Shown here: in pieces, positions 1 through 42,333 of the stretch
Numbering within the stretch: the first letter of the stretch is position 1
How the letters are laid out: every line of letters starts with the position of its first letter
Assembly: GCA_945883435.1 (NCBI GenBank)
Contig: CAMCXK010000025.1
Coordinates: 1 to 42,333, forward strand
DNA: 42,333 nt
DNA from: Chthoniobacter flavus
Lineage (GTDB): Bacteria; Verrucomicrobiota; Verrucomicrobiia; Chthoniobacterales; Terrimicrobiaceae
Direction: 5' to 3'
The notes under the pieces: generated by a model
Told to the model about the DNA's origin: nothing
The model's input: the letters and a program-made list of their open reading frames with translations, nothing else
Database searches by the model: none
Position numbers and translations under genes: made by a program

Positions 1-75
1 AAACTTCCCGAAACAAAAGGCAAATCCCTCGAAGAAATCGAAAACGATCTCACCGCGGGGGGCGGTCCCCAATAA
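1..75 (+). CDS. C-terminal end of an MFS sugar transporter (partial)
   Basis: The window opens inside a reading frame of 24 codons that ends at a TAA at 73-75. The visible tail includes PETKGKSLEEIE. The motif PETKG-x-x-LEEI is the hallmark of the cytoplasmic C-terminus of sugar-porter family major facilitator transporters, just after the last membrane helix. The protein would import a sugar, probably by proton symport, but the substrate cannot be told from this tail. The upstream part lies outside the window. The assignment rests on the motif alone. Confidence 0.75.
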   Translation, partial: KLPETKGKSLEEIENDLTAGGGPQ

Positions 76-210
76 CGACATTTTTGGTGCCACGCATGGT
101 GGTGGTGGGGTGTTTATCAAGCCCGTGATTGGAAGTTTTCCGCGGATTCTGAACGGACGACTCTGGCATGCCTTTCACTCGAAAAATAAATTCGAAAAAA
201 AGATGAAAAA

Positions 211-236
211 GACGCAGAGTCTGCGTCCAAGTTTTT
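211..236 (+). terminator. Hairpin with A-tract and T-tract, terminator-like
   Basis: An 8-bp perfect inverted repeat (GACGCAGA / TCTGCGTC, one base between) at 211-227 is preceded by AAAAA and followed within five bases by TTTTT. It looks like a bidirectional intrinsic terminator. It lies 136 bases after the transporter stop but only 8 bases before the ATG of the next gene, so it may instead be part of that gene's leader. No Shine-Dalgarno sequence is visible between the hairpin and the ATG. The rest of 76-243 shows no gene. Confidence 0.45.
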
Positions 237-243
237 CATTAAA

Positions 244-621
244 ATGAAACCCAAATTCGTGAAAACGGTTGCTGCCATCGCTCTGTCAGCAGCCTGTGCC
301 TTGGCCGAGGAGGTGCCGCAAGCGGCGAGCGACGTTCTCAAGACACTGCTCGAGGCCACGGAGAGCGCAAATTACACGGCATTCCAACGACCAGGGAACG
401 CGGCTTTTCAAGCGGGAATCACAAAAGACATCTTCAGCAAGGCCGTTCAGCAATTGGCTCCCGTGTTAAAGGGTGGCTATGATTTGTCATTCCTCACGAG
501 TTTATCCCAGCAGGGGAATGAGGTTTATCTTTGGAAAATAACTCCCAAAACAGGTAAAGATCAGTTTGTGGCCAAGTTGTTTATGAAAAACGGAAAAGCC
601 TCTGGATTCTGGATTCAGTAA
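244..621 (+). CDS. Small exported protein of unknown function
   Basis: 125 codons from ATG 244. The N-terminus has a basic start (MKPKFVK), a hydrophobic stretch and a probable signal-peptidase site after ALA near residue 21, so the mature protein of about 100 residues should be periplasmic or secreted. No family is recognised. The rest is soluble, with a C-terminal part (residues about 95-125) rich in alternating hydrophobic and polar residues that suggests beta strands. It stands alone between the transporter end and the hydrolase relic. It has no clear ribosome binding site, and a terminator-like hairpin sits directly in front of its start. It could belong to a sugar-use locus because of its neighbours, but that is only context. 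Confidence 0.6.
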   Translation: MKPKFVKTVAAIALSAACALAEEVPQAASDVLKTLLEATESANYTAFQRPGNAAFQAGITKDIFSKAVQQLAPVLKGGYDLSFLTSLSQQGNEVYLWKITPKTGKDQFVAKLFMKNGKASGFWIQ

Positions 622-623
622 CA

Positions 624-870
624 ACGCCTGCGATCCGGGACCTGCAATCCGGCGTGTTGGAGGCTGATCCCGAGGCGAAGTTCCTTCTCCACATCGCCCA
701 CTGGTGGGAACCTGCGTTCGTGAACGCGTTCTTCCGGTTCATGCCATCGCAAGGCGTGCGAGTCGATTATTCCCTCGCGCAACATCGGCGGGTCGCTCGA
801 GATCGGGCAATTTCTTGCCGTGGCCAAGTCGCTTTACGATTCGGCCAAAGTCCCCGTTATCGTCCCCGAT
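624..870 (+). pseudogene. Relic of a glycoside hydrolase, GH53 (endo-beta-1,4-galactanase)-like
   Basis: Two adjacent frames join into one protein-like text. Frame one (about 624-770) reads ...LEADPEAKFLLHIA..., then FFRFMPSQGVRVDY. After one extra base at 771 the next frame reads PSRNIGGSLEIGQFLAVAK, then LYDSAKVPVIV to about 870. In GH53 galactanases the same order occurs: a DPEAK-hydrophobic-LH strand, then FFD..GVDFD-IGLSYYP, then a helix and PVIVVE holding the nucleophile. Here the IGLSY segment is missing at the frame break and the text stops before the nucleophile Glu. Neither frame has a proper start. The relic runs into the 3' end of gmhB on the other strand. The family call is from memory of the GH53 pattern; another clan GH-A hydrolase is possible. 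Confidence 0.5.
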
Positions 871-1399
871 CCTGTGCTTCGACGGTGAGGATTTTTTGAA
901 TTGCAAAAACGACATCGGAAGCGACTTCCACGCCGTCCGGTGGTTCGGTGTCGATTCCATAGCCCGTCTGCACGAGGATCGATCGGCATCCCGCACGGCG
1001 ACCGCATTCCACGTCGAGAAGCTTGTCCCCGATCATCCAGGAGGCGGCGAGATCGATGCGGAAATCCCCGGCGGCTTCGAGCAGCATGCCGGGCGAGGGC
1101 TTCCGGCGAGGGGAGGGGCGGTCGGGATGGTCGGGGCAAAAATAGGTCCCGTCGATCTCGCCACCGGTTTGGCGGAGAAACTCGGCATGGACGGCTGCAT
1201 ATTGCGCGGGAGTGATGCGCCCCCGGGCAAGACCGCTTTGGTTGGTCGCGACGATGGCAAGCCACCCGGCCTTGCGCAGGCGGCACAACGCGTCCCGCAC
1301 GCCAGGAAACACCTGCACGCGGCCGGGATCGTTGCAATAGTCGACCTCCTCCATGAGGGTGCCGTCCCGGTCGAAAAAGACCGCCCGATGTTTATCCAT
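857..1399 (-). CDS. gmhB: D-glycero-D-manno-heptose 1,7-bisphosphate 7-phosphatase
   Basis: 180 codons. This HAD phosphatase removes the 7-phosphate from heptose bisphosphate in ADP-heptose synthesis for LPS core. Visible motifs are DRDGT at 10-14 (nucleophile Asp10, acid/base Asp12), TNQSG at 52-56, Lys100 in RRKPSPGM, and GDKLLDVECG at 124-133. The usual GmhB zinc loop is only half present: Cys88 and His91 are in place (CPDHP) but the following CxC pair before RKP is replaced by SPR. The start at 1399 is chosen because DRDGT then falls at the normal distance from the N-terminus and the gene overlaps the end of hldA by 8 bases, implying translational coupling. The last few residues (AQDRGR) fall where the hydrolase relic on the other strand begins, so the tail may have been replaced. 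Confidence 0.85.
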   Translation of the reverse strand: MDKHRAVFFDRDGTLMEEVDYCNDPGRVQVFPGVRDALCRLRKAGWLAIVATNQSGLARGRITPAQYAAVHAEFLRQTGGEIDGTYFCPDHPDRPSPRRKPSPGMLLEAAGDFRIDLAASWMIGDKLLDVECGRRAGCRSILVQTGYGIDTEPPDGVEVASDVVFAIQKILTVEAQDRGR

Positions 1400-2396
1400 C
1401 CTGCCGGAATGCGTGGCACAACTCCTCGACGGTGAGGGTTGCGGTGCCCAATTTGGCAACGACGACGCCGCTGGCGTGATTGGAGATCTCGGCGGCTTCC
1501 GATGGTGTGGCCCCGGCTCGCACGGCGAGCGTGTAAAGGGCGATGGCAGTGTCGCCGGCCCCCGAGACATCAAAGACCTCCTTGGCCCGTGTCGGGGTGT
1601 GATACGGGGCGTGCCCCGCTTGGAAGAGCATCATGCCGTGCTCGCCGAGGGTCACGAGCAGGGTTGGCAACTGCCATTTTTCCTGCAACAGGCGGCCGGT
1701 CTCCAGCAGGGCGGCATCGCTCAAGGGATCCGGAGCGGGACCGGGGTCGCGACGGCCCGCCATGGCAAACGCCTCCGCCCGGTTGGGCTTCAAAAGATCG
1801 ACGCCCGACCAGTCCAGCGGGTTCGAGGGATTCGGGTCGGCCGCGATGAAAAGACCGGCTGTCCGAGCCAGGGTCGTCAACCGCGCCTTGAGGGTGGCGG
1901 TCAGGAACCCCTTGCCATAGTCCTCGAAAATCATCGCCTCCACACCGGGCAGCAGGCTCGCGACCCGCTCGCAAATCATTTCCACCAGCGAGTCATCGGG
2001 ATCGCGGCGCCGCTCGCGATCCACGCGCACGACCTGTTGCTGGCGGGCCACGATGCGGGTTTTGACGATCGTCGGGCGCCCGGCATCGGCCACCAGCGCG
2101 GAAGCGCAGAGTTTTTCCCCCTCGAGAAGGTGCCGGAGGCGCTGGGCGGAGGCATCCTCACCAACGAGTCCGCACAAATGAACCTCGCGGCAAAACGGCC
2201 GCAGGTTGCGGGCGACATTGGCGGCGCCCCCCGGATAGGCGGTTTCGCGCTCGACCTCCACGACCGGCACGGGCGCCTCGGGAGAGATGCGGGAGACCCG
2301 CCCCCAGACAAACTCGTCCAGCATGACGTCGCCGACCACCAGGAAACTCCCACCCCTGGCGGCACGAAGAAGATGTTGTAATCTGTCGGAATTCAT
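1392..2396 (-). CDS. hldA: D-glycero-beta-D-manno-heptose-7-phosphate kinase
   Basis: 334 codons, PfkB/ribokinase fold. It phosphorylates heptose 7-phosphate at C1 for ADP-heptose synthesis. Seen: the N-terminal VVGDVMLDEFVWG strand (about 20-32), SPEAPVPVVEVE and YPGGAANVARNL (about 39-65) typical of RfaE domain 1, and DVSGAGDT at 276-283 with the catalytic base Asp282. The adenylyltransferase domain found in fused HldE is absent, so nucleotidyl transfer must be done by a separate HldC-type protein, not present in this window. It is first in a two-gene operon with gmhB (8-base overlap) and diverges from the exported-protein gene to its right. Confidence 0.9.
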   Translation of the reverse strand: MNSDRLQHLLRAARGGSFLVVGDVMLDEFVWGRVSRISPEAPVPVVEVERETAYPGGAANVARNLRPFCREVHLCGLVGEDASAQRLRHLLEGEKLCASALVADAGRPTIVKTRIVARQQQVVRVDRERRRDPDDSLVEMICERVASLLPGVEAMIFEDYGKGFLTATLKARLTTLARTAGLFIAADPNPSNPLDWSGVDLLKPNRAEAFAMAGRRDPGPAPDPLSDAALLETGRLLQEKWQLPTLLVTLGEHGMMLFQAGHAPYHTPTRAKEVFDVSGAGDTAIALYTLAVRAGATPSEAAEISNHASGVVVAKLGTATLTVEELCHAFRQDG

Positions 2397-2436
2397 TCCA
2401 CGTTTTGGAGGCGGCAGTCTTATCCAGACACTCCGC

Positions 2437-3276
2437 GTGCAACAAACTCCAATTTTGAAAATTCCGACACTGACATGGCCGGCTCTCGCGGTGGCGCTCG
2501 TTGTCTCTGCCGTCCATCCGCTTCAGGCCAATCCGTCCCCTGATTCGGTGGACCTGGCCGCTTTTCCCGCCCAATCGATCGATGAGGTGATTGTTCCCGT
2601 GCCCAGCGAGGTCTTTGCCGTGCTGGACAAGCTGGGGAGCCCGAATTGGCGGGCTGAAATCCGCGAGTCGCTGGGCCAGCAATCCGGCAACCGGGCGCAG
2701 GTCGCCTTGCTCCTCGGCACCGTCATTGCCGAGGGATTTGTGGCCGTCGAAGCCGAAGACCCGGAAAAAGTGAAGGAAATCGGCCGCCGTGTGCTCACGC
2801 TCTCCAAGGCGATCAATGTGGAAAAAGCCGTTCTGGAGCGCAGCAAAAGCATCACCGAAAAAGCCGAAGTCAAGGAGTGGGATGCCGTCCGCCGGGAATT
2901 CGATGGCGCTCTTCAGGATGTAAAAGGAGCCATGCAGGAACTCGGGGACGAGGACCTTGCCCAGCTCGTCAGCGTGGGCGGCTGGATCCGCGGCACCTCG
3001 GTCCTGACTTCGATCATCCGGAAAAACTACACGCCCGATGCGGCGGAGTTGCTGAATCAGCCTGCCCTTCTGGATTTTTTCTCCAAGAAACTCGATACGC
3101 TCTCGAACAAGCGCCTCGCCGCCGATACCCAAGTGGTGCGTGTGCGCAAGCTTCTCGCCTCGCTGCGCCCCTTGATCGAGGCCCCCGAGGGATACGCGGT
3201 GCCGCTGGAAAACGTGCAGCGCATTCACAAGCTCACCAACGATCTGGTGAACCAGATTTCCACCCGGGAGGCTTGA
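2437..3276 (+). CDS. Exported helical protein of unknown function
   Basis: 279 codons from a GTG at 2437; a TTG at 2455 (273 codons) fits the signal peptide equally well. Neither start has a well-spaced ribosome site. The N-terminus gives a clear signal peptide (IPTLTWPALAVALVVSAV, cleavage after LQA). The mature part is mostly charged amphipathic helix (for example KAINVEKAVLERSKSITEKAE) with no recognised domain. It is four bases ahead of the next exported-protein gene, so the two are probably co-transcribed and act in the periplasm or at the outer membrane. The in-frame ATG at 2287 would lie inside hldA and give an unlikely N-terminus. Confidence 0.7.
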   Translation: MQQTPILKIPTLTWPALAVALVVSAVHPLQANPSPDSVDLAAFPAQSIDEVIVPVPSEVFAVLDKLGSPNWRAEIRESLGQQSGNRAQVALLLGTVIAEGFVAVEAEDPEKVKEIGRRVLTLSKAINVEKAVLERSKSITEKAEVKEWDAVRREFDGALQDVKGAMQELGDEDLAQLVSVGGWIRGTSVLTSIIRKNYTPDAAELLNQPALLDFFSKKLDTLSNKRLAADTQVVRVRKLLASLRPLIEAPEGYAVPLENVQRIHKLTNDLVNQISTREA

Positions 3277-3280
3277 CCGC

Positions 3281-3706
3281 ATGAAACGCTGGATTCTCTC
3301 CGCCTGCTTCGCCCTCTGCGCCATGACCGCGGCCCGGGCCTACGTCGATGACGCGCTTTCGTTCGCCTACGAGGCGGCAAATCCCTATGTGAAGCGGGGT
3401 TTCACTGTGCGCGAGGACGCCTGGGGCGGCGACCTCGGGGTCAAGGATCAGCAGGCCGTGCAAGCCCAGCTTTTCCGGGGCAACGAGTATTGGTTTTGCC
3501 TCGGGACCGATGTGAAAAATGCCGTTCTTTCGGTGGCCGTTTATGATGCCAAAGGCCAGCTGGCCACCGCCGAGACGCTCAAACCCGGCCGCCTCACCGC
3601 GGTCCGCGTCGTTCCCGCACGGACCGGGACCTACTATGCGATCGTCACGGTGCTGAAATCTCCGGAGGAGCGCACCGGCTGGGCTCTTGTCTACGCCTAC
3701 AAGTAA
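3281..3706 (+). CDS. Small exported protein of unknown function
   Basis: 141 codons from ATG 3281, with a standard signal peptide (MKRWILSACFALCAMTAARA, cleavage after residue 20). The mature protein of about 120 residues alternates hydrophobic and polar residues in segments such as AVLSVAVYDAKG and TYYAIVTVLK, suggesting a beta sandwich. It is not recognised by name. It begins four bases after the preceding exported-protein gene and ends seven bases before phoH, forming a tight run of genes. A role in the cell envelope is inferred from the signal peptide only. Confidence 0.7.
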   Translation: MKRWILSACFALCAMTAARAYVDDALSFAYEAANPYVKRGFTVREDAWGGDLGVKDQQAVQAQLFRGNEYWFCLGTDVKNAVLSVAVYDAKGQLATAETLKPGRLTAVRVVPARTGTYYAIVTVLKSPEERTGWALVYAYK

Positions 3707-3713
3707 CCGCGGG

Positions 3714-4685
3714 ATGGAATCGGCCACCCTCGAGTTCGAGAATGCCCGCATCGCCCAGGCGGTTTATGGCGGCGATCCCCGTCTCCTGCGGGAGTTGGAG
3801 CATCGTTTGGCGATTCGCATTACCAGCCGGGATGGATGGATTCGCTTGGACGGGCCGGCCGAGGCGGTTGCCAAGGCCCGGCACGCATTGGAGCAATTGC
3901 ACTCCGCCGTGAAAAGGGGACTTGTGATCGAACGCCGGGAATTTTTTCACGTGCTGGACGCCGAGACCGGCGGACTACCCAGCGAGCCGCTGGCCAGCCT
4001 GCTCGACACACGCATCCAGTGCTCTCCCCGCAAACCGCCTGTGGTTCCGCGCACTGTGGGCCAGAAGTCCTATGTGCAGGCGATCCAGCAGCGCGACATC
4101 ACCTTCGGAATCGGCCCGGCCGGGACTGGCAAAACGTTTCTCGCGGTGGCCAGTGCCGTGGCCGCCCTCAAGCAGGACAAGGTCCGCCGGATCGTGTTGA
4201 CCCGCCCCGCTGTCGAAGCGGGTGAGGCCTTGGGGTTTCTCCCCGGCGATCTTCAGGAAAAAATCCTGCCCTACTTGCGGCCGCTTTACGATTCGCTCAA
4301 CGACCTCCTCGAACCTGAAGAGTTGCAAAAATTGATCGACCGCAACACGATTGAAATCGCCCCGCTGGCCTACATGCGCGGCCGCACACTCAGCGGTTCA
4401 TTCGTCATTCTCGACGAGGCCCAAAATACCACCACCGAACAAATGTTCATGTTTCTCACACGCTTGGGCATCGGCTCCCGGTGCGTGGTGACAGGTGATG
4501 TGACACAGATCGATCTGCCTCGCAACAAACCCAGCGGGTTGGTCGAGGCCGTGGCGGCGCTGCGCGAGGTCCCCGGCATCGGAATGCATGTCTTTTCGGA
4601 AAAGGACGTTGTCCGCCACCCTCTTGTGCAGGCTGTCATTCTGGCTTACAAGGAGCACCGGGGTTCCCGGGAGGGCCGCATTTAA
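3714..4685 (+). CDS. phoH: PhoH-family ATPase
   Basis: 323 codons from ATG 3714. An N-terminal KH-like nucleic-acid-binding segment (about 1-80) is followed by a P-loop ATPase: GPAGTGKT at 134-141 (Walker A), VILDEAQ from about 231 (Walker B), and TGDVTQIDLP with the PhoH-typical RNKPSGL. The family is linked to RNA handling and stress, and in many bacteria it is encoded next to pgpH and ybeY. Here pgpH follows at once, but ybeY is not seen. A TTG 27 bases upstream would overlap the preceding gene and is less likely. Regulation by phosphate should not be assumed from the name. Confidence 0.92.
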   Translation: MESATLEFENARIAQAVYGGDPRLLRELEHRLAIRITSRDGWIRLDGPAEAVAKARHALEQLHSAVKRGLVIERREFFHVLDAETGGLPSEPLASLLDTRIQCSPRKPPVVPRTVGQKSYVQAIQQRDITFGIGPAGTGKTFLAVASAVAALKQDKVRRIVLTRPAVEAGEALGFLPGDLQEKILPYLRPLYDSLNDLLEPEELQKLIDRNTIEIAPLAYMRGRTLSGSFVILDEAQNTTTEQMFMFLTRLGIGSRCVVTGDVTQIDLPRNKPSGLVEAVAALREVPGIGMHVFSEKDVVRHPLVQAVILAYKEHRGSREGRI

Positions 4686-4686
4686 A

Positions 4687-6270
4687 ATGATCGACTTCTT
4701 CAAGCGCTGGCAACTTGTCGGCAAGGGCCTGTCTTCGGCCAAAAAGCGCCGCCGCATCGAGGAAAGCGACCTGAGGGATTTTCTTCAAACCGGCTGGCCG
4801 TTGCGTGCCGTGGTGTTGCTCGCCTTTGCAGCCGGGTTGGCCGGATTGATCTTCACGGGGGCCCAGGAGGAGCCTGCCAAAAAGTTCCTCCTGTGCCTGC
4901 TCATTTTCGCCACCGCCGTGGCTCAACTGTGGATCAACCATCCCGCCACCTTCCGGAGAAACTCGCTCCTCTGCCTTGTCATGGCCACCATGCTGGCTCA
5001 ATTGGGAGTCGTCAAAATCCTCCTCAGCCAGGCAGCCGGCGGTTTTCTGGACCTTCAACTGGCTCCCTTGCTCATGCCCTATGCCTTCGCTCCGCTGGTG
5101 CTCTCGGTGCTGCTCGGGCGCAATCACGGCCTTTATGCGGCGGTGTTTTGCAGCTTGTGGGGCTCGTTTTTGATCGGCCGCATCGATCCGGTTTTCCTCG
5201 TCATTTCCTTGATCACCGGTTTCATCGGAGTGTTTGTCACCCACCAGGTGCGGCGGCGCAGCCGACTGGTGCGGGCGGGAGTTTATGTCGGCCTCGCCAC
5301 CTGGGTTCTCGCCGCCGCCTTCGGCCAGATCGGGCCGGTGATCTGGGAATCCCCGGCACAGACCGACTGGGGGATGATCGGTTGGCAGAGTCTGGCGGCC
5401 TTTGCCACCGGACTGGCCACATCGATTGTCGTCAGCGGCCTGCTCCCGGTTTTGGAGCACCTTTTTAAAATCACCACCGACATCTCATGGCTGGAAATGA
5501 GCGATTTGAACCACCCGCTTCTCAAGCGCCTGAGCCTTGAAGCGCCCGGGACCTACCACCACAGCCTGGCCGTCGCCAATCTTTCAGAGGCCGCCGCCGA
5601 GGCCGTCGGAGCCAACCCGACGATCTGCCGCGTGGCCTCGTATTTCCACGATGTCGGCAAATTGGTGAAACCCCACTACTTCACCGAGAACATGGGCCAA
5701 TGCGACAATCCTCACGACGAACTCACGCCCACCATGAGCGCGCTCATCATCATCGCCCACGTGAAAGAGGGTGTTGACCTGGCGCTCAAGCACAAGCTCA
5801 ATTCCGAGATCATCGATGTGATCCGCCAGCACCATGGGACTTCGACCGTTTCCTACTTTTTGCAACGCGCCTTGCAGCAGCAGGAGGACGCCCGTCTGGG
5901 CGGTAAAATCATGAATCTCCGCGCCGATGACATTCCAGAGGTCAGTGAGGAGTCGTTTCGCTATCCCGGCCCCCGTCCCTGCACCAAGGAGGCCGCCCTC
6001 GTCAGCCTGGCGGACGCCATTGAAAGCGCCTCGCGGAGCTTGGAACGCCCGACGCCCCAGCGGATCGAAGACCTCGTGCGCTCGATCATCAAATCCCGTC
6101 TCGATGAGGGGCAACTCGAGGAGTCACCCTTGACGTTGTCCGAAATCTGGCGTGCCGCCGAAAGCTTCCGCTTCACCCTTTGCAACATGCTCCACGCCCG
6201 GATCGCTTATCCCAAGCGCGAGTCGCCTGCCGAAAACCCGGCCCGCGAGGAGCGCCCCGCCGCAGCCTAA
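4687..6270 (+). CDS. PgpH-type membrane HD phosphohydrolase, short form
   Basis: 527 codons from ATG 4687, one base after the phoH stop. Several hydrophobic helices between about 38 and 255 form a 7TM-like domain. A cytoplasmic HD domain follows: YHHSLAVANLSEAA from 290 with His291/His292, and the metal pair His321-Asp322 in YFHDVGKL. PgpH proteins hydrolyse cyclic di-AMP. Usual members are near 700 residues or more because an extracellular 7TMR-HDED domain sits after the first helix. Here helices follow each other directly and that sensory domain is missing. The catalytic half looks intact, so activity is expected without the usual external input. It converges on lgt with a 4-base overlap. 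Confidence 0.88.
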   Translation: MIDFFKRWQLVGKGLSSAKKRRRIEESDLRDFLQTGWPLRAVVLLAFAAGLAGLIFTGAQEEPAKKFLLCLLIFATAVAQLWINHPATFRRNSLLCLVMATMLAQLGVVKILLSQAAGGFLDLQLAPLLMPYAFAPLVLSVLLGRNHGLYAAVFCSLWGSFLIGRIDPVFLVISLITGFIGVFVTHQVRRRSRLVRAGVYVGLATWVLAAAFGQIGPVIWESPAQTDWGMIGWQSLAAFATGLATSIVVSGLLPVLEHLFKITTDISWLEMSDLNHPLLKRLSLEAPGTYHHSLAVANLSEAAAEAVGANPTICRVASYFHDVGKLVKPHYFTENMGQCDNPHDELTPTMSALIIIAHVKEGVDLALKHKLNSEIIDVIRQHHGTSTVSYFLQRALQQQEDARLGGKIMNLRADDIPEVSEESFRYPGPRPCTKEAALVSLADAIESASRSLERPTPQRIEDLVRSIIKSRLDEGQLEESPLTLSEIWRAAESFRFTLCNMLHARIAYPKRESPAENPAREERPAAA

Positions 6271-7223
6271 ATTCTCTTGCCGGACATCCGGCGCAAGGCC
6301 TGCGGGAAGGTTGGCTTTTGAAAGGCCCGGAGCAGAAAGGCCGCGCCACCCAGGATCATAAACAAGGACAAAAACTGCCCCCGCGTGAGTCCCCAAGTGA
6401 GCCCGGCATCTGGCTCGCGGAAGGCTTCGCCTGCGATCCGCAAGACCGCATAGCCAATGAAGAAAACACCGGTCAGAACCCCGTCGGGCAACCGGCACCG
6501 GGTGCGGAGAATCCACAGGATGGCGAAGAGCACCCCGCCTTCGAGAAGCGCCTCGTAAACCTGGGACGGGTGCCGCGGGATGAGATGCCCAGCCAGAATC
6601 GCGCCCACGCGCGGGTCGCCGGCATTTTCGATGACGGCGGGCACCGAGTTCCAGAGCGGGTTGGCCGCGACGGTCGCGTCGAGGATTTCCTCCACCTTTC
6701 GCGGCGGGAGTTCATGCAACTCGGAGGGAAAATACCGCGCCCAGGCGACCGTCGAGGCACGCCCGTAAAGTTCGCCATTGATGAAGTTCGCACAGCGTCC
6801 CAGAAACAACCCGACCGGGGCCGCGACAACGAGGCTGTCCCCGACATTCAGCCAGGGAATCCGATGGCGGCGGGCATAGATCCAAGTGAAGACCACAATG
6901 CCGAGGATGCCGCCGTGGCTGGCCATGCCGCCTTCCCAAAACTTGAAAAACACCAGCGGATTCGCGGAAAAGGCCGCCCAGTCGTAAAAAACCATGTAGC
7001 CAAGCCGACCGCCGAGGATCACTCCAAAAAGCGCCGTGCCGGTGATAAAATCGCCGACCGCCGGAGCCGGAATGTCGCTGAACCCGCGCCGCGACTGCCA
7101 GACCCCGAGCGCGTAGGCGGCCACAAACGCCAGGACATAAGCCACCCCATACCAGCGCAGGCCAAATCCGTCACCGATTTCGAAGACGAACGGGCTGAGA
7201 TGGTGGACGGGATAATCCGGCAT
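6267..7223 (-). CDS. lgt: Prolipoprotein diacylglyceryl transferase
   Basis: 318 codons, with seven or so membrane helices. It moves diacylglycerol from phosphatidylglycerol to the lipobox Cys of prelipoproteins in the inner membrane. Visible family motifs: GGRLGYMVFYD (about 71-81), SHGGILG, the signature GRCANFINGELYGR (about 142-155) and HPSQVYEALLEG. A loop between about 160 and 210 (ELPPRKVEEILDATVAANPLW...) is longer than in E. coli. It is the last of a run psd-pssA-lgt on the minus strand, starting four bases after pssA ends. All three act on phospholipids or use them as donors. Confidence 0.95.
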   Translation of the reverse strand: MPDYPVHHLSPFVFEIGDGFGLRWYGVAYVLAFVAAYALGVWQSRRGFSDIPAPAVGDFITGTALFGVILGGRLGYMVFYDWAAFSANPLVFFKFWEGGMASHGGILGIVVFTWIYARRHRIPWLNVGDSLVVAAPVGLFLGRCANFINGELYGRASTVAWARYFPSELHELPPRKVEEILDATVAANPLWNSVPAVIENAGDPRVGAILAGHLIPRHPSQVYEALLEGGVLFAILWILRTRCRLPDGVLTGVFFIGYAVLRIAGEAFREPDAGLTWGLTRGQFLSLFMILGGAAFLLRAFQKPTFPQALRRMSGKRI

Positions 7224-7227
7224 GGGA

Positions 7228-8031
7228 TCAGCGCAGCTCCTCCTCGGTGTCTTCCTCGATCTCGCGGCGGATCGCCTTCGAGATGAACGGCCGCACGAAT
7301 CCGTAGATCAAAAACGACACAAACAAGAGAGCCGGCATCCATTGGTAGTTCATCGCGGTGAATGCCAGGAGGACGATGAGCCCCAGGAAGGCGGGGATCG
7401 AGCGCTGGGTGCGCCAGTTCACGCTTTTGAAGCTCGGGTAGCGCACATGGCTGAACATCATGAAGGACAGGAAAAGCAGCAGCACCGGCAAGGCGAATTT
7501 CCATGGGCCGATGGTGCGGTCGTCGGCTTGGATCCACAGCATGAAAAGCGTCAGCGACGCGATCAATCCGGCCGCCGCGGGAATCGGAAAGCCGTGGAAA
7601 TCCTTGTCGGGCTTGTCACCGCTCGCCGCAGCCACACAATTGAAGCGGGCGAGCCGCAGGGTTCCACACAACAGGAAGAAAAAGGCGATCAACCATCCCG
7701 TTCGTTGGAAATCGCGCAGCACGATTTGATACACCAGCAGCGCCGGGGCGATGCCGAAGGACACCGTGTCGGCCAGGGAGTCGAACTCGCGCCCGAACGG
7801 GCTTTCATGTCCGCCGAGCCGCGCCAACCGCCCATCCAGAAGGTCAAACACGCAGGCGCCCAGAATGAACGCGATGGCCTCGTGATAAAGCGATCCCGGC
7901 GGGTGGCCATTCGAGACCAGAGTGGCGGCTTCGATGATTCGCAACGTGGCGGCAAACCCGCAAAAGAGGTTGCCGGCCGTCATGAGATTCGGCAGCAGGT
8001 AGATTTTCGGCTCGCCGGGATGCGGGGTCAT
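7228..8031 (-). CDS. pssA: CDP-diacylglycerol-serine O-phosphatidyltransferase
   Basis: 267 codons. It makes phosphatidylserine from CDP-diacylglycerol and serine in the inner membrane. The CDP-alcohol phosphatidyltransferase signature is complete: Asp66-Gly67, Ala70-Arg71, Gly80, Asp84 and Asp88. Membrane helices precede and follow. The start at 8031 is chosen because it overlaps the psd stop by four bases (ATGA), giving MTPHPGEPKIYLLPNLMTAGN, a normal N-terminus for the type II bacterial family. A longer frame upstream lies inside psd. With psd it forms the two-step route to phosphatidylethanolamine. Confidence 0.93.
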   Translation of the reverse strand: MTPHPGEPKIYLLPNLMTAGNLFCGFAATLRIIEAATLVSNGHPPGSLYHEAIAFILGACVFDLLDGRLARLGGHESPFGREFDSLADTVSFGIAPALLVYQIVLRDFQRTGWLIAFFFLLCGTLRLARFNCVAAASGDKPDKDFHGFPIPAAAGLIASLTLFMLWIQADDRTIGPWKFALPVLLLFLSFMMFSHVRYPSFKSVNWRTQRSIPAFLGLIVLLAFTAMNYQWMPALLFVSFLIYGFVRPFISKAIRREIEEDTEEELR

Positions 8032-8657
8032 GGCATGCGGGCGACCGGGGATTCTCCTCCACGAACCCGGTCGCCGGTTTGAACAAGGATTTCGGCCTCC
8101 ATCGGCAGGAAAAGCTCGGTGCGGGAGCCGAAGCGGATCATTCCAAACCGCTGGCCCCGCCCCAAGCGGTCGCCGACAACCGACCAGGGGCATATGCGCC
8201 GCGCAATCGCTCCGGTGATTTGTTTCACAAGAACGGTGGATTTTTCACCTTGGATCACCCACGAGCGGCTTTGATTCAGAAACGACGACTTTGGGTCGCG
8301 GGCATCGAGAAAAAGTCCGGGCTTCGGCTCCGAGTGGGTGACCTCACCCGCGATCGGGGCGCGGTTCACATGCACGTCGAAAACCGACAGGAAAATGCCG
8401 ATGCGGCGCATCCGCGTTTTCAGAAATTCATCCTCTTCGACTTCGTCGATCGTCGTAACCACTCCGTCGGCGGGCGACACGGCCAAACGCGTATCCGGTG
8501 GCAAGGCCCGCTCGGGGTCGCGGAAAAACCAGAAGGTGAACAAAACCGCCGCCGCCAGCGGAATGCACAGCAGGGGCATCAATGCCAGTGCCATCAGCCA
8601 CAGGGCGATCAGAACCCCCAAAATCCAGCGGGCTTCCGCGAGAGCTTTGTTTTGCAT
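8028..8657 (-). CDS. psd: Phosphatidylserine decarboxylase, short form
   Basis: 209 codons. This pyruvoyl enzyme turns phosphatidylserine into phosphatidylethanolamine. It is the short (archaeal-like) type. An N-terminal membrane hairpin (about 11-45) precedes the catalytic part with SPADG (61-65), FDVHVNR (His96) and the self-cleavage site RFGSR, where Ser178 would become the pyruvoyl group. The start at 8657 gives MQNKALAEAR just before the first helix; longer starts add an unlikely leader. It is translationally coupled to pssA by the ATGA overlap. It diverges from the DUF1801 gene with about 90 bases between them, which should hold both promoters. Confidence 0.93.
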   Translation of the reverse strand: MQNKALAEARWILGVLIALWLMALALMPLLCIPLAAAVLFTFWFFRDPERALPPDTRLAVSPADGVVTTIDEVEEDEFLKTRMRRIGIFLSVFDVHVNRAPIAGEVTHSEPKPGLFLDARDPKSSFLNQSRSWVIQGEKSTVLVKQITGAIARRICPWSVVGDRLGRGQRFGMIRFGSRTELFLPMEAEILVQTGDRVRGGESPVARMP

Positions 8658-8748
8658 GCCGGCCAAGTTAGCAATGCGCCCGTTCTTGCCAAGCCCGCCC
8701 CCCGTGATTTTGATCACCCCGATCCGGTTGCTCGATGACTCCCGTTTT

Positions 8749-9171
8749 ATGAAATCCACCAAGTCCGCCGTGCCGCTCCTTTCCGGGGGCAATCCGCAAA
8801 TCGCCAAAGCCGATGGGGACGCGCCGGTGCAGGCCTATATCGCCGCCATGCCCGGATGGAAAAGCGGGCTGGGGCGCCGATTGGACGCGCTGATCGAGCA
8901 GGAGGTCCCCGGCGTGCGCAAGGCGGTGCGCTGGAACTCGCCATTCTACGGGGCGGGGGAGGCGGGTTGGTTTGTGTCGTATCACGTCTTCACCCGCTAC
9001 GTGAAACTCACATTTTTCAAAGGCACCTCGCTCGATCCGGTGCCGCCCGGCGGGACTCCGAAAAGCGGGGAGGCGCGCTGGATCGACCTTTACGAGGACA
9101 CCCCCTTCGACGCCGGGATCATCGGTGGCTGGATGCGACAAGCCGCCGCGTTGCCGGGCTGGATTCCATGA
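8749..9171 (+). CDS. DUF1801 (YdhG-like) protein
   Basis: 140 codons from ATG 8749. The pattern QAYIAAMPGWKSGLGRRLDALI, then VRKAVRWNSPFYG, WFVSYHVFTRYVKLTFFKG and GWMRQAAAL at the C-terminus is that of the DUF1801 / YdhG family of small cytosolic proteins. These are often annotated as iron-binding or frataxin-like by fold, without firm function. Length is normal for the family. It starts a short plus-strand unit with the glycosyltransferase 13 bases downstream. Confidence 0.75.
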   Translation: MKSTKSAVPLLSGGNPQIAKADGDAPVQAYIAAMPGWKSGLGRRLDALIEQEVPGVRKAVRWNSPFYGAGEAGWFVSYHVFTRYVKLTFFKGTSLDPVPPGGTPKSGEARWIDLYEDTPFDAGIIGGWMRQAAALPGWIP

Positions 9172-9184
9172 GCCTGGCCCGGGC

Positions 9185-10441
9185 ATGAGCCATTTTCTTT
9201 TTGCCGCGATCGGCTCGTTTGGCGATTTGCACCCCGCGATGGCGATGGCGCGGGAGGCCGTGCGTCAAGGGCACCGGGCCACGGTCGCCAGTGCGGCCGG
9301 CTATGAGGAAAAAATCCGCTCCGCCGGCTTGGGCTTCCGTCCCCTCCGGCCGGAGATTCCCCGCTCGGACGCCGAACTGGCCTATTTTTTCGATCTCCGG
9401 AAGGGACCCGAACGTCTCATGCGGAATTTGATTTTTCCGAACCTGCCCGACACTCATGCCGATCTCTGCGCGGCTTGTGCGGATGCGGATCTGTTGGTGG
9501 CGGCGGAGTTGGTTTACACCGCATCGATCGCAGCGGGGGCACGCGGCATCCCTTGGGTGAATTACGTTCTCGCGCCCAACTCGCTTTTCTCCGCCATCGA
9601 TCCGCCCGTGCTGGCCAACGAGCCATGGTTCCATGCATTCCGGCATCTGGGGGCTTGGCCCCACCGCCTCGCTTACCTCTTCGGAGAGTGGCTTGCCGAC
9701 CGCTGGGCGGCATCCTACCACGCGCTACGACAGGAGAAAGGCCTGCCACGCGGGCGGAATCCGATTTTTCAAGGAAAGCACTCGCCTCGGGGCACGCTGG
9801 TTCTCTTCCCATCCGCTTTCGCTCCGCCCCAGCGCGACTGGCCAGCCGGCTGCCGGCAAACGAATTTTCCTTTTTACGAACATGGCCGGCTCGACCCCCG
9901 GCTGGAGGAGTTTTTGAGCGCCGGAGAGCCTCCCGTGGTTTTCACATTGGGATCGATCATCGCGCATTTCGAACCCCGATTTTACGAGGTGGCGGCCGCT
10001 GCCGCAGAGCAGTTGGGCATTCGGGCGGTGCTGTTGACCGGACGCAACCCGCGGATTCCTGCGGTCGATCCCGAGAGGATTTTTGCCATCGATTACGCGC
10101 CGCTGAGCCAGTTGCTCGCGCACAGTCGTGCCGTGGTCCATGCGGGAGGGATCGGCACGACTGCGGAAACGTTGCGCGCGGGACTGCCGGCCGTGATTGT
10201 GCCCTTTTCGTTTGACCAGCCGGACAATGCCTCGCGGGTTCGCCGGCTGGGGGCGGGCGTGGTGCTTGATCGTCGCCGCATCTCGGTGCGGAGTCTGGCG
10301 GCTGCCGTCGAGACTGTTTTGAAAAAGGCCGCGCTGCGCGACTCCGCAAGGCAACTCGCTCGTGAAATCAAATCCGCTCCCGATCTCGCGGAATCGGTGG
10401 TCCTGCTTCAATCCCTCGCGCGGGATCCCGCTCGGGGATGA
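9185..10441 (+). CDS. UGT/MGT-type glycosyltransferase (GT1 family-like)
   Basis: 418 codons from ATG 9185. GT-B fold. The N-terminal domain starts FLFAAIGSFGDLHPAMAMAR, the classic G-S-x-G-D-x-x-P pattern of GT1 enzymes acting on lipids, sterols or small molecules. The C-terminal domain carries VVFTLGSII, then PLSQLLAHSRAVVHAGGIGT and LPAVIVPFSFDQPDNA, the nucleotide-sugar binding stretch in which HxGxGT and D-Q are expected. The acceptor is unknown; glycolipids or hydroxylated carotenoids are typical acceptors in related families. It is probably co-transcribed with the DUF1801 gene and converges on the LolA-like gene with 21 bases between the stops. Confidence 0.8.
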   Translation: MSHFLFAAIGSFGDLHPAMAMAREAVRQGHRATVASAAGYEEKIRSAGLGFRPLRPEIPRSDAELAYFFDLRKGPERLMRNLIFPNLPDTHADLCAACADADLLVAAELVYTASIAAGARGIPWVNYVLAPNSLFSAIDPPVLANEPWFHAFRHLGAWPHRLAYLFGEWLADRWAASYHALRQEKGLPRGRNPIFQGKHSPRGTLVLFPSAFAPPQRDWPAGCRQTNFPFYEHGRLDPRLEEFLSAGEPPVVFTLGSIIAHFEPRFYEVAAAAAEQLGIRAVLLTGRNPRIPAVDPERIFAIDYAPLSQLLAHSRAVVHAGGIGTTAETLRAGLPAVIVPFSFDQPDNASRVRRLGAGVVLDRRRISVRSLAAAVETVLKKAALRDSARQLAREIKSAPDLAESVVLLQSLARDPARG

Positions 10442-10462
10442 CTTTCCAGGGGACCCCTGAAA

Positions 10463-11137
10463 TCAAGGATCCTCGACCGTTCCCAGCACTTCCACATAGG
10501 CCAAACCAATGGTTTTGCGGGTTTCGGGATCGAGTTTTTCGATACGCATTTGCTTGAGCATCCACTGGTCTTGAAGACGCTGGGCGGAGACGACCTCGAA
10601 GCGTTTGACCGGCCGCCCCGTGCGATCGAAGCCCTCCATGCGCAGCAAGGCCAGCGACTCCCGGTCGATCCAAACACGCACTGCTCCATAGGGCGAACCG
10701 GGTTCGGCCGTGTTCATTTCGATTTTCCACGCGCGGCGAGTCCGGATCGTCTCCTCACCGAGAAGACGCGGGTTCCGCCAATACAGAAACCGAAGCGCCA
10801 GATCCTCCAGCGTCACAAGGTCACTGCGCACTGTGTGGGTGAAATCGTGAATGTTTTGCAGCCGATTCCCCTCCGCATGCTGAAGAACAGGAGCCTCCTC
10901 TCCGGGTCTTAAAATCCAAGCTTCGTCCGGCCCGGTGAACTCATAGCTCACGGCTCCATCTCCCGTGCGAATCTGAAACGGTGTTTTTTTCGACCCCACG
11001 CGCAACTGCGCCCGCAATTGAATCCGGCTGCCAAAAGGATTCAGGCGCGCGGATTCCAGAATCGCACCCGCATCGGGCCGATCCTCGGCTTGAACCGCCC
11101 CGGCCACGGCGAACAATAGAAGGAACAAACAAAGCAT
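10463..11137 (-). CDS. Exported LolA-like outer-membrane lipoprotein-sorting protein
   Basis: 224 codons. The start at 11137 is chosen for a well-placed AAGGTG seven bases upstream and an immediate signal peptide (MLCLFLLLFAVAGAVQA). The mature protein has the beta-rich pattern of the LolA/LolB fold, with phrases such as ILRPGEEAPVLQ, VRVWIDRESLALLRMEGFD and RFEVVSAQRLQDQWMLKQMRIEKLD, seen in proteins annotated as outer membrane lipoprotein-sorting proteins. It probably binds a lipid or lipoprotein in the periplasm. The family name is given with moderate confidence. A near-perfect inverted repeat at 10447-10459 between the two converging stops could act as a weak terminator. Confidence 0.6.
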   Translation of the reverse strand: MLCLFLLLFAVAGAVQAEDRPDAGAILESARLNPFGSRIQLRAQLRVGSKKTPFQIRTGDGAVSYEFTGPDEAWILRPGEEAPVLQHAEGNRLQNIHDFTHTVRSDLVTLEDLALRFLYWRNPRLLGEETIRTRRAWKIEMNTAEPGSPYGAVRVWIDRESLALLRMEGFDRTGRPVKRFEVVSAQRLQDQWMLKQMRIEKLDPETRKTIGLAYVEVLGTVEDP

Positions 11138-11691
11138 CCAGCTACACCTTACCACCCCGCGCGACCCCCACCCGAGGAAAAACTGATCGCTCAGAGGGCG
11201 ATGTCCGTTTGCCAAGCCATCTGCCTTGACGGAGCAACACGGATCACAAGATGGGAGGGTTTTCAAAGAACGTTTCCAAAGGAATACCGGATGAACCGAT
11301 GAGGAGCGGGGGATTTTTTGTTGAAAGCGGCCAAGAACGGATTTTTAGACAGGAAGGCAGGATGAGCAGGATTGACAGGAGAGGACTGTGAAAGGTGTGA
11401 TCAAAACTGAAATTATTATTAATTTTTAGGTTTATGTTATTTATTTGTTTTTAATAAATTATATATAATTTAATATAAAAAATCGGGATTATTGCTACGG
11501 CAATGTAAAGGGTGGAGTAATAATTTGCCGGAGTAACAACGAGGAGGAAACATCCTTGGCTCTCCGGTGGATTAACACTCCACTGTTTCAATCAAGAGAA
11601 CCCGCGCAGGAAGTCTCACATTTGGTGAATCTAAAACAGGACTGTTATCAGAATTTTTGCGGCTCATTTTGAGTTTTTTAACAAAAAAACT
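11138..11691. other. Non-coding interval before the ATPase patch
   Basis: No convincing gene. The left third is GC-balanced. A dispersed repeat covers 11329-11447. From about 11400 to 11490 the sequence is almost pure A/T, and 11500-11690 is unremarkable. The sharp composition change at about 11400 marks the left edge of the accessory region. Confidence 0.6.
11329..11447 (+). repeat. Dispersed repeat copy A (caggat-rich head, AT-rich tail)
   Basis: About 119 bp that recurs in the same orientation at 12914-13034. The head has near-tandem units of 8-10 bases built on CAGGA (GACAGGAA, GGCAGGAT, GAGCAGGAT, TGACAGGAG). The tail is A/T-rich with TTATTTATTTG. Copies A and B align along their length with scattered changes, mostly in the tail. 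The two copies bracket the first DUF4143 ATPase gene. Confidence 0.85.
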
Positions 11692-12816
11692 TCAGACACC
11701 GAGAACTTCCGAGAACTGCAAAAAGGGGATCACTCTAGCCCTGTGTTCCAAAAACTCTACATCTGTCTCTCCGAGGTGAACTTGATAAAACTTCGGGATA
11801 TTTGATCTCTGCGCAAAGTAGGAGATTTGACGACTCAATCCGCGCTCACCGAGCTTGCACTCGACTGCGAAGAGCGGCTGGCGATTTTTCAGCACCACAA
11901 AATCCACCTCGCGACCGGCTGCGTCACGAAGGAACCTCAACTCCATGGCTTCTCCTTCGGTATCTTCCAAGTGGTGGCAATATTTCAATAAATTTGAAGC
12001 GACGAGATTTTCAAAGCGCGCGGCCTCATCCACACAAACAGACCAGTCCCAAAGATAGAGTTTGCGCTCCTTTTTTAATGCGCGGAGCTTCGGAAGGCCA
12101 AATGGCGAAATCCGGAAGCAAAAGTAAAGGTTTTCCAAAATTCGAATCCAGCGGTCTGCCGTCTCAAATGAGACACTCAAATCCTCGCGCAGGTTGTTGA
12201 CCGAGAGCGGAGCCCCCACGCGATCGGGCAGCGTTTGAGCCAGTAATTCGATTTGGCCGATTTCTCGGACTTGCTCGAGAGAGAGCAAATCCTCCCTTAC
12301 CACACGGCTCAAGTGCTCTTTTTGCCAGCGTTTCCATTGACGCTCATGGGCTGCCAAAAAGGGCTCTGGAAATCCACCAAATTTCAGCAACTGCTCGAGG
12401 TCTGCCTTGCCTGCGCCCAATTCCGCGAATGAAAACGGATGCAGCCGGTGGTAATGATACCGCCCTTGGAGGGAGTCTCCTCCTTTGCGATAGTGGTCCA
12501 AACGCGCCGATCCGGTTACTAAGAATTTCCGGCTCGATTTGTTCGTGTCATAGAATCCCTTGACGAGATTTCTCCAGCCTTTGTATTTATGGATTTCATC
12601 CAACACGACCACCTCGCCCCGGCTTGGCAGTCCCCCGCTCAGCAGCATTTTGCGGGCACTCGGGTGGTCCCAGTTTAAATAACATGGATCGGACTCCGAC
12701 CCGCTTGGCAAAAACGACAATGCCAATGTCGTCTTACCCACTTGCCGCGGACCTCCCACAAAGACCATTTTTTCTTGAAGGTCGGAAGCCACGTCACTTT
12801 TGATCGCTCGATTCAT
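11692..12816 (-). CDS. AAA ATPase with C-terminal DUF4143 domain (copy 1)
   Basis: 374 codons. The N-terminal AAA_14-type domain has Walker A GPRQVGKTT (about 22-30), Walker B VVVLDEIHK (about 69-77) and a sensor-like LVTGSARL. The C-terminal DUF4143 part ends with GREVDFVV...LFAVECKLG, which fits the E-V-D...E-x-K core of PD-(D/E)XK nuclease-like folds. The family is widespread and patchily distributed with no settled role. Only the ATPase and the nuclease-like motif are seen here. The gene sits between the two direct repeats at 11329 and 12914, with a poly-A/poly-T inverted repeat 22 bases upstream of its ATG. It is unlike copies 2 and 3 in sequence outside the motifs. Confidence 0.88.
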   Translation of the reverse strand: MNRAIKSDVASDLQEKMVFVGGPRQVGKTTLALSFLPSGSESDPCYLNWDHPSARKMLLSGGLPSRGEVVVLDEIHKYKGWRNLVKGFYDTNKSSRKFLVTGSARLDHYRKGGDSLQGRYHYHRLHPFSFAELGAGKADLEQLLKFGGFPEPFLAAHERQWKRWQKEHLSRVVREDLLSLEQVREIGQIELLAQTLPDRVGAPLSVNNLREDLSVSFETADRWIRILENLYFCFRISPFGLPKLRALKKERKLYLWDWSVCVDEAARFENLVASNLLKYCHHLEDTEGEAMELRFLRDAAGREVDFVVLKNRQPLFAVECKLGERGLSRQISYFAQRSNIPKFYQVHLGETDVEFLEHRARVIPFLQFSEVLGV

Positions 12817-12838
12817 GCGATTATTTTAGAGTGTATCG

Positions 12839-12860
12839 AAAAAAAAGCATGTTTTTTTTT
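12839..12860. promoter_or_regulatory. A8-GCATG-T9 inverted repeat upstream of ATPase copy 1
   Basis: Eight A followed by GCATG and nine T, centred about 34 bases upstream of the ATPase start. It could be an operator, a promoter UP-like element or a simple hairpin; the sequence alone does not decide. Confidence 0.35.
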
Positions 12861-12872
12861 GGATGCAGATGA

Positions 12873-13098
12873 GTTTTCCATGACTTGGCATCAATCCGAA
12901 TCCAGCAAAATGAGGCCAAGAACGGATTTTCAGGCAGGAAGACAGGATGAGCAGGATTGACAGGAGAGGGTTGTGAAAGTTGCGATCGGGAGTAGAAATT
13001 TATTATTAATTTGTAGAAACTTGTTATTTATTTGTATTTTATTTTATCTGTGATTTAAACTCCCAAACTCGGGATGAAGCGCCTAAGTCATGGAAAAC
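12873..13098. repeat. 226-bp segment with 17-18 bp terminal inverted repeats, containing repeat copy B
   Basis: GTTTTCCATGACTTGGC at 12873-12889 returns in inverted form at 13081-13098 with a single added base. Between them lies repeat copy B (12914-13034). No gene is inside. The structure resembles a small non-autonomous element, but copy A has no such ends, so the boundary of the repeat and the boundary of this segment differ. Confidence 0.6.
12914..13034 (+). repeat. Dispersed repeat copy B
   Basis: Same orientation as copy A at 11329-11447, beginning GGCCAAGAACGG and ending TTATTTATTTG. The caggat-rich head is nearly identical; the AT-rich tail is diverged. It lies between ATPase copy 1 and the ATPase remnant. 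Confidence 0.85.
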
Positions 13099-13123
13099 AG
13101 TCCGCGCTCGCGGAGTGGCAAGA

Positions 13124-13231
13124 CTATTGATTTCGCGCCGCAGCATGACGGAACGCCGTCGTCTTGCCGACTTGTCGCGGGCCGATCACAATCTGAAGCC
13201 GACGCGGGGAAATCGAAGCCAAACGGATCAT
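13124..13231 (-). pseudogene. Remnant of another DUF4143-type ATPase (Walker A region only)
   Basis: From an ATG at 13231 the minus strand reads 35 codons including LQIVIGPRQVGKTTAFRHAA and then stops at TAG (13124-13126). GPRQVGKTT is the same Walker A text as in copies 1 and 2, but the rest of the ATPase and DUF4143 domains are missing. Directly downstream lies the inverted-repeat segment with copy B, so the gene was probably cut by deletion or insertion there. A perfect GAAAATTTTC palindrome stands just upstream. Too short to be a working ATPase. Confidence 0.75.
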
Positions 13232-13348
13232 CTCACTGGAAAATTTTCTTTTTAATATACTGTGAGTGAATAATTTATGCGACAAGTTGGATTTTTACTC
13301 AATGACTGAGTAGAAATACTTGATCTTCGAGTCGAGAAAAGAAAACAT

Positions 13349-14500
13349 TTAGGCAACTTGACTCAAAAAAGCCCTTGGATTTTTTGAGAATTGAGGAAAA
13401 TTTTCGGGCGATATGATGATGAGCTTGGCTCCAGGGAAATGTTCTGCGAAGGCATTCAAGCCTTGAGCCGATTTTTTTCGGCCCGATTTCACTTCGATGG
13501 CATAAAGTTGTCCTTGATACTGATAGATAAAATCCACTTCGGCATTTTTTTCGCGCCAGTAGAAGAGTTCACCTGGCAATTGGAGCAATTCCGCTCCTAC
13601 AGCGAGTTCGAAGACCCGACCGCGCCGCTCGGAATCCGTGGTATCCATCTTGCCGGTCGCCATCGTGTGGAGCGCGGGACAGGCGGGAATCACTTTCGGG
13701 CTGGAACTGCGCGCCAGCCACGCTTTGGCGGAATATTTTTGGAGGGCATGGATCAAAAATGCTCCGCCATAGAGTTCGACGTAATATTTTATCAAATCGG
13801 TGTTTCCGCGATCCTGCAACTGTCCGAGCAGCTTGGTGTAGCTGATTTCCTGAGCGGGATAGTGACAGAGGATTTCAAAGGCTTGGCGGAACAAGGCAGG
13901 ATTGGCAACTTTTCGGTTCTGGAGGATATCCTTGCCGATGACGGCCTCGACGATAGATTCCTTCATGTAGGCATACCAGCGGTCGGCATCATCCTCAAAG
14001 GGAACCGCGCCGGGATAGCCGCCGAAGATCAGGTAGCGAGTCAGATCGTAGCCGAAAGCCTCGTGCAATTCGTTGTATCTCCATTGATATACGCGGATCA
14101 GTTCAAAACGCCCGGCGAGACTTTCCGTCAATCCGCTATGGAGTTGAAGCGCACTCGACCCCAAGAGAAGAACCCTCACTCGCTCCGTTTGGGAATCCCA
14201 GAGCGCCTTGATGGTTTCAGCCCAGTTGGGCACTTTTTGAATTTCATCAACGATGAGGAGGGCGCCATCACCCAAGGCCAAAGCTTTTTGCCATTGCTCC
14301 AATAACCAATTCCGGTCACTGACCAGTAAACCATCCGCATTGGCATAAAAAAAAGGCCCATTCCAACGCTGCAAGAGTTGCTTTACGCCCGTGGTCTTAC
14401 CGACTTGGCGAGGCCCAATCAGAACTTGAATGAGCACATCGCGAGAGCGGAAACGCTCTTCTAAAATCCCAACAAAAGCTCTTTCATAGGTCGGCAACAT
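13349..14500 (-). CDS. AAA ATPase with C-terminal DUF4143 domain (copy 2)
   Basis: 383 codons. Walker A IGPRQVGKTTG (about 28-38), Walker B ALLIVDEIQKVP (about 79-90), sensor text LLLGSSALQLHSGLTESLAGRFE, then DUF4143 ending in AEVDFIYQYQGQLYAIEVKSG, the nuclease-like E-V-D...E-V-K motif. Normal family length and apparently intact. Role unknown: proposals for the family include nucleic-acid-linked stress or defence functions, but nothing here proves one. Two 12-bp palindromes spaced 22 bases apart lie just upstream of its start and look like operators. It is followed upstream by a row of short palindromic repeats. Confidence 0.9.
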   Translation of the reverse strand: MLPTYERAFVGILEERFRSRDVLIQVLIGPRQVGKTTGVKQLLQRWNGPFFYANADGLLVSDRNWLLEQWQKALALGDGALLIVDEIQKVPNWAETIKALWDSQTERVRVLLLGSSALQLHSGLTESLAGRFELIRVYQWRYNELHEAFGYDLTRYLIFGGYPGAVPFEDDADRWYAYMKESIVEAVIGKDILQNRKVANPALFRQAFEILCHYPAQEISYTKLLGQLQDRGNTDLIKYYVELYGGAFLIHALQKYSAKAWLARSSSPKVIPACPALHTMATGKMDTTDSERRGRVFELAVGAELLQLPGELFYWREKNAEVDFIYQYQGQLYAIEVKSGRKKSAQGLNAFAEHFPGAKLIIISPENFPQFSKNPRAFLSQVA

Positions 14501-14518
14501 AAGGTAATTAAGGATTGA

Positions 14519-14552
14519 TAGATTAGTCTATCAAAAATAATAGACTTGTCTA
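14519..14552. promoter_or_regulatory. Two TAGA-NTNG-TCTA-type palindromes, operator-like
   Basis: TAGATTAGTCTA at 14519-14530 and TAGACTTGTCTA at 14541-14552. Each is a near-perfect dyad, and their start-to-start distance is 22 bases, about two helical turns. They begin 19 bases upstream of the ATG of ATPase copy 2, where a repressor dimer pair would block transcription. A third half-like TAGATTTTAG follows at 14561. No regulator gene is adjacent, so the protein itself or a distant regulator may bind. Confidence 0.5.
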
Positions 14553-14606
14553 CTGAAAAATAGATTTTAGGTGTAAGAAGAAAAGCCGAATGCTTTTGGA
14601 CTCTAC

Positions 14607-14630
14607 TGTAGCGGCGGTCTATGACCGCCG
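14607..14630 (+). repeat. Short palindromic repeat, TGTAG + CGGCGGTC/GACCGCCG
   Basis: TGTAG followed by an 8-bp perfect dyad (14612-14619 and 14623-14630) around TAT. Same arms as the copies at 29201 and 30032. First of four such units within 260 bases. Confidence 0.85.
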
Positions 14631-14670
14631 ATGGTCAACCAAAGGAAGGATGGTTTTAGACGTTCTCAAT

Positions 14671-14693
14671 TGTAGCGCAGGCGTCTCGCCTGC
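14671..14693 (+). repeat. Short palindromic repeat, TGTAG + GCAGGCG/CGCCTGC
   Basis: Same TGTAGCG head as the unit at 14607, but the 7-bp arms differ on both sides in a matching way (14677-14683 and 14687-14693) around TCT. Confidence 0.85.
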
Positions 14694-14704
14694 TATGGTC
14701 TCGG

Positions 14705-14726
14705 GTAGCGCGCCCGCCTCGGGCGC
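14705..14726 (+). repeat. Short palindromic repeat, GTAGC + GCGCCCG/CGGGCGC
   Basis: Head GTAGC, perfect 7-bp arms at 14710-14716 and 14720-14726 around CCT. A third arm sequence in the same framework. Confidence 0.75.
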
Positions 14727-14841
14727 ACAACCACGCGCCTCGAGGGGTGATGCGAAACAATGCAGTCGAAGACCGATGGCTCGCTCTCAAACAGGTGAAC
14801 CGATCCGCACACGGCCGCGTCGGCCATGCTTTTTCTCAATC

Positions 14842-14864
14842 GTAGGTCAGGCGTCTCGCCTGAC
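14842..14864 (+). repeat. Short palindromic repeat, GTAG + GTCAGGCG/CGCCTGAC
   Basis: Head GTAG, perfect 8-bp arms at 14846-14853 and 14857-14864 around TCT. Between this unit and the one at 14705 nothing gene-like is seen; the whole 14590-14920 stretch is repeat-rich spacer at the end of the glycan cluster. Confidence 0.8.
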
Positions 14865-14944
14865 GGCGAAAACGGCATACCAACGCAGGCCTCCGGTTTG
14901 AAGCACACGACTCGGAAAGCGAAACACCAGCAGAACTTTTTTTA

Positions 14945-15691
14945 TCAAGATCTGATAACCCATTTGTCATCGATATGGGTAATTGGGAGTTTTTGTTCAC
15001 CGGCAAATCGCTTTACAGCGTTTTGCACACCCAGCCAGAGCCAATCATCTCCAAAGAGAATAGAACCTTTTTTCACCACTTGTGAGTAATCCAAAAGATC
15101 TTGATAGACATCGTCCTCTTCGTGGCTCGCATCAATGTAGATGGCATCAGCTTGAATGCCTTGGCGCATCAACCAAAGAGCTGCCGATGCAGAATGAAGC
15201 GGAAATGGAACAATGATCTCCTGCGCATTCGCATGGCACACATTGGCCAGAAAGGTATAATAAACTTGGGGAAATCCGTGAAGGCAGTTCAACGATTTAA
15301 AGCGGGCGGGGTCATTTTGATCCTCCCAGAATTCAATGGCTCCAAGCCATGTGTCGATACATAAGATGGTTGCTCCCGGCTTGCCATCCAGTAAGTTTGC
15401 CATTGTAAGCGCGGAACCGCCCTTCCAAGTGCCGACTTCGATCACGAATCGAGGATTGAATTCGGCAAAAACTTTTGCAAACGCCGGTGAGTCACTTCCC
15501 CAACCGGAGGGATCGCTCGGATATTTAGCGGCATCGAAGTCCGTGTAAATGTTCTTGCCATGAATGTTCTGCATTAACCATGCATGATCAACCGCCTTCG
15601 TTTGACCAACTGCGGCACGCCTGATGCCACCCTTTCGTTTGCGAACGATATAGCCAAGATTACCAGCAATTTTTTGAAGTAATTTTATCAT
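14945..15691 (-). CDS. SAM-dependent methyltransferase, Methyltransf_24-like
   Basis: 248 codons. A class I methyltransferase core begins at about 80 with FVIEVGTWKGGSAL (the SAM glycine-rich loop, 85-94), then ATILCIDTWLGA, DAIYIDASHEEDDVYQDL and GSILFGDDWLW. The aspartates after the hydrophobic strands match the cephalosporin-hydroxylase/Methyltransf_24 group, which in glycan loci usually methylates sugars. The N-terminal 30 residues are basic. It is the last gene of the cluster in reading direction and is separated from the rest by the 193-bp element at 15743-15935, so it may have its own promoter or lie outside the exchanged block. Confidence 0.78.
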   Translation of the reverse strand: MIKLLQKIAGNLGYIVRKRKGGIRRAAVGQTKAVDHAWLMQNIHGKNIYTDFDAAKYPSDPSGWGSDSPAFAKVFAEFNPRFVIEVGTWKGGSALTMANLLDGKPGATILCIDTWLGAIEFWEDQNDPARFKSLNCLHGFPQVYYTFLANVCHANAQEIIVPFPLHSASAALWLMRQGIQADAIYIDASHEEDDVYQDLLDYSQVVKKGSILFGDDWLWLGVQNAVKRFAGEQKLPITHIDDKWVIRS

Positions 15692-15742
15692 ACGAAACTT
15701 TATGTTTATGTATTTATTATATTTATATAAAGATTATTCAAT

Positions 15743-15935
15743 GGTTTTTATAGAATTTTGTGGTTCACAATGAAGTGCAAAGTGCTTGTAGAATTAAAAC
15801 AGCTAATGATTGAGTTACGAGGCAAACCGATACCAGATTGCTTGCGTGGGAGTTGTTTCACAGGGAGATCATTGCACCCTCAAGCCCCAGAAGGAGCGGC
15901 GTAGGGTTCGCTCCTGCAAAAATCCGCGAAGAACT
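15743..15935 (+). mobile_element. 193-bp MITE-like element, copy A (left border of the glycan cluster)
   Basis: This non-coding segment aligns over its whole length with the reverse complement of 28772-28964, and both are 193 bp. Matching landmarks in order: GAATTTTGTGG / GAATTTCGTGGG, TGAAGTGCAAAGTGCTTG / TGAAGCGCAAAGCGCTTG, TAAAACAGC, ATACCA, the nearly identical core GCTTGCGTGGGAGTTGT...CAGGGAGATCATT, and the end AAAAATCC-CGAAGAAC. The two ends are imperfect inverted repeats. CAAT at 15739-15742 and again at 15937-15940 may be a target duplication, but four bases can match by chance. No protein is encoded. The AT-rich 15692-15742 beside it shows nothing else. Confidence 0.75.
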
Positions 15936-15959
15936 GCAATCAGTGCTTTGTGGTGTCTA

Positions 15960-17141
15960 TTATGTTTTAAAACCGCTTAAAATATTATCGAACTTCGAAA
16001 GCCACTCATCTTCAGAGCAGTGGTTGCAGAGCCACTCTCGACCATTTTGCCCGAGAGATTTTGCTTTCATCGGCTCGGATTCAAGCATCAGAATTTGGTC
16101 CGCGAGTTGATTGGCGTCTCCCGGATGATGCAGCAATCCCGTCCGATTGTGCTCCACTGTTTCCGTAAGCCCACCCGACCGAGCCGCCAACATGGGTTTG
16201 CAAAAATTATACGCTTCGTAAGTGACAATTCCAAGCGGTTCCCACCACAGCGATGGGGCAATCATGGCCCGACAGTTGCGGATCTGGTTCATTTTGTTCT
16301 CCCCATCGATTCGGCCCAGAAAATGAACATTGGAATTTTTAAACGCAAAAGATTCGATTTCAGGGGCCAATTCTCCCTCTCCGGCAATCTTCAAAACTGG
16401 TGTGGCGCTACCAAGTCGCGCTGTGAGTAAATCCCAGGTCTTGAGTAAAGGCTGAATGCCTTTTGCAGATATCAGTCTTCCGATAAACAAGTAGTAGCCC
16501 GCATCATGAATATCCTCATTCAGAGGATCAATAACCGCACTGTGACGAATGGTAACAATTTTATCCTCGGGAATACCCGCTTGGATAAAAGTCGCTCGCA
16601 TAAAATCGGAGATTGCCAACCAGCGGTCAATTTTTCGATAAAACCCGGCCCTATGCATAAAGCTAATGGCCATGGAGGCGATGAATGTCCGCAAACGAGA
16701 TTGTTGCCAGGACCCCGTCACAATTTCGGGCCAAAAGTTTTTCTTTAACCCTGAGAGCGTGAGTTTTCCATTGCTCCAAAGATAACCATTTACAGAAAAG
16801 GGGCGGAAATTATGAATGTAATACAGTGTCTTGACTCCGCGGCGCTGAACTTCATGCAATACAGACGCGCTTCCGTATGGTAGGAAATTATGAAAGAGAA
16901 CAAAATCCGGTTGAACAACATCCAAGTGATCACGCAGTCGTTCCGCCGCCTGAAAATTCCAGAGGATTTGACCGGCAGAATTCAATTTCTCTGAAATCGT
17001 CTCTGTTCCGGCCATTTGCCGACTATCAAAGTAACAGTGATAAATTGAGTGACGCTTACTCAACGCATCGGAAATACGCTCCACCGAGATTTCCTCACCG
17101 CCCCTTTGAAGGTATCGATTAAAAACTTGAGTGATTCTCAC
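15960..17141 (-). CDS. GT4-family glycosyltransferase
   Basis: 393 codons from a GTG at 17141 that overlaps the upstream stop by four bases (GTGA). The GT-B fold is evident: N-terminal VFNRYLQRGGEEISVERI, then HNFLPYG, and in the C-terminal domain YYLFIGRLISAKGIQPLLKTW, PVLKIAGEGELAPEI, NVHFLGRIDGENKMNQI and PSLWWEPLGIVTYEAYNFCKPMLA, the E-x7-E nucleotide-sugar site of GT4 (EPLGIVTYE). It would transfer a sugar from a nucleotide donor to a lipid-linked glycan at the inner face of the inner membrane. Donor and linkage cannot be told. It is the last gene before the left 193-bp element. Confidence 0.88.
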   Translation of the reverse strand: MRITQVFNRYLQRGGEEISVERISDALSKRHSIYHCYFDSRQMAGTETISEKLNSAGQILWNFQAAERLRDHLDVVQPDFVLFHNFLPYGSASVLHEVQRRGVKTLYYIHNFRPFSVNGYLWSNGKLTLSGLKKNFWPEIVTGSWQQSRLRTFIASMAISFMHRAGFYRKIDRWLAISDFMRATFIQAGIPEDKIVTIRHSAVIDPLNEDIHDAGYYLFIGRLISAKGIQPLLKTWDLLTARLGSATPVLKIAGEGELAPEIESFAFKNSNVHFLGRIDGENKMNQIRNCRAMIAPSLWWEPLGIVTYEAYNFCKPMLAARSGGLTETVEHNRTGLLHHPGDANQLADQILMLESEPMKAKSLGQNGREWLCNHCSEDEWLSKFDNILSGFKT

Positions 17142-17842
17142 GATGGATCCACGCTCTCAGGCATCACGCAGGCCAATAGCAAGCGATCTTTTCCAAAACC
17201 GGTTGTTTGAAAGGTCGCAGGCAAAAAAAGACTTCCCTGAAGTTCTAAATAAAGTCCTTTTGGATAATTGCTTGTTTGCTGGAAAAAATCAAAGTAACGC
17301 TTCATTGCAACACCCGGCGGAAGATTGCGCATGAAGACATCAGGGAACGAGTGCCCTACAACTGGTTGAAAATCAGCGCTAATCAGCTTTAAGAGATTGT
17401 CGCTCACAGCCACAATCGCCCCTGTGGAATCAGCTGCCACCACGGGAACCGGAAGGGATTGAACAATCGCGCGCGAGGTGGCCAATGATTGAAGCGACTG
17501 TTGTCGCGCCCGTGCGTAGGCAAACGCCAACGAGGATCCCACACAAAAACTCCCAATTCTTAGAGAAATATTTCCAGGACTCTGATTTCGAAGGCTGAAT
17601 AAGACAAACAGCAAGAGAACGACCGCTGAGATCAAGACTGCAAATGCCGAACGGCGAGATGCCTGCCACATTAAAAAGCAAAGGCTAAAAAATGGCGTCA
17701 GTGTGATGTCGTTCAAAAAATGTTCCGCTAAGATGCAAAACACACCGAACAGGACAGCGCGAGCGACTATTCCGAGAAGATGATGCTGAGTCATGATTTG
17801 ACTTTCGGCCATCGACCAGAGAGTTCCCCGCTCCAATGGCAA
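17138..17842 (-). CDS. Membrane protein with a PAS-like C-terminal region
   Basis: Up to 234 codons from 17842; starts at 17812 or 17794 (MTQHHLLGIVARAV) are equally plausible. Three or four hydrophobic helices (about 20-85 and 90-110) lead through a short coiled stretch (ARARQQSLQSLATSRAI) to a soluble domain with QSLPVPVVAADSTGAIVAVSDNLLKLI, the pattern of a PAS sensor fold. No kinase, cyclase or regulator domain follows, so it would be a bare sensor or scaffold. Such a protein is unusual in a sugar-transferase operon. It is coupled to the GT4 gene by a 4-base overlap. Confidence 0.6.
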   Translation of the reverse strand: MPLERGTLWSMAESQIMTQHHLLGIVARAVLFGVFCILAEHFLNDITLTPFFSLCFLMWQASRRSAFAVLISAVVLLLFVLFSLRNQSPGNISLRIGSFCVGSSLAFAYARARQQSLQSLATSRAIVQSLPVPVVAADSTGAIVAVSDNLLKLISADFQPVVGHSFPDVFMRNLPPGVAMKRYFDFFQQTSNYPKGLYLELQGSLFLPATFQTTGFGKDRLLLACVMPESVDPS

Positions 17843-18193
17843 ACTCCCCCCTCATTCCGATAGCGTATGGAAAGAGAGAAAGTCTGATAGGCCTGTGCTA
17901 GGAATCTCCGGATGCGATGCTGGACAACCACGCAAGGCAAAAGAATCAAGGAAGAAAATAGAGAGGGGGAAATCCAACGCGCATGCTCCATGCGACCTTG
18001 GGTGTTCGCACTCAGATTGTGCCCTGTAAACGCATAAGTCGCCAGCGGCTTGCCGCAAGCATGGATTTCCCGGCCCGATCAATTTCATTTTAATATATTT
18101 GGGTGTTGTAAATTAATATTCTAGAAAAACCATTGATAATAACAAAGCATATTAATGGACTGTGCGTTTCGATTTGCCATCGGATAGGAGGTG
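17843..18193. other. 351-base gap inside the cluster, possible gene remnant
   Basis: No firm gene. On the minus strand 17791-17991 is open for 66 codons from ATG (MEHARWISPSLF...). The same frame is open further upstream to about 18080, reading KPLATYAFTGHNLSANTQGR without a good start, which sounds protein-like, so a decayed gene is possible. It overlaps the start region of the PAS-like gene. The right part (18100-18180) is plain AT-rich spacer. Confidence 0.3.
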
Positions 18194-18997
18194 TTACCCC
18201 TTTTTGCGAAAGACATAAATATGGCTCACTATGGAAGTGCCTGCAGAATAGTCGTCTTCAATACTTACCAGTTCCAATCCAGCATTTGAAGCAAAGGCTA
18301 TAACAATATCAGTTGGTGTGCAATGAACTTTGAAGCGCACTGTAGAGCCTCCCTTAATCCGACGGTAGAAGGATCCTAGACTGAATGGCGCATGCTCAAC
18401 AATCCAAGATCGAACTTTTGAGGCGACTTTTAGAGTTCGGTTGCGTGATGGCAACTGAAAGATAACGACTCCACCCGGACGACAGATTCTCCCAAATTCA
18501 ATAATGTATGCAGGTATAACTTGGGGAGGGATATGCTGAAGACAAATATGCGATGCGACCACATCAAAAGAATTGGCTTCAAACTGACTCAAATCAGTAG
18601 AGGCATTAAGCAGAACTTTTGCGTTAGGTATCCCTTGCAAGGTTGATTTAGCATGCTCAATCATCGGCGCAGAAACATCGACCCCAACTACTTCGTGAAC
18701 TCGTCGACTCCAAGCCAAAGTAAGTCGCCCCACCCCGCAACCAAAGTCGAGCAAGCGGCCTAGTTGATTTCCACATCCCAGATTCTTACAGAGAATTTCG
18801 TGGTAGCGGGCAACGTCCTGTTCGCCTGTTTGGAAAAACTCCGCACGATCCCATTTACCCCCCCGCTTGTGATCGTTTGAAACAACGGCCCACAGAGGGT
18901 CATCAATGCCGAGTTGCTCCCAGACTTTTTTCTCGGCAAGGAAACTTCGAAGTTTATTGGATTCCACATTGGTATCAGAAATTTTTCCCATACGCAT
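18194..18997 (-). CDS. SAM-dependent methyltransferase
   Basis: 267 codons. Core SAM site LLDFGCGVGRLTLAWS at about 82-97, then VVGVDVSAPMIEHAK, SFDVVASHICLQHIP and the RPGGVVIFQLPS strand: a complete Methyltransf_11/25 pattern. The N-terminal segment (DPLWAVVSNDHKRGGKWDRAEFFQTG) is often seen in methyltransferases of polysaccharide loci. Its target is probably a sugar hydroxyl or the chain end of the glycan, which can stop chain growth. It follows the GT4 gene at 19009 with an 11-base gap. Confidence 0.85.
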   Translation of the reverse strand: MRMGKISDTNVESNKLRSFLAEKKVWEQLGIDDPLWAVVSNDHKRGGKWDRAEFFQTGEQDVARYHEILCKNLGCGNQLGRLLDFGCGVGRLTLAWSRRVHEVVGVDVSAPMIEHAKSTLQGIPNAKVLLNASTDLSQFEANSFDVVASHICLQHIPPQVIPAYIIEFGRICRPGGVVIFQLPSRNRTLKVASKVRSWIVEHAPFSLGSFYRRIKGGSTVRFKVHCTPTDIVIAFASNAGLELVSIEDDYSAGTSIVSHIYVFRKKG

Positions 18998-19008
18998 AAA
19001 TCAGTTGT

Positions 19009-20073
19009 TTAAATAATAACGTTTTTATATATATTTACCGTTTCAGAGGCACACTTACTCCAGGAAAACTGAGCCGCGCGCTCACGACCAGCAGCGACAA
19101 GGTCACTTCTATAAGACTCGTTTGCTAAAATGAATCTCATAGCATCCAAGAATGGCATGGGCGATAGCTCAGAATAAAGCGCTGCTTCGCCACTCACTTC
19201 CGGAAGGCTCGCCAATCGGGAGCAAACTACAGGGCACCCTAAAGTCATTGCTTCCAGAAGCGGAAAACCGAATCCTTCATATTTGGATGGAAACAACAGG
19301 GCCATAGCGCGTCGATAGAGATAGACTAATTCAGAATCGCTGATGCGACCCGCTTGTATCCAAGACACGGGCCATCTTCCTTCATGCTTGACGCCATACC
19401 AGCGCGCGCCGACAACCACCAATGGAGGCAAACAAAGAGCATTTTTCTCAGCAAGCAGATAGCACTCACGGAGTAGGTTGAGATTTTTGCCAGGCTCCAA
19501 ACTACCCACAAATAAAAAAAATGAAGATGGAACAGAAAAGCTGCGTGGAGCGCACTCGGAAGAATCATGAGAGAAGTCACAACCATGGTGAATAATGCTT
19601 AGCAAACGCGGAGGGATGCCCAAGAGTTTAACTGCTTCATCAGCAGTAAATTTACTAATTGCAATGATATGATTAGAATCAATTAGTTTACGAAGACGAT
19701 ATGGGCCGGAGAATCGCTGCCATTTGCGAAAACGCTCCGGATGACGAAGCATTGCTAAATCATGAAGGGTAACAACATGAGGCACATTATCTGGAGGAGT
19801 AACAAAAAAACCTGTGGGAGAATGAAAGACATCTGGCTTGGACTTGGCGATTTGAGGGCGTGCAACCAACCATGGCCAAACCAGTTCACGATAAGCTGTT
19901 TTTAGCGATCTTTGAGGTTGCTTATACGATAAATTATCAATCGGCCAAGAAATCTCTTCGACATGCAATACACTACTCGAAATTTGCTTTAGTCCACGTA
20001 AAAGCCCTTCTAAATAGCGGGTTGTCCCAGCACGCGTTGTGTGTCGAGAATTTGTATCGATGGCGACTTTCAT
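19009..20073 (-). CDS. GT4-family glycosyltransferase, mannosyltransferase-like
   Basis: 354 codons. It starts MKVAIDTNSRHTTRAGTTRYLEGLL, the N-terminal pattern of WbaZ/MtfB-like mannosyl or rhamnosyl transferases. Then PDVFHSPTGFFVTPP, VVTLHDLAMLRHPERF, IIAISKFTADEAVKLLGIP, FFLFVGSLEPGKNLN, YLYRRAMALLFPSKYEGFGFPLLEAM (the E-x7-E site) and GCPVVCSRLASLPEVSGEAALY follow, a full GT4 set. The protein adds one sugar during repeat-unit assembly. A 67-base gap separates it from the Wzy-like gene. Confidence 0.88.
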   Translation of the reverse strand: MKVAIDTNSRHTTRAGTTRYLEGLLRGLKQISSSVLHVEEISWPIDNLSYKQPQRSLKTAYRELVWPWLVARPQIAKSKPDVFHSPTGFFVTPPDNVPHVVTLHDLAMLRHPERFRKWQRFSGPYRLRKLIDSNHIIAISKFTADEAVKLLGIPPRLLSIIHHGCDFSHDSSECAPRSFSVPSSFFLFVGSLEPGKNLNLLRECYLLAEKNALCLPPLVVVGARWYGVKHEGRWPVSWIQAGRISDSELVYLYRRAMALLFPSKYEGFGFPLLEAMTLGCPVVCSRLASLPEVSGEAALYSELSPMPFLDAMRFILANESYRSDLVAAGRERAAQFSWSKCASETVNIYKNVII

Positions 20074-20140
20074 AAAATCAATATGTTAAATCTTACATAG
20101 ACTAAATTTGTAAATCTCGAGTAGCATAAACAATTTAAAA

Positions 20141-21628
20141 CTATTTGTCAATCGCTTCATTTCTTCTTGATAAACTGATATTTGTTGCCCATAATCCCTC
20201 TAAAAGAGCCACGTAATAAAATAGTGTCGGGAATGATGATTGAACGTCGCCGTAGAGAACTGCAAAGATAATAAATGAAGTTAAAATATTTACTGTAAGA
20301 ACTTGATGGCATCTTGAAAGAATGGGATCGGTCCATTGCTGCTTCTGAAGTTGGAGGTGTCTTTTAACAAAAAGATAATACAAAAAAACTCCCGAAATAA
20401 GCCCTGGGATACCTAATCCTAATAATAAACTTAAGAGCCCTTGGTGATACGCACATTGCATAACTGCCCAATCCGTTGGATCAAATATTCCCGTTTTTGG
20501 ATCCATTGCGGCAAGCATTTCGCGACTACTAAAGGCATACCCCTTTCCGATAAGCCAATAATCTGGGATGAACTGTAGCCCACGCTTCCAGAGTTCGATC
20601 CGCCATTCTGTCGTGGATTCAGCATCCGAACTAATATGGCCAGAAACGGTAATACCAGGCAAAATGGAAAGCATTCTCTGAATCGGAGCCGGCAAGGAAG
20701 GACTGAAGAGATACGCAAATAAATAAAATCCGATGACAATCAAGATAAAGACAAGGACTCGACCAATTGAAATAGCCTTATTTACTTTTAACATGAGTGT
20801 AGTGAAGAGCCCAAGGTTGAGCATTGAGCTCCGAAATCCGCTCAGGCCTACGAGGATCAGGATTCCAATTCCAAATGGGATGCTTACAAAAAGGGCCCTC
20901 CCAAAAATGGATTGAATTGATAAAAAGTAAAAAAGAATGTTATAAGCCGACTGCCCTGCGTATCCTAGACTGAAAAACCTTTCGACTTGAACACTGCCGC
21001 CAGTCGCCAGCTTCGCAATTTGTCCTCCTGTTTGCGCATCGGTTTGAATGAACGCTAGGAGGTTACTACTTCCAAAAGAGGCCAAGAAGCCGGAGAGCAC
21101 TGGAAGGAAGGGTGCAAGGGCAGCTGCAACCAAAACCGGACGCCATACTTTTTTTGATAGAGAAACTCGAGGCACCACAAAAACCAAGCTTATAGAAATA
21201 AACAATTGAATATAAAACATACCACCCCATTTATCATCACCGAGTATACGTAAGCCAGCCCCTCGGATCAGCATAGTCATCAAAATCACGACTGCAAAGA
21301 CAACCAACCAAGAGTGTGCTTTGCTCCAAAGAATCGGCGTTTTACGATCCATAGAGAGACGCAAGGTCGCAACTCCGGCTAAAATAGCGGCAAAAACATA
21401 AAAAAGATTCATCTTTCCCTGTAACTGAGGCAGTGTTAGTCCGGAAGAAAAGGCAAAAACCGTTAAAACAGTGAGAAACTGTGGCGCGATAATTGATGTA
21501 ATGAGACATGCAATTAGAATAACCAGATACAGAACTCGGTAGCTTTCTTCGGCGATAGATGAACCGACAATGATTGCGATTATCGAAGCAATCGCGGCAG
21601 CCGAGATTAGAGCAATGCGGCTATTCAT
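20141..21628 (-). CDS. Wzy/WaaL-type O-antigen polymerase or ligase
   Basis: 495 codons, about a dozen hydrophobic helices with a large polar loop near the last third (about 325-385: HISSDAESTTEWRIELWKRG...). GLSGFRSSMLNLGLF (about 258-272) matches the conserved S-G-x-R-S/T stretch of the O-antigen ligase (Wzy_C) superfamily, and the loop carries the RIELWKRGLQFI text seen before the periplasmic segment in that family. It would join lipid-linked repeat units or ligate them in the periplasm. Polymerase and ligase cannot be separated by sequence alone; its place beside wzx and transferases favours polymerase. It overlaps the next transferase by 8 bases. Confidence 0.82.
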   Translation of the reverse strand: MNSRIALISAAAIASIIAIIVGSSIAEESYRVLYLVILIACLITSIIAPQFLTVLTVFAFSSGLTLPQLQGKMNLFYVFAAILAGVATLRLSMDRKTPILWSKAHSWLVVFAVVILMTMLIRGAGLRILGDDKWGGMFYIQLFISISLVFVVPRVSLSKKVWRPVLVAAALAPFLPVLSGFLASFGSSNLLAFIQTDAQTGGQIAKLATGGSVQVERFFSLGYAGQSAYNILFYFLSIQSIFGRALFVSIPFGIGILILVGLSGFRSSMLNLGLFTTLMLKVNKAISIGRVLVFILIVIGFYLFAYLFSPSLPAPIQRMLSILPGITVSGHISSDAESTTEWRIELWKRGLQFIPDYWLIGKGYAFSSREMLAAMDPKTGIFDPTDWAVMQCAYHQGLLSLLLGLGIPGLISGVFLYYLFVKRHLQLQKQQWTDPILSRCHQVLTVNILTSFIIFAVLYGDVQSSFPTLFYYVALLEGLWATNISLSRRNEAIDK

Positions 21629-22787
21629 TTAAAAAACTCCTCCGTGTTTCTTGCTGATTCAGAATTTCTCGATATACTGAAAAAGTCCTTAAAGCAACAT
21701 TTCTAGGATGATAAATCTGTTTTAATTCAAGTTTCTGTTTATCGGCCGTTTGAATATGTTCTTGAACATTGCGTGAGATATTCGCCAAAGTGTCGGCCAA
21801 GGAAATTGGTAGAGTAGGATCGAAGAGATGCCCATAGCGTCCACCCTCCAGAAGTAAAGGGATTCCAGCTGCGTTGGCTCCAATCGTGATTCTTCCGGAA
21901 CACAAAGACTGAATAAGCGAGAGCGGAGCTGTTTCCTCCAAGGATGGCAAAACTACAGTGTTCGCCCATGCATATTCAGCAATAAGATCCTTGTCTGAAA
22001 GCAATCCACGCAATTTCACACAAGCCTGTAGTCTATTGACTTCAATAAGCGAATTCAATTCTTCGGAGGCACCCGGAGCGGATCTGCCAATTAAGTGGCA
22101 CTCGAATGGAATATTCAAACTTTTTAAGATTGCGCATGCCTGAATAAGAGTTTTTTGATTTTTTCTTGCTGACAATAATCCTACACAGATTATCTTTAAT
22201 GAACCGGATACAGCTGGCTGGATTTCAAAAAACTCATGATCTATAGGATTAGGGATTTTCCAAATCTTTGGGGAAGCGAATCCTTGAATGTATTCCTCGA
22301 CGTAGGGGGAAATGGAAATGACATTTTGGGAACGATTAACAGCCTGGCGCTGATAAATCTCACGAATAAAGTTTGCCAATACTCCACGAGACAAAAGCCG
22401 CGCGCCTTTGGTTTCCCTCAGCACAAGACCATGTATTGTTATGACGTGGGGTCCATTCCATTCCGTTGCTGTCGTTAGGTATTCAGAAGTCGGCTGAGCA
22501 TGGCAAAGTTGAGGAGATAGTTCTAAAATCTTTTTATGAAGTGTCTTTTTCTCAAAAAAATATCCCGATAAAGTCTTGAACTTGGGTTTGCAAGGAAGAT
22601 AGTGATATGTCACTGATCCGGAGACACGAGAAAATTCCTCAGGTAAACCGTCTTGGAGGGAAATGGCATGGACTTCAACGTGTGGAATCGATTCATACTC
22701 TTTTAAAAGGGTCTCTGATACTTTTAGAACACCCGAACCTGCTGGTTCTCCATATTTTGGTAGAAGACTAAGGTAGCAAATCTTCAT
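21621..22787 (-). CDS. GT4-family glycosyltransferase
   Basis: 388 codons. The start at 22787 overlaps the preceding methyltransferase stop by four bases (ATGA) and gives MKICYLSLLPKYGEPAGSG, a normal GT4 opening; longer starts intrude on that gene. Domain text: HVITIHGLVLRETKGARLL, NVISISPYVEEYI, IPNPIDHEFFEI, LKIICVGLLSARKNQKTLIQA, CHLIGRSAPG and VVLPSLEETAPLSLIQSLCSG, where EETAPLSLIQS takes the E-x7-E position with Gln for the second Glu. It likely adds a sugar to the repeat unit. The Gln change is a deviation worth noting, though some active GT4 enzymes vary there. Confidence 0.85.
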   Translation of the reverse strand: MKICYLSLLPKYGEPAGSGVLKVSETLLKEYESIPHVEVHAISLQDGLPEEFSRVSGSVTYHYLPCKPKFKTLSGYFFEKKTLHKKILELSPQLCHAQPTSEYLTTATEWNGPHVITIHGLVLRETKGARLLSRGVLANFIREIYQRQAVNRSQNVISISPYVEEYIQGFASPKIWKIPNPIDHEFFEIQPAVSGSLKIICVGLLSARKNQKTLIQACAILKSLNIPFECHLIGRSAPGASEELNSLIEVNRLQACVKLRGLLSDKDLIAEYAWANTVVLPSLEETAPLSLIQSLCSGRITIGANAAGIPLLLEGGRYGHLFDPTLPISLADTLANISRNVQEHIQTADKQKLELKQIYHPRNVALRTFSVYREILNQQETRRSFLNE

Positions 22788-23668
22788 AAGCACGGTTTTG
22801 TCGCTGTTATCCAGATGCAGGCACCTTTGTTTGGTGAGCATTTTGAAAGAGAGGAACTGACTGCCTTGGAGAGAGTCTTAATCAAATGAGATTTCAGGGA
22901 TGCAGGAATTCGCCTTTCAACAAACTGGAGGGCCGGAGATTGTAAAAAACGATAAATTTGTGAAAAATAAAATGGCTGATACTCAATTAATTCAGCCACA
23001 TGAAAACAAGTAGAATTTAGCAGTCCGCGGACTTCGGCAATCGAAGGTTCTTGAAGGTGTCCGAATAGTGAAATTAGATGAGATCTATCTGTAAACCCTC
23101 CCAAAGCAATGAGATGATTTGAAAACTCACCCATTGTCATTGTAAACAAAAACGTCCCGCCCGGCTTTAGTATTCGAAAAACTTCTTGGAACGTGGCGTC
23201 AAGTTTGGGTAAGTGCTCTAAGACCGAGTTTGAGACCACGACGTCGAACGATGCATTTGCAAATGGCAAGGACGAAGCATCTCCCCATATGCTTTTTGCA
23301 TTCGGCAGTATCTGCTTGCGAACACTCAAAGAATCGTGATCGTAATCGATACCGCAGATATAATCGGAGAATCCTGCCGCATTGCCAAAGATGCCATCTC
23401 CGCAACCCAAATCAAGAATATCTCCATGGATCAAGTGAGCATGACGTCGAAAAAGGGTGACTTCTTGAGCTCTCCACAAGCTATGCGCGAGGGTATCAAA
23501 GCAGGGCCAAAAAACTCCGTTTACTTTGAGCAACGAAATCTTTTGACTGCCATGCACGCCCGCACCCGCTGTTTTAGGGGAATGAGGCCGCGAATTGCAT
23601 TTCAGCGAGCGACCATACAGCCAAGCTTTATCAATGAGCCCTAGTAAGCGGAAGCACGATTTGATCAT
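22784..23668 (-). CDS. SAM-dependent methyltransferase (Methyltransf_11)
   Basis: 294 codons. ILDLGCGDGIFGNAAG at about 83-98 is the SAM loop, followed by YICGIDYDHDSLSVRKQ, AKSIWGDASSLPFANASFDVVVSNSVLEHLP and ILKPGGTFLFTMTMGEF, all standard motifs. The C-terminal third (FYFSQIYRFLQSPALQFVERRI...) is family-specific. Such proteins in O-antigen loci methylate a sugar or act on an intermediate. It overlaps genes on both sides by four bases, so it is translated as part of a coupled chain. Confidence 0.85.
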   Translation of the reverse strand: MIKSCFRLLGLIDKAWLYGRSLKCNSRPHSPKTAGAGVHGSQKISLLKVNGVFWPCFDTLAHSLWRAQEVTLFRRHAHLIHGDILDLGCGDGIFGNAAGFSDYICGIDYDHDSLSVRKQILPNAKSIWGDASSLPFANASFDVVVSNSVLEHLPKLDATFQEVFRILKPGGTFLFTMTMGEFSNHLIALGGFTDRSHLISLFGHLQEPSIAEVRGLLNSTCFHVAELIEYQPFYFSQIYRFLQSPALQFVERRIPASLKSHLIKTLSKAVSSSLSKCSPNKGACIWITATKPCL

Positions 23669-24579
23669 GGAAGGAGACCTTCAAATTGCAGGAGATCTCG
23701 GATCCCTTGTTGAAAGTCAATTTGAGGTTCCCAATCGGTGATACTTTTAAGCAGGGAAATATCCGCGATCTGAACCAATTTATCTGAACGGCGGAAGCGT
23801 AGAGGATCGGATTGAATTAAAATCTCTCGATTCAAATGAGAAGAAAAAATTTGAATCAAGTCCTCGACGGATGCACTTACCCCGCTGGATACGTTAACAG
23901 CGCGCCATCTCTCTGGTGGACTTTCAGCAAGACGCCTCAAAGCTTGAGCGGTGTCTATTGTGTGTATGTAGTCTCGTCGAGGTTTGATGTTTCCTAAATG
24001 TAGCACGTTGCTCTTCTTAAGTTGGCGAATGATTTCTGGGATGATATGAGCATTGGTTTCACGCGGACCATAGTTGTTAAAAAGTCGCAAAGCTGTTACT
24101 TTTAATCCCTCATGTTGGGAGAAGTAATTCGAAAGTTGCTCGGCAAAGAGTTTGCTCAAACCATAGATATCAACTGGATCGACGCGACTGTTTTCAGAGA
24201 GAGGGTTTATTGAATCTGCATAAACTGCACCGCTTGATGCAAGTAAAAAATGACCAACTTGCGTCCGGGCGCAGGCGGACAGCAAGGACTGCGTTGCCTC
24301 GACATTAACACGCAATGTGCGCTCCGGGTTTTCATTGCACTCTGGGATATAATGAATCGCAGCTAAGTGAAATACGATGTCTGGAGCAATATCTCGAACC
24401 ACGCTTTGGAGTTGATCGGAGTTTGTAATATCCACTTCCACACAGGGAATATGAGCCAGATCCTCTATGCGCTCTGCAACCCGGTTCCGATTGTCTAAGA
24501 TAACCACCTCCCCAACTTGAGACAGTTGACGAACGAGTTCATTCCCAATAAAGCCAAATCCACCAGTGACAAGATACAT
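23665..24579 (-). CDS. NAD(P)-dependent sugar epimerase/dehydratase (extended SDR)
   Basis: 304 codons. A Rossmann start VTGGFGFIGNELVRQL has the GxxGxxG nucleotide loop (residues 6-12). VVILDNRNR follows, then IVFHLAAIHYIPECNENP, LLASSGAVYADS with the catalytic Ser/Thr region, and YGLSK with Tyr and Lys (YxxxK). NNYGPRETNAHIIPEII and RRDYIHTIDTAQAL are typical of UDP-glucose 4-epimerase and GDP- or dTDP-sugar enzymes. It prepares a nucleotide sugar for the cluster, but the exact sugar cannot be named. It is coupled by overlap to the next methyltransferase and starts only three bases after the HAD-type gene ends. Confidence 0.85.
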   Translation of the reverse strand: MYLVTGGFGFIGNELVRQLSQVGEVVILDNRNRVAERIEDLAHIPCVEVDITNSDQLQSVVRDIAPDIVFHLAAIHYIPECNENPERTLRVNVEATQSLLSACARTQVGHFLLASSGAVYADSINPLSENSRVDPVDIYGLSKLFAEQLSNYFSQHEGLKVTALRLFNNYGPRETNAHIIPEIIRQLKKSNVLHLGNIKPRRDYIHTIDTAQALRRLAESPPERWRAVNVSSGVSASVEDLIQIFSSHLNREILIQSDPLRFRRSDKLVQIADISLLKSITDWEPQIDFQQGIRDLLQFEGLLP

Positions 24580-24582
24580 AAG

Positions 24583-26514
24583 TTATTTAAAAATTGCTAG
24601 TCCTCTTTTTAAGAAGTAATATAATCCAATAAATGGGCTTTGTTTAATCGCCTTTGCTCCCTGAATCCAGTAACCTTCTGGTCTGTGTCGATTCACGAAG
24701 GTCGCGCGCGTAGCCTCCCACCAGTCGAATTTTGGAACGAGTGAGCGAACAGATGCTTCCTCTTGATCGCTAGCAAAATGGAAACCTCTCCAACTTTCTA
24801 CCTCCTCCCTTGTGGGATGGTTGAAAAACTGAAAAAAGTTATCCCAAGCCAACGTTGCAACATCTCGCATTTGGGGATAGTGAAAAGGGAAGGCTTTCGC
24901 GCAATGTGAGGCCGCGAGTGCGACGCTTTGCTGGTGCTCCTCTAATCCCCACTCAAGGGCAAGATCGTTGCGTGAGGATTTTAGAATTGGTTGCCATAGG
25001 TTCATGCTTTGTTGGTATCCAGTAACAGTCCCATGATCGGCTGCAAGAAAAAGCTCGATAATGTAAGATGCCTCATTAGGAAATATTCTGCCAAATAGAT
25101 TATTGTAAAAACCAAACATGTCGAGATTTAGGTGAGTGGAAGCCCCCTGAACAAGCCCGAAGTAGAATCCGATTAAGTTAACGTCTTTACCCATTGCGTT
25201 CAGACTTCGTGACAAACTTGCTTGTAAATTTCCATGCCAACCGACATCCACGATTGCAGACTTTGTGCCATCAAAAAAAAGCTCTTGCGACAGATAGCTT
25301 TCAAGTTCGGTGCGTTTGATTGTGGCATGTTTAAGAATAGAGGGTCCCCAAGGATCTGTTTTGATGATATTAAGGAGATCGTCGCGACCGATCTTTTCAA
25401 TGGAGACCCCCTTGGAACGAGCAAAGTCAAAAAATGAAGACGCTTCTGAGCGGTTCAAACCAAGACGCTGAAGGATTTTTGCTGGACTTGGAGAGGGTTT
25501 CCCAGCAAAGAGCCAGCTTAAACGAGAGAAGTTCAAGTCGGTAATGCCGGGCGCGTGCCATGCTTGGCGAGAACCATACAGGTAACGGATGTCTACCTCA
25601 AGATTCCATGATTCTTTAAGCACTCCTGCAACACGGGATAAAATCTGACCATCACGAGAGACAAAATACAGCCTTTTAATTTGCTGTTCTTCGGCACAAA
25701 AAAGTATCCACCATACATATACAAATATAAGAAAACCTGCGACGTTTATGGAAGACTCGATCGGTGGTCTTGTTTGATTTTTTGAGTCGGCTGATGCGTG
25801 CAGACGTGACTGGCGTAGTGCGCCCAAGACTTTGCTTTTTAAAAGTGGCTTGGAATTGCTGATTTTTCTCAAGAAGTTCTCCCGGGGTCGCAAGCGCGCG
25901 TCCTCAAAGAGCGTGGCTTGAATCCCGAACTTCCGTGGCACTCGATAGTCTGAATGAGGATTATCGCCGATATGATGCCATTCGAACGGCTGCCCGTTAA
26001 TGTCCTGAATAAGCATTTCAAACATGGAACCGGTGTGTTTGCTCAAGCCGCACTCGCACGACACCAGTAATCGATCCTCCGGCAAACAAAGCAATTCGCG
26101 CTTCAATATTCTGCGAATGATTTCGGAAGGCAGATACATGTCCGAGAGAAAATAAATTCGATCGAATTGGTTCCGCGCCCTCAAGACTTTCTCGCGAATG
26201 GCCGGAACCCCCGCCAAGCAATTTTCCTCCAAATGGATTTCCATCCGCATCGCTTGAATCATTCGGTCATCTGTCCATGAGAACTCGGTCTGTAATTCAT
26301 CGTAAATTTGTTGAAGTGTCGCTTCTTGATGGGAGAGCTTCCTGCGAGCACGAGTTTCGGCGCAGATACGAGACGAGAAAAAATAGGAAGGTTCCTTTTG
26401 GATAAGATGATAATTGCGCAGCTCCTCCCCCAATTCCAAAAATAAATCCTGAGGGGCTGCGTAATTCCGCACCAGCGCTGTGTCAAAAACATCGAAACTC
26501 GCTATTCTAAGCAT
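24583..26514 (-). CDS. Two-part protein with N-terminal HAD domain (COG5610-like), glycan-locus associated
   Basis: 643 codons. The N-terminal part has HAD motifs: ASFDVFDTALVRN (D8-x-FDT, with Phe in place of the usual second Asp), YFLSDMYLPSEII (motif II Ser/Thr) and HHIGDNPHSDYRVPRKFG (motif IV) near 180. This resembles the predicted HAD hydrolases (COG5610) often found among rhamnan or O-antigen genes. From about 260 a second region begins with a hydrophobic stretch (AGFLIFVYVWWILF), then RLYFVSRDGQILSR and SAIVDVGWHGNLQASLSRSL, which is conserved in these proteins but has no agreed function. It may link a sugar-phosphate or lipid-phosphate step to assembly. Confidence 0.68.
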   Translation of the reverse strand: MLRIASFDVFDTALVRNYAAPQDLFLELGEELRNYHLIQKEPSYFFSSRICAETRARRKLSHQEATLQQIYDELQTEFSWTDDRMIQAMRMEIHLEENCLAGVPAIREKVLRARNQFDRIYFLSDMYLPSEIIRRILKRELLCLPEDRLLVSCECGLSKHTGSMFEMLIQDINGQPFEWHHIGDNPHSDYRVPRKFGIQATLFEDARLRPRENFLRKISNSKPLLKSKVLGALRQSRLHASADSKNQTRPPIESSINVAGFLIFVYVWWILFCAEEQQIKRLYFVSRDGQILSRVAGVLKESWNLEVDIRYLYGSRQAWHAPGITDLNFSRLSWLFAGKPSPSPAKILQRLGLNRSEASSFFDFARSKGVSIEKIGRDDLLNIIKTDPWGPSILKHATIKRTELESYLSQELFFDGTKSAIVDVGWHGNLQASLSRSLNAMGKDVNLIGFYFGLVQGASTHLNLDMFGFYNNLFGRIFPNEASYIIELFLAADHGTVTGYQQSMNLWQPILKSSRNDLALEWGLEEHQQSVALAASHCAKAFPFHYPQMRDVATLAWDNFFQFFNHPTREEVESWRGFHFASDQEEASVRSLVPKFDWWEATRATFVNRHRPEGYWIQGAKAIKQSPFIGLYYFLKRGLAIFK

Positions 26515-26564
26515 AGGAATATTCTAAAGTAAACTTAATGATTAATATGAAGAGCGAGTTCGAT

Positions 26565-27293
26565 CTATTTGCTTGCGTAGCCCAATAAATTGAGTGAAAG
26601 AGGTGTTATGCGACCAGCGCGTGGGCCTAATTCCGCCATCACTTGCAATCTCCAAAACCAACGAAAAAAACAAAAAGCCCACCAGTGGCGAGAGCCCGCT
26701 ACGGGAAGATACCAGAACTTTGGACGTGACAGAAACTCCATTGAAGTAATGTTAATATCAATGAATCCAGAATGATGCAGTAGGAAGTCTAAACTATGCT
26801 CCGTAAAGCTACTGCAGTGGGTAAAATCATTGTATCTCCATCGCATCGCGAGAGCAGAGTTGGCATTTGGAACGGTGCAGAGAAAGTTACCACCGAGTTT
26901 AACCGTTCGGTAGATTGCCTGTGTAAAAGACAGTTGTGAACGAGTATCGACGTGCTCAATTACATCCATACAGAGAACGATGTCGAACTGCGCGCTTTGC
27001 TTCGCAAGAAAATCAATTGTATCCTCGACGCAAATGATATCGAGGCCACGGGATTGCCCTGTTTCTGATTGAGCGGGATCAACATCAATACCACAGACAT
27101 GCTCAACTCCAAGTTTTTGAGCAGCCAGCATGGCCAGGCCAGTTCCGCAGCCGACATCTAAAAGCGATTGATGCTTTCCACGTTTGATGTATGGCTTTAA
27201 GAGGTCGATGCAAAAATTGACTTCCCGCTCAATTGCATCAGGGGAGTTAGAGTGCCATTTGCTGTAGTAATAACTATAATCTAACTTTTGCAT
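26565..27293 (-). CDS. SAM-dependent methyltransferase, UbiG/Methyltransf_23-like
   Basis: 242 codons. SLLDVGCGTGLAMLAAQKLG at about 43-62 is the SAM loop. VCGIDVDPAQSE, FDIVLCMDVIEHVDTRSQLSF and KLGGNFLCTVPNANSALAMRWRYNDFTHCSSFTEHSL complete the class I fold; the last stretch (N-x-R-W-R-Y-N-D-F-T-H) is typical of methyltransferases in surface-glycan loci. Its 5' end overlaps wzx by 13 bases, so the two are coupled. It is the fourth methyltransferase of the locus, which suggests a heavily methylated glycan. Confidence 0.86.
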   Translation of the reverse strand: MQKLDYSYYYSKWHSNSPDAIEREVNFCIDLLKPYIKRGKHQSLLDVGCGTGLAMLAAQKLGVEHVCGIDVDPAQSETGQSRGLDIICVEDTIDFLAKQSAQFDIVLCMDVIEHVDTRSQLSFTQAIYRTVKLGGNFLCTVPNANSALAMRWRYNDFTHCSSFTEHSLDFLLHHSGFIDINITSMEFLSRPKFWYLPVAGSRHWWAFCFFRWFWRLQVMAELGPRAGRITPLSLNLLGYASK

Positions 27294-28600
27294 AATATTA
27301 AGACCTGCTTATATATTAAAGGGATTCTGAACGGAGCAGAAACTGCCTTAAGTTGCTGGAAACCACTTTTTTGTAGTCGCCGAAATAGAAAGGATGACAG
27401 AAAACCCGTGCAGTAAAAACTAGCAAAAAGACTCAAGGCGGCGCCAGTTACCCCGTAGTGACGTGTTAGAAAAATTGCCATTGGAAATGCAATTGCCATA
27501 CCAATAATTGCGACAATCAAATGAAATATAGTAGCATCCTCAACCAGCATAATTTGAGCCCGAACACTTGCACTAAATGTTACCGGCGCTGTCCAGGCAT
27601 GGATAATTAAAACTGGAACAGATGCAATAAAACTTGAACCATATACTAGCGGGATAAAAATTGGCGCTGCTATGGTAACCAATAAAGCAACAGTTACCCC
27701 TAGCCAAGTTAAGACATCGTAAAGCAATTGACAAAAACTCTCGTAAGCCTCCGGTTGAGTGGTCTTCATGCGAACAACTGTGGGATAAATTGTAGATAAC
27801 ACTGCAAATGGCAAAAAACCCCATAACTCCATAATTCGCACGGAGGCGTAATACAACCCCAAGCCATTATCGCCCAAGGTTTCTTTTATTACAATTTGCT
27901 CACATCTAAAAAATAATGCGAGGGCAACCCCTGATACTATTAGTGGCCATGATTGTAAAACTAAACGTTTAGCGATAGTGAGTGATGGGCTTGCGTTAAA
28001 CAGATTTTTTCCATCAATATGATAGATGAGTGCTAGTCCAATAGCGCATATCATTGACTCAACTAGCTGCATAATTGCAAACGCTTCAATAGGCGCATTT
28101 AAGAAAACGAGCGATATTTTCATCATGCTGGATAGCATGGTAGTAATTACCCGATTCTTTGCAAGAACTTTCGCTTGTATTGATTTTTGATACCAGAGTT
28201 CAATTACATCGAAAGCATTTGGTAAAAAACTGAGCGAAATGATGCTCACAAGCACAACGGTTCGCAATCCATCTTCCATGCAGAAAGCCGATAAAGTGCT
28301 CAATAGAATAGCAAGCAGTGCTCCTGCGAGTCTCATGCAAAATGCAGTCATCAAAATCTTCTGCGTATCTGATTTATTGTGAACAATCTCCCTGATTACA
28401 ATTCCATCCAATCCCAAAGTCGAAATCGTTCCAAAAATTGCCACCAAACTGATCACGTAATTCAGTTCACCAAAGCTGTCCACGCCTAGATATCTTGCAA
28501 TTACGCTGAATGTCAAAACGCCGATTAGGACTCGAATAAATCGATTCGCTAAAATCCAAAAAATATTTTCTAAAAATTTGATGAGCTTACTTAAGTTCAC
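27281..28600 (-). CDS. wzx: Wzx-type polysaccharide flippase
   Basis: 439 codons from a GTG at 28600, with about twelve hydrophobic helices along the protein. The opening FLENIFWILANRFIRVLIGVLTFSVIARYLGVDSFGELNYV is the RfbX/Wzx signature (A-R-x-L-G-x-x-x-F-G near residue 35-45). It moves lipid-linked repeat units from the cytoplasmic to the periplasmic side of the inner membrane, within the Wzx/Wzy route. It is the first large gene of the convoy; the promoter should lie in 28601-28771, between it and the right 193-bp element. The GTG overlaps the stop of a small upstream open frame by four bases. Confidence 0.9.
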   Translation of the reverse strand: MNLSKLIKFLENIFWILANRFIRVLIGVLTFSVIARYLGVDSFGELNYVISLVAIFGTISTLGLDGIVIREIVHNKSDTQKILMTAFCMRLAGALLAILLSTLSAFCMEDGLRTVVLVSIISLSFLPNAFDVIELWYQKSIQAKVLAKNRVITTMLSSMMKISLVFLNAPIEAFAIMQLVESMICAIGLALIYHIDGKNLFNASPSLTIAKRLVLQSWPLIVSGVALALFFRCEQIVIKETLGDNGLGLYYASVRIMELWGFLPFAVLSTIYPTVVRMKTTQPEAYESFCQLLYDVLTWLGVTVALLVTIAAPIFIPLVYGSSFIASVPVLIIHAWTAPVTFSASVRAQIMLVEDATIFHLIVAIIGMAIAFPMAIFLTRHYGVTGAALSLFASFYCTGFLSSFLFRRLQKSGFQQLKAVSAPFRIPLIYKQVLILCKS

Positions 28601-28755
28601 AAATATGATAATCTTGTAACTTTCTGATAAAAAATGGCATAATTTTTGTATGGTGGTAATTGTGCCCTTGCGTTAAAAAAAAGCAAAGTTGCAATCGCCA
28701 ATTTTGCTCCCTTCACAGGCTCAGAAAAAGATATAATATAATCCGATTGGTTCAT
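28597..28755 (-). CDS. Possible 52-codon leader gene ahead of wzx
   Basis: From ATG 28755 the minus strand is open for 52 codons (MNQSDYIISFSEPVKGAKLA... ending in LSYL) and ends in TGA overlapping the wzx GTG start (GTGA). The overlap would let ribosomes pass to wzx, a common form of coupling. The peptide has no recognised family, no good ribosome site was found, and the region is AT-rich, where short open frames arise easily. It could be a gene fragment or a leader. Confidence 0.25.
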   Translation of the reverse strand: MNQSDYIISFSEPVKGAKLAIATLLFFNARAQLPPYKNYAIFYQKVTRLSYL

Positions 28756-28771
28756 TTTTGAAGCAAATCGA

Positions 28772-28964
28772 GGTTCTTCGTGGATTTTTGTGGGTGGAAG
28801 CCCAATTCATCCCCCTTTGGGGGCGGGGTGCCAATGATCTCCCTGCGACACAACTCCCACGCAAGCAAGTTGGTATGGGATTGCGTCGCGAATCAATTAT
28901 TGGCTGTTTTACTCCTTCAAGCGCTTTGCGCTTCAGTTTTACCCACGAAATTCCGTGAAGAACC
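28772..28964 (-). mobile_element. 193-bp MITE-like element, copy B (right border of the glycan cluster)
   Basis: Inverted relative to copy A at 15743-15935 and of equal length. Its ends are a 28-bp imperfect inverted repeat: GGTTCTTCGTGGATTTTTGT at 28772 against GGTTCTTCACGGAATTTCGT on the other strand from 28964, with 22 of 28 positions agreeing when read by eye. A small hairpin (CCCCCTTTGGGGG) lies inside. No protein is encoded. On its right it abuts a truncated glycosyltransferase gene whose last eight codons are read from the element. Confidence 0.78.
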
Positions 28965-29148
28965 TATGAAAGACCCAGTCCTTGGCCGCTGGGTGCGGTC
29001 GACAGCGATCGGCGGCATGGCTGGTGCAGAAGACATGCACCTCGAACTGCGTGGCGAGAGCGCGAGTCCATGCAAAAGCCTTACCGGGCTCGCTTCCGGC
29101 GTCTGGGTGAGGATCGGTGCAGCAAACAACGAAAGGGGGTTTTTTCAA
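28939..29148 (-). pseudogene. N-terminal stub of a GT4-type glycosyltransferase cut at the 193-bp element
   Basis: 69 codons from ATG 29148. Residues about 7-45 read VVCCTDPHPDAGSEPGKAF and ALATQFEVHVFC, the donor-side opening of GT4 enzymes (PPDAGSEPG...W..AL...HEVHV). After about residue 61 the frame enters the right 193-bp element and stops at TAA (28939-28941). More than 300 residues of a normal transferase are missing, and nothing like them appears to the left of the element. It was therefore cut by a rearrangement, not simply interrupted. It is GC-rich, unlike the cluster beyond the element. Confidence 0.75.
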
Positions 29149-29200
29149 TGGTAAGAGGTTGCAGCGAAGGTCTCAAGTCACTGGTTAGGACACCGATTTC

Positions 29201-29224
29201 CTGCGGTCATAGACCGCCGCTACA
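29201..29224 (-). repeat. Short palindromic repeat, inverted copy left of wecG
   Basis: Reverse complement of TGTAGCGGCGGTCTATGACC plus GCAG; the same sequence as 14607-14630 and 30032-30055 except at the last arm bases. It ends one base before the stop codon of wecG. Confidence 0.85.
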
Positions 29225-29225
29225 T

Positions 29226-29999
29226 TTAAAACGCCGGGCTCGATAAATTAGGCTTGGTTGAGACCAGTTCTTTGAGCAGGTAATACAGAAAGAGCGAGTT
29301 CCAGTAAAGGTAGCGTCCTGCGAGGCGGCGGGGTTCGCTGGCGAGGCGGTAGGCCCAAGTCAGGCCGAGGCGTTGCATCCACGCGGGGGCATCGGGTTTT
29401 GTGCCCGCATTAACATCGAAGGCGAAGCCGACGGCGAGGAGGATGCCGGCGGGGAGGAGGGGTTTGAGGCGATGGATGAGGTGGTATTGCTTGGGGGTGC
29501 CGAGTCCGATCCAGAGGAAGTCGGGGCCCAGTGTTTGTAGTTCTCGAAAGACTTTGACATCATCCTCAAATATGCCTTTGGCGCTGCACTTTCCGTGGTA
29601 GGAACCAACGATTTTGAGATTCGGATTTCTTTCGAGTAGGCGTTCCCGAAGTTTGGCTCCGCATTCTGGACTGCCGCCGAGGAAATAGTGGGAAAACTCA
29701 GCCGGACAGGTGGCCAGGAATTTCCTCATAAACGTAGGGCCATAAACACGATCGCGGAGCGCGGCACCTTGGCGGTTCAGGCACCAGATCAAGGGCATTC
29801 CATCGGGAATGAAAAGGTCGAAGTGGGCGGTGGTTGCTGCGAATGTTGGCTCATGCCGCCGCATGGTGACGATGTGAGTGTTGGAAAAATCGACCGCGTA
29901 GGGACCGGGTTGGCGACAACGAGCGAGGAGGTGTGCGCCTAGGGTTTCGTAGTCGGTGCAGGTGAGATCGGTGGAGAGAACGCGGCGGGTTGAGGGCAT
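29226..29999 (-). CDS. wecG: WecG/TagA/CpsF-family glycosyltransferase (GT26)
   Basis: 257 codons. GT26 pattern: VDFSNTHIVTMRRHEPTF (N-T/S-H in place of the usual N-x-D loop), FIPDGMPLIWCLN (D-G-x-P), VYGPTFMRKFLA, HYFLGGSPECGAKLRERLLERNP, IVGSYHGKCS, FLWIGLGTPKQYHLIHRL and ILLAVGFAFDVNAGTKPDAPAWMQRLGLTWAYRLASEPRRLAGRYL, which is the conserved C-terminal half. Members add ManNAcA or a related sugar to a polyprenyl-linked glycan early in assembly. It is GC-rich and sits outside the AT-rich cluster, between inverted palindromic repeats on both sides. The symbol marks the family, not a proven substrate. Confidence 0.87.
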   Translation of the reverse strand: MPSTRRVLSTDLTCTDYETLGAHLLARCRQPGPYAVDFSNTHIVTMRRHEPTFAATTAHFDLFIPDGMPLIWCLNRQGAALRDRVYGPTFMRKFLATCPAEFSHYFLGGSPECGAKLRERLLERNPNLKIVGSYHGKCSAKGIFEDDVKVFRELQTLGPDFLWIGLGTPKQYHLIHRLKPLLPAGILLAVGFAFDVNAGTKPDAPAWMQRLGLTWAYRLASEPRRLAGRYLYWNSLFLYYLLKELVSTKPNLSSPAF

Positions 30000-30031
30000 G
30001 AGGAGAAGTGGCGGGTAGTCGGTGGCGAGTT

Positions 30032-30055
30032 TGTAGCGGCGGTCTATGACCGCCG
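30032..30055 (+). repeat. Short palindromic repeat, copy right of wecG
   Basis: TGTAGCGGCGGTCTATGACC plus GCCG, identical to 14607-14630 and inverted relative to 29201-29224. The 3' end of the ATPase copy 3 gene runs into it and takes its stop codon from it. Confidence 0.88.
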
Positions 30056-31264
30056 GGAGTGCCGATTTTCGGCGGTCACAGACGCGCCGCTAAAGGGGGG
30101 GCGGAGAATTTTTAGTGCGGCGTCGCGGAAATAAAGGATTTCTGTTTTGTCACTGCGCTGGAAGGGGTGGCCGTTGTAAATAAGGAATGTTTTTAGGAAT
30201 ACATTGTCCATTAGTTTTTTGATGCGGGAAATTCCTTTCAATAGGCTCGCATTGAATGTGGCGCAGGATTTGATTTCCATCGCAAGGATTTCGCGTCCCT
30301 CCATGACCAGCAAATCAACCTCGTTATCGTTGCTGTCACGAAAAAAATAGAAGTCTGCGATACGGCCTCGATTCCATCGTTCCTTCAAAAACTCCAAAAT
30401 AATCAGGTTTTCAAAAATGCCGCCTACCAGTGGATCTCGCGTCACTTGCTCGGGTTCCCGGATTCCTAGGAGGAAGCACAGGAGACCAACATCCGTGAAG
30501 TAGTATTTAGGATTTTTGACCACGCGTTTCCCGAAATTTTCGAAGTAGGGCTGGAGTTTGAAAATGAGGAATGAGGCTTCCAGGATGGAAAGCCAACTGC
30601 GCACCGTCTTGGAGTCAACCCCGACATCATTTGCCAGTGAACTATAGTCGATCAGCTGGCCCGTGCGGCCGGCCAGCAATTTGATAAATTTTTCAAAAAG
30701 GGAGGCGTTTTTTAGGTCAATCAATTGACGCACATCGCGTTCGACATATGTCTGGTAGTAGTTGGACCACGCGACGGTAGGTCGCAGGCCGGAGTCATAA
30801 ATCCGCGGAAGGAAGCCTCGAAAGGCATAGTCTTCAAATCGATCGTAGACTACGTCCGCGCTGGCCAGCTCGTTGATCGAAAAAGGCAAGAGACGCAAGA
30901 GGGCGGTGCGACCGGCAAGGGATTGGGAAACGGCTCCCCGCAATTCCAATTGATGCGAGCCTGTAAGCACGAAGCGTCCATTTCGTTTTTCGCTGTCGAC
31001 GATGTCTTGAATATAGCTCAAAAGGCTTGGCACCCTTTGAATTTCATCGATGACGACCTGTCCAGAAAACTGAGCCAAAAATGCTTTCGGGTCGGACTGT
31101 GCGAATTCGCGCGTCTCTGGCACTTCAAGATTTTCATAATCCGCTTCATGGCAAATGGATCTGGCGAGCGTTGTCTTGCCCGCCTGACGTGGGCCAAGGA
31201 TCGTCACAATGGGGTATTCCCCCAAAACGGTTTTCATTTCCGTTGCGATCTCGCGTGCAATCAT
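30044..31264 (-). CDS. AAA ATPase with C-terminal DUF4143 domain (copy 3)
   Basis: 406 codons from ATG 31264. Walker A LGPRQAGKTTLARS (about 23-36), Walker B QVVIDEIQRVPSL (about 69-81), sensor RFVLTGSHQLELRGAVSQSLAGRT, DUF4143 GGIFENLIILEFLKERW and the nuclease-like NEVDLLVMEGREILAMEIKS. Residues to about 388 look normal. The last 18 (PPFSGASVTAENRHSRRS) are encoded by the palindromic pair at 30032-30093, so the native end has been replaced. Only the tail beyond the known domain is affected, so the protein may still work. An 11-bp inverted repeat lies 12 bases upstream of the start. It is more distant from copies 1 and 2 than a recent duplication would be. Confidence 0.88.
   Translation of the reverse strand: MIAREIATEMKTVLGEYPIVTILGPRQAGKTTLARSICHEADYENLEVPETREFAQSDPKAFLAQFSGQVVIDEIQRVPSLLSYIQDIVDSEKRNGRFVLTGSHQLELRGAVSQSLAGRTALLRLLPFSINELASADVVYDRFEDYAFRGFLPRIYDSGLRPTVAWSNYYQTYVERDVRQLIDLKNASLFEKFIKLLAGRTGQLIDYSSLANDVGVDSKTVRSWLSILEASFLIFKLQPYFENFGKRVVKNPKYYFTDVGLLCFLLGIREPEQVTRDPLVGGIFENLIILEFLKERWNRGRIADFYFFRDSNDNEVDLLVMEGREILAMEIKSCATFNASLLKGISRIKKLMDNVFLKTFLIYNGHPFQRSDKTEILYFRDAALKILRPPFSGASVTAENRHSRRS
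30070..30093 (-). repeat. Short palindromic repeat, partner of 30032
   Basis: Minus-strand TAGCGGCGCGTCTGTGACC plus GCCG, a diverged copy facing the unit at 30032 across 14 bases. Together they form a longer dyad. Confidence 0.75.
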
Positions 31265-31275
31265 GGGCTTATTCT

Positions 31276-31318
31276 AAAATATGCAATACAGGAGTTCAAG
31301 TCTTGTTTTGCATATTTT
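31276..31318. promoter_or_regulatory. 11-bp inverted repeat upstream of ATPase copy 3
   Basis: AAAATATGCAA at 31276-31286 and TTGCATATTTT at 31308-31318 are perfect inverted arms, 32 bases start to start (about three helical turns), 12 bases upstream of the ATPase ATG. This fits an operator for a dimeric repressor, or two half-sites. A 7-bp hairpin (GAGGGCA/TGCCCTC, 31327-31346) follows. Confidence 0.5.
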
Positions 31319-31349
31319 TTGAAAGAGAGGGCAACGATTTGCCCTCGCG

Positions 31350-31742
31350 CTATGCGAATCCAGTATGATTTTGGTAGCTGGTGGCGGGCCTTGTAGGGCT
31401 TTTTTCACCATCGTAAATGGCGTTCTTGCGTGCGGCATAGTGATTGTAGAAATCTTCCGGGCAACAAAACGTTGCAGACGCCTCCCGAGGATAAGGCGGG
31501 AATCCGTGCCGGAAGAGAAATTTCCCCCAGGCATTGGCATTCTCCAGCCAGTTGTCGTGCAGGAAAAGTCGCTTTGGCAAATCGTGGCTCTGCAGCTCGG
31601 CTTCATAAAGAAGCGCGATGTCTGGATGCTGATTCAGACAGGCGTAGAGCAGAGATGTCCCCGAACGAAACACACCGGTGACAAAAAGATAGCGTGGGGT
31701 TTTCAAAAGATTGAAGGCAATGGACAATTTGCCAAAGCGCAA
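31350..31742 (-). pseudogene. Truncated sulfotransferase
   Basis: 130 codons from ATG 31742. RYLFVTGVFRSGTSLLYACLN carries the 5'-PSB loop (RSGTS) that binds PAPS in sulfotransferases, and QHPDIALLYEAELQ plus a GEKSPT motif at about 113 also fit the family. After that the text loses family likeness (RPATSYQNHTGFA) and stops, less than half of the usual 280-330 residues, without the 3'-phosphate-binding and dimerisation parts. It sits beside the regulatory region of ATPase copy 3, where the break probably happened. In its full form it would have sulfated a surface sugar. It might still be expressed as a fragment. Confidence 0.7.
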
Positions 31743-31831
31743 GGGTCGAAATCAACCCATGCTGCCGCCTTTGGTGAGTCGGCGAGGCCGGCAACCAGAG
31801 GCAATCACAGGTGGTGGCGTGGCCGGCACGC

Positions 31832-32329
31832 TTAGGATTTGAGCAATTGTTGGGCGAGTGGGAGGAATTTGAGGGCACGGTCGTGCCATTGAGTGACTCG
31901 TTTGAGGCGGAGAGCGTAGTCGCTGGCGTGGGCGGGCGGCATCTCCGGAAGCAAAGGCCGCAAGGTCGCCAGACGCTCTTGGCTGGCGTGCAGCCGTGGC
32001 ACCAGACGCTGTCGGACAAATCCGGAAATGAGCACCTTGAGTTCCAGTTTTGCCGTGAAAGTCGCCTGGCGGCCGGTTGCATCCCGCTCAATCGCGCCCA
32101 GCAATTCCAGCGAACGAAGTCCCTGACTGGTCGAACCGATGCTGATGGAAAGACGGGTGGCGATGGCATCCATCGAGAGAGGTTCCGGCGATGCGAAGAG
32201 CAAACCGTAAATCTGACCATGCGAGCGCGGATTGCCGAATAAATCGGCCAACTCCGAGAAAACCTCGACCAAAGTGTCCTCGAAAACAGGCGTGCGGGCT
32301 TCCATCCATTTCAAGACTACTATTGTCAT
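31832..32329 (-). CDS. GbsR/MarR-like winged-helix transcriptional regulator
   Basis: 165 codons from ATG 32329; the ATG at 32305 (MEARTPVFEDT) is an alternative. The pattern DLFGNPRSHGQIYGLLFASPEPLSMDAIATRLSISIGSTSQGLRSLELLGAIER is the winged helix of the GbsR group, in which the G-S-x-S-x-x-L-R-x-L recognition helix is very regular. The C-terminal half is helical and may dimerise. It diverges from oprB with 116 bases between them, a usual layout for a regulator and its target, although the ligand is unknown; GbsR proteins in Bacillus respond to choline, others to different cues. Confidence 0.82.
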   Translation of the reverse strand: MTIVVLKWMEARTPVFEDTLVEVFSELADLFGNPRSHGQIYGLLFASPEPLSMDAIATRLSISIGSTSQGLRSLELLGAIERDATGRQATFTAKLELKVLISGFVRQRLVPRLHASQERLATLRPLLPEMPPAHASDYALRLKRVTQWHDRALKFLPLAQQLLKS

Positions 32330-32445
32330 TCGTGTTTCAGCAAGTTCATTTCATTTTGAAATCATGCCGCTTTGGGTAGGGGTTTGAGTCGCGGGATGGA
32401 TGGAAGAATCTTGACCATGGAGAGCGGGATCGTGAGTTTGCGCGG

Positions 32446-33687
32446 ATGAAATTTCCGATCCCGGTTGCCCTGGTGTTTTTTGTGTGGAGTCTGAATGTCT
32501 GCTGGGCCAGCGATCGCGAGGCGCGGCCGTTTTTTGAACGGGAAAACTTCACCGGCGAGTGGATGGGGGCGCGGCCGCTGCTCGAAGAGCATGGGGTGAC
32601 GCTGAACGCCGGATATTCGGCCGAGGTGTGGGGAAATACCACCGGGGGACTCGAGACGGGCGCGGTTTACACCGGGCTGCTCGATTTCGGAGCAGAGCTC
32701 GATTTGGGCAAGCTCGCGGGTCTTCAGGGGCTCACAGCCGGGACAACATGGCTTTGGCTGAGCGGCAAGGATGCCAGCGCGGATCTCGTGGGCAATTTTC
32801 TGACGGTTTCAAACATTGCGGGCTTCAATACCCTCCGGATGTTCGAACTCTGGCTCGAGCAGGAATTCTTCAATGGCCGAGCGTCGCTTAAAATCGGCCA
32901 GCTTGCGCCGGATGGCGAGTTTCTGGTCTCCGATTACGCCGGCCTATTTCTCAACGCCGAGTTCGGATGGACCGCACTGGCTGCGATGAACATGCCATCC
33001 GGCGGACCGGTGTATCCAGTCGGTGCGCTGGGCGTGCGCCTGCAGGCGGAACTTTTGGAGGACTGGACTGTTCTGGCCGGGATTTTTCAAGGCGATGTCT
33101 TCGCTCAGGACGTGAATCGCCATGGATTCCGCTGGAGGCTGGACGCCGAGAATGGCTACACGGCGCTTGTGGAATCCCAAATCCGCTGGGGAGGCGATGC
33201 GCTTCCAGGCTACATCAAAACAGGGGCCTGGTTCCAAAGCGGAGCGGCGGCGGATCCCCTCGCGGCCCGCACGGCCTCGGGCAACTGCGGCTTTTACGGC
33301 GTGCTGGATCAATTGGTTTGGCGCGAAGCGGAGGACGAGGGATTGGGGGTCTTTGTGCGCTCGGGATTCACTCCCCCCGATCGCAATGTGGTCGATTTTT
33401 TCTTTGATACCGGCTTGACCTACCGCGGTTTGATTCCCGGGCGCGGAAACGACACCACAGGCGCGGCGCTCGGCTTGGCAAACACCACCGGTGGCCAGCA
33501 GGCGCTCCTCCAAACGGAGGGCGGCACGCCGTCCGACTGCGAAATCGTGATCGAGGCAACCCATCAATGTGTGCTGGCGCCTTGGCTGGTGGTCCAACCC
33601 GATCTGCAGTGGATCATTCAACCCGGGGCGAATGCCGCTGTGCCAAATGCGCTTGTGGTCGGGGGCCGGGTCTCGCTTGTTTTTTGA
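32446..33687 (+). CDS. oprB: OprB-family carbohydrate-selective outer-membrane porin
   Basis: 413 codons. Signal peptide MKFPIPVALVFFVWSLNVCWA. The mature part begins RPFFERENFTGEWMGARPLLEEHGVTLNAGYSAEVWGN, the standard OprB opening (G-x-W-G-x-R-x-x-L-x-x-x-G-I), and continues with amphipathic strands to a C-terminal Phe (GGRVSLVF), as needed for outer-membrane insertion. LEQEFFNGRASLKIGQLAPDGEFLVSDYA is the conserved central stretch. It lets sugars diffuse across the outer membrane and fits the sugar-related genes on both flanks. It starts an operon with the HAD phosphatase (three-base gap) and folB. Confidence 0.9.
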   Translation: MKFPIPVALVFFVWSLNVCWASDREARPFFERENFTGEWMGARPLLEEHGVTLNAGYSAEVWGNTTGGLETGAVYTGLLDFGAELDLGKLAGLQGLTAGTTWLWLSGKDASADLVGNFLTVSNIAGFNTLRMFELWLEQEFFNGRASLKIGQLAPDGEFLVSDYAGLFLNAEFGWTALAAMNMPSGGPVYPVGALGVRLQAELLEDWTVLAGIFQGDVFAQDVNRHGFRWRLDAENGYTALVESQIRWGGDALPGYIKTGAWFQSGAAADPLAARTASGNCGFYGVLDQLVWREAEDEGLGVFVRSGFTPPDRNVVDFFFDTGLTYRGLIPGRGNDTTGAALGLANTTGGQQALLQTEGGTPSDCEIVIEATHQCVLAPWLVVQPDLQWIIQPGANAAVPNALVVGGRVSLVF

Positions 33688-33690
33688 ACC

Positions 33691-34305
33691 ATGGTTCGCA
33701 ACGTGATCCTCGACTGGTCGGGAACGCTCGCCGACGACCTTGCCGCGGTGCTTGATGCCACCAACCGCATCTTCCGGGAGTATGGCCGCGATCCGCTGAC
33801 GCGGGAGGAATTCCGCCACCACTTCCGGTTGCCCTTTGCGGGGTTTTATGCGGACCTGCTGCCCGAGGCCACATTGGAGGGGCTGGAGGAATTGTATGAG
33901 CGCTTTTTCCTCGGACTCAACGACCGGATCGATCTGCTCCCGGGAGCGCTTGAGTTTCTGGAGTTTTGTCGGCTTACCGGTCGCCGCACATTTTTGCTCA
34001 GCACGATCAAAACATCCCATTTCCGCATTCAAGCCGGCCGCCTCGGAGTGGAGGATTTTTTTGAGGTCGCCTACACGGGGATCATGGACAAGCGGGAAAA
34101 GATCCGCGACTTGCTGCAAGAGCATCATCTCGATCCCAAGGAGACGATTTTTGTGGGTGACATGGTGCATGACATCGAAACCGCGCGGCACGGCGGGATT
34201 CTGGATGTGGCCGTTCTCTCCGGATTCGACAACGCGGAGAAGCTTCTGGCGGTGCATCCCAGTATTCTCGCCGCGGATATCGCGGCGGTTCAACGCATGC
34301 TGTGA
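33691..34305 (+). CDS. HAD-superfamily phosphatase
   Basis: 204 codons from ATG 33691. Motif I is ILDWSGTLADD (nucleophile Asp8); the usual second Asp (D-x-D) is Ser10. Motif II is FLLSTIKTSH near 105, and motif IV is ETIFVGDMVHDIETARHGG near 150-168. The helical cap (about 15-85) is that of phosphoglycolate-phosphatase-like (C1 cap) enzymes. Without the acid/base Asp it may be a weak phosphatase, act on an activated substrate, or have taken on another role. It lies between oprB and folB with a 4-base overlap to folB, so it could act in folate synthesis or sugar metabolism. Confidence 0.75.
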   Translation: MVRNVILDWSGTLADDLAAVLDATNRIFREYGRDPLTREEFRHHFRLPFAGFYADLLPEATLEGLEELYERFFLGLNDRIDLLPGALEFLEFCRLTGRRTFLLSTIKTSHFRIQAGRLGVEDFFEVAYTGIMDKREKIRDLLQEHHLDPKETIFVGDMVHDIETARHGGILDVAVLSGFDNAEKLLAVHPSILAADIAAVQRML

Positions 34306-34667
34306 ACGAGATTTTGATCCAGTCGCTGCGTGTGCCAACGCTCATCGGCGTGCCCGATGACGAGCGGGCGTGTCCCCAGGAGGTGGAAATCGACATCCGG
34401 ATGCGGCCGCCAACCGCTTTTGAACGGATGGAGGACCGGATCGAGCGCACCATCGACTATGCGGCGGTGTGTCAACGCATCGAAAAACTTTCCCTCGAGC
34501 GTCCTCGGTGTTTGTTGGAGACGCTTGCCGCCGACATCGCGGGATGCCTGAAATCCGAATTCGGGGCGGCGGGCGTGGCCGTGGAGATTCGCAAATTCAT
34601 TCTTCCCCGCACGCGCCACGTGGCCGTGCGTCACGTGGAAGGATTTCCAAGCCAAGCGGCGGGCTGA
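34302..34667 (+). CDS. folB: Dihydroneopterin aldolase
   Basis: 121 codons from GTG 34302, coupled to the HAD gene (GTGA). Family text: ILIQSLRVPTLIGVPDDERACPQEVEIDIRM, then TIDYAAVCQRIEKLSLERPRCLLETLAADIAGCLKSEFG and VAVEIRKFILPRTRHVAVR. Glu in LLETLA and the D-Y pair match the active site of FolB, which cleaves dihydroneopterin in folate synthesis. The usual K-P after the strand is replaced by RKFILP. Length is normal. The 3' end overlaps the DUF2851 gene on the other strand by 71 bases. Confidence 0.85.
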   Translation: MNEILIQSLRVPTLIGVPDDERACPQEVEIDIRMRPPTAFERMEDRIERTIDYAAVCQRIEKLSLERPRCLLETLAADIAGCLKSEFGAAGVAVEIRKFILPRTRHVAVRHVEGFPSQAAG

Positions 34668-35940
34668 TCCTCTCAAACGCCTCGCGGGCGCTGCCGAATC
34701 CGAAATCCGCGTAAAGCTGCAAGAGTCCCTGCTGGTGCCAGGCGGACTCCGAGAGCCGAGAGCCGGCGGTGCCGACCAACCAGCGGAGAGAGGCCTCCAC
34801 ACGACCGCTCGGGCTTGGCCCCCGCATGGCTTGAAGCGCCTTGCGCGCCGCATCGAATCCCAGAGACGGATAAAAGGCGTTGATACTCACATCCCGCACC
34901 CGGTCGGGACCGATCAGCGCCACCGGCTTGGAAAGTGGAGCCGCGGACAAATTCCAATGCGACGTCCAGAATTCGTGGGTGAGGGATTTCAGCAAAACTT
35001 GAAAATCCTTTCCTGATCCGCTTCGCAGGGTGTGGGCCACTTCACGGAACCGGCGGGCGACGACCGCCAGCGCTCCCATCCGGCGATGCGGGTGGTTCGG
35101 CGGGCGGATATTGGAAAAATGCCACATTCCGGGCGACAAAATCGCGCCTCGAAACGCATCGCGGACCCGCCACCATTCGTCCCAGAGGGGCTTCAAATAG
35201 CAGCGGGTGGGCTCGTCCGCGCTGTCGAACGAGCGCGGTTGCAAGAAGCCTGCCATTCCGAAAAGAAGCGCCTCGCCCGTGCTTCCCGCGGCCGCTTTCA
35301 AACCCACTTTCTGAGCAGCCAACAGGAAGGGAATGTGGTTGTTTTTATAACCCAGCGCGGCGGCGATCGCATGGAAGGCGGCACCTTCCAGTCCATGCAA
35401 ACGTCTGGCCCGCTCCAATACGTCGATCTTGCGGCGCAGGCGGAATTCCGCCGCCGCCTCCACCAGAACCGCCGCCTCGCGCTCATCCAAGGGGGCGCTG
35501 CACGGCCGGACGGGTGCGGCGGGTTGCTCGATCTCCAGTCGAACCTGCGGCACATCGCGGTGGCCGGGGGTGCGCGTGAAGAACCTTTCCGCGGAGCCCT
35601 CGATGAAAAAATGAACGCCCACTTGCTCGTAAGCCGGGTTGCGCGCATGGCCGTGGCGCTCCCAGTCGCGCACATCCCAGTCCAGTTCCAGATCTGCGCG
35701 TGCCGGCGCATTGTCCCCGAACTTCAAGAGGGCATTTCGAAAGTCCGGACCCGCCTCGCGGTTCCAGTCGCCGAAATGAACCACTTCCACACGCACTCCC
35801 TGGCTTGTCGTCCAGACCGAACCGAACTCGCCATTGTAAAGCCGGGCTTGAATTTCCAGTTCTCCGGGTCGTGCCGGCGAATGCTCGGCCAGCAAGACGG
35901 GACGCCGCGCCGTGGAGTAATGGTTGAATAAATGGCTCAT
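34597..35940 (-). CDS. DUF2851 family protein
   Basis: 447 codons. The start at 35940 gives MSHLFNHYSTARRP. The text GELEIQARLYNGEFGSVWTTSQGVRVEVVHFGDWNREAGPDFRNALLKFGD and DLELDWDVRDWERHGHARNPAYEQVGVHFF is the conserved first half of DUF2851 (a nuclease-like fold has been suggested for its D-F-x-x-A, E-x-H pattern; this is inference). The second half ends in ESAWHQQGLLQLYADFGFG. No biochemical role is known. Its 3' end lies under the 3' end of folB for 71 bases, so both genes share sequence on opposite strands. Confidence 0.8.
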   Translation of the reverse strand: MSHLFNHYSTARRPVLLAEHSPARPGELEIQARLYNGEFGSVWTTSQGVRVEVVHFGDWNREAGPDFRNALLKFGDNAPARADLELDWDVRDWERHGHARNPAYEQVGVHFFIEGSAERFFTRTPGHRDVPQVRLEIEQPAAPVRPCSAPLDEREAAVLVEAAAEFRLRRKIDVLERARRLHGLEGAAFHAIAAALGYKNNHIPFLLAAQKVGLKAAAGSTGEALLFGMAGFLQPRSFDSADEPTRCYLKPLWDEWWRVRDAFRGAILSPGMWHFSNIRPPNHPHRRMGALAVVARRFREVAHTLRSGSGKDFQVLLKSLTHEFWTSHWNLSAAPLSKPVALIGPDRVRDVSINAFYPSLGFDAARKALQAMRGPSPSGRVEASLRWLVGTAGSRLSESAWHQQGLLQLYADFGFGSAREAFERISPPLGLEILPRDARPRGACGEE

Positions 35941-36156
35941 GGAACGGTCGCCCTGGCGTCTGATCCGTGCGATGAAACAAGACCTGTCGGTGGCCTCCGC
36001 ACAAAAGTGCGGGCTGCCGGTCCGGGAACAAATTCCTGCAGATTGATGGATGAAATATGAATCAAGGCCGGAGGGCATGTTTTGTTCCGCCTATCCGGGG
36101 GTCAAGACGGGAAAACGAGCGAACGTTTGGAAAAAACTCCAAGCGACTGGCGCGGA

Positions 36157-39100
36157 TCAAGGGGCTTGAACGCGGACGCGGAAGAAGCGTTTGCCGGAAG
36201 ACGGCAGCGGGGAGGCATCCCTCAGAAGCAGATGCGTGGAGGTGTCTTCAATCGTGACCGTGCCGTTGGCCGACCAGGTCGCGAGATCGGAACTCGACTC
36301 CACTCGCAGGGAGACTCCGGCGGCATGCGGATTCTTTGGAATTGTCAGGGTCAGGTGGGGGGACCCCGACCAAGTGCCCATGCCTAAAGAGGGGAGGGGA
36401 GCACTTGAGAAAACCTCTGGATTTCCCCCCGTTGCGAATTCCACGAGATTGGGGATGCCGTCGCGGTCGGCATCCGATTGGGGAAGGGCGCCGGAATTGA
36501 CCAGTGACGGATACCGTCCGATCCATGCGCTGTAACTCATCGACGAGGCCACCCCAAACGAGGTGGTGACTTCGTCGGCGGGGGCGAACAAATCGTTTCC
36601 GGGTTGGTTGGCGGCAAGCACCACAGTGCCAGCGCCCGTAAGGGTGAGGGTGCTGCCAGAGAGGGTGGCAGGGCCGGATTGGACACTAATCTCCACTGGA
36701 AGGCCCGAGGAGGCATCGGGCACAACAACCGAAAAAGGCGGATCGCCCACGGTGCGATCGGGAAGAGGCGTGAAGGGCTCGATGGCCTGGAAAGCTTTCG
36801 CTCCACTGCCCACCGGGTGGAGAAGACCGAACAGGGCTTTGCCGCCGGCGGGATTCGATGCGGCCCATGCCGCCTCGTTTGCGACCGGCAGCGGATTGCC
36901 CGCACCGCCATCATGGTATCCGGAGATCAGCAAACCGCCGGTGGATGTCGGTTGGGCGCCGAAGAGCTTCATGTTCCGTCCTCCACCCGTTCCATCGGCG
37001 GGATTCCACGTGCTGCTGAAGAGGGAACTGTAGGCGACAGAGGAAAGATCCGCCGAGTAAACCCTCACAAAATTCGCCCAGTTCCCAACCCCTTCGTCGA
37101 TGCGAAAAGAGGCTCCGACAGCAGGGGTGGACGGGAATGGCGAGTCGAGCGTCCATTGCCCGGTGGCGTTGTCAAAGGCGGTGATGGTGCGAATGTGTCC
37201 ATTCCAGCGGATACGGCAGAACCGGAGATCGGGCCGGGATCCCGCGAGGTTGCTGCATGCCTGGGAGGAGGTCGAGGATACGGACGTGAATTGCCCTGCC
37301 AGGAACGGGCGGAGATTGCGCTGAAAAGCGTTTGCCGTGGTATGAACACGCCGCCCGTATCCCGTGACCACCACCCGCCCCTGCGAGTCCACGCTGATCC
37401 GGGAATCGATGCCGGTGGTGTTCAGTTCCGGCCAACCCGCGTTGTGGCTGGGCCAGTTGTCGAGATTGGCATCCGCATATCCCCCTGACAGGCCGCTGGC
37501 ATCGCCGAAGTCAGCCGCTTCGTTGAATTCCGCCACATAGGTGGAGGCAAGGATCGTGCCCTTGGTGACCTCGTCGCGGAATTTTCCGATCCAGCCGATG
37601 TGAATGTTTCCATTGCTGCCGGTGAAGTTGTTCACAAAGCCTTGGCCGCCGGAATTGGCTGTGATGGCGTTGCCGGGCCACAGGTTCGAGACGTTGTTTC
37701 CGTGACACCGCGCGGCAACAAAAAACACGGCTCCCTGGCCGGTAGGTTGAGCCGGCGTGGAATAATCGATGGCGATGGCATCGATGTATTGATCGGGCGT
37801 GGAGGTGTGGGTTTTCGACATTTCGGTGGCATCGATCAGCAGGGGATCTCCCGCCAACACCGGTTTGGCCGGAGCTTTTTCCAGCGTCAAAGTCCCGGTG
37901 GCTTCGTCGTAAGCGACGATGTTGGCAAATCGAACGCCCTCGCTTCCATTCGCCGATCCCGCTTTCCAGTAAAGGCGGCGGTATCCGTTGATAAATCCAT
38001 CCGATCCGGTGGTGCGCCGTTGAATGTTCAGCGGTTGGCCGGCGAGCGCGGCGATCCGGATTTGGGTGGTGGAAACCACCTGTGTCACGGTTTCATGGAT
38101 CGCACGCGGAGCCTCCGCTCCATTGTCATTGTATTCCTTGTAAAGCCTCGCCCACCAGTCGATGCCCCCCTGGGGGGACAGAACGAGCAAGGCCGGCTCA
38201 AAATCCGGATAATTTGTCGCGGGCAATCGGGTCTGCCAATTCAAGCCGACCAGAATGCGATTGGTGCGGCGATCCACCGCGATCGCTCCCACGCGGGGGG
38301 TGTAGGGAGACCCCTCGGAGCCGCCGGTTCCCGAGAGCTTGTAACCCGTGTAACCCACGGCATCCGCACCCCAGGCGTTGTTGGGGCCGTTTTCCGGCAA
38401 GGTCCAATAGTTGTTCCAAAACGCATCCAGCGGGTAGGTGCCCTTGCGCCAAAATCCATTCTCGTCCTTTTTCCAAGCGTGGAATTCCTCAAACGTGAAC
38501 GATCGCAAAAGTCCCGCCGATCCGGTGCGCTGGGTTTTCATCACCAGGGGACTGGCCACCAGGGTCGAGCCGCCCGGCAACTGGGTGGCCGTGCCCAGCA
38601 GCGTCGAGTTGATTCCTTGCGCATTGCGAACCGTGTGGTTGCGCCACAACGGCAGAGGCTGCGAAAATGTGGAGACTGCGGTGCTGGCGGCCACATCCGC
38701 ACCGGGGGAGGCTGAAAGCACCAGTATCTCGGCCCAGTCGGGTTCATAGGGACCTCCGGTGTGCGCCACAATGCGGCCATCGCTCATCACATCCCAGGGC
38801 TGGATCTCGGCATGCTCGGTGTTTTTTCCGCGTGTTTTCAGGTTGTAGACGAAATCCAGGGCGGTCGGGGCGCCTGACAGAAAATTGGAGTTCAAGCGGG
38901 CAATGAAATACCCCCCGCTGTCTTTGGCCTCGGTGGCGGAACCGCGTTTTCCGGAAATGAAAAGGTGTGCCGTGGGGGAGGCGGGGGCGGCATTGGTTTT
39001 GATCCAACGAATTTCTTCCACTTCATTGGCGGGAAACCGCACGCATTGCAGGATCGAGGCCGCATCACTCGACAGGCGCAGGAGAAAGGCGATCCGGCCG

Positions 39101-39363
39101 CTGGACACCGACTGCTGCGCGATGCTGGAACCATTCGATGCCACCGGCGAAATTGTCGACACGAGAGTGCCGGCTGGCAGCCATGCGAGATCCGGACAGG
39201 ATCCCCCCACGAGCAGCGTGCCATCCGACAACACCATCGATCCCAAAAACTGCGTGCCATTGGAACCGGCATGGAAAGCACGGTTCGCGGCGGCGGAGAG
39301 AGTGCCGAGACCGCACCACAGGAAAAGTGCGGCGAACCCGGTTTTCCGGAGGGTTCGTCTCAC
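36157..39363 (-). CDS. Large exported protein with Ig-like and EF-hand-like C-terminal parts
   Basis: 1068 codons with a signal peptide (LRKTGFAALFLWCGLGTLSA). The long middle part, about 30-870, holds repeated strand-rich stretches without a named domain. Near residue 880 TPLPDRTVGDPPFSVVVPDA and SGSTLTLTGAGTVVLAANQPG match the MBG-type Ig-like module. Then DADRDGIPNLVEFATGGNP, an EF-hand-like calcium loop typical of Verrucomicrobiota exported proteins, and a jelly-roll-like last domain (LRVESSSDLATWSANGTV). No PEP-CTERM-type sorting tail follows. It is probably secreted or on the cell surface. It stands apart from its neighbours and is not assigned a substrate. Confidence 0.7.
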   Translation of the reverse strand: MRRTLRKTGFAALFLWCGLGTLSAAANRAFHAGSNGTQFLGSMVLSDGTLLVGGSCPDLAWLPAGTLVSTISPVASNGSSIAQQSVSSGRIAFLLRLSSDAASILQCVRFPANEVEEIRWIKTNAAPASPTAHLFISGKRGSATEAKDSGGYFIARLNSNFLSGAPTALDFVYNLKTRGKNTEHAEIQPWDVMSDGRIVAHTGGPYEPDWAEILVLSASPGADVAASTAVSTFSQPLPLWRNHTVRNAQGINSTLLGTATQLPGGSTLVASPLVMKTQRTGSAGLLRSFTFEEFHAWKKDENGFWRKGTYPLDAFWNNYWTLPENGPNNAWGADAVGYTGYKLSGTGGSEGSPYTPRVGAIAVDRRTNRILVGLNWQTRLPATNYPDFEPALLVLSPQGGIDWWARLYKEYNDNGAEAPRAIHETVTQVVSTTQIRIAALAGQPLNIQRRTTGSDGFINGYRRLYWKAGSANGSEGVRFANIVAYDEATGTLTLEKAPAKPVLAGDPLLIDATEMSKTHTSTPDQYIDAIAIDYSTPAQPTGQGAVFFVAARCHGNNVSNLWPGNAITANSGGQGFVNNFTGSNGNIHIGWIGKFRDEVTKGTILASTYVAEFNEAADFGDASGLSGGYADANLDNWPSHNAGWPELNTTGIDSRISVDSQGRVVVTGYGRRVHTTANAFQRNLRPFLAGQFTSVSSTSSQACSNLAGSRPDLRFCRIRWNGHIRTITAFDNATGQWTLDSPFPSTPAVGASFRIDEGVGNWANFVRVYSADLSSVAYSSLFSSTWNPADGTGGGRNMKLFGAQPTSTGGLLISGYHDGGAGNPLPVANEAAWAASNPAGGKALFGLLHPVGSGAKAFQAIEPFTPLPDRTVGDPPFSVVVPDASSGLPVEISVQSGPATLSGSTLTLTGAGTVVLAANQPGNDLFAPADEVTTSFGVASSMSYSAWIGRYPSLVNSGALPQSDADRDGIPNLVEFATGGNPEVFSSAPLPSLGMGTWSGSPHLTLTIPKNPHAAGVSLRVESSSDLATWSANGTVTIEDTSTHLLLRDASPLPSSGKRFFRVRVQAP

Positions 39364-40461
39364 TTAAACCGCGCGAAAATCCATCAACGGCGAGTTGCGG
39401 ATTTCCTCCATGAGACGAAGCTCCGACACCACCTCGTCCAGCGGGACGGGGACGGGGCCCGTGCCATTGAGATGCGCCTCCAAGGCGTTTAAATAAGGCG
39501 GACAGTTATCCCAGTCATCCCATGGCACGATCGATTCGGACCAGCCAAGATTTTCATTCACACCATACTTTCCATCCGACGCATGGCTGGAGTCGACCTC
39601 AAGCGGTTGCATGAGCTTGGGATCGCAGAAGCGCACTTGAAACTCCTTGTTCCGGCTGATGGCTGTGCCGAATTGTCCGACCACATGCCATTTCGGAAGC
39701 GGCTGGGCGGCAAAATTGAGATACTCGATTTCGATCGATGTGGGACCATGTTCGAGGATCAAGTGGAACGAATCCTCGGCGTTGCCGGGGTTGAGGACTT
39801 GGAGCAAACGTCCATGGCGGAAAACCAGATCCTTGCCGAACAGGTGCACGCACCAGTCGATCGCATGGGCGCCCCAGTTTGCCAGCGCTCCGCCGCCCAA
39901 TTCCCGCAGCGTTTGCCAGTCATGGCGCCGGGTATAGGCGTGAATGTGAATCGAGACTTTGAGAATGCGGCCAAGGATGCCGGAATTCAAAATTCTCTTC
40001 AGACTGAGGACATCCCCGTCGAATCGACGGTTGTGATAAGCTCCGACAAAGACCCCGGCGCGCGCAGCCGCCTCTTGGATTTCACGCGCCTCGTGCGACG
40101 AGATGGCAAATGGCTTCTCCACGAGCAGGGACTTGCCTGCCGCGATCCCCTCCATCGCATAGCTGTGATGCATCGCCGTGGGAAGCGCGATCACGATCAA
40201 ATCAACTTTCGGGTCGTTCAGAATGTCGCTCCAGGAATTGAACACCCTGCAATTGAACTCTCCGGCCACCTTTCCAGCGATTTCCTGTCTGCGGTCGTGA
40301 ACCCCCTCGATGTGGAAACCAGGATGCAACTGGATGGGGCGGCAGTGGAAAAACACTCCGGATCGCCCGAGGCCAACCACTGCAATGCCACGCGAAGACA
40401 CTGGTTTCGCAACACCCTCGATGCAAGGGGGCAGGGGTGCTTCGGCGATGAGGTCGTTCAT
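39364..40461 (-). CDS. Gfo/Idh/MocA-family oxidoreductase
   Basis: 365 codons. The start at 40461 (MNDLIAEAPL) precedes the Rossmann motif GIAVVGLGRSGVFFHC (25-40) by a normal distance. IVIALPTAMHHSYAMEGIAAGKSLLVEKPFA follows, with the EKP Lys116 that is catalytic in this family, and GGGALANWGAHAIDWCVHLFGKD has the expected H and D of the substrate site. It oxidises or reduces a sugar or cyclitol with NAD(P). It diverges from the alpha-mannosidase gene with about 244 bases between, so both may be controlled together as a glycan-use unit. Confidence 0.88.
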   Translation of the reverse strand: MNDLIAEAPLPPCIEGVAKPVSSRGIAVVGLGRSGVFFHCRPIQLHPGFHIEGVHDRRQEIAGKVAGEFNCRVFNSWSDILNDPKVDLIVIALPTAMHHSYAMEGIAAGKSLLVEKPFAISSHEAREIQEAAARAGVFVGAYHNRRFDGDVLSLKRILNSGILGRILKVSIHIHAYTRRHDWQTLRELGGGALANWGAHAIDWCVHLFGKDLVFRHGRLLQVLNPGNAEDSFHLILEHGPTSIEIEYLNFAAQPLPKWHVVGQFGTAISRNKEFQVRFCDPKLMQPLEVDSSHASDGKYGVNENLGWSESIVPWDDWDNCPPYLNALEAHLNGTGPVPVPLDEVVSELRLMEEIRNSPLMDFRAV

Positions 40462-40705
40462 TTTGTAAATTTCATTTTCCGATGGGTGCCATGTTTCGGC
40501 AACCGGACTTCGCGCCTGCAAAACTCCGGTTTTCCGTCACCAGCGCTGCTGTGTGGCGAGCGCAAAACCCTCCAACCGGGAGGCGCAGGCGCTACTTGCC
40601 GTGAACGGGCGAATCGCGTGTCATATCCCCGTGATATTGCCTGCCAACCCATTTCTTCAATTGGTGCCCTCCCGAATCGGTCCCGCCTTGGAACGTGTGT
40701 CCCGG

Positions 40706-42333
40706 ATGATCTGGGAAAGCATCTGTCCAATTGAAAATGTCGAATGCACCGATCCCTCCCCGACGCACAGGCCATGGCAATCGGCCGGTGGATTGCCGCG
40801 CCGGCGGGTGACGGCGTTTCCCCATGTGCGCGGCCACCTTTGGGATCAGCAGTGGAGCCGCTTGGAAATTCCAGCCGTTTCCGGCGATCGCCGCTTGTTT
40901 CTTGAATGGCGGGACCAATGCGAGTCCACCCTCTACATCGATGGGATGCCATACTACGGGTTCGATGTGGCCCACAGGCAGGCTCCCCTCCCGGCCGGAA
41001 TCCACGACGTCTGGATCGAATCGGTGGTTTGCCAGACCGGTATCTGGCATCCCAAGGCCACCGGACTATCTCCCGAGGGAGGCATTTTGCATGGCGCCAG
41101 CCTGCTCCACCGCAACGAGGCCGCTTGGCGCGTGCATTGCGACCTGCAGGTTTTGGCCGACTTGCTGTGGGAGCAATTGAAAGAGGTCTTTCCCGGGCGG
41201 GAACAGGAATTCACCCACAACGGAACGAAACCGGTGTTTGGCATTCTACCGCCCCTTCTTCGGCGCCAATTACGCTGGGTCGAACGCGTGCTGAATTCCT
41301 TCGAAAGCGATGGGATCGAGGCGGCGACAGCGGTTTTGGAAGAGGCTTTCCAAGATTTGCCCGGTGCCAACCAGCCGCCGGCAGCCGTTCTGACGGGACA
41401 CGCCCACATCGATCTTGTGTGGCTGTGGCCGGAAAATGTCGGCGAGTTCAAGGCGGTCCACACGTTCGCCACCGCCAACCGGCTCCTGCAAGAGTATCCG
41501 GAGTTCCATTTCGGATATTCCCAGCCGGCCAGCTACGAGGCGGTCGAGCGCCTTTCGCCGGAATTGATGAATGCCGTGCGGCAACGGATTCAGGAAGGAC
41601 GCTGGGAGGCCCAAGGCGCCACTTATGTCGAAAGCGACACGTTGCTGGCCTGCGGCGAGGCATTGGCCCGCAGTTTTCTGATCGGCCAAAAAGGATTCCA
41701 CGACCTCACCGGCAAGGCTTCCCCGGTCCTTTGGCTTCCCGATGTCTTCGGCTATGCGGCCTGCATTCCCCAGCTCATGCGCGAGACGGGGGCCGATTCG
41801 TTCTTCACCACCAAGCTCACTTGGAACGCGCTGAATGCGTTTCCCTATTCGAGTTTCCGCTGGATCGGTGCCGACGGGAGCGAGGTGGTGGCCCACCTTT
41901 GCCAGAACAATGGTTACAACCAGACGGTGTCGGCCAAGGAACTTCGCACCGGTGCGGCCGCCCACAGGCAATGCGATATCCATCCGGAATTCCTCGCTCC
42001 CACGGGATACGGAGACGGAGGCGGAGGGGTGACAGAGGAAATGTGCGAACGGGCCCGGCGCTGTGCCAGCCTCTCGGGACTCCCGGCCGTCTCTTGGGGG
42101 AGGATCGATGCGTTTTTCGAGCGCCTTCACCCGCTGCGCGCCCAACTGCCCGCCCACCGCGGCGAGCTCTACTTCGAATATCACCGGGGCACCTACACCA
42201 CGCACTCGGACATCAAGTCCGGTCTGCGCCACGCCGAACGCGCCACCCAAGCTTGGGAAGCCGCAGCCTGCCTTCGCGGGTTGGAGTCCATCGACACGGC
42301 TCACTGGAAAAGGATCGTCTTCGCCCAGTTTCA
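40706..42333 (+). CDS. Alpha-mannosidase, GH38 (partial, runs off the window)
   Basis: At least 542 codons, open to the end of the window. From ATG 40706 the N-terminal domain (to about 225) is family-typical (FPHVRGHLWDQQWSRLEIP, then LYIDGMPYYGFDVAHRQ). The catalytic part begins GHAHIDLVWLWP at 231, where His234 and Asp236 should bind zinc. YPEFHFGYSQPASYEAVERL and PVLWLPDVFGYAACIPQLM follow, with Asp346 as nucleophile, then FFTTKLTWNALNAFPYSSFRW and GEVVAH-like text. It would release mannose from alpha-mannosides. A GTG at 40697 or TTG at 40688 in the same frame are alternative starts; none has a clear ribosome site. The beta-sandwich C-terminus is outside the window. Confidence 0.85.
   Translation, partial: MIWESICPIENVECTDPSPTHRPWQSAGGLPRRRVTAFPHVRGHLWDQQWSRLEIPAVSGDRRLFLEWRDQCESTLYIDGMPYYGFDVAHRQAPLPAGIHDVWIESVVCQTGIWHPKATGLSPEGGILHGASLLHRNEAAWRVHCDLQVLADLLWEQLKEVFPGREQEFTHNGTKPVFGILPPLLRRQLRWVERVLNSFESDGIEAATAVLEEAFQDLPGANQPPAAVLTGHAHIDLVWLWPENVGEFKAVHTFATANRLLQEYPEFHFGYSQPASYEAVERLSPELMNAVRQRIQEGRWEAQGATYVESDTLLACGEALARSFLIGQKGFHDLTGKASPVLWLPDVFGYAACIPQLMRETGADSFFTTKLTWNALNAFPYSSFRWIGADGSEVVAHLCQNNGYNQTVSAKELRTGAAAHRQCDIHPEFLAPTGYGDGGGGVTEEMCERARRCASLSGLPAVSWGRIDAFFERLHPLRAQLPAHRGELYFEYHRGTYTTHSDIKSGLRHAERATQAWEAAACLRGLESIDTAHWKRIVFAQF

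Follow-up and report, generated by a model that had tools for sequence, protein, structure and literature searches.

The window analyzed here, the whole 42,333-nucleotide stretch that constitutes contig C25 in an assembly totalling 2.84 Mb over 126 contigs, carries around 14.6 kb an array of four short hairpins (Table 1). Very probably, these hairpins form a mosaic of REP elements that are non-autonomous, with each class recognized by a RAYT, and that landed side by side and now decay without selection for pairing. The array is ordinary in kind and belongs to the known REP superfamily. Under the mechanism that we propose, each REP class would have a dedicated RAYT (REP-associated tyrosine transposase), a nuclease of the Y1 HUH type that would recognize the folded single-stranded DNA hairpin, contact both its stem and its GTAG head, and cut next to a CT dinucleotide, and the units would spread into extragenic DNA either singly or as inverted pairs. 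Arm sequence and RAYT would evolve together, and the classes would therefore differ in their arms yet remain palindromic. Class CGGCGGTC (unit 1), class CAGGCG (units 2 and 4) and a GGAG-headed repeat (unit 3) would thus have landed together on the margin of a polysaccharide island of low GC, where the array units would now be decaying, their pairing no longer selected.

Table 1. Hairpin units, associated repeats and neighboring genes in the window.
Feature	Position	Strand	Structure	Remarks
REP unit 1, class CGGCGGTC	14608..14630	+	GTAG[CGGCGGTC]tat[GACCGCCG]; CT directly 5'	CGGCGGTC class flanks RAYT genes in relatives
REP unit 2, class CAGGCG	14672..14694	+	GTAGc[GCAGGCG]tct[CGCCTGC]	
Unit 3	14705..14727	+	GTAGc[GCGCCCG]cct[CGGGCGC]	inside ~83-bp dispersed repeat, 14697-14779
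REP unit 4, class CAGGCG	14842..14864	+	GTAG[GTCAGGCG]tct[CGCCTGAC]	opens ~80-90 bp repeat ending ~14931
Composite repeat with unit 1, ~60 bp	14581..14640	+	hairpin AAAAGC..GCTTTT upstream, then REP	
Further CGGCGGTC-class unit	29201..29223	-	one mismatch (GTAGCGGCGGTCTATGACCGCAG)	
Further CGGCGGTC-class unit	30033..30055	+	identical to unit 1	
AAA_14-DUF4143 ATPase gene	13349..14500	-		108 bp from unit 1
WecG-family glycosyltransferase gene	29226..29999	-		
AAA_14-DUF4143 ATPase gene	30044..31264	-		3' end overlaps unit at 30033

All four hairpins that the initial annotation described at 14607-14864 are present on the forward strand, with the arms and three-base centers that it gave. Chance palindromes were ruled out as their origin, since none of 2000 dinucleotide-preserving shuffles yields even one GTAG dyad in 14600-14870, against the four observed; across the whole window five such dyads occur, and the shuffles give none (193 of 200) or one (7 of 200). 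Each unit is predicted to fold as single-stranded DNA into a single hairpin (-8.4 to -10.2 kcal/mol), and all four stand in direct orientation, with no inverted pairs in the array, an arrangement that speaks against the REP reading in that REPs mostly occur as inverted pairs. Units 2 and 4 constitute one class, because they share a 30-bp repeat that is 90% identical between them. The composite repeat that includes unit 1 has numerous copies in the genus (many in genome G007, others in G011, G013 and G014), and its upstream hairpin takes the form CCAAAAGC/GCTTTTGG in the sister species G006. The common GTAG(C/G) head claimed for all four units holds for units 1, 2 and 4 and breaks down for unit 3, the core of which is headed by GGAG in 15 of 16 matches, GTAG being confined to the window copy. 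Because the other 15 core matches and the G006 ortholog carry GGAG, the GTAG of unit 3 is probably a coincidental single mutation, which would place this unit outside the true GTAG REP frame. The array thus joins three repeat families, namely class CGGCGGTC, class CAGGCG and the GGAG-headed repeat. The ~83-bp repeat around unit 3 is dispersed through numerous genomes of the genus, in copies that carry the GGAG head along with several hairpins (e.g., L504, L505, L507 and L508), and GGAG-headed dyads with differing, matching arms are seen in genome G058; such dyads perhaps form a second palindrome superfamily.

Within the order, the GTAG frame is associated with palindromes, and with covarying arms, far beyond this one locus. 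In G058, a perfect 7-bp dyad follows GTAG at 2562 per 100,000 positions versus 101, i.e., 25 times the rate of the average tetramer. For a test of covariation, GTAG sites were picked solely by a match of the inner 4 bp and their outer pairs were then scored: the outer pairs are complementary in 77-86% at GTAG sites as against ~25% for scrambled heads, and all four are complementary at 280 of 428 GTAG sites compared with 1 of 239 for GATG. Many of these loci were retrieved via the CGGCGGTC unit, and 45-59% of outer pairs match once the CGGCGGTC class is dropped. The arms thus covary between REP classes, and the covariation among GTAG sites that the initial annotation had proposed to examine is strong. 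Of the perfect units, 215 have CT, the dinucleotide next to which RAYTs are expected to cut, immediately before GTAG, versus 6.3% of all GTAG sites. The excess of GTAG dyads over background, the complementarity of the outer pairs and the unit-flanked RAYTs described below together bear out the initial reading of the units as REP-type elements.

The later history of the array itself is recorded in an alignment (A2) of its two orthologous copies, from the window and from G006, in which changes are not polarized. The stem of unit 1 is unchanged, whereas unit 2 has one change, unit 3 four and unit 4 three; these eight fall in eight different pairs, each is one-sided and none is compensated; three leave a G-T wobble and the other five abolish the pairing. 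The units diverge as fast as the flanks (10 of 92 versus 48 of 402 positions). Since all eight stem changes are one-sided, uncompensated and at the flank rate, we see no sign of in-place selection for pairing at the array; there is likewise no sign of arm-to-arm copying in place. These changes weigh on the possibility that the hairpins are selected as RNA or DNA structures, such as terminators, mRNA stabilizers or regulators of DUF4143 genes, with arms that came to differ by compensatory change in place. Such selection would account for the perfect pairing of all four units, for the tolerance of G-T wobble in the stems of many copies, for the compensated class change from CGGCGGTC to CGGCGCTC, seen in 27 units, and for a T-A to G-C pair difference between unit 4 and its homologous copies in genome G010, but it sits poorly with the eight one-sided changes and with units that stand on the 5' side of one DUF4143 gene and on the 3' side of another, and we consider it very unlikely. 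An RNA element in particular was rejected on the uncompensated change in the G006 ortholog combined with an Rfam search of the window, which gave no match over the gathering score. Quasipalindrome correction, in which template switching copies one arm onto the other and so keeps repeats palindromic, would yield matching arms without selection and is compatible with the existence of compensated variants. However, one-sided changes persist in units 2, 3 and 4 of G006 and in an abundant subfamily with the right arm GACCGTCG, and correction of this kind does not predict an arm class that follows RAYT relatedness, making it an extremely improbable explanation. The initial suggestion that paired change reflects selection or copying at the level of the hairpin therefore applies to the origin of the classes, the arms of which follow RAYT relatedness, and does not extend to this locus, where classes stand side by side and the G006 changes are uncompensated. 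The differing yet matching arms seen here are mostly those of different repeat classes that are neighbors.

RAYTs were recognized by the model NF047646 (REP_Tyr_transpos; curated cut-off 80 bits) and by the motifs MPDHIH (HUH) and NPVRAGLV. The model PF01797 misses or underscores many RAYTs that the NCBIfam model NF047646 recovers, and a reading based on PF01797, by which several unit-rich genomes were RAYT-free and without linkage, was overturned by the latter. The proteins of loci L359, L344, L336 and L353 score 83.7-107.6 bits against NF047646 and display both motifs in alignment A1; by the same model, no RAYT was found in G048, G033 and G093 despite 60, 19 and 8 unit copies, respectively. 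Across the order, small RAYT genes usually have GTAG units within ~150 bp, and the arms of these units are class-specific. The search for a RAYT-type transposase that the initial annotation had recommended turned up genes flanked by CGGCGGTC units: one, from the same genus as the window (G005, L376), is surrounded by six such units, and others, like it above the cut-off, are in G079, G056 and G058; class CGGCGGTC stands beside a RAYT at L376, L359/L375, L368, L370, L492 and L481. RAYT-REP pairs of the CGGCGGTC class thus exist in the genus. The class also flanks RAYTs in the Acidobacteria gp5 genome AA68 and in a metagenome-assembled genome (MAG) labelled Betaproteobacteria. Among the RAYTs from Acidobacteria gp5 and the MAG labelled Betaproteobacteria, those at L481, L473, L492 and L215 are flanked by an identical or similar REP unit.

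The identity of RAYT proteins correlates with the similarity of their flanking arms (r = 0.48 across 36 RAYTs; none of 2000 permutations is as high), as it does in a smaller set (r = 0.54 across 26 RAYTs, one duplicate included). RAYTs of the CGGCGGTC class lie near each other in a larger tree, the resolution of which stops short of the deepest forks. The window's own genome has three RAYTs: an intact one on C53 with GACCCCTC-type units on its flanks, a broken one on C78 that lacks units, and a large, divergent one on C89. None of these falls within the CGGCGGTC clade, perhaps owing to an assembly gap or to real loss; published genomes often show abundant REPs without their RAYT (PMC3686654). 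We infer that the mobilizing RAYT was active in an ancestor or within a different genome, and that the window units were cleaved and moved by such an enzyme would follow by analogy with published work on E. coli, S. maltophilia and Marinomonas. A search of the genus for a RAYT with CAGGCG-class flanks found none, the nearest such RAYT (L345) coming from a genome in another family. At L388 and L002:1806-1833, units of class GACCCCTC, which have GTAG at one terminus and CTAC at the opposite one, flank the RAYT of G010 and that of the window's own genome.

The CGGCGGTC unit is widely dispersed. With at most one mismatch, GTAGCGGCGGTCTATGACCGCCG occurs in 34 of 97 relatives at up to 180 copies per genome, as against no match for its reversed control pattern in the same relatives. 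Copies in relatives often form inverted pairs ~45 bp apart, and the window's own genome has only four. The extragenic position of the units was viewed case by case at single loci. The 23-bp unit is found in many Verrucomicrobiota and Acidobacteria MAGs, with ~205 copies in each of two gp5 Acidobacteria MAGs (the Acidobacteria and Betaproteobacteria assignments being the labels as given). MAG contamination is an unlikely source of these matches, given that the ~205 copies are scattered across numerous contigs and that AA68 has a unit-flanked RAYT. The presence in Acidobacteria MAGs of the identical unit together with a RAYT flanked by it is new. The exact unit also occurs in thirteen candidate viral contigs of IMG/VR (L321-L333).

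The window's low-GC island (~11-31.5 kb; 41-52% GC, compared with ~60% in the sampled genome) contains polysaccharide genes and is bordered by AAA_14-DUF4143 ATPase genes, three in number, with units beside such genes. Two further CGGCGGTC-class copies, at 29201 and 30033, had escaped the initial annotation; oppositely oriented, they bracket the WecG-family glycosyltransferase gene, and the stop codon TAG of the DUF4143 gene at 30044 comes from the center of the second. A gene similar to the WecG-family gene adjoins a unit in G006 (L450), and the stop codon TGA of a DUF4143 gene in G004 (L116:1327-1349) is likewise supplied by a REP center. This arrangement raises the alternative that the units are not free REPs but the ends or target sites of cargo elements, i.e., REP-bracketed mobile cassettes with AAA_14-DUF4143 genes and also toxin-antitoxin genes. 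Within the genus, 12 of the ~77 CGGCGGTC copies have a DUF4143 gene no more than 1.5 kb away where genome-wide density predicts 0.71 (~17-fold), one DUF4143-unit locus being common to G000 and G006 by descent, which lessens the weight of this count for the cassettes. Without the window's own genome, nine copies are near such genes versus 0.68 expected. Unit pairs stand on both sides of one DUF4143 gene in G004, units alternate with two such genes in G007, and the PIN-like and YoeB-like ORFs near units (judged by eye) would also suit a cassette. Against this, units in the genus occupy DNA of below-average GC, so that units and DUF4143 genes may both simply prefer low-GC variable DNA; a crude GC correction (a hand estimate for low-GC DNA) raises the expectation to ~3 against the nine observed, an excess of ~3-fold. 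Moreover, the unit-rich genomes G058, G050, G048 and G089 have no DUF4143 gene. We therefore think it unlikely that the units are parts of such cassettes. DUF4143 proteins as universal mobilizers were ruled out by the same unit-rich genomes. That CGGCGGTC units of the genus occur near DUF4143 genes beyond expectation is a new observation, and the link is suggestive, not proven. Beside CGGCGGTC units of the genus there are also ORFs that by eye appear PIN-like, YoeB-like and nucleotidyltransferase-like (L455, L464, L466 and L451). A more speculative proposal, to which we give a small chance, is that REP units of this genus bracket accessory genes, chiefly the AAA_14-DUF4143 ATPases, and help to move them as a cargo cassette that borrows a RAYT in trans, with Verrucomicrobiota and Acidobacteriota exchanging the REP class along with its RAYT.

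The mosaic of landed REP classes allows two readings of matching arms to be told apart: covariation between classes is real and tracks the transposase, and the single locus decays uncompensated. The analysis also identifies a REP class, together with its RAYT, within a Terrimicrobiaceae genus as well as among Acidobacteria MAGs, which should be useful for the study of REP-RAYT transfer between phyla, and it points to a connection of REPs with DUF4143 ATPase genes that lends itself to testing.

By definition, a REP has the tetranucleotide GTAG or GTGG at its 5' end and, behind it, a palindrome that varies in sequence (Nunvar 2010/2013), and this is the structure of units 1, 2 and 4 and of the copies at 29201 and 30033. 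The GTAG REP superfamily is known (Di Nocera 2013, PMC3733652; Nunvar 2010) and has been reported in the verrucomicrobium Opitutus terrae; its members have a GTAG end, a stem of 6-9 bp and a short loop, form dimers mostly 20-100 bp apart, and comprise several families per genome, with subfamilies that carry alternative complementary stem residues (PMC3733652). The units described here resemble that superfamily, for which 24 consensus sequences have been published, in their GTAG end, stem, short loop, dimers, multiple families and complementary subfamilies, a likeness drawn from the description of these features. In contrast to that report, the present classes come from another verrucomicrobial order and recur as identical units in Acidobacteria MAGs. 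In published work, TnpA-REP binds the folded single-stranded REP, needs the GTAG and the stem to differing degrees, and cuts at CT (PMC8266576). The REPtron Sm with its group 3 TnpA-REP shares with the present system the geometry of GTAG + 8 + 3 + 8, the CT site and a REP-flanked RAYT gene, whereas the arms and host phylum differ, the present system is described from its sequence, and the window units have no adjacent RAYT. In relatives, inverted pairs and mixed REP arrays recall REPINs and BIMEs (Bertels and Rainey 2011; Nunvar 2010); unlike these, the window array has direct orientation only, and in this genus a hairpin that is not a REP stands upstream of unit 1 and forms with it an element of ~60 bp in total.
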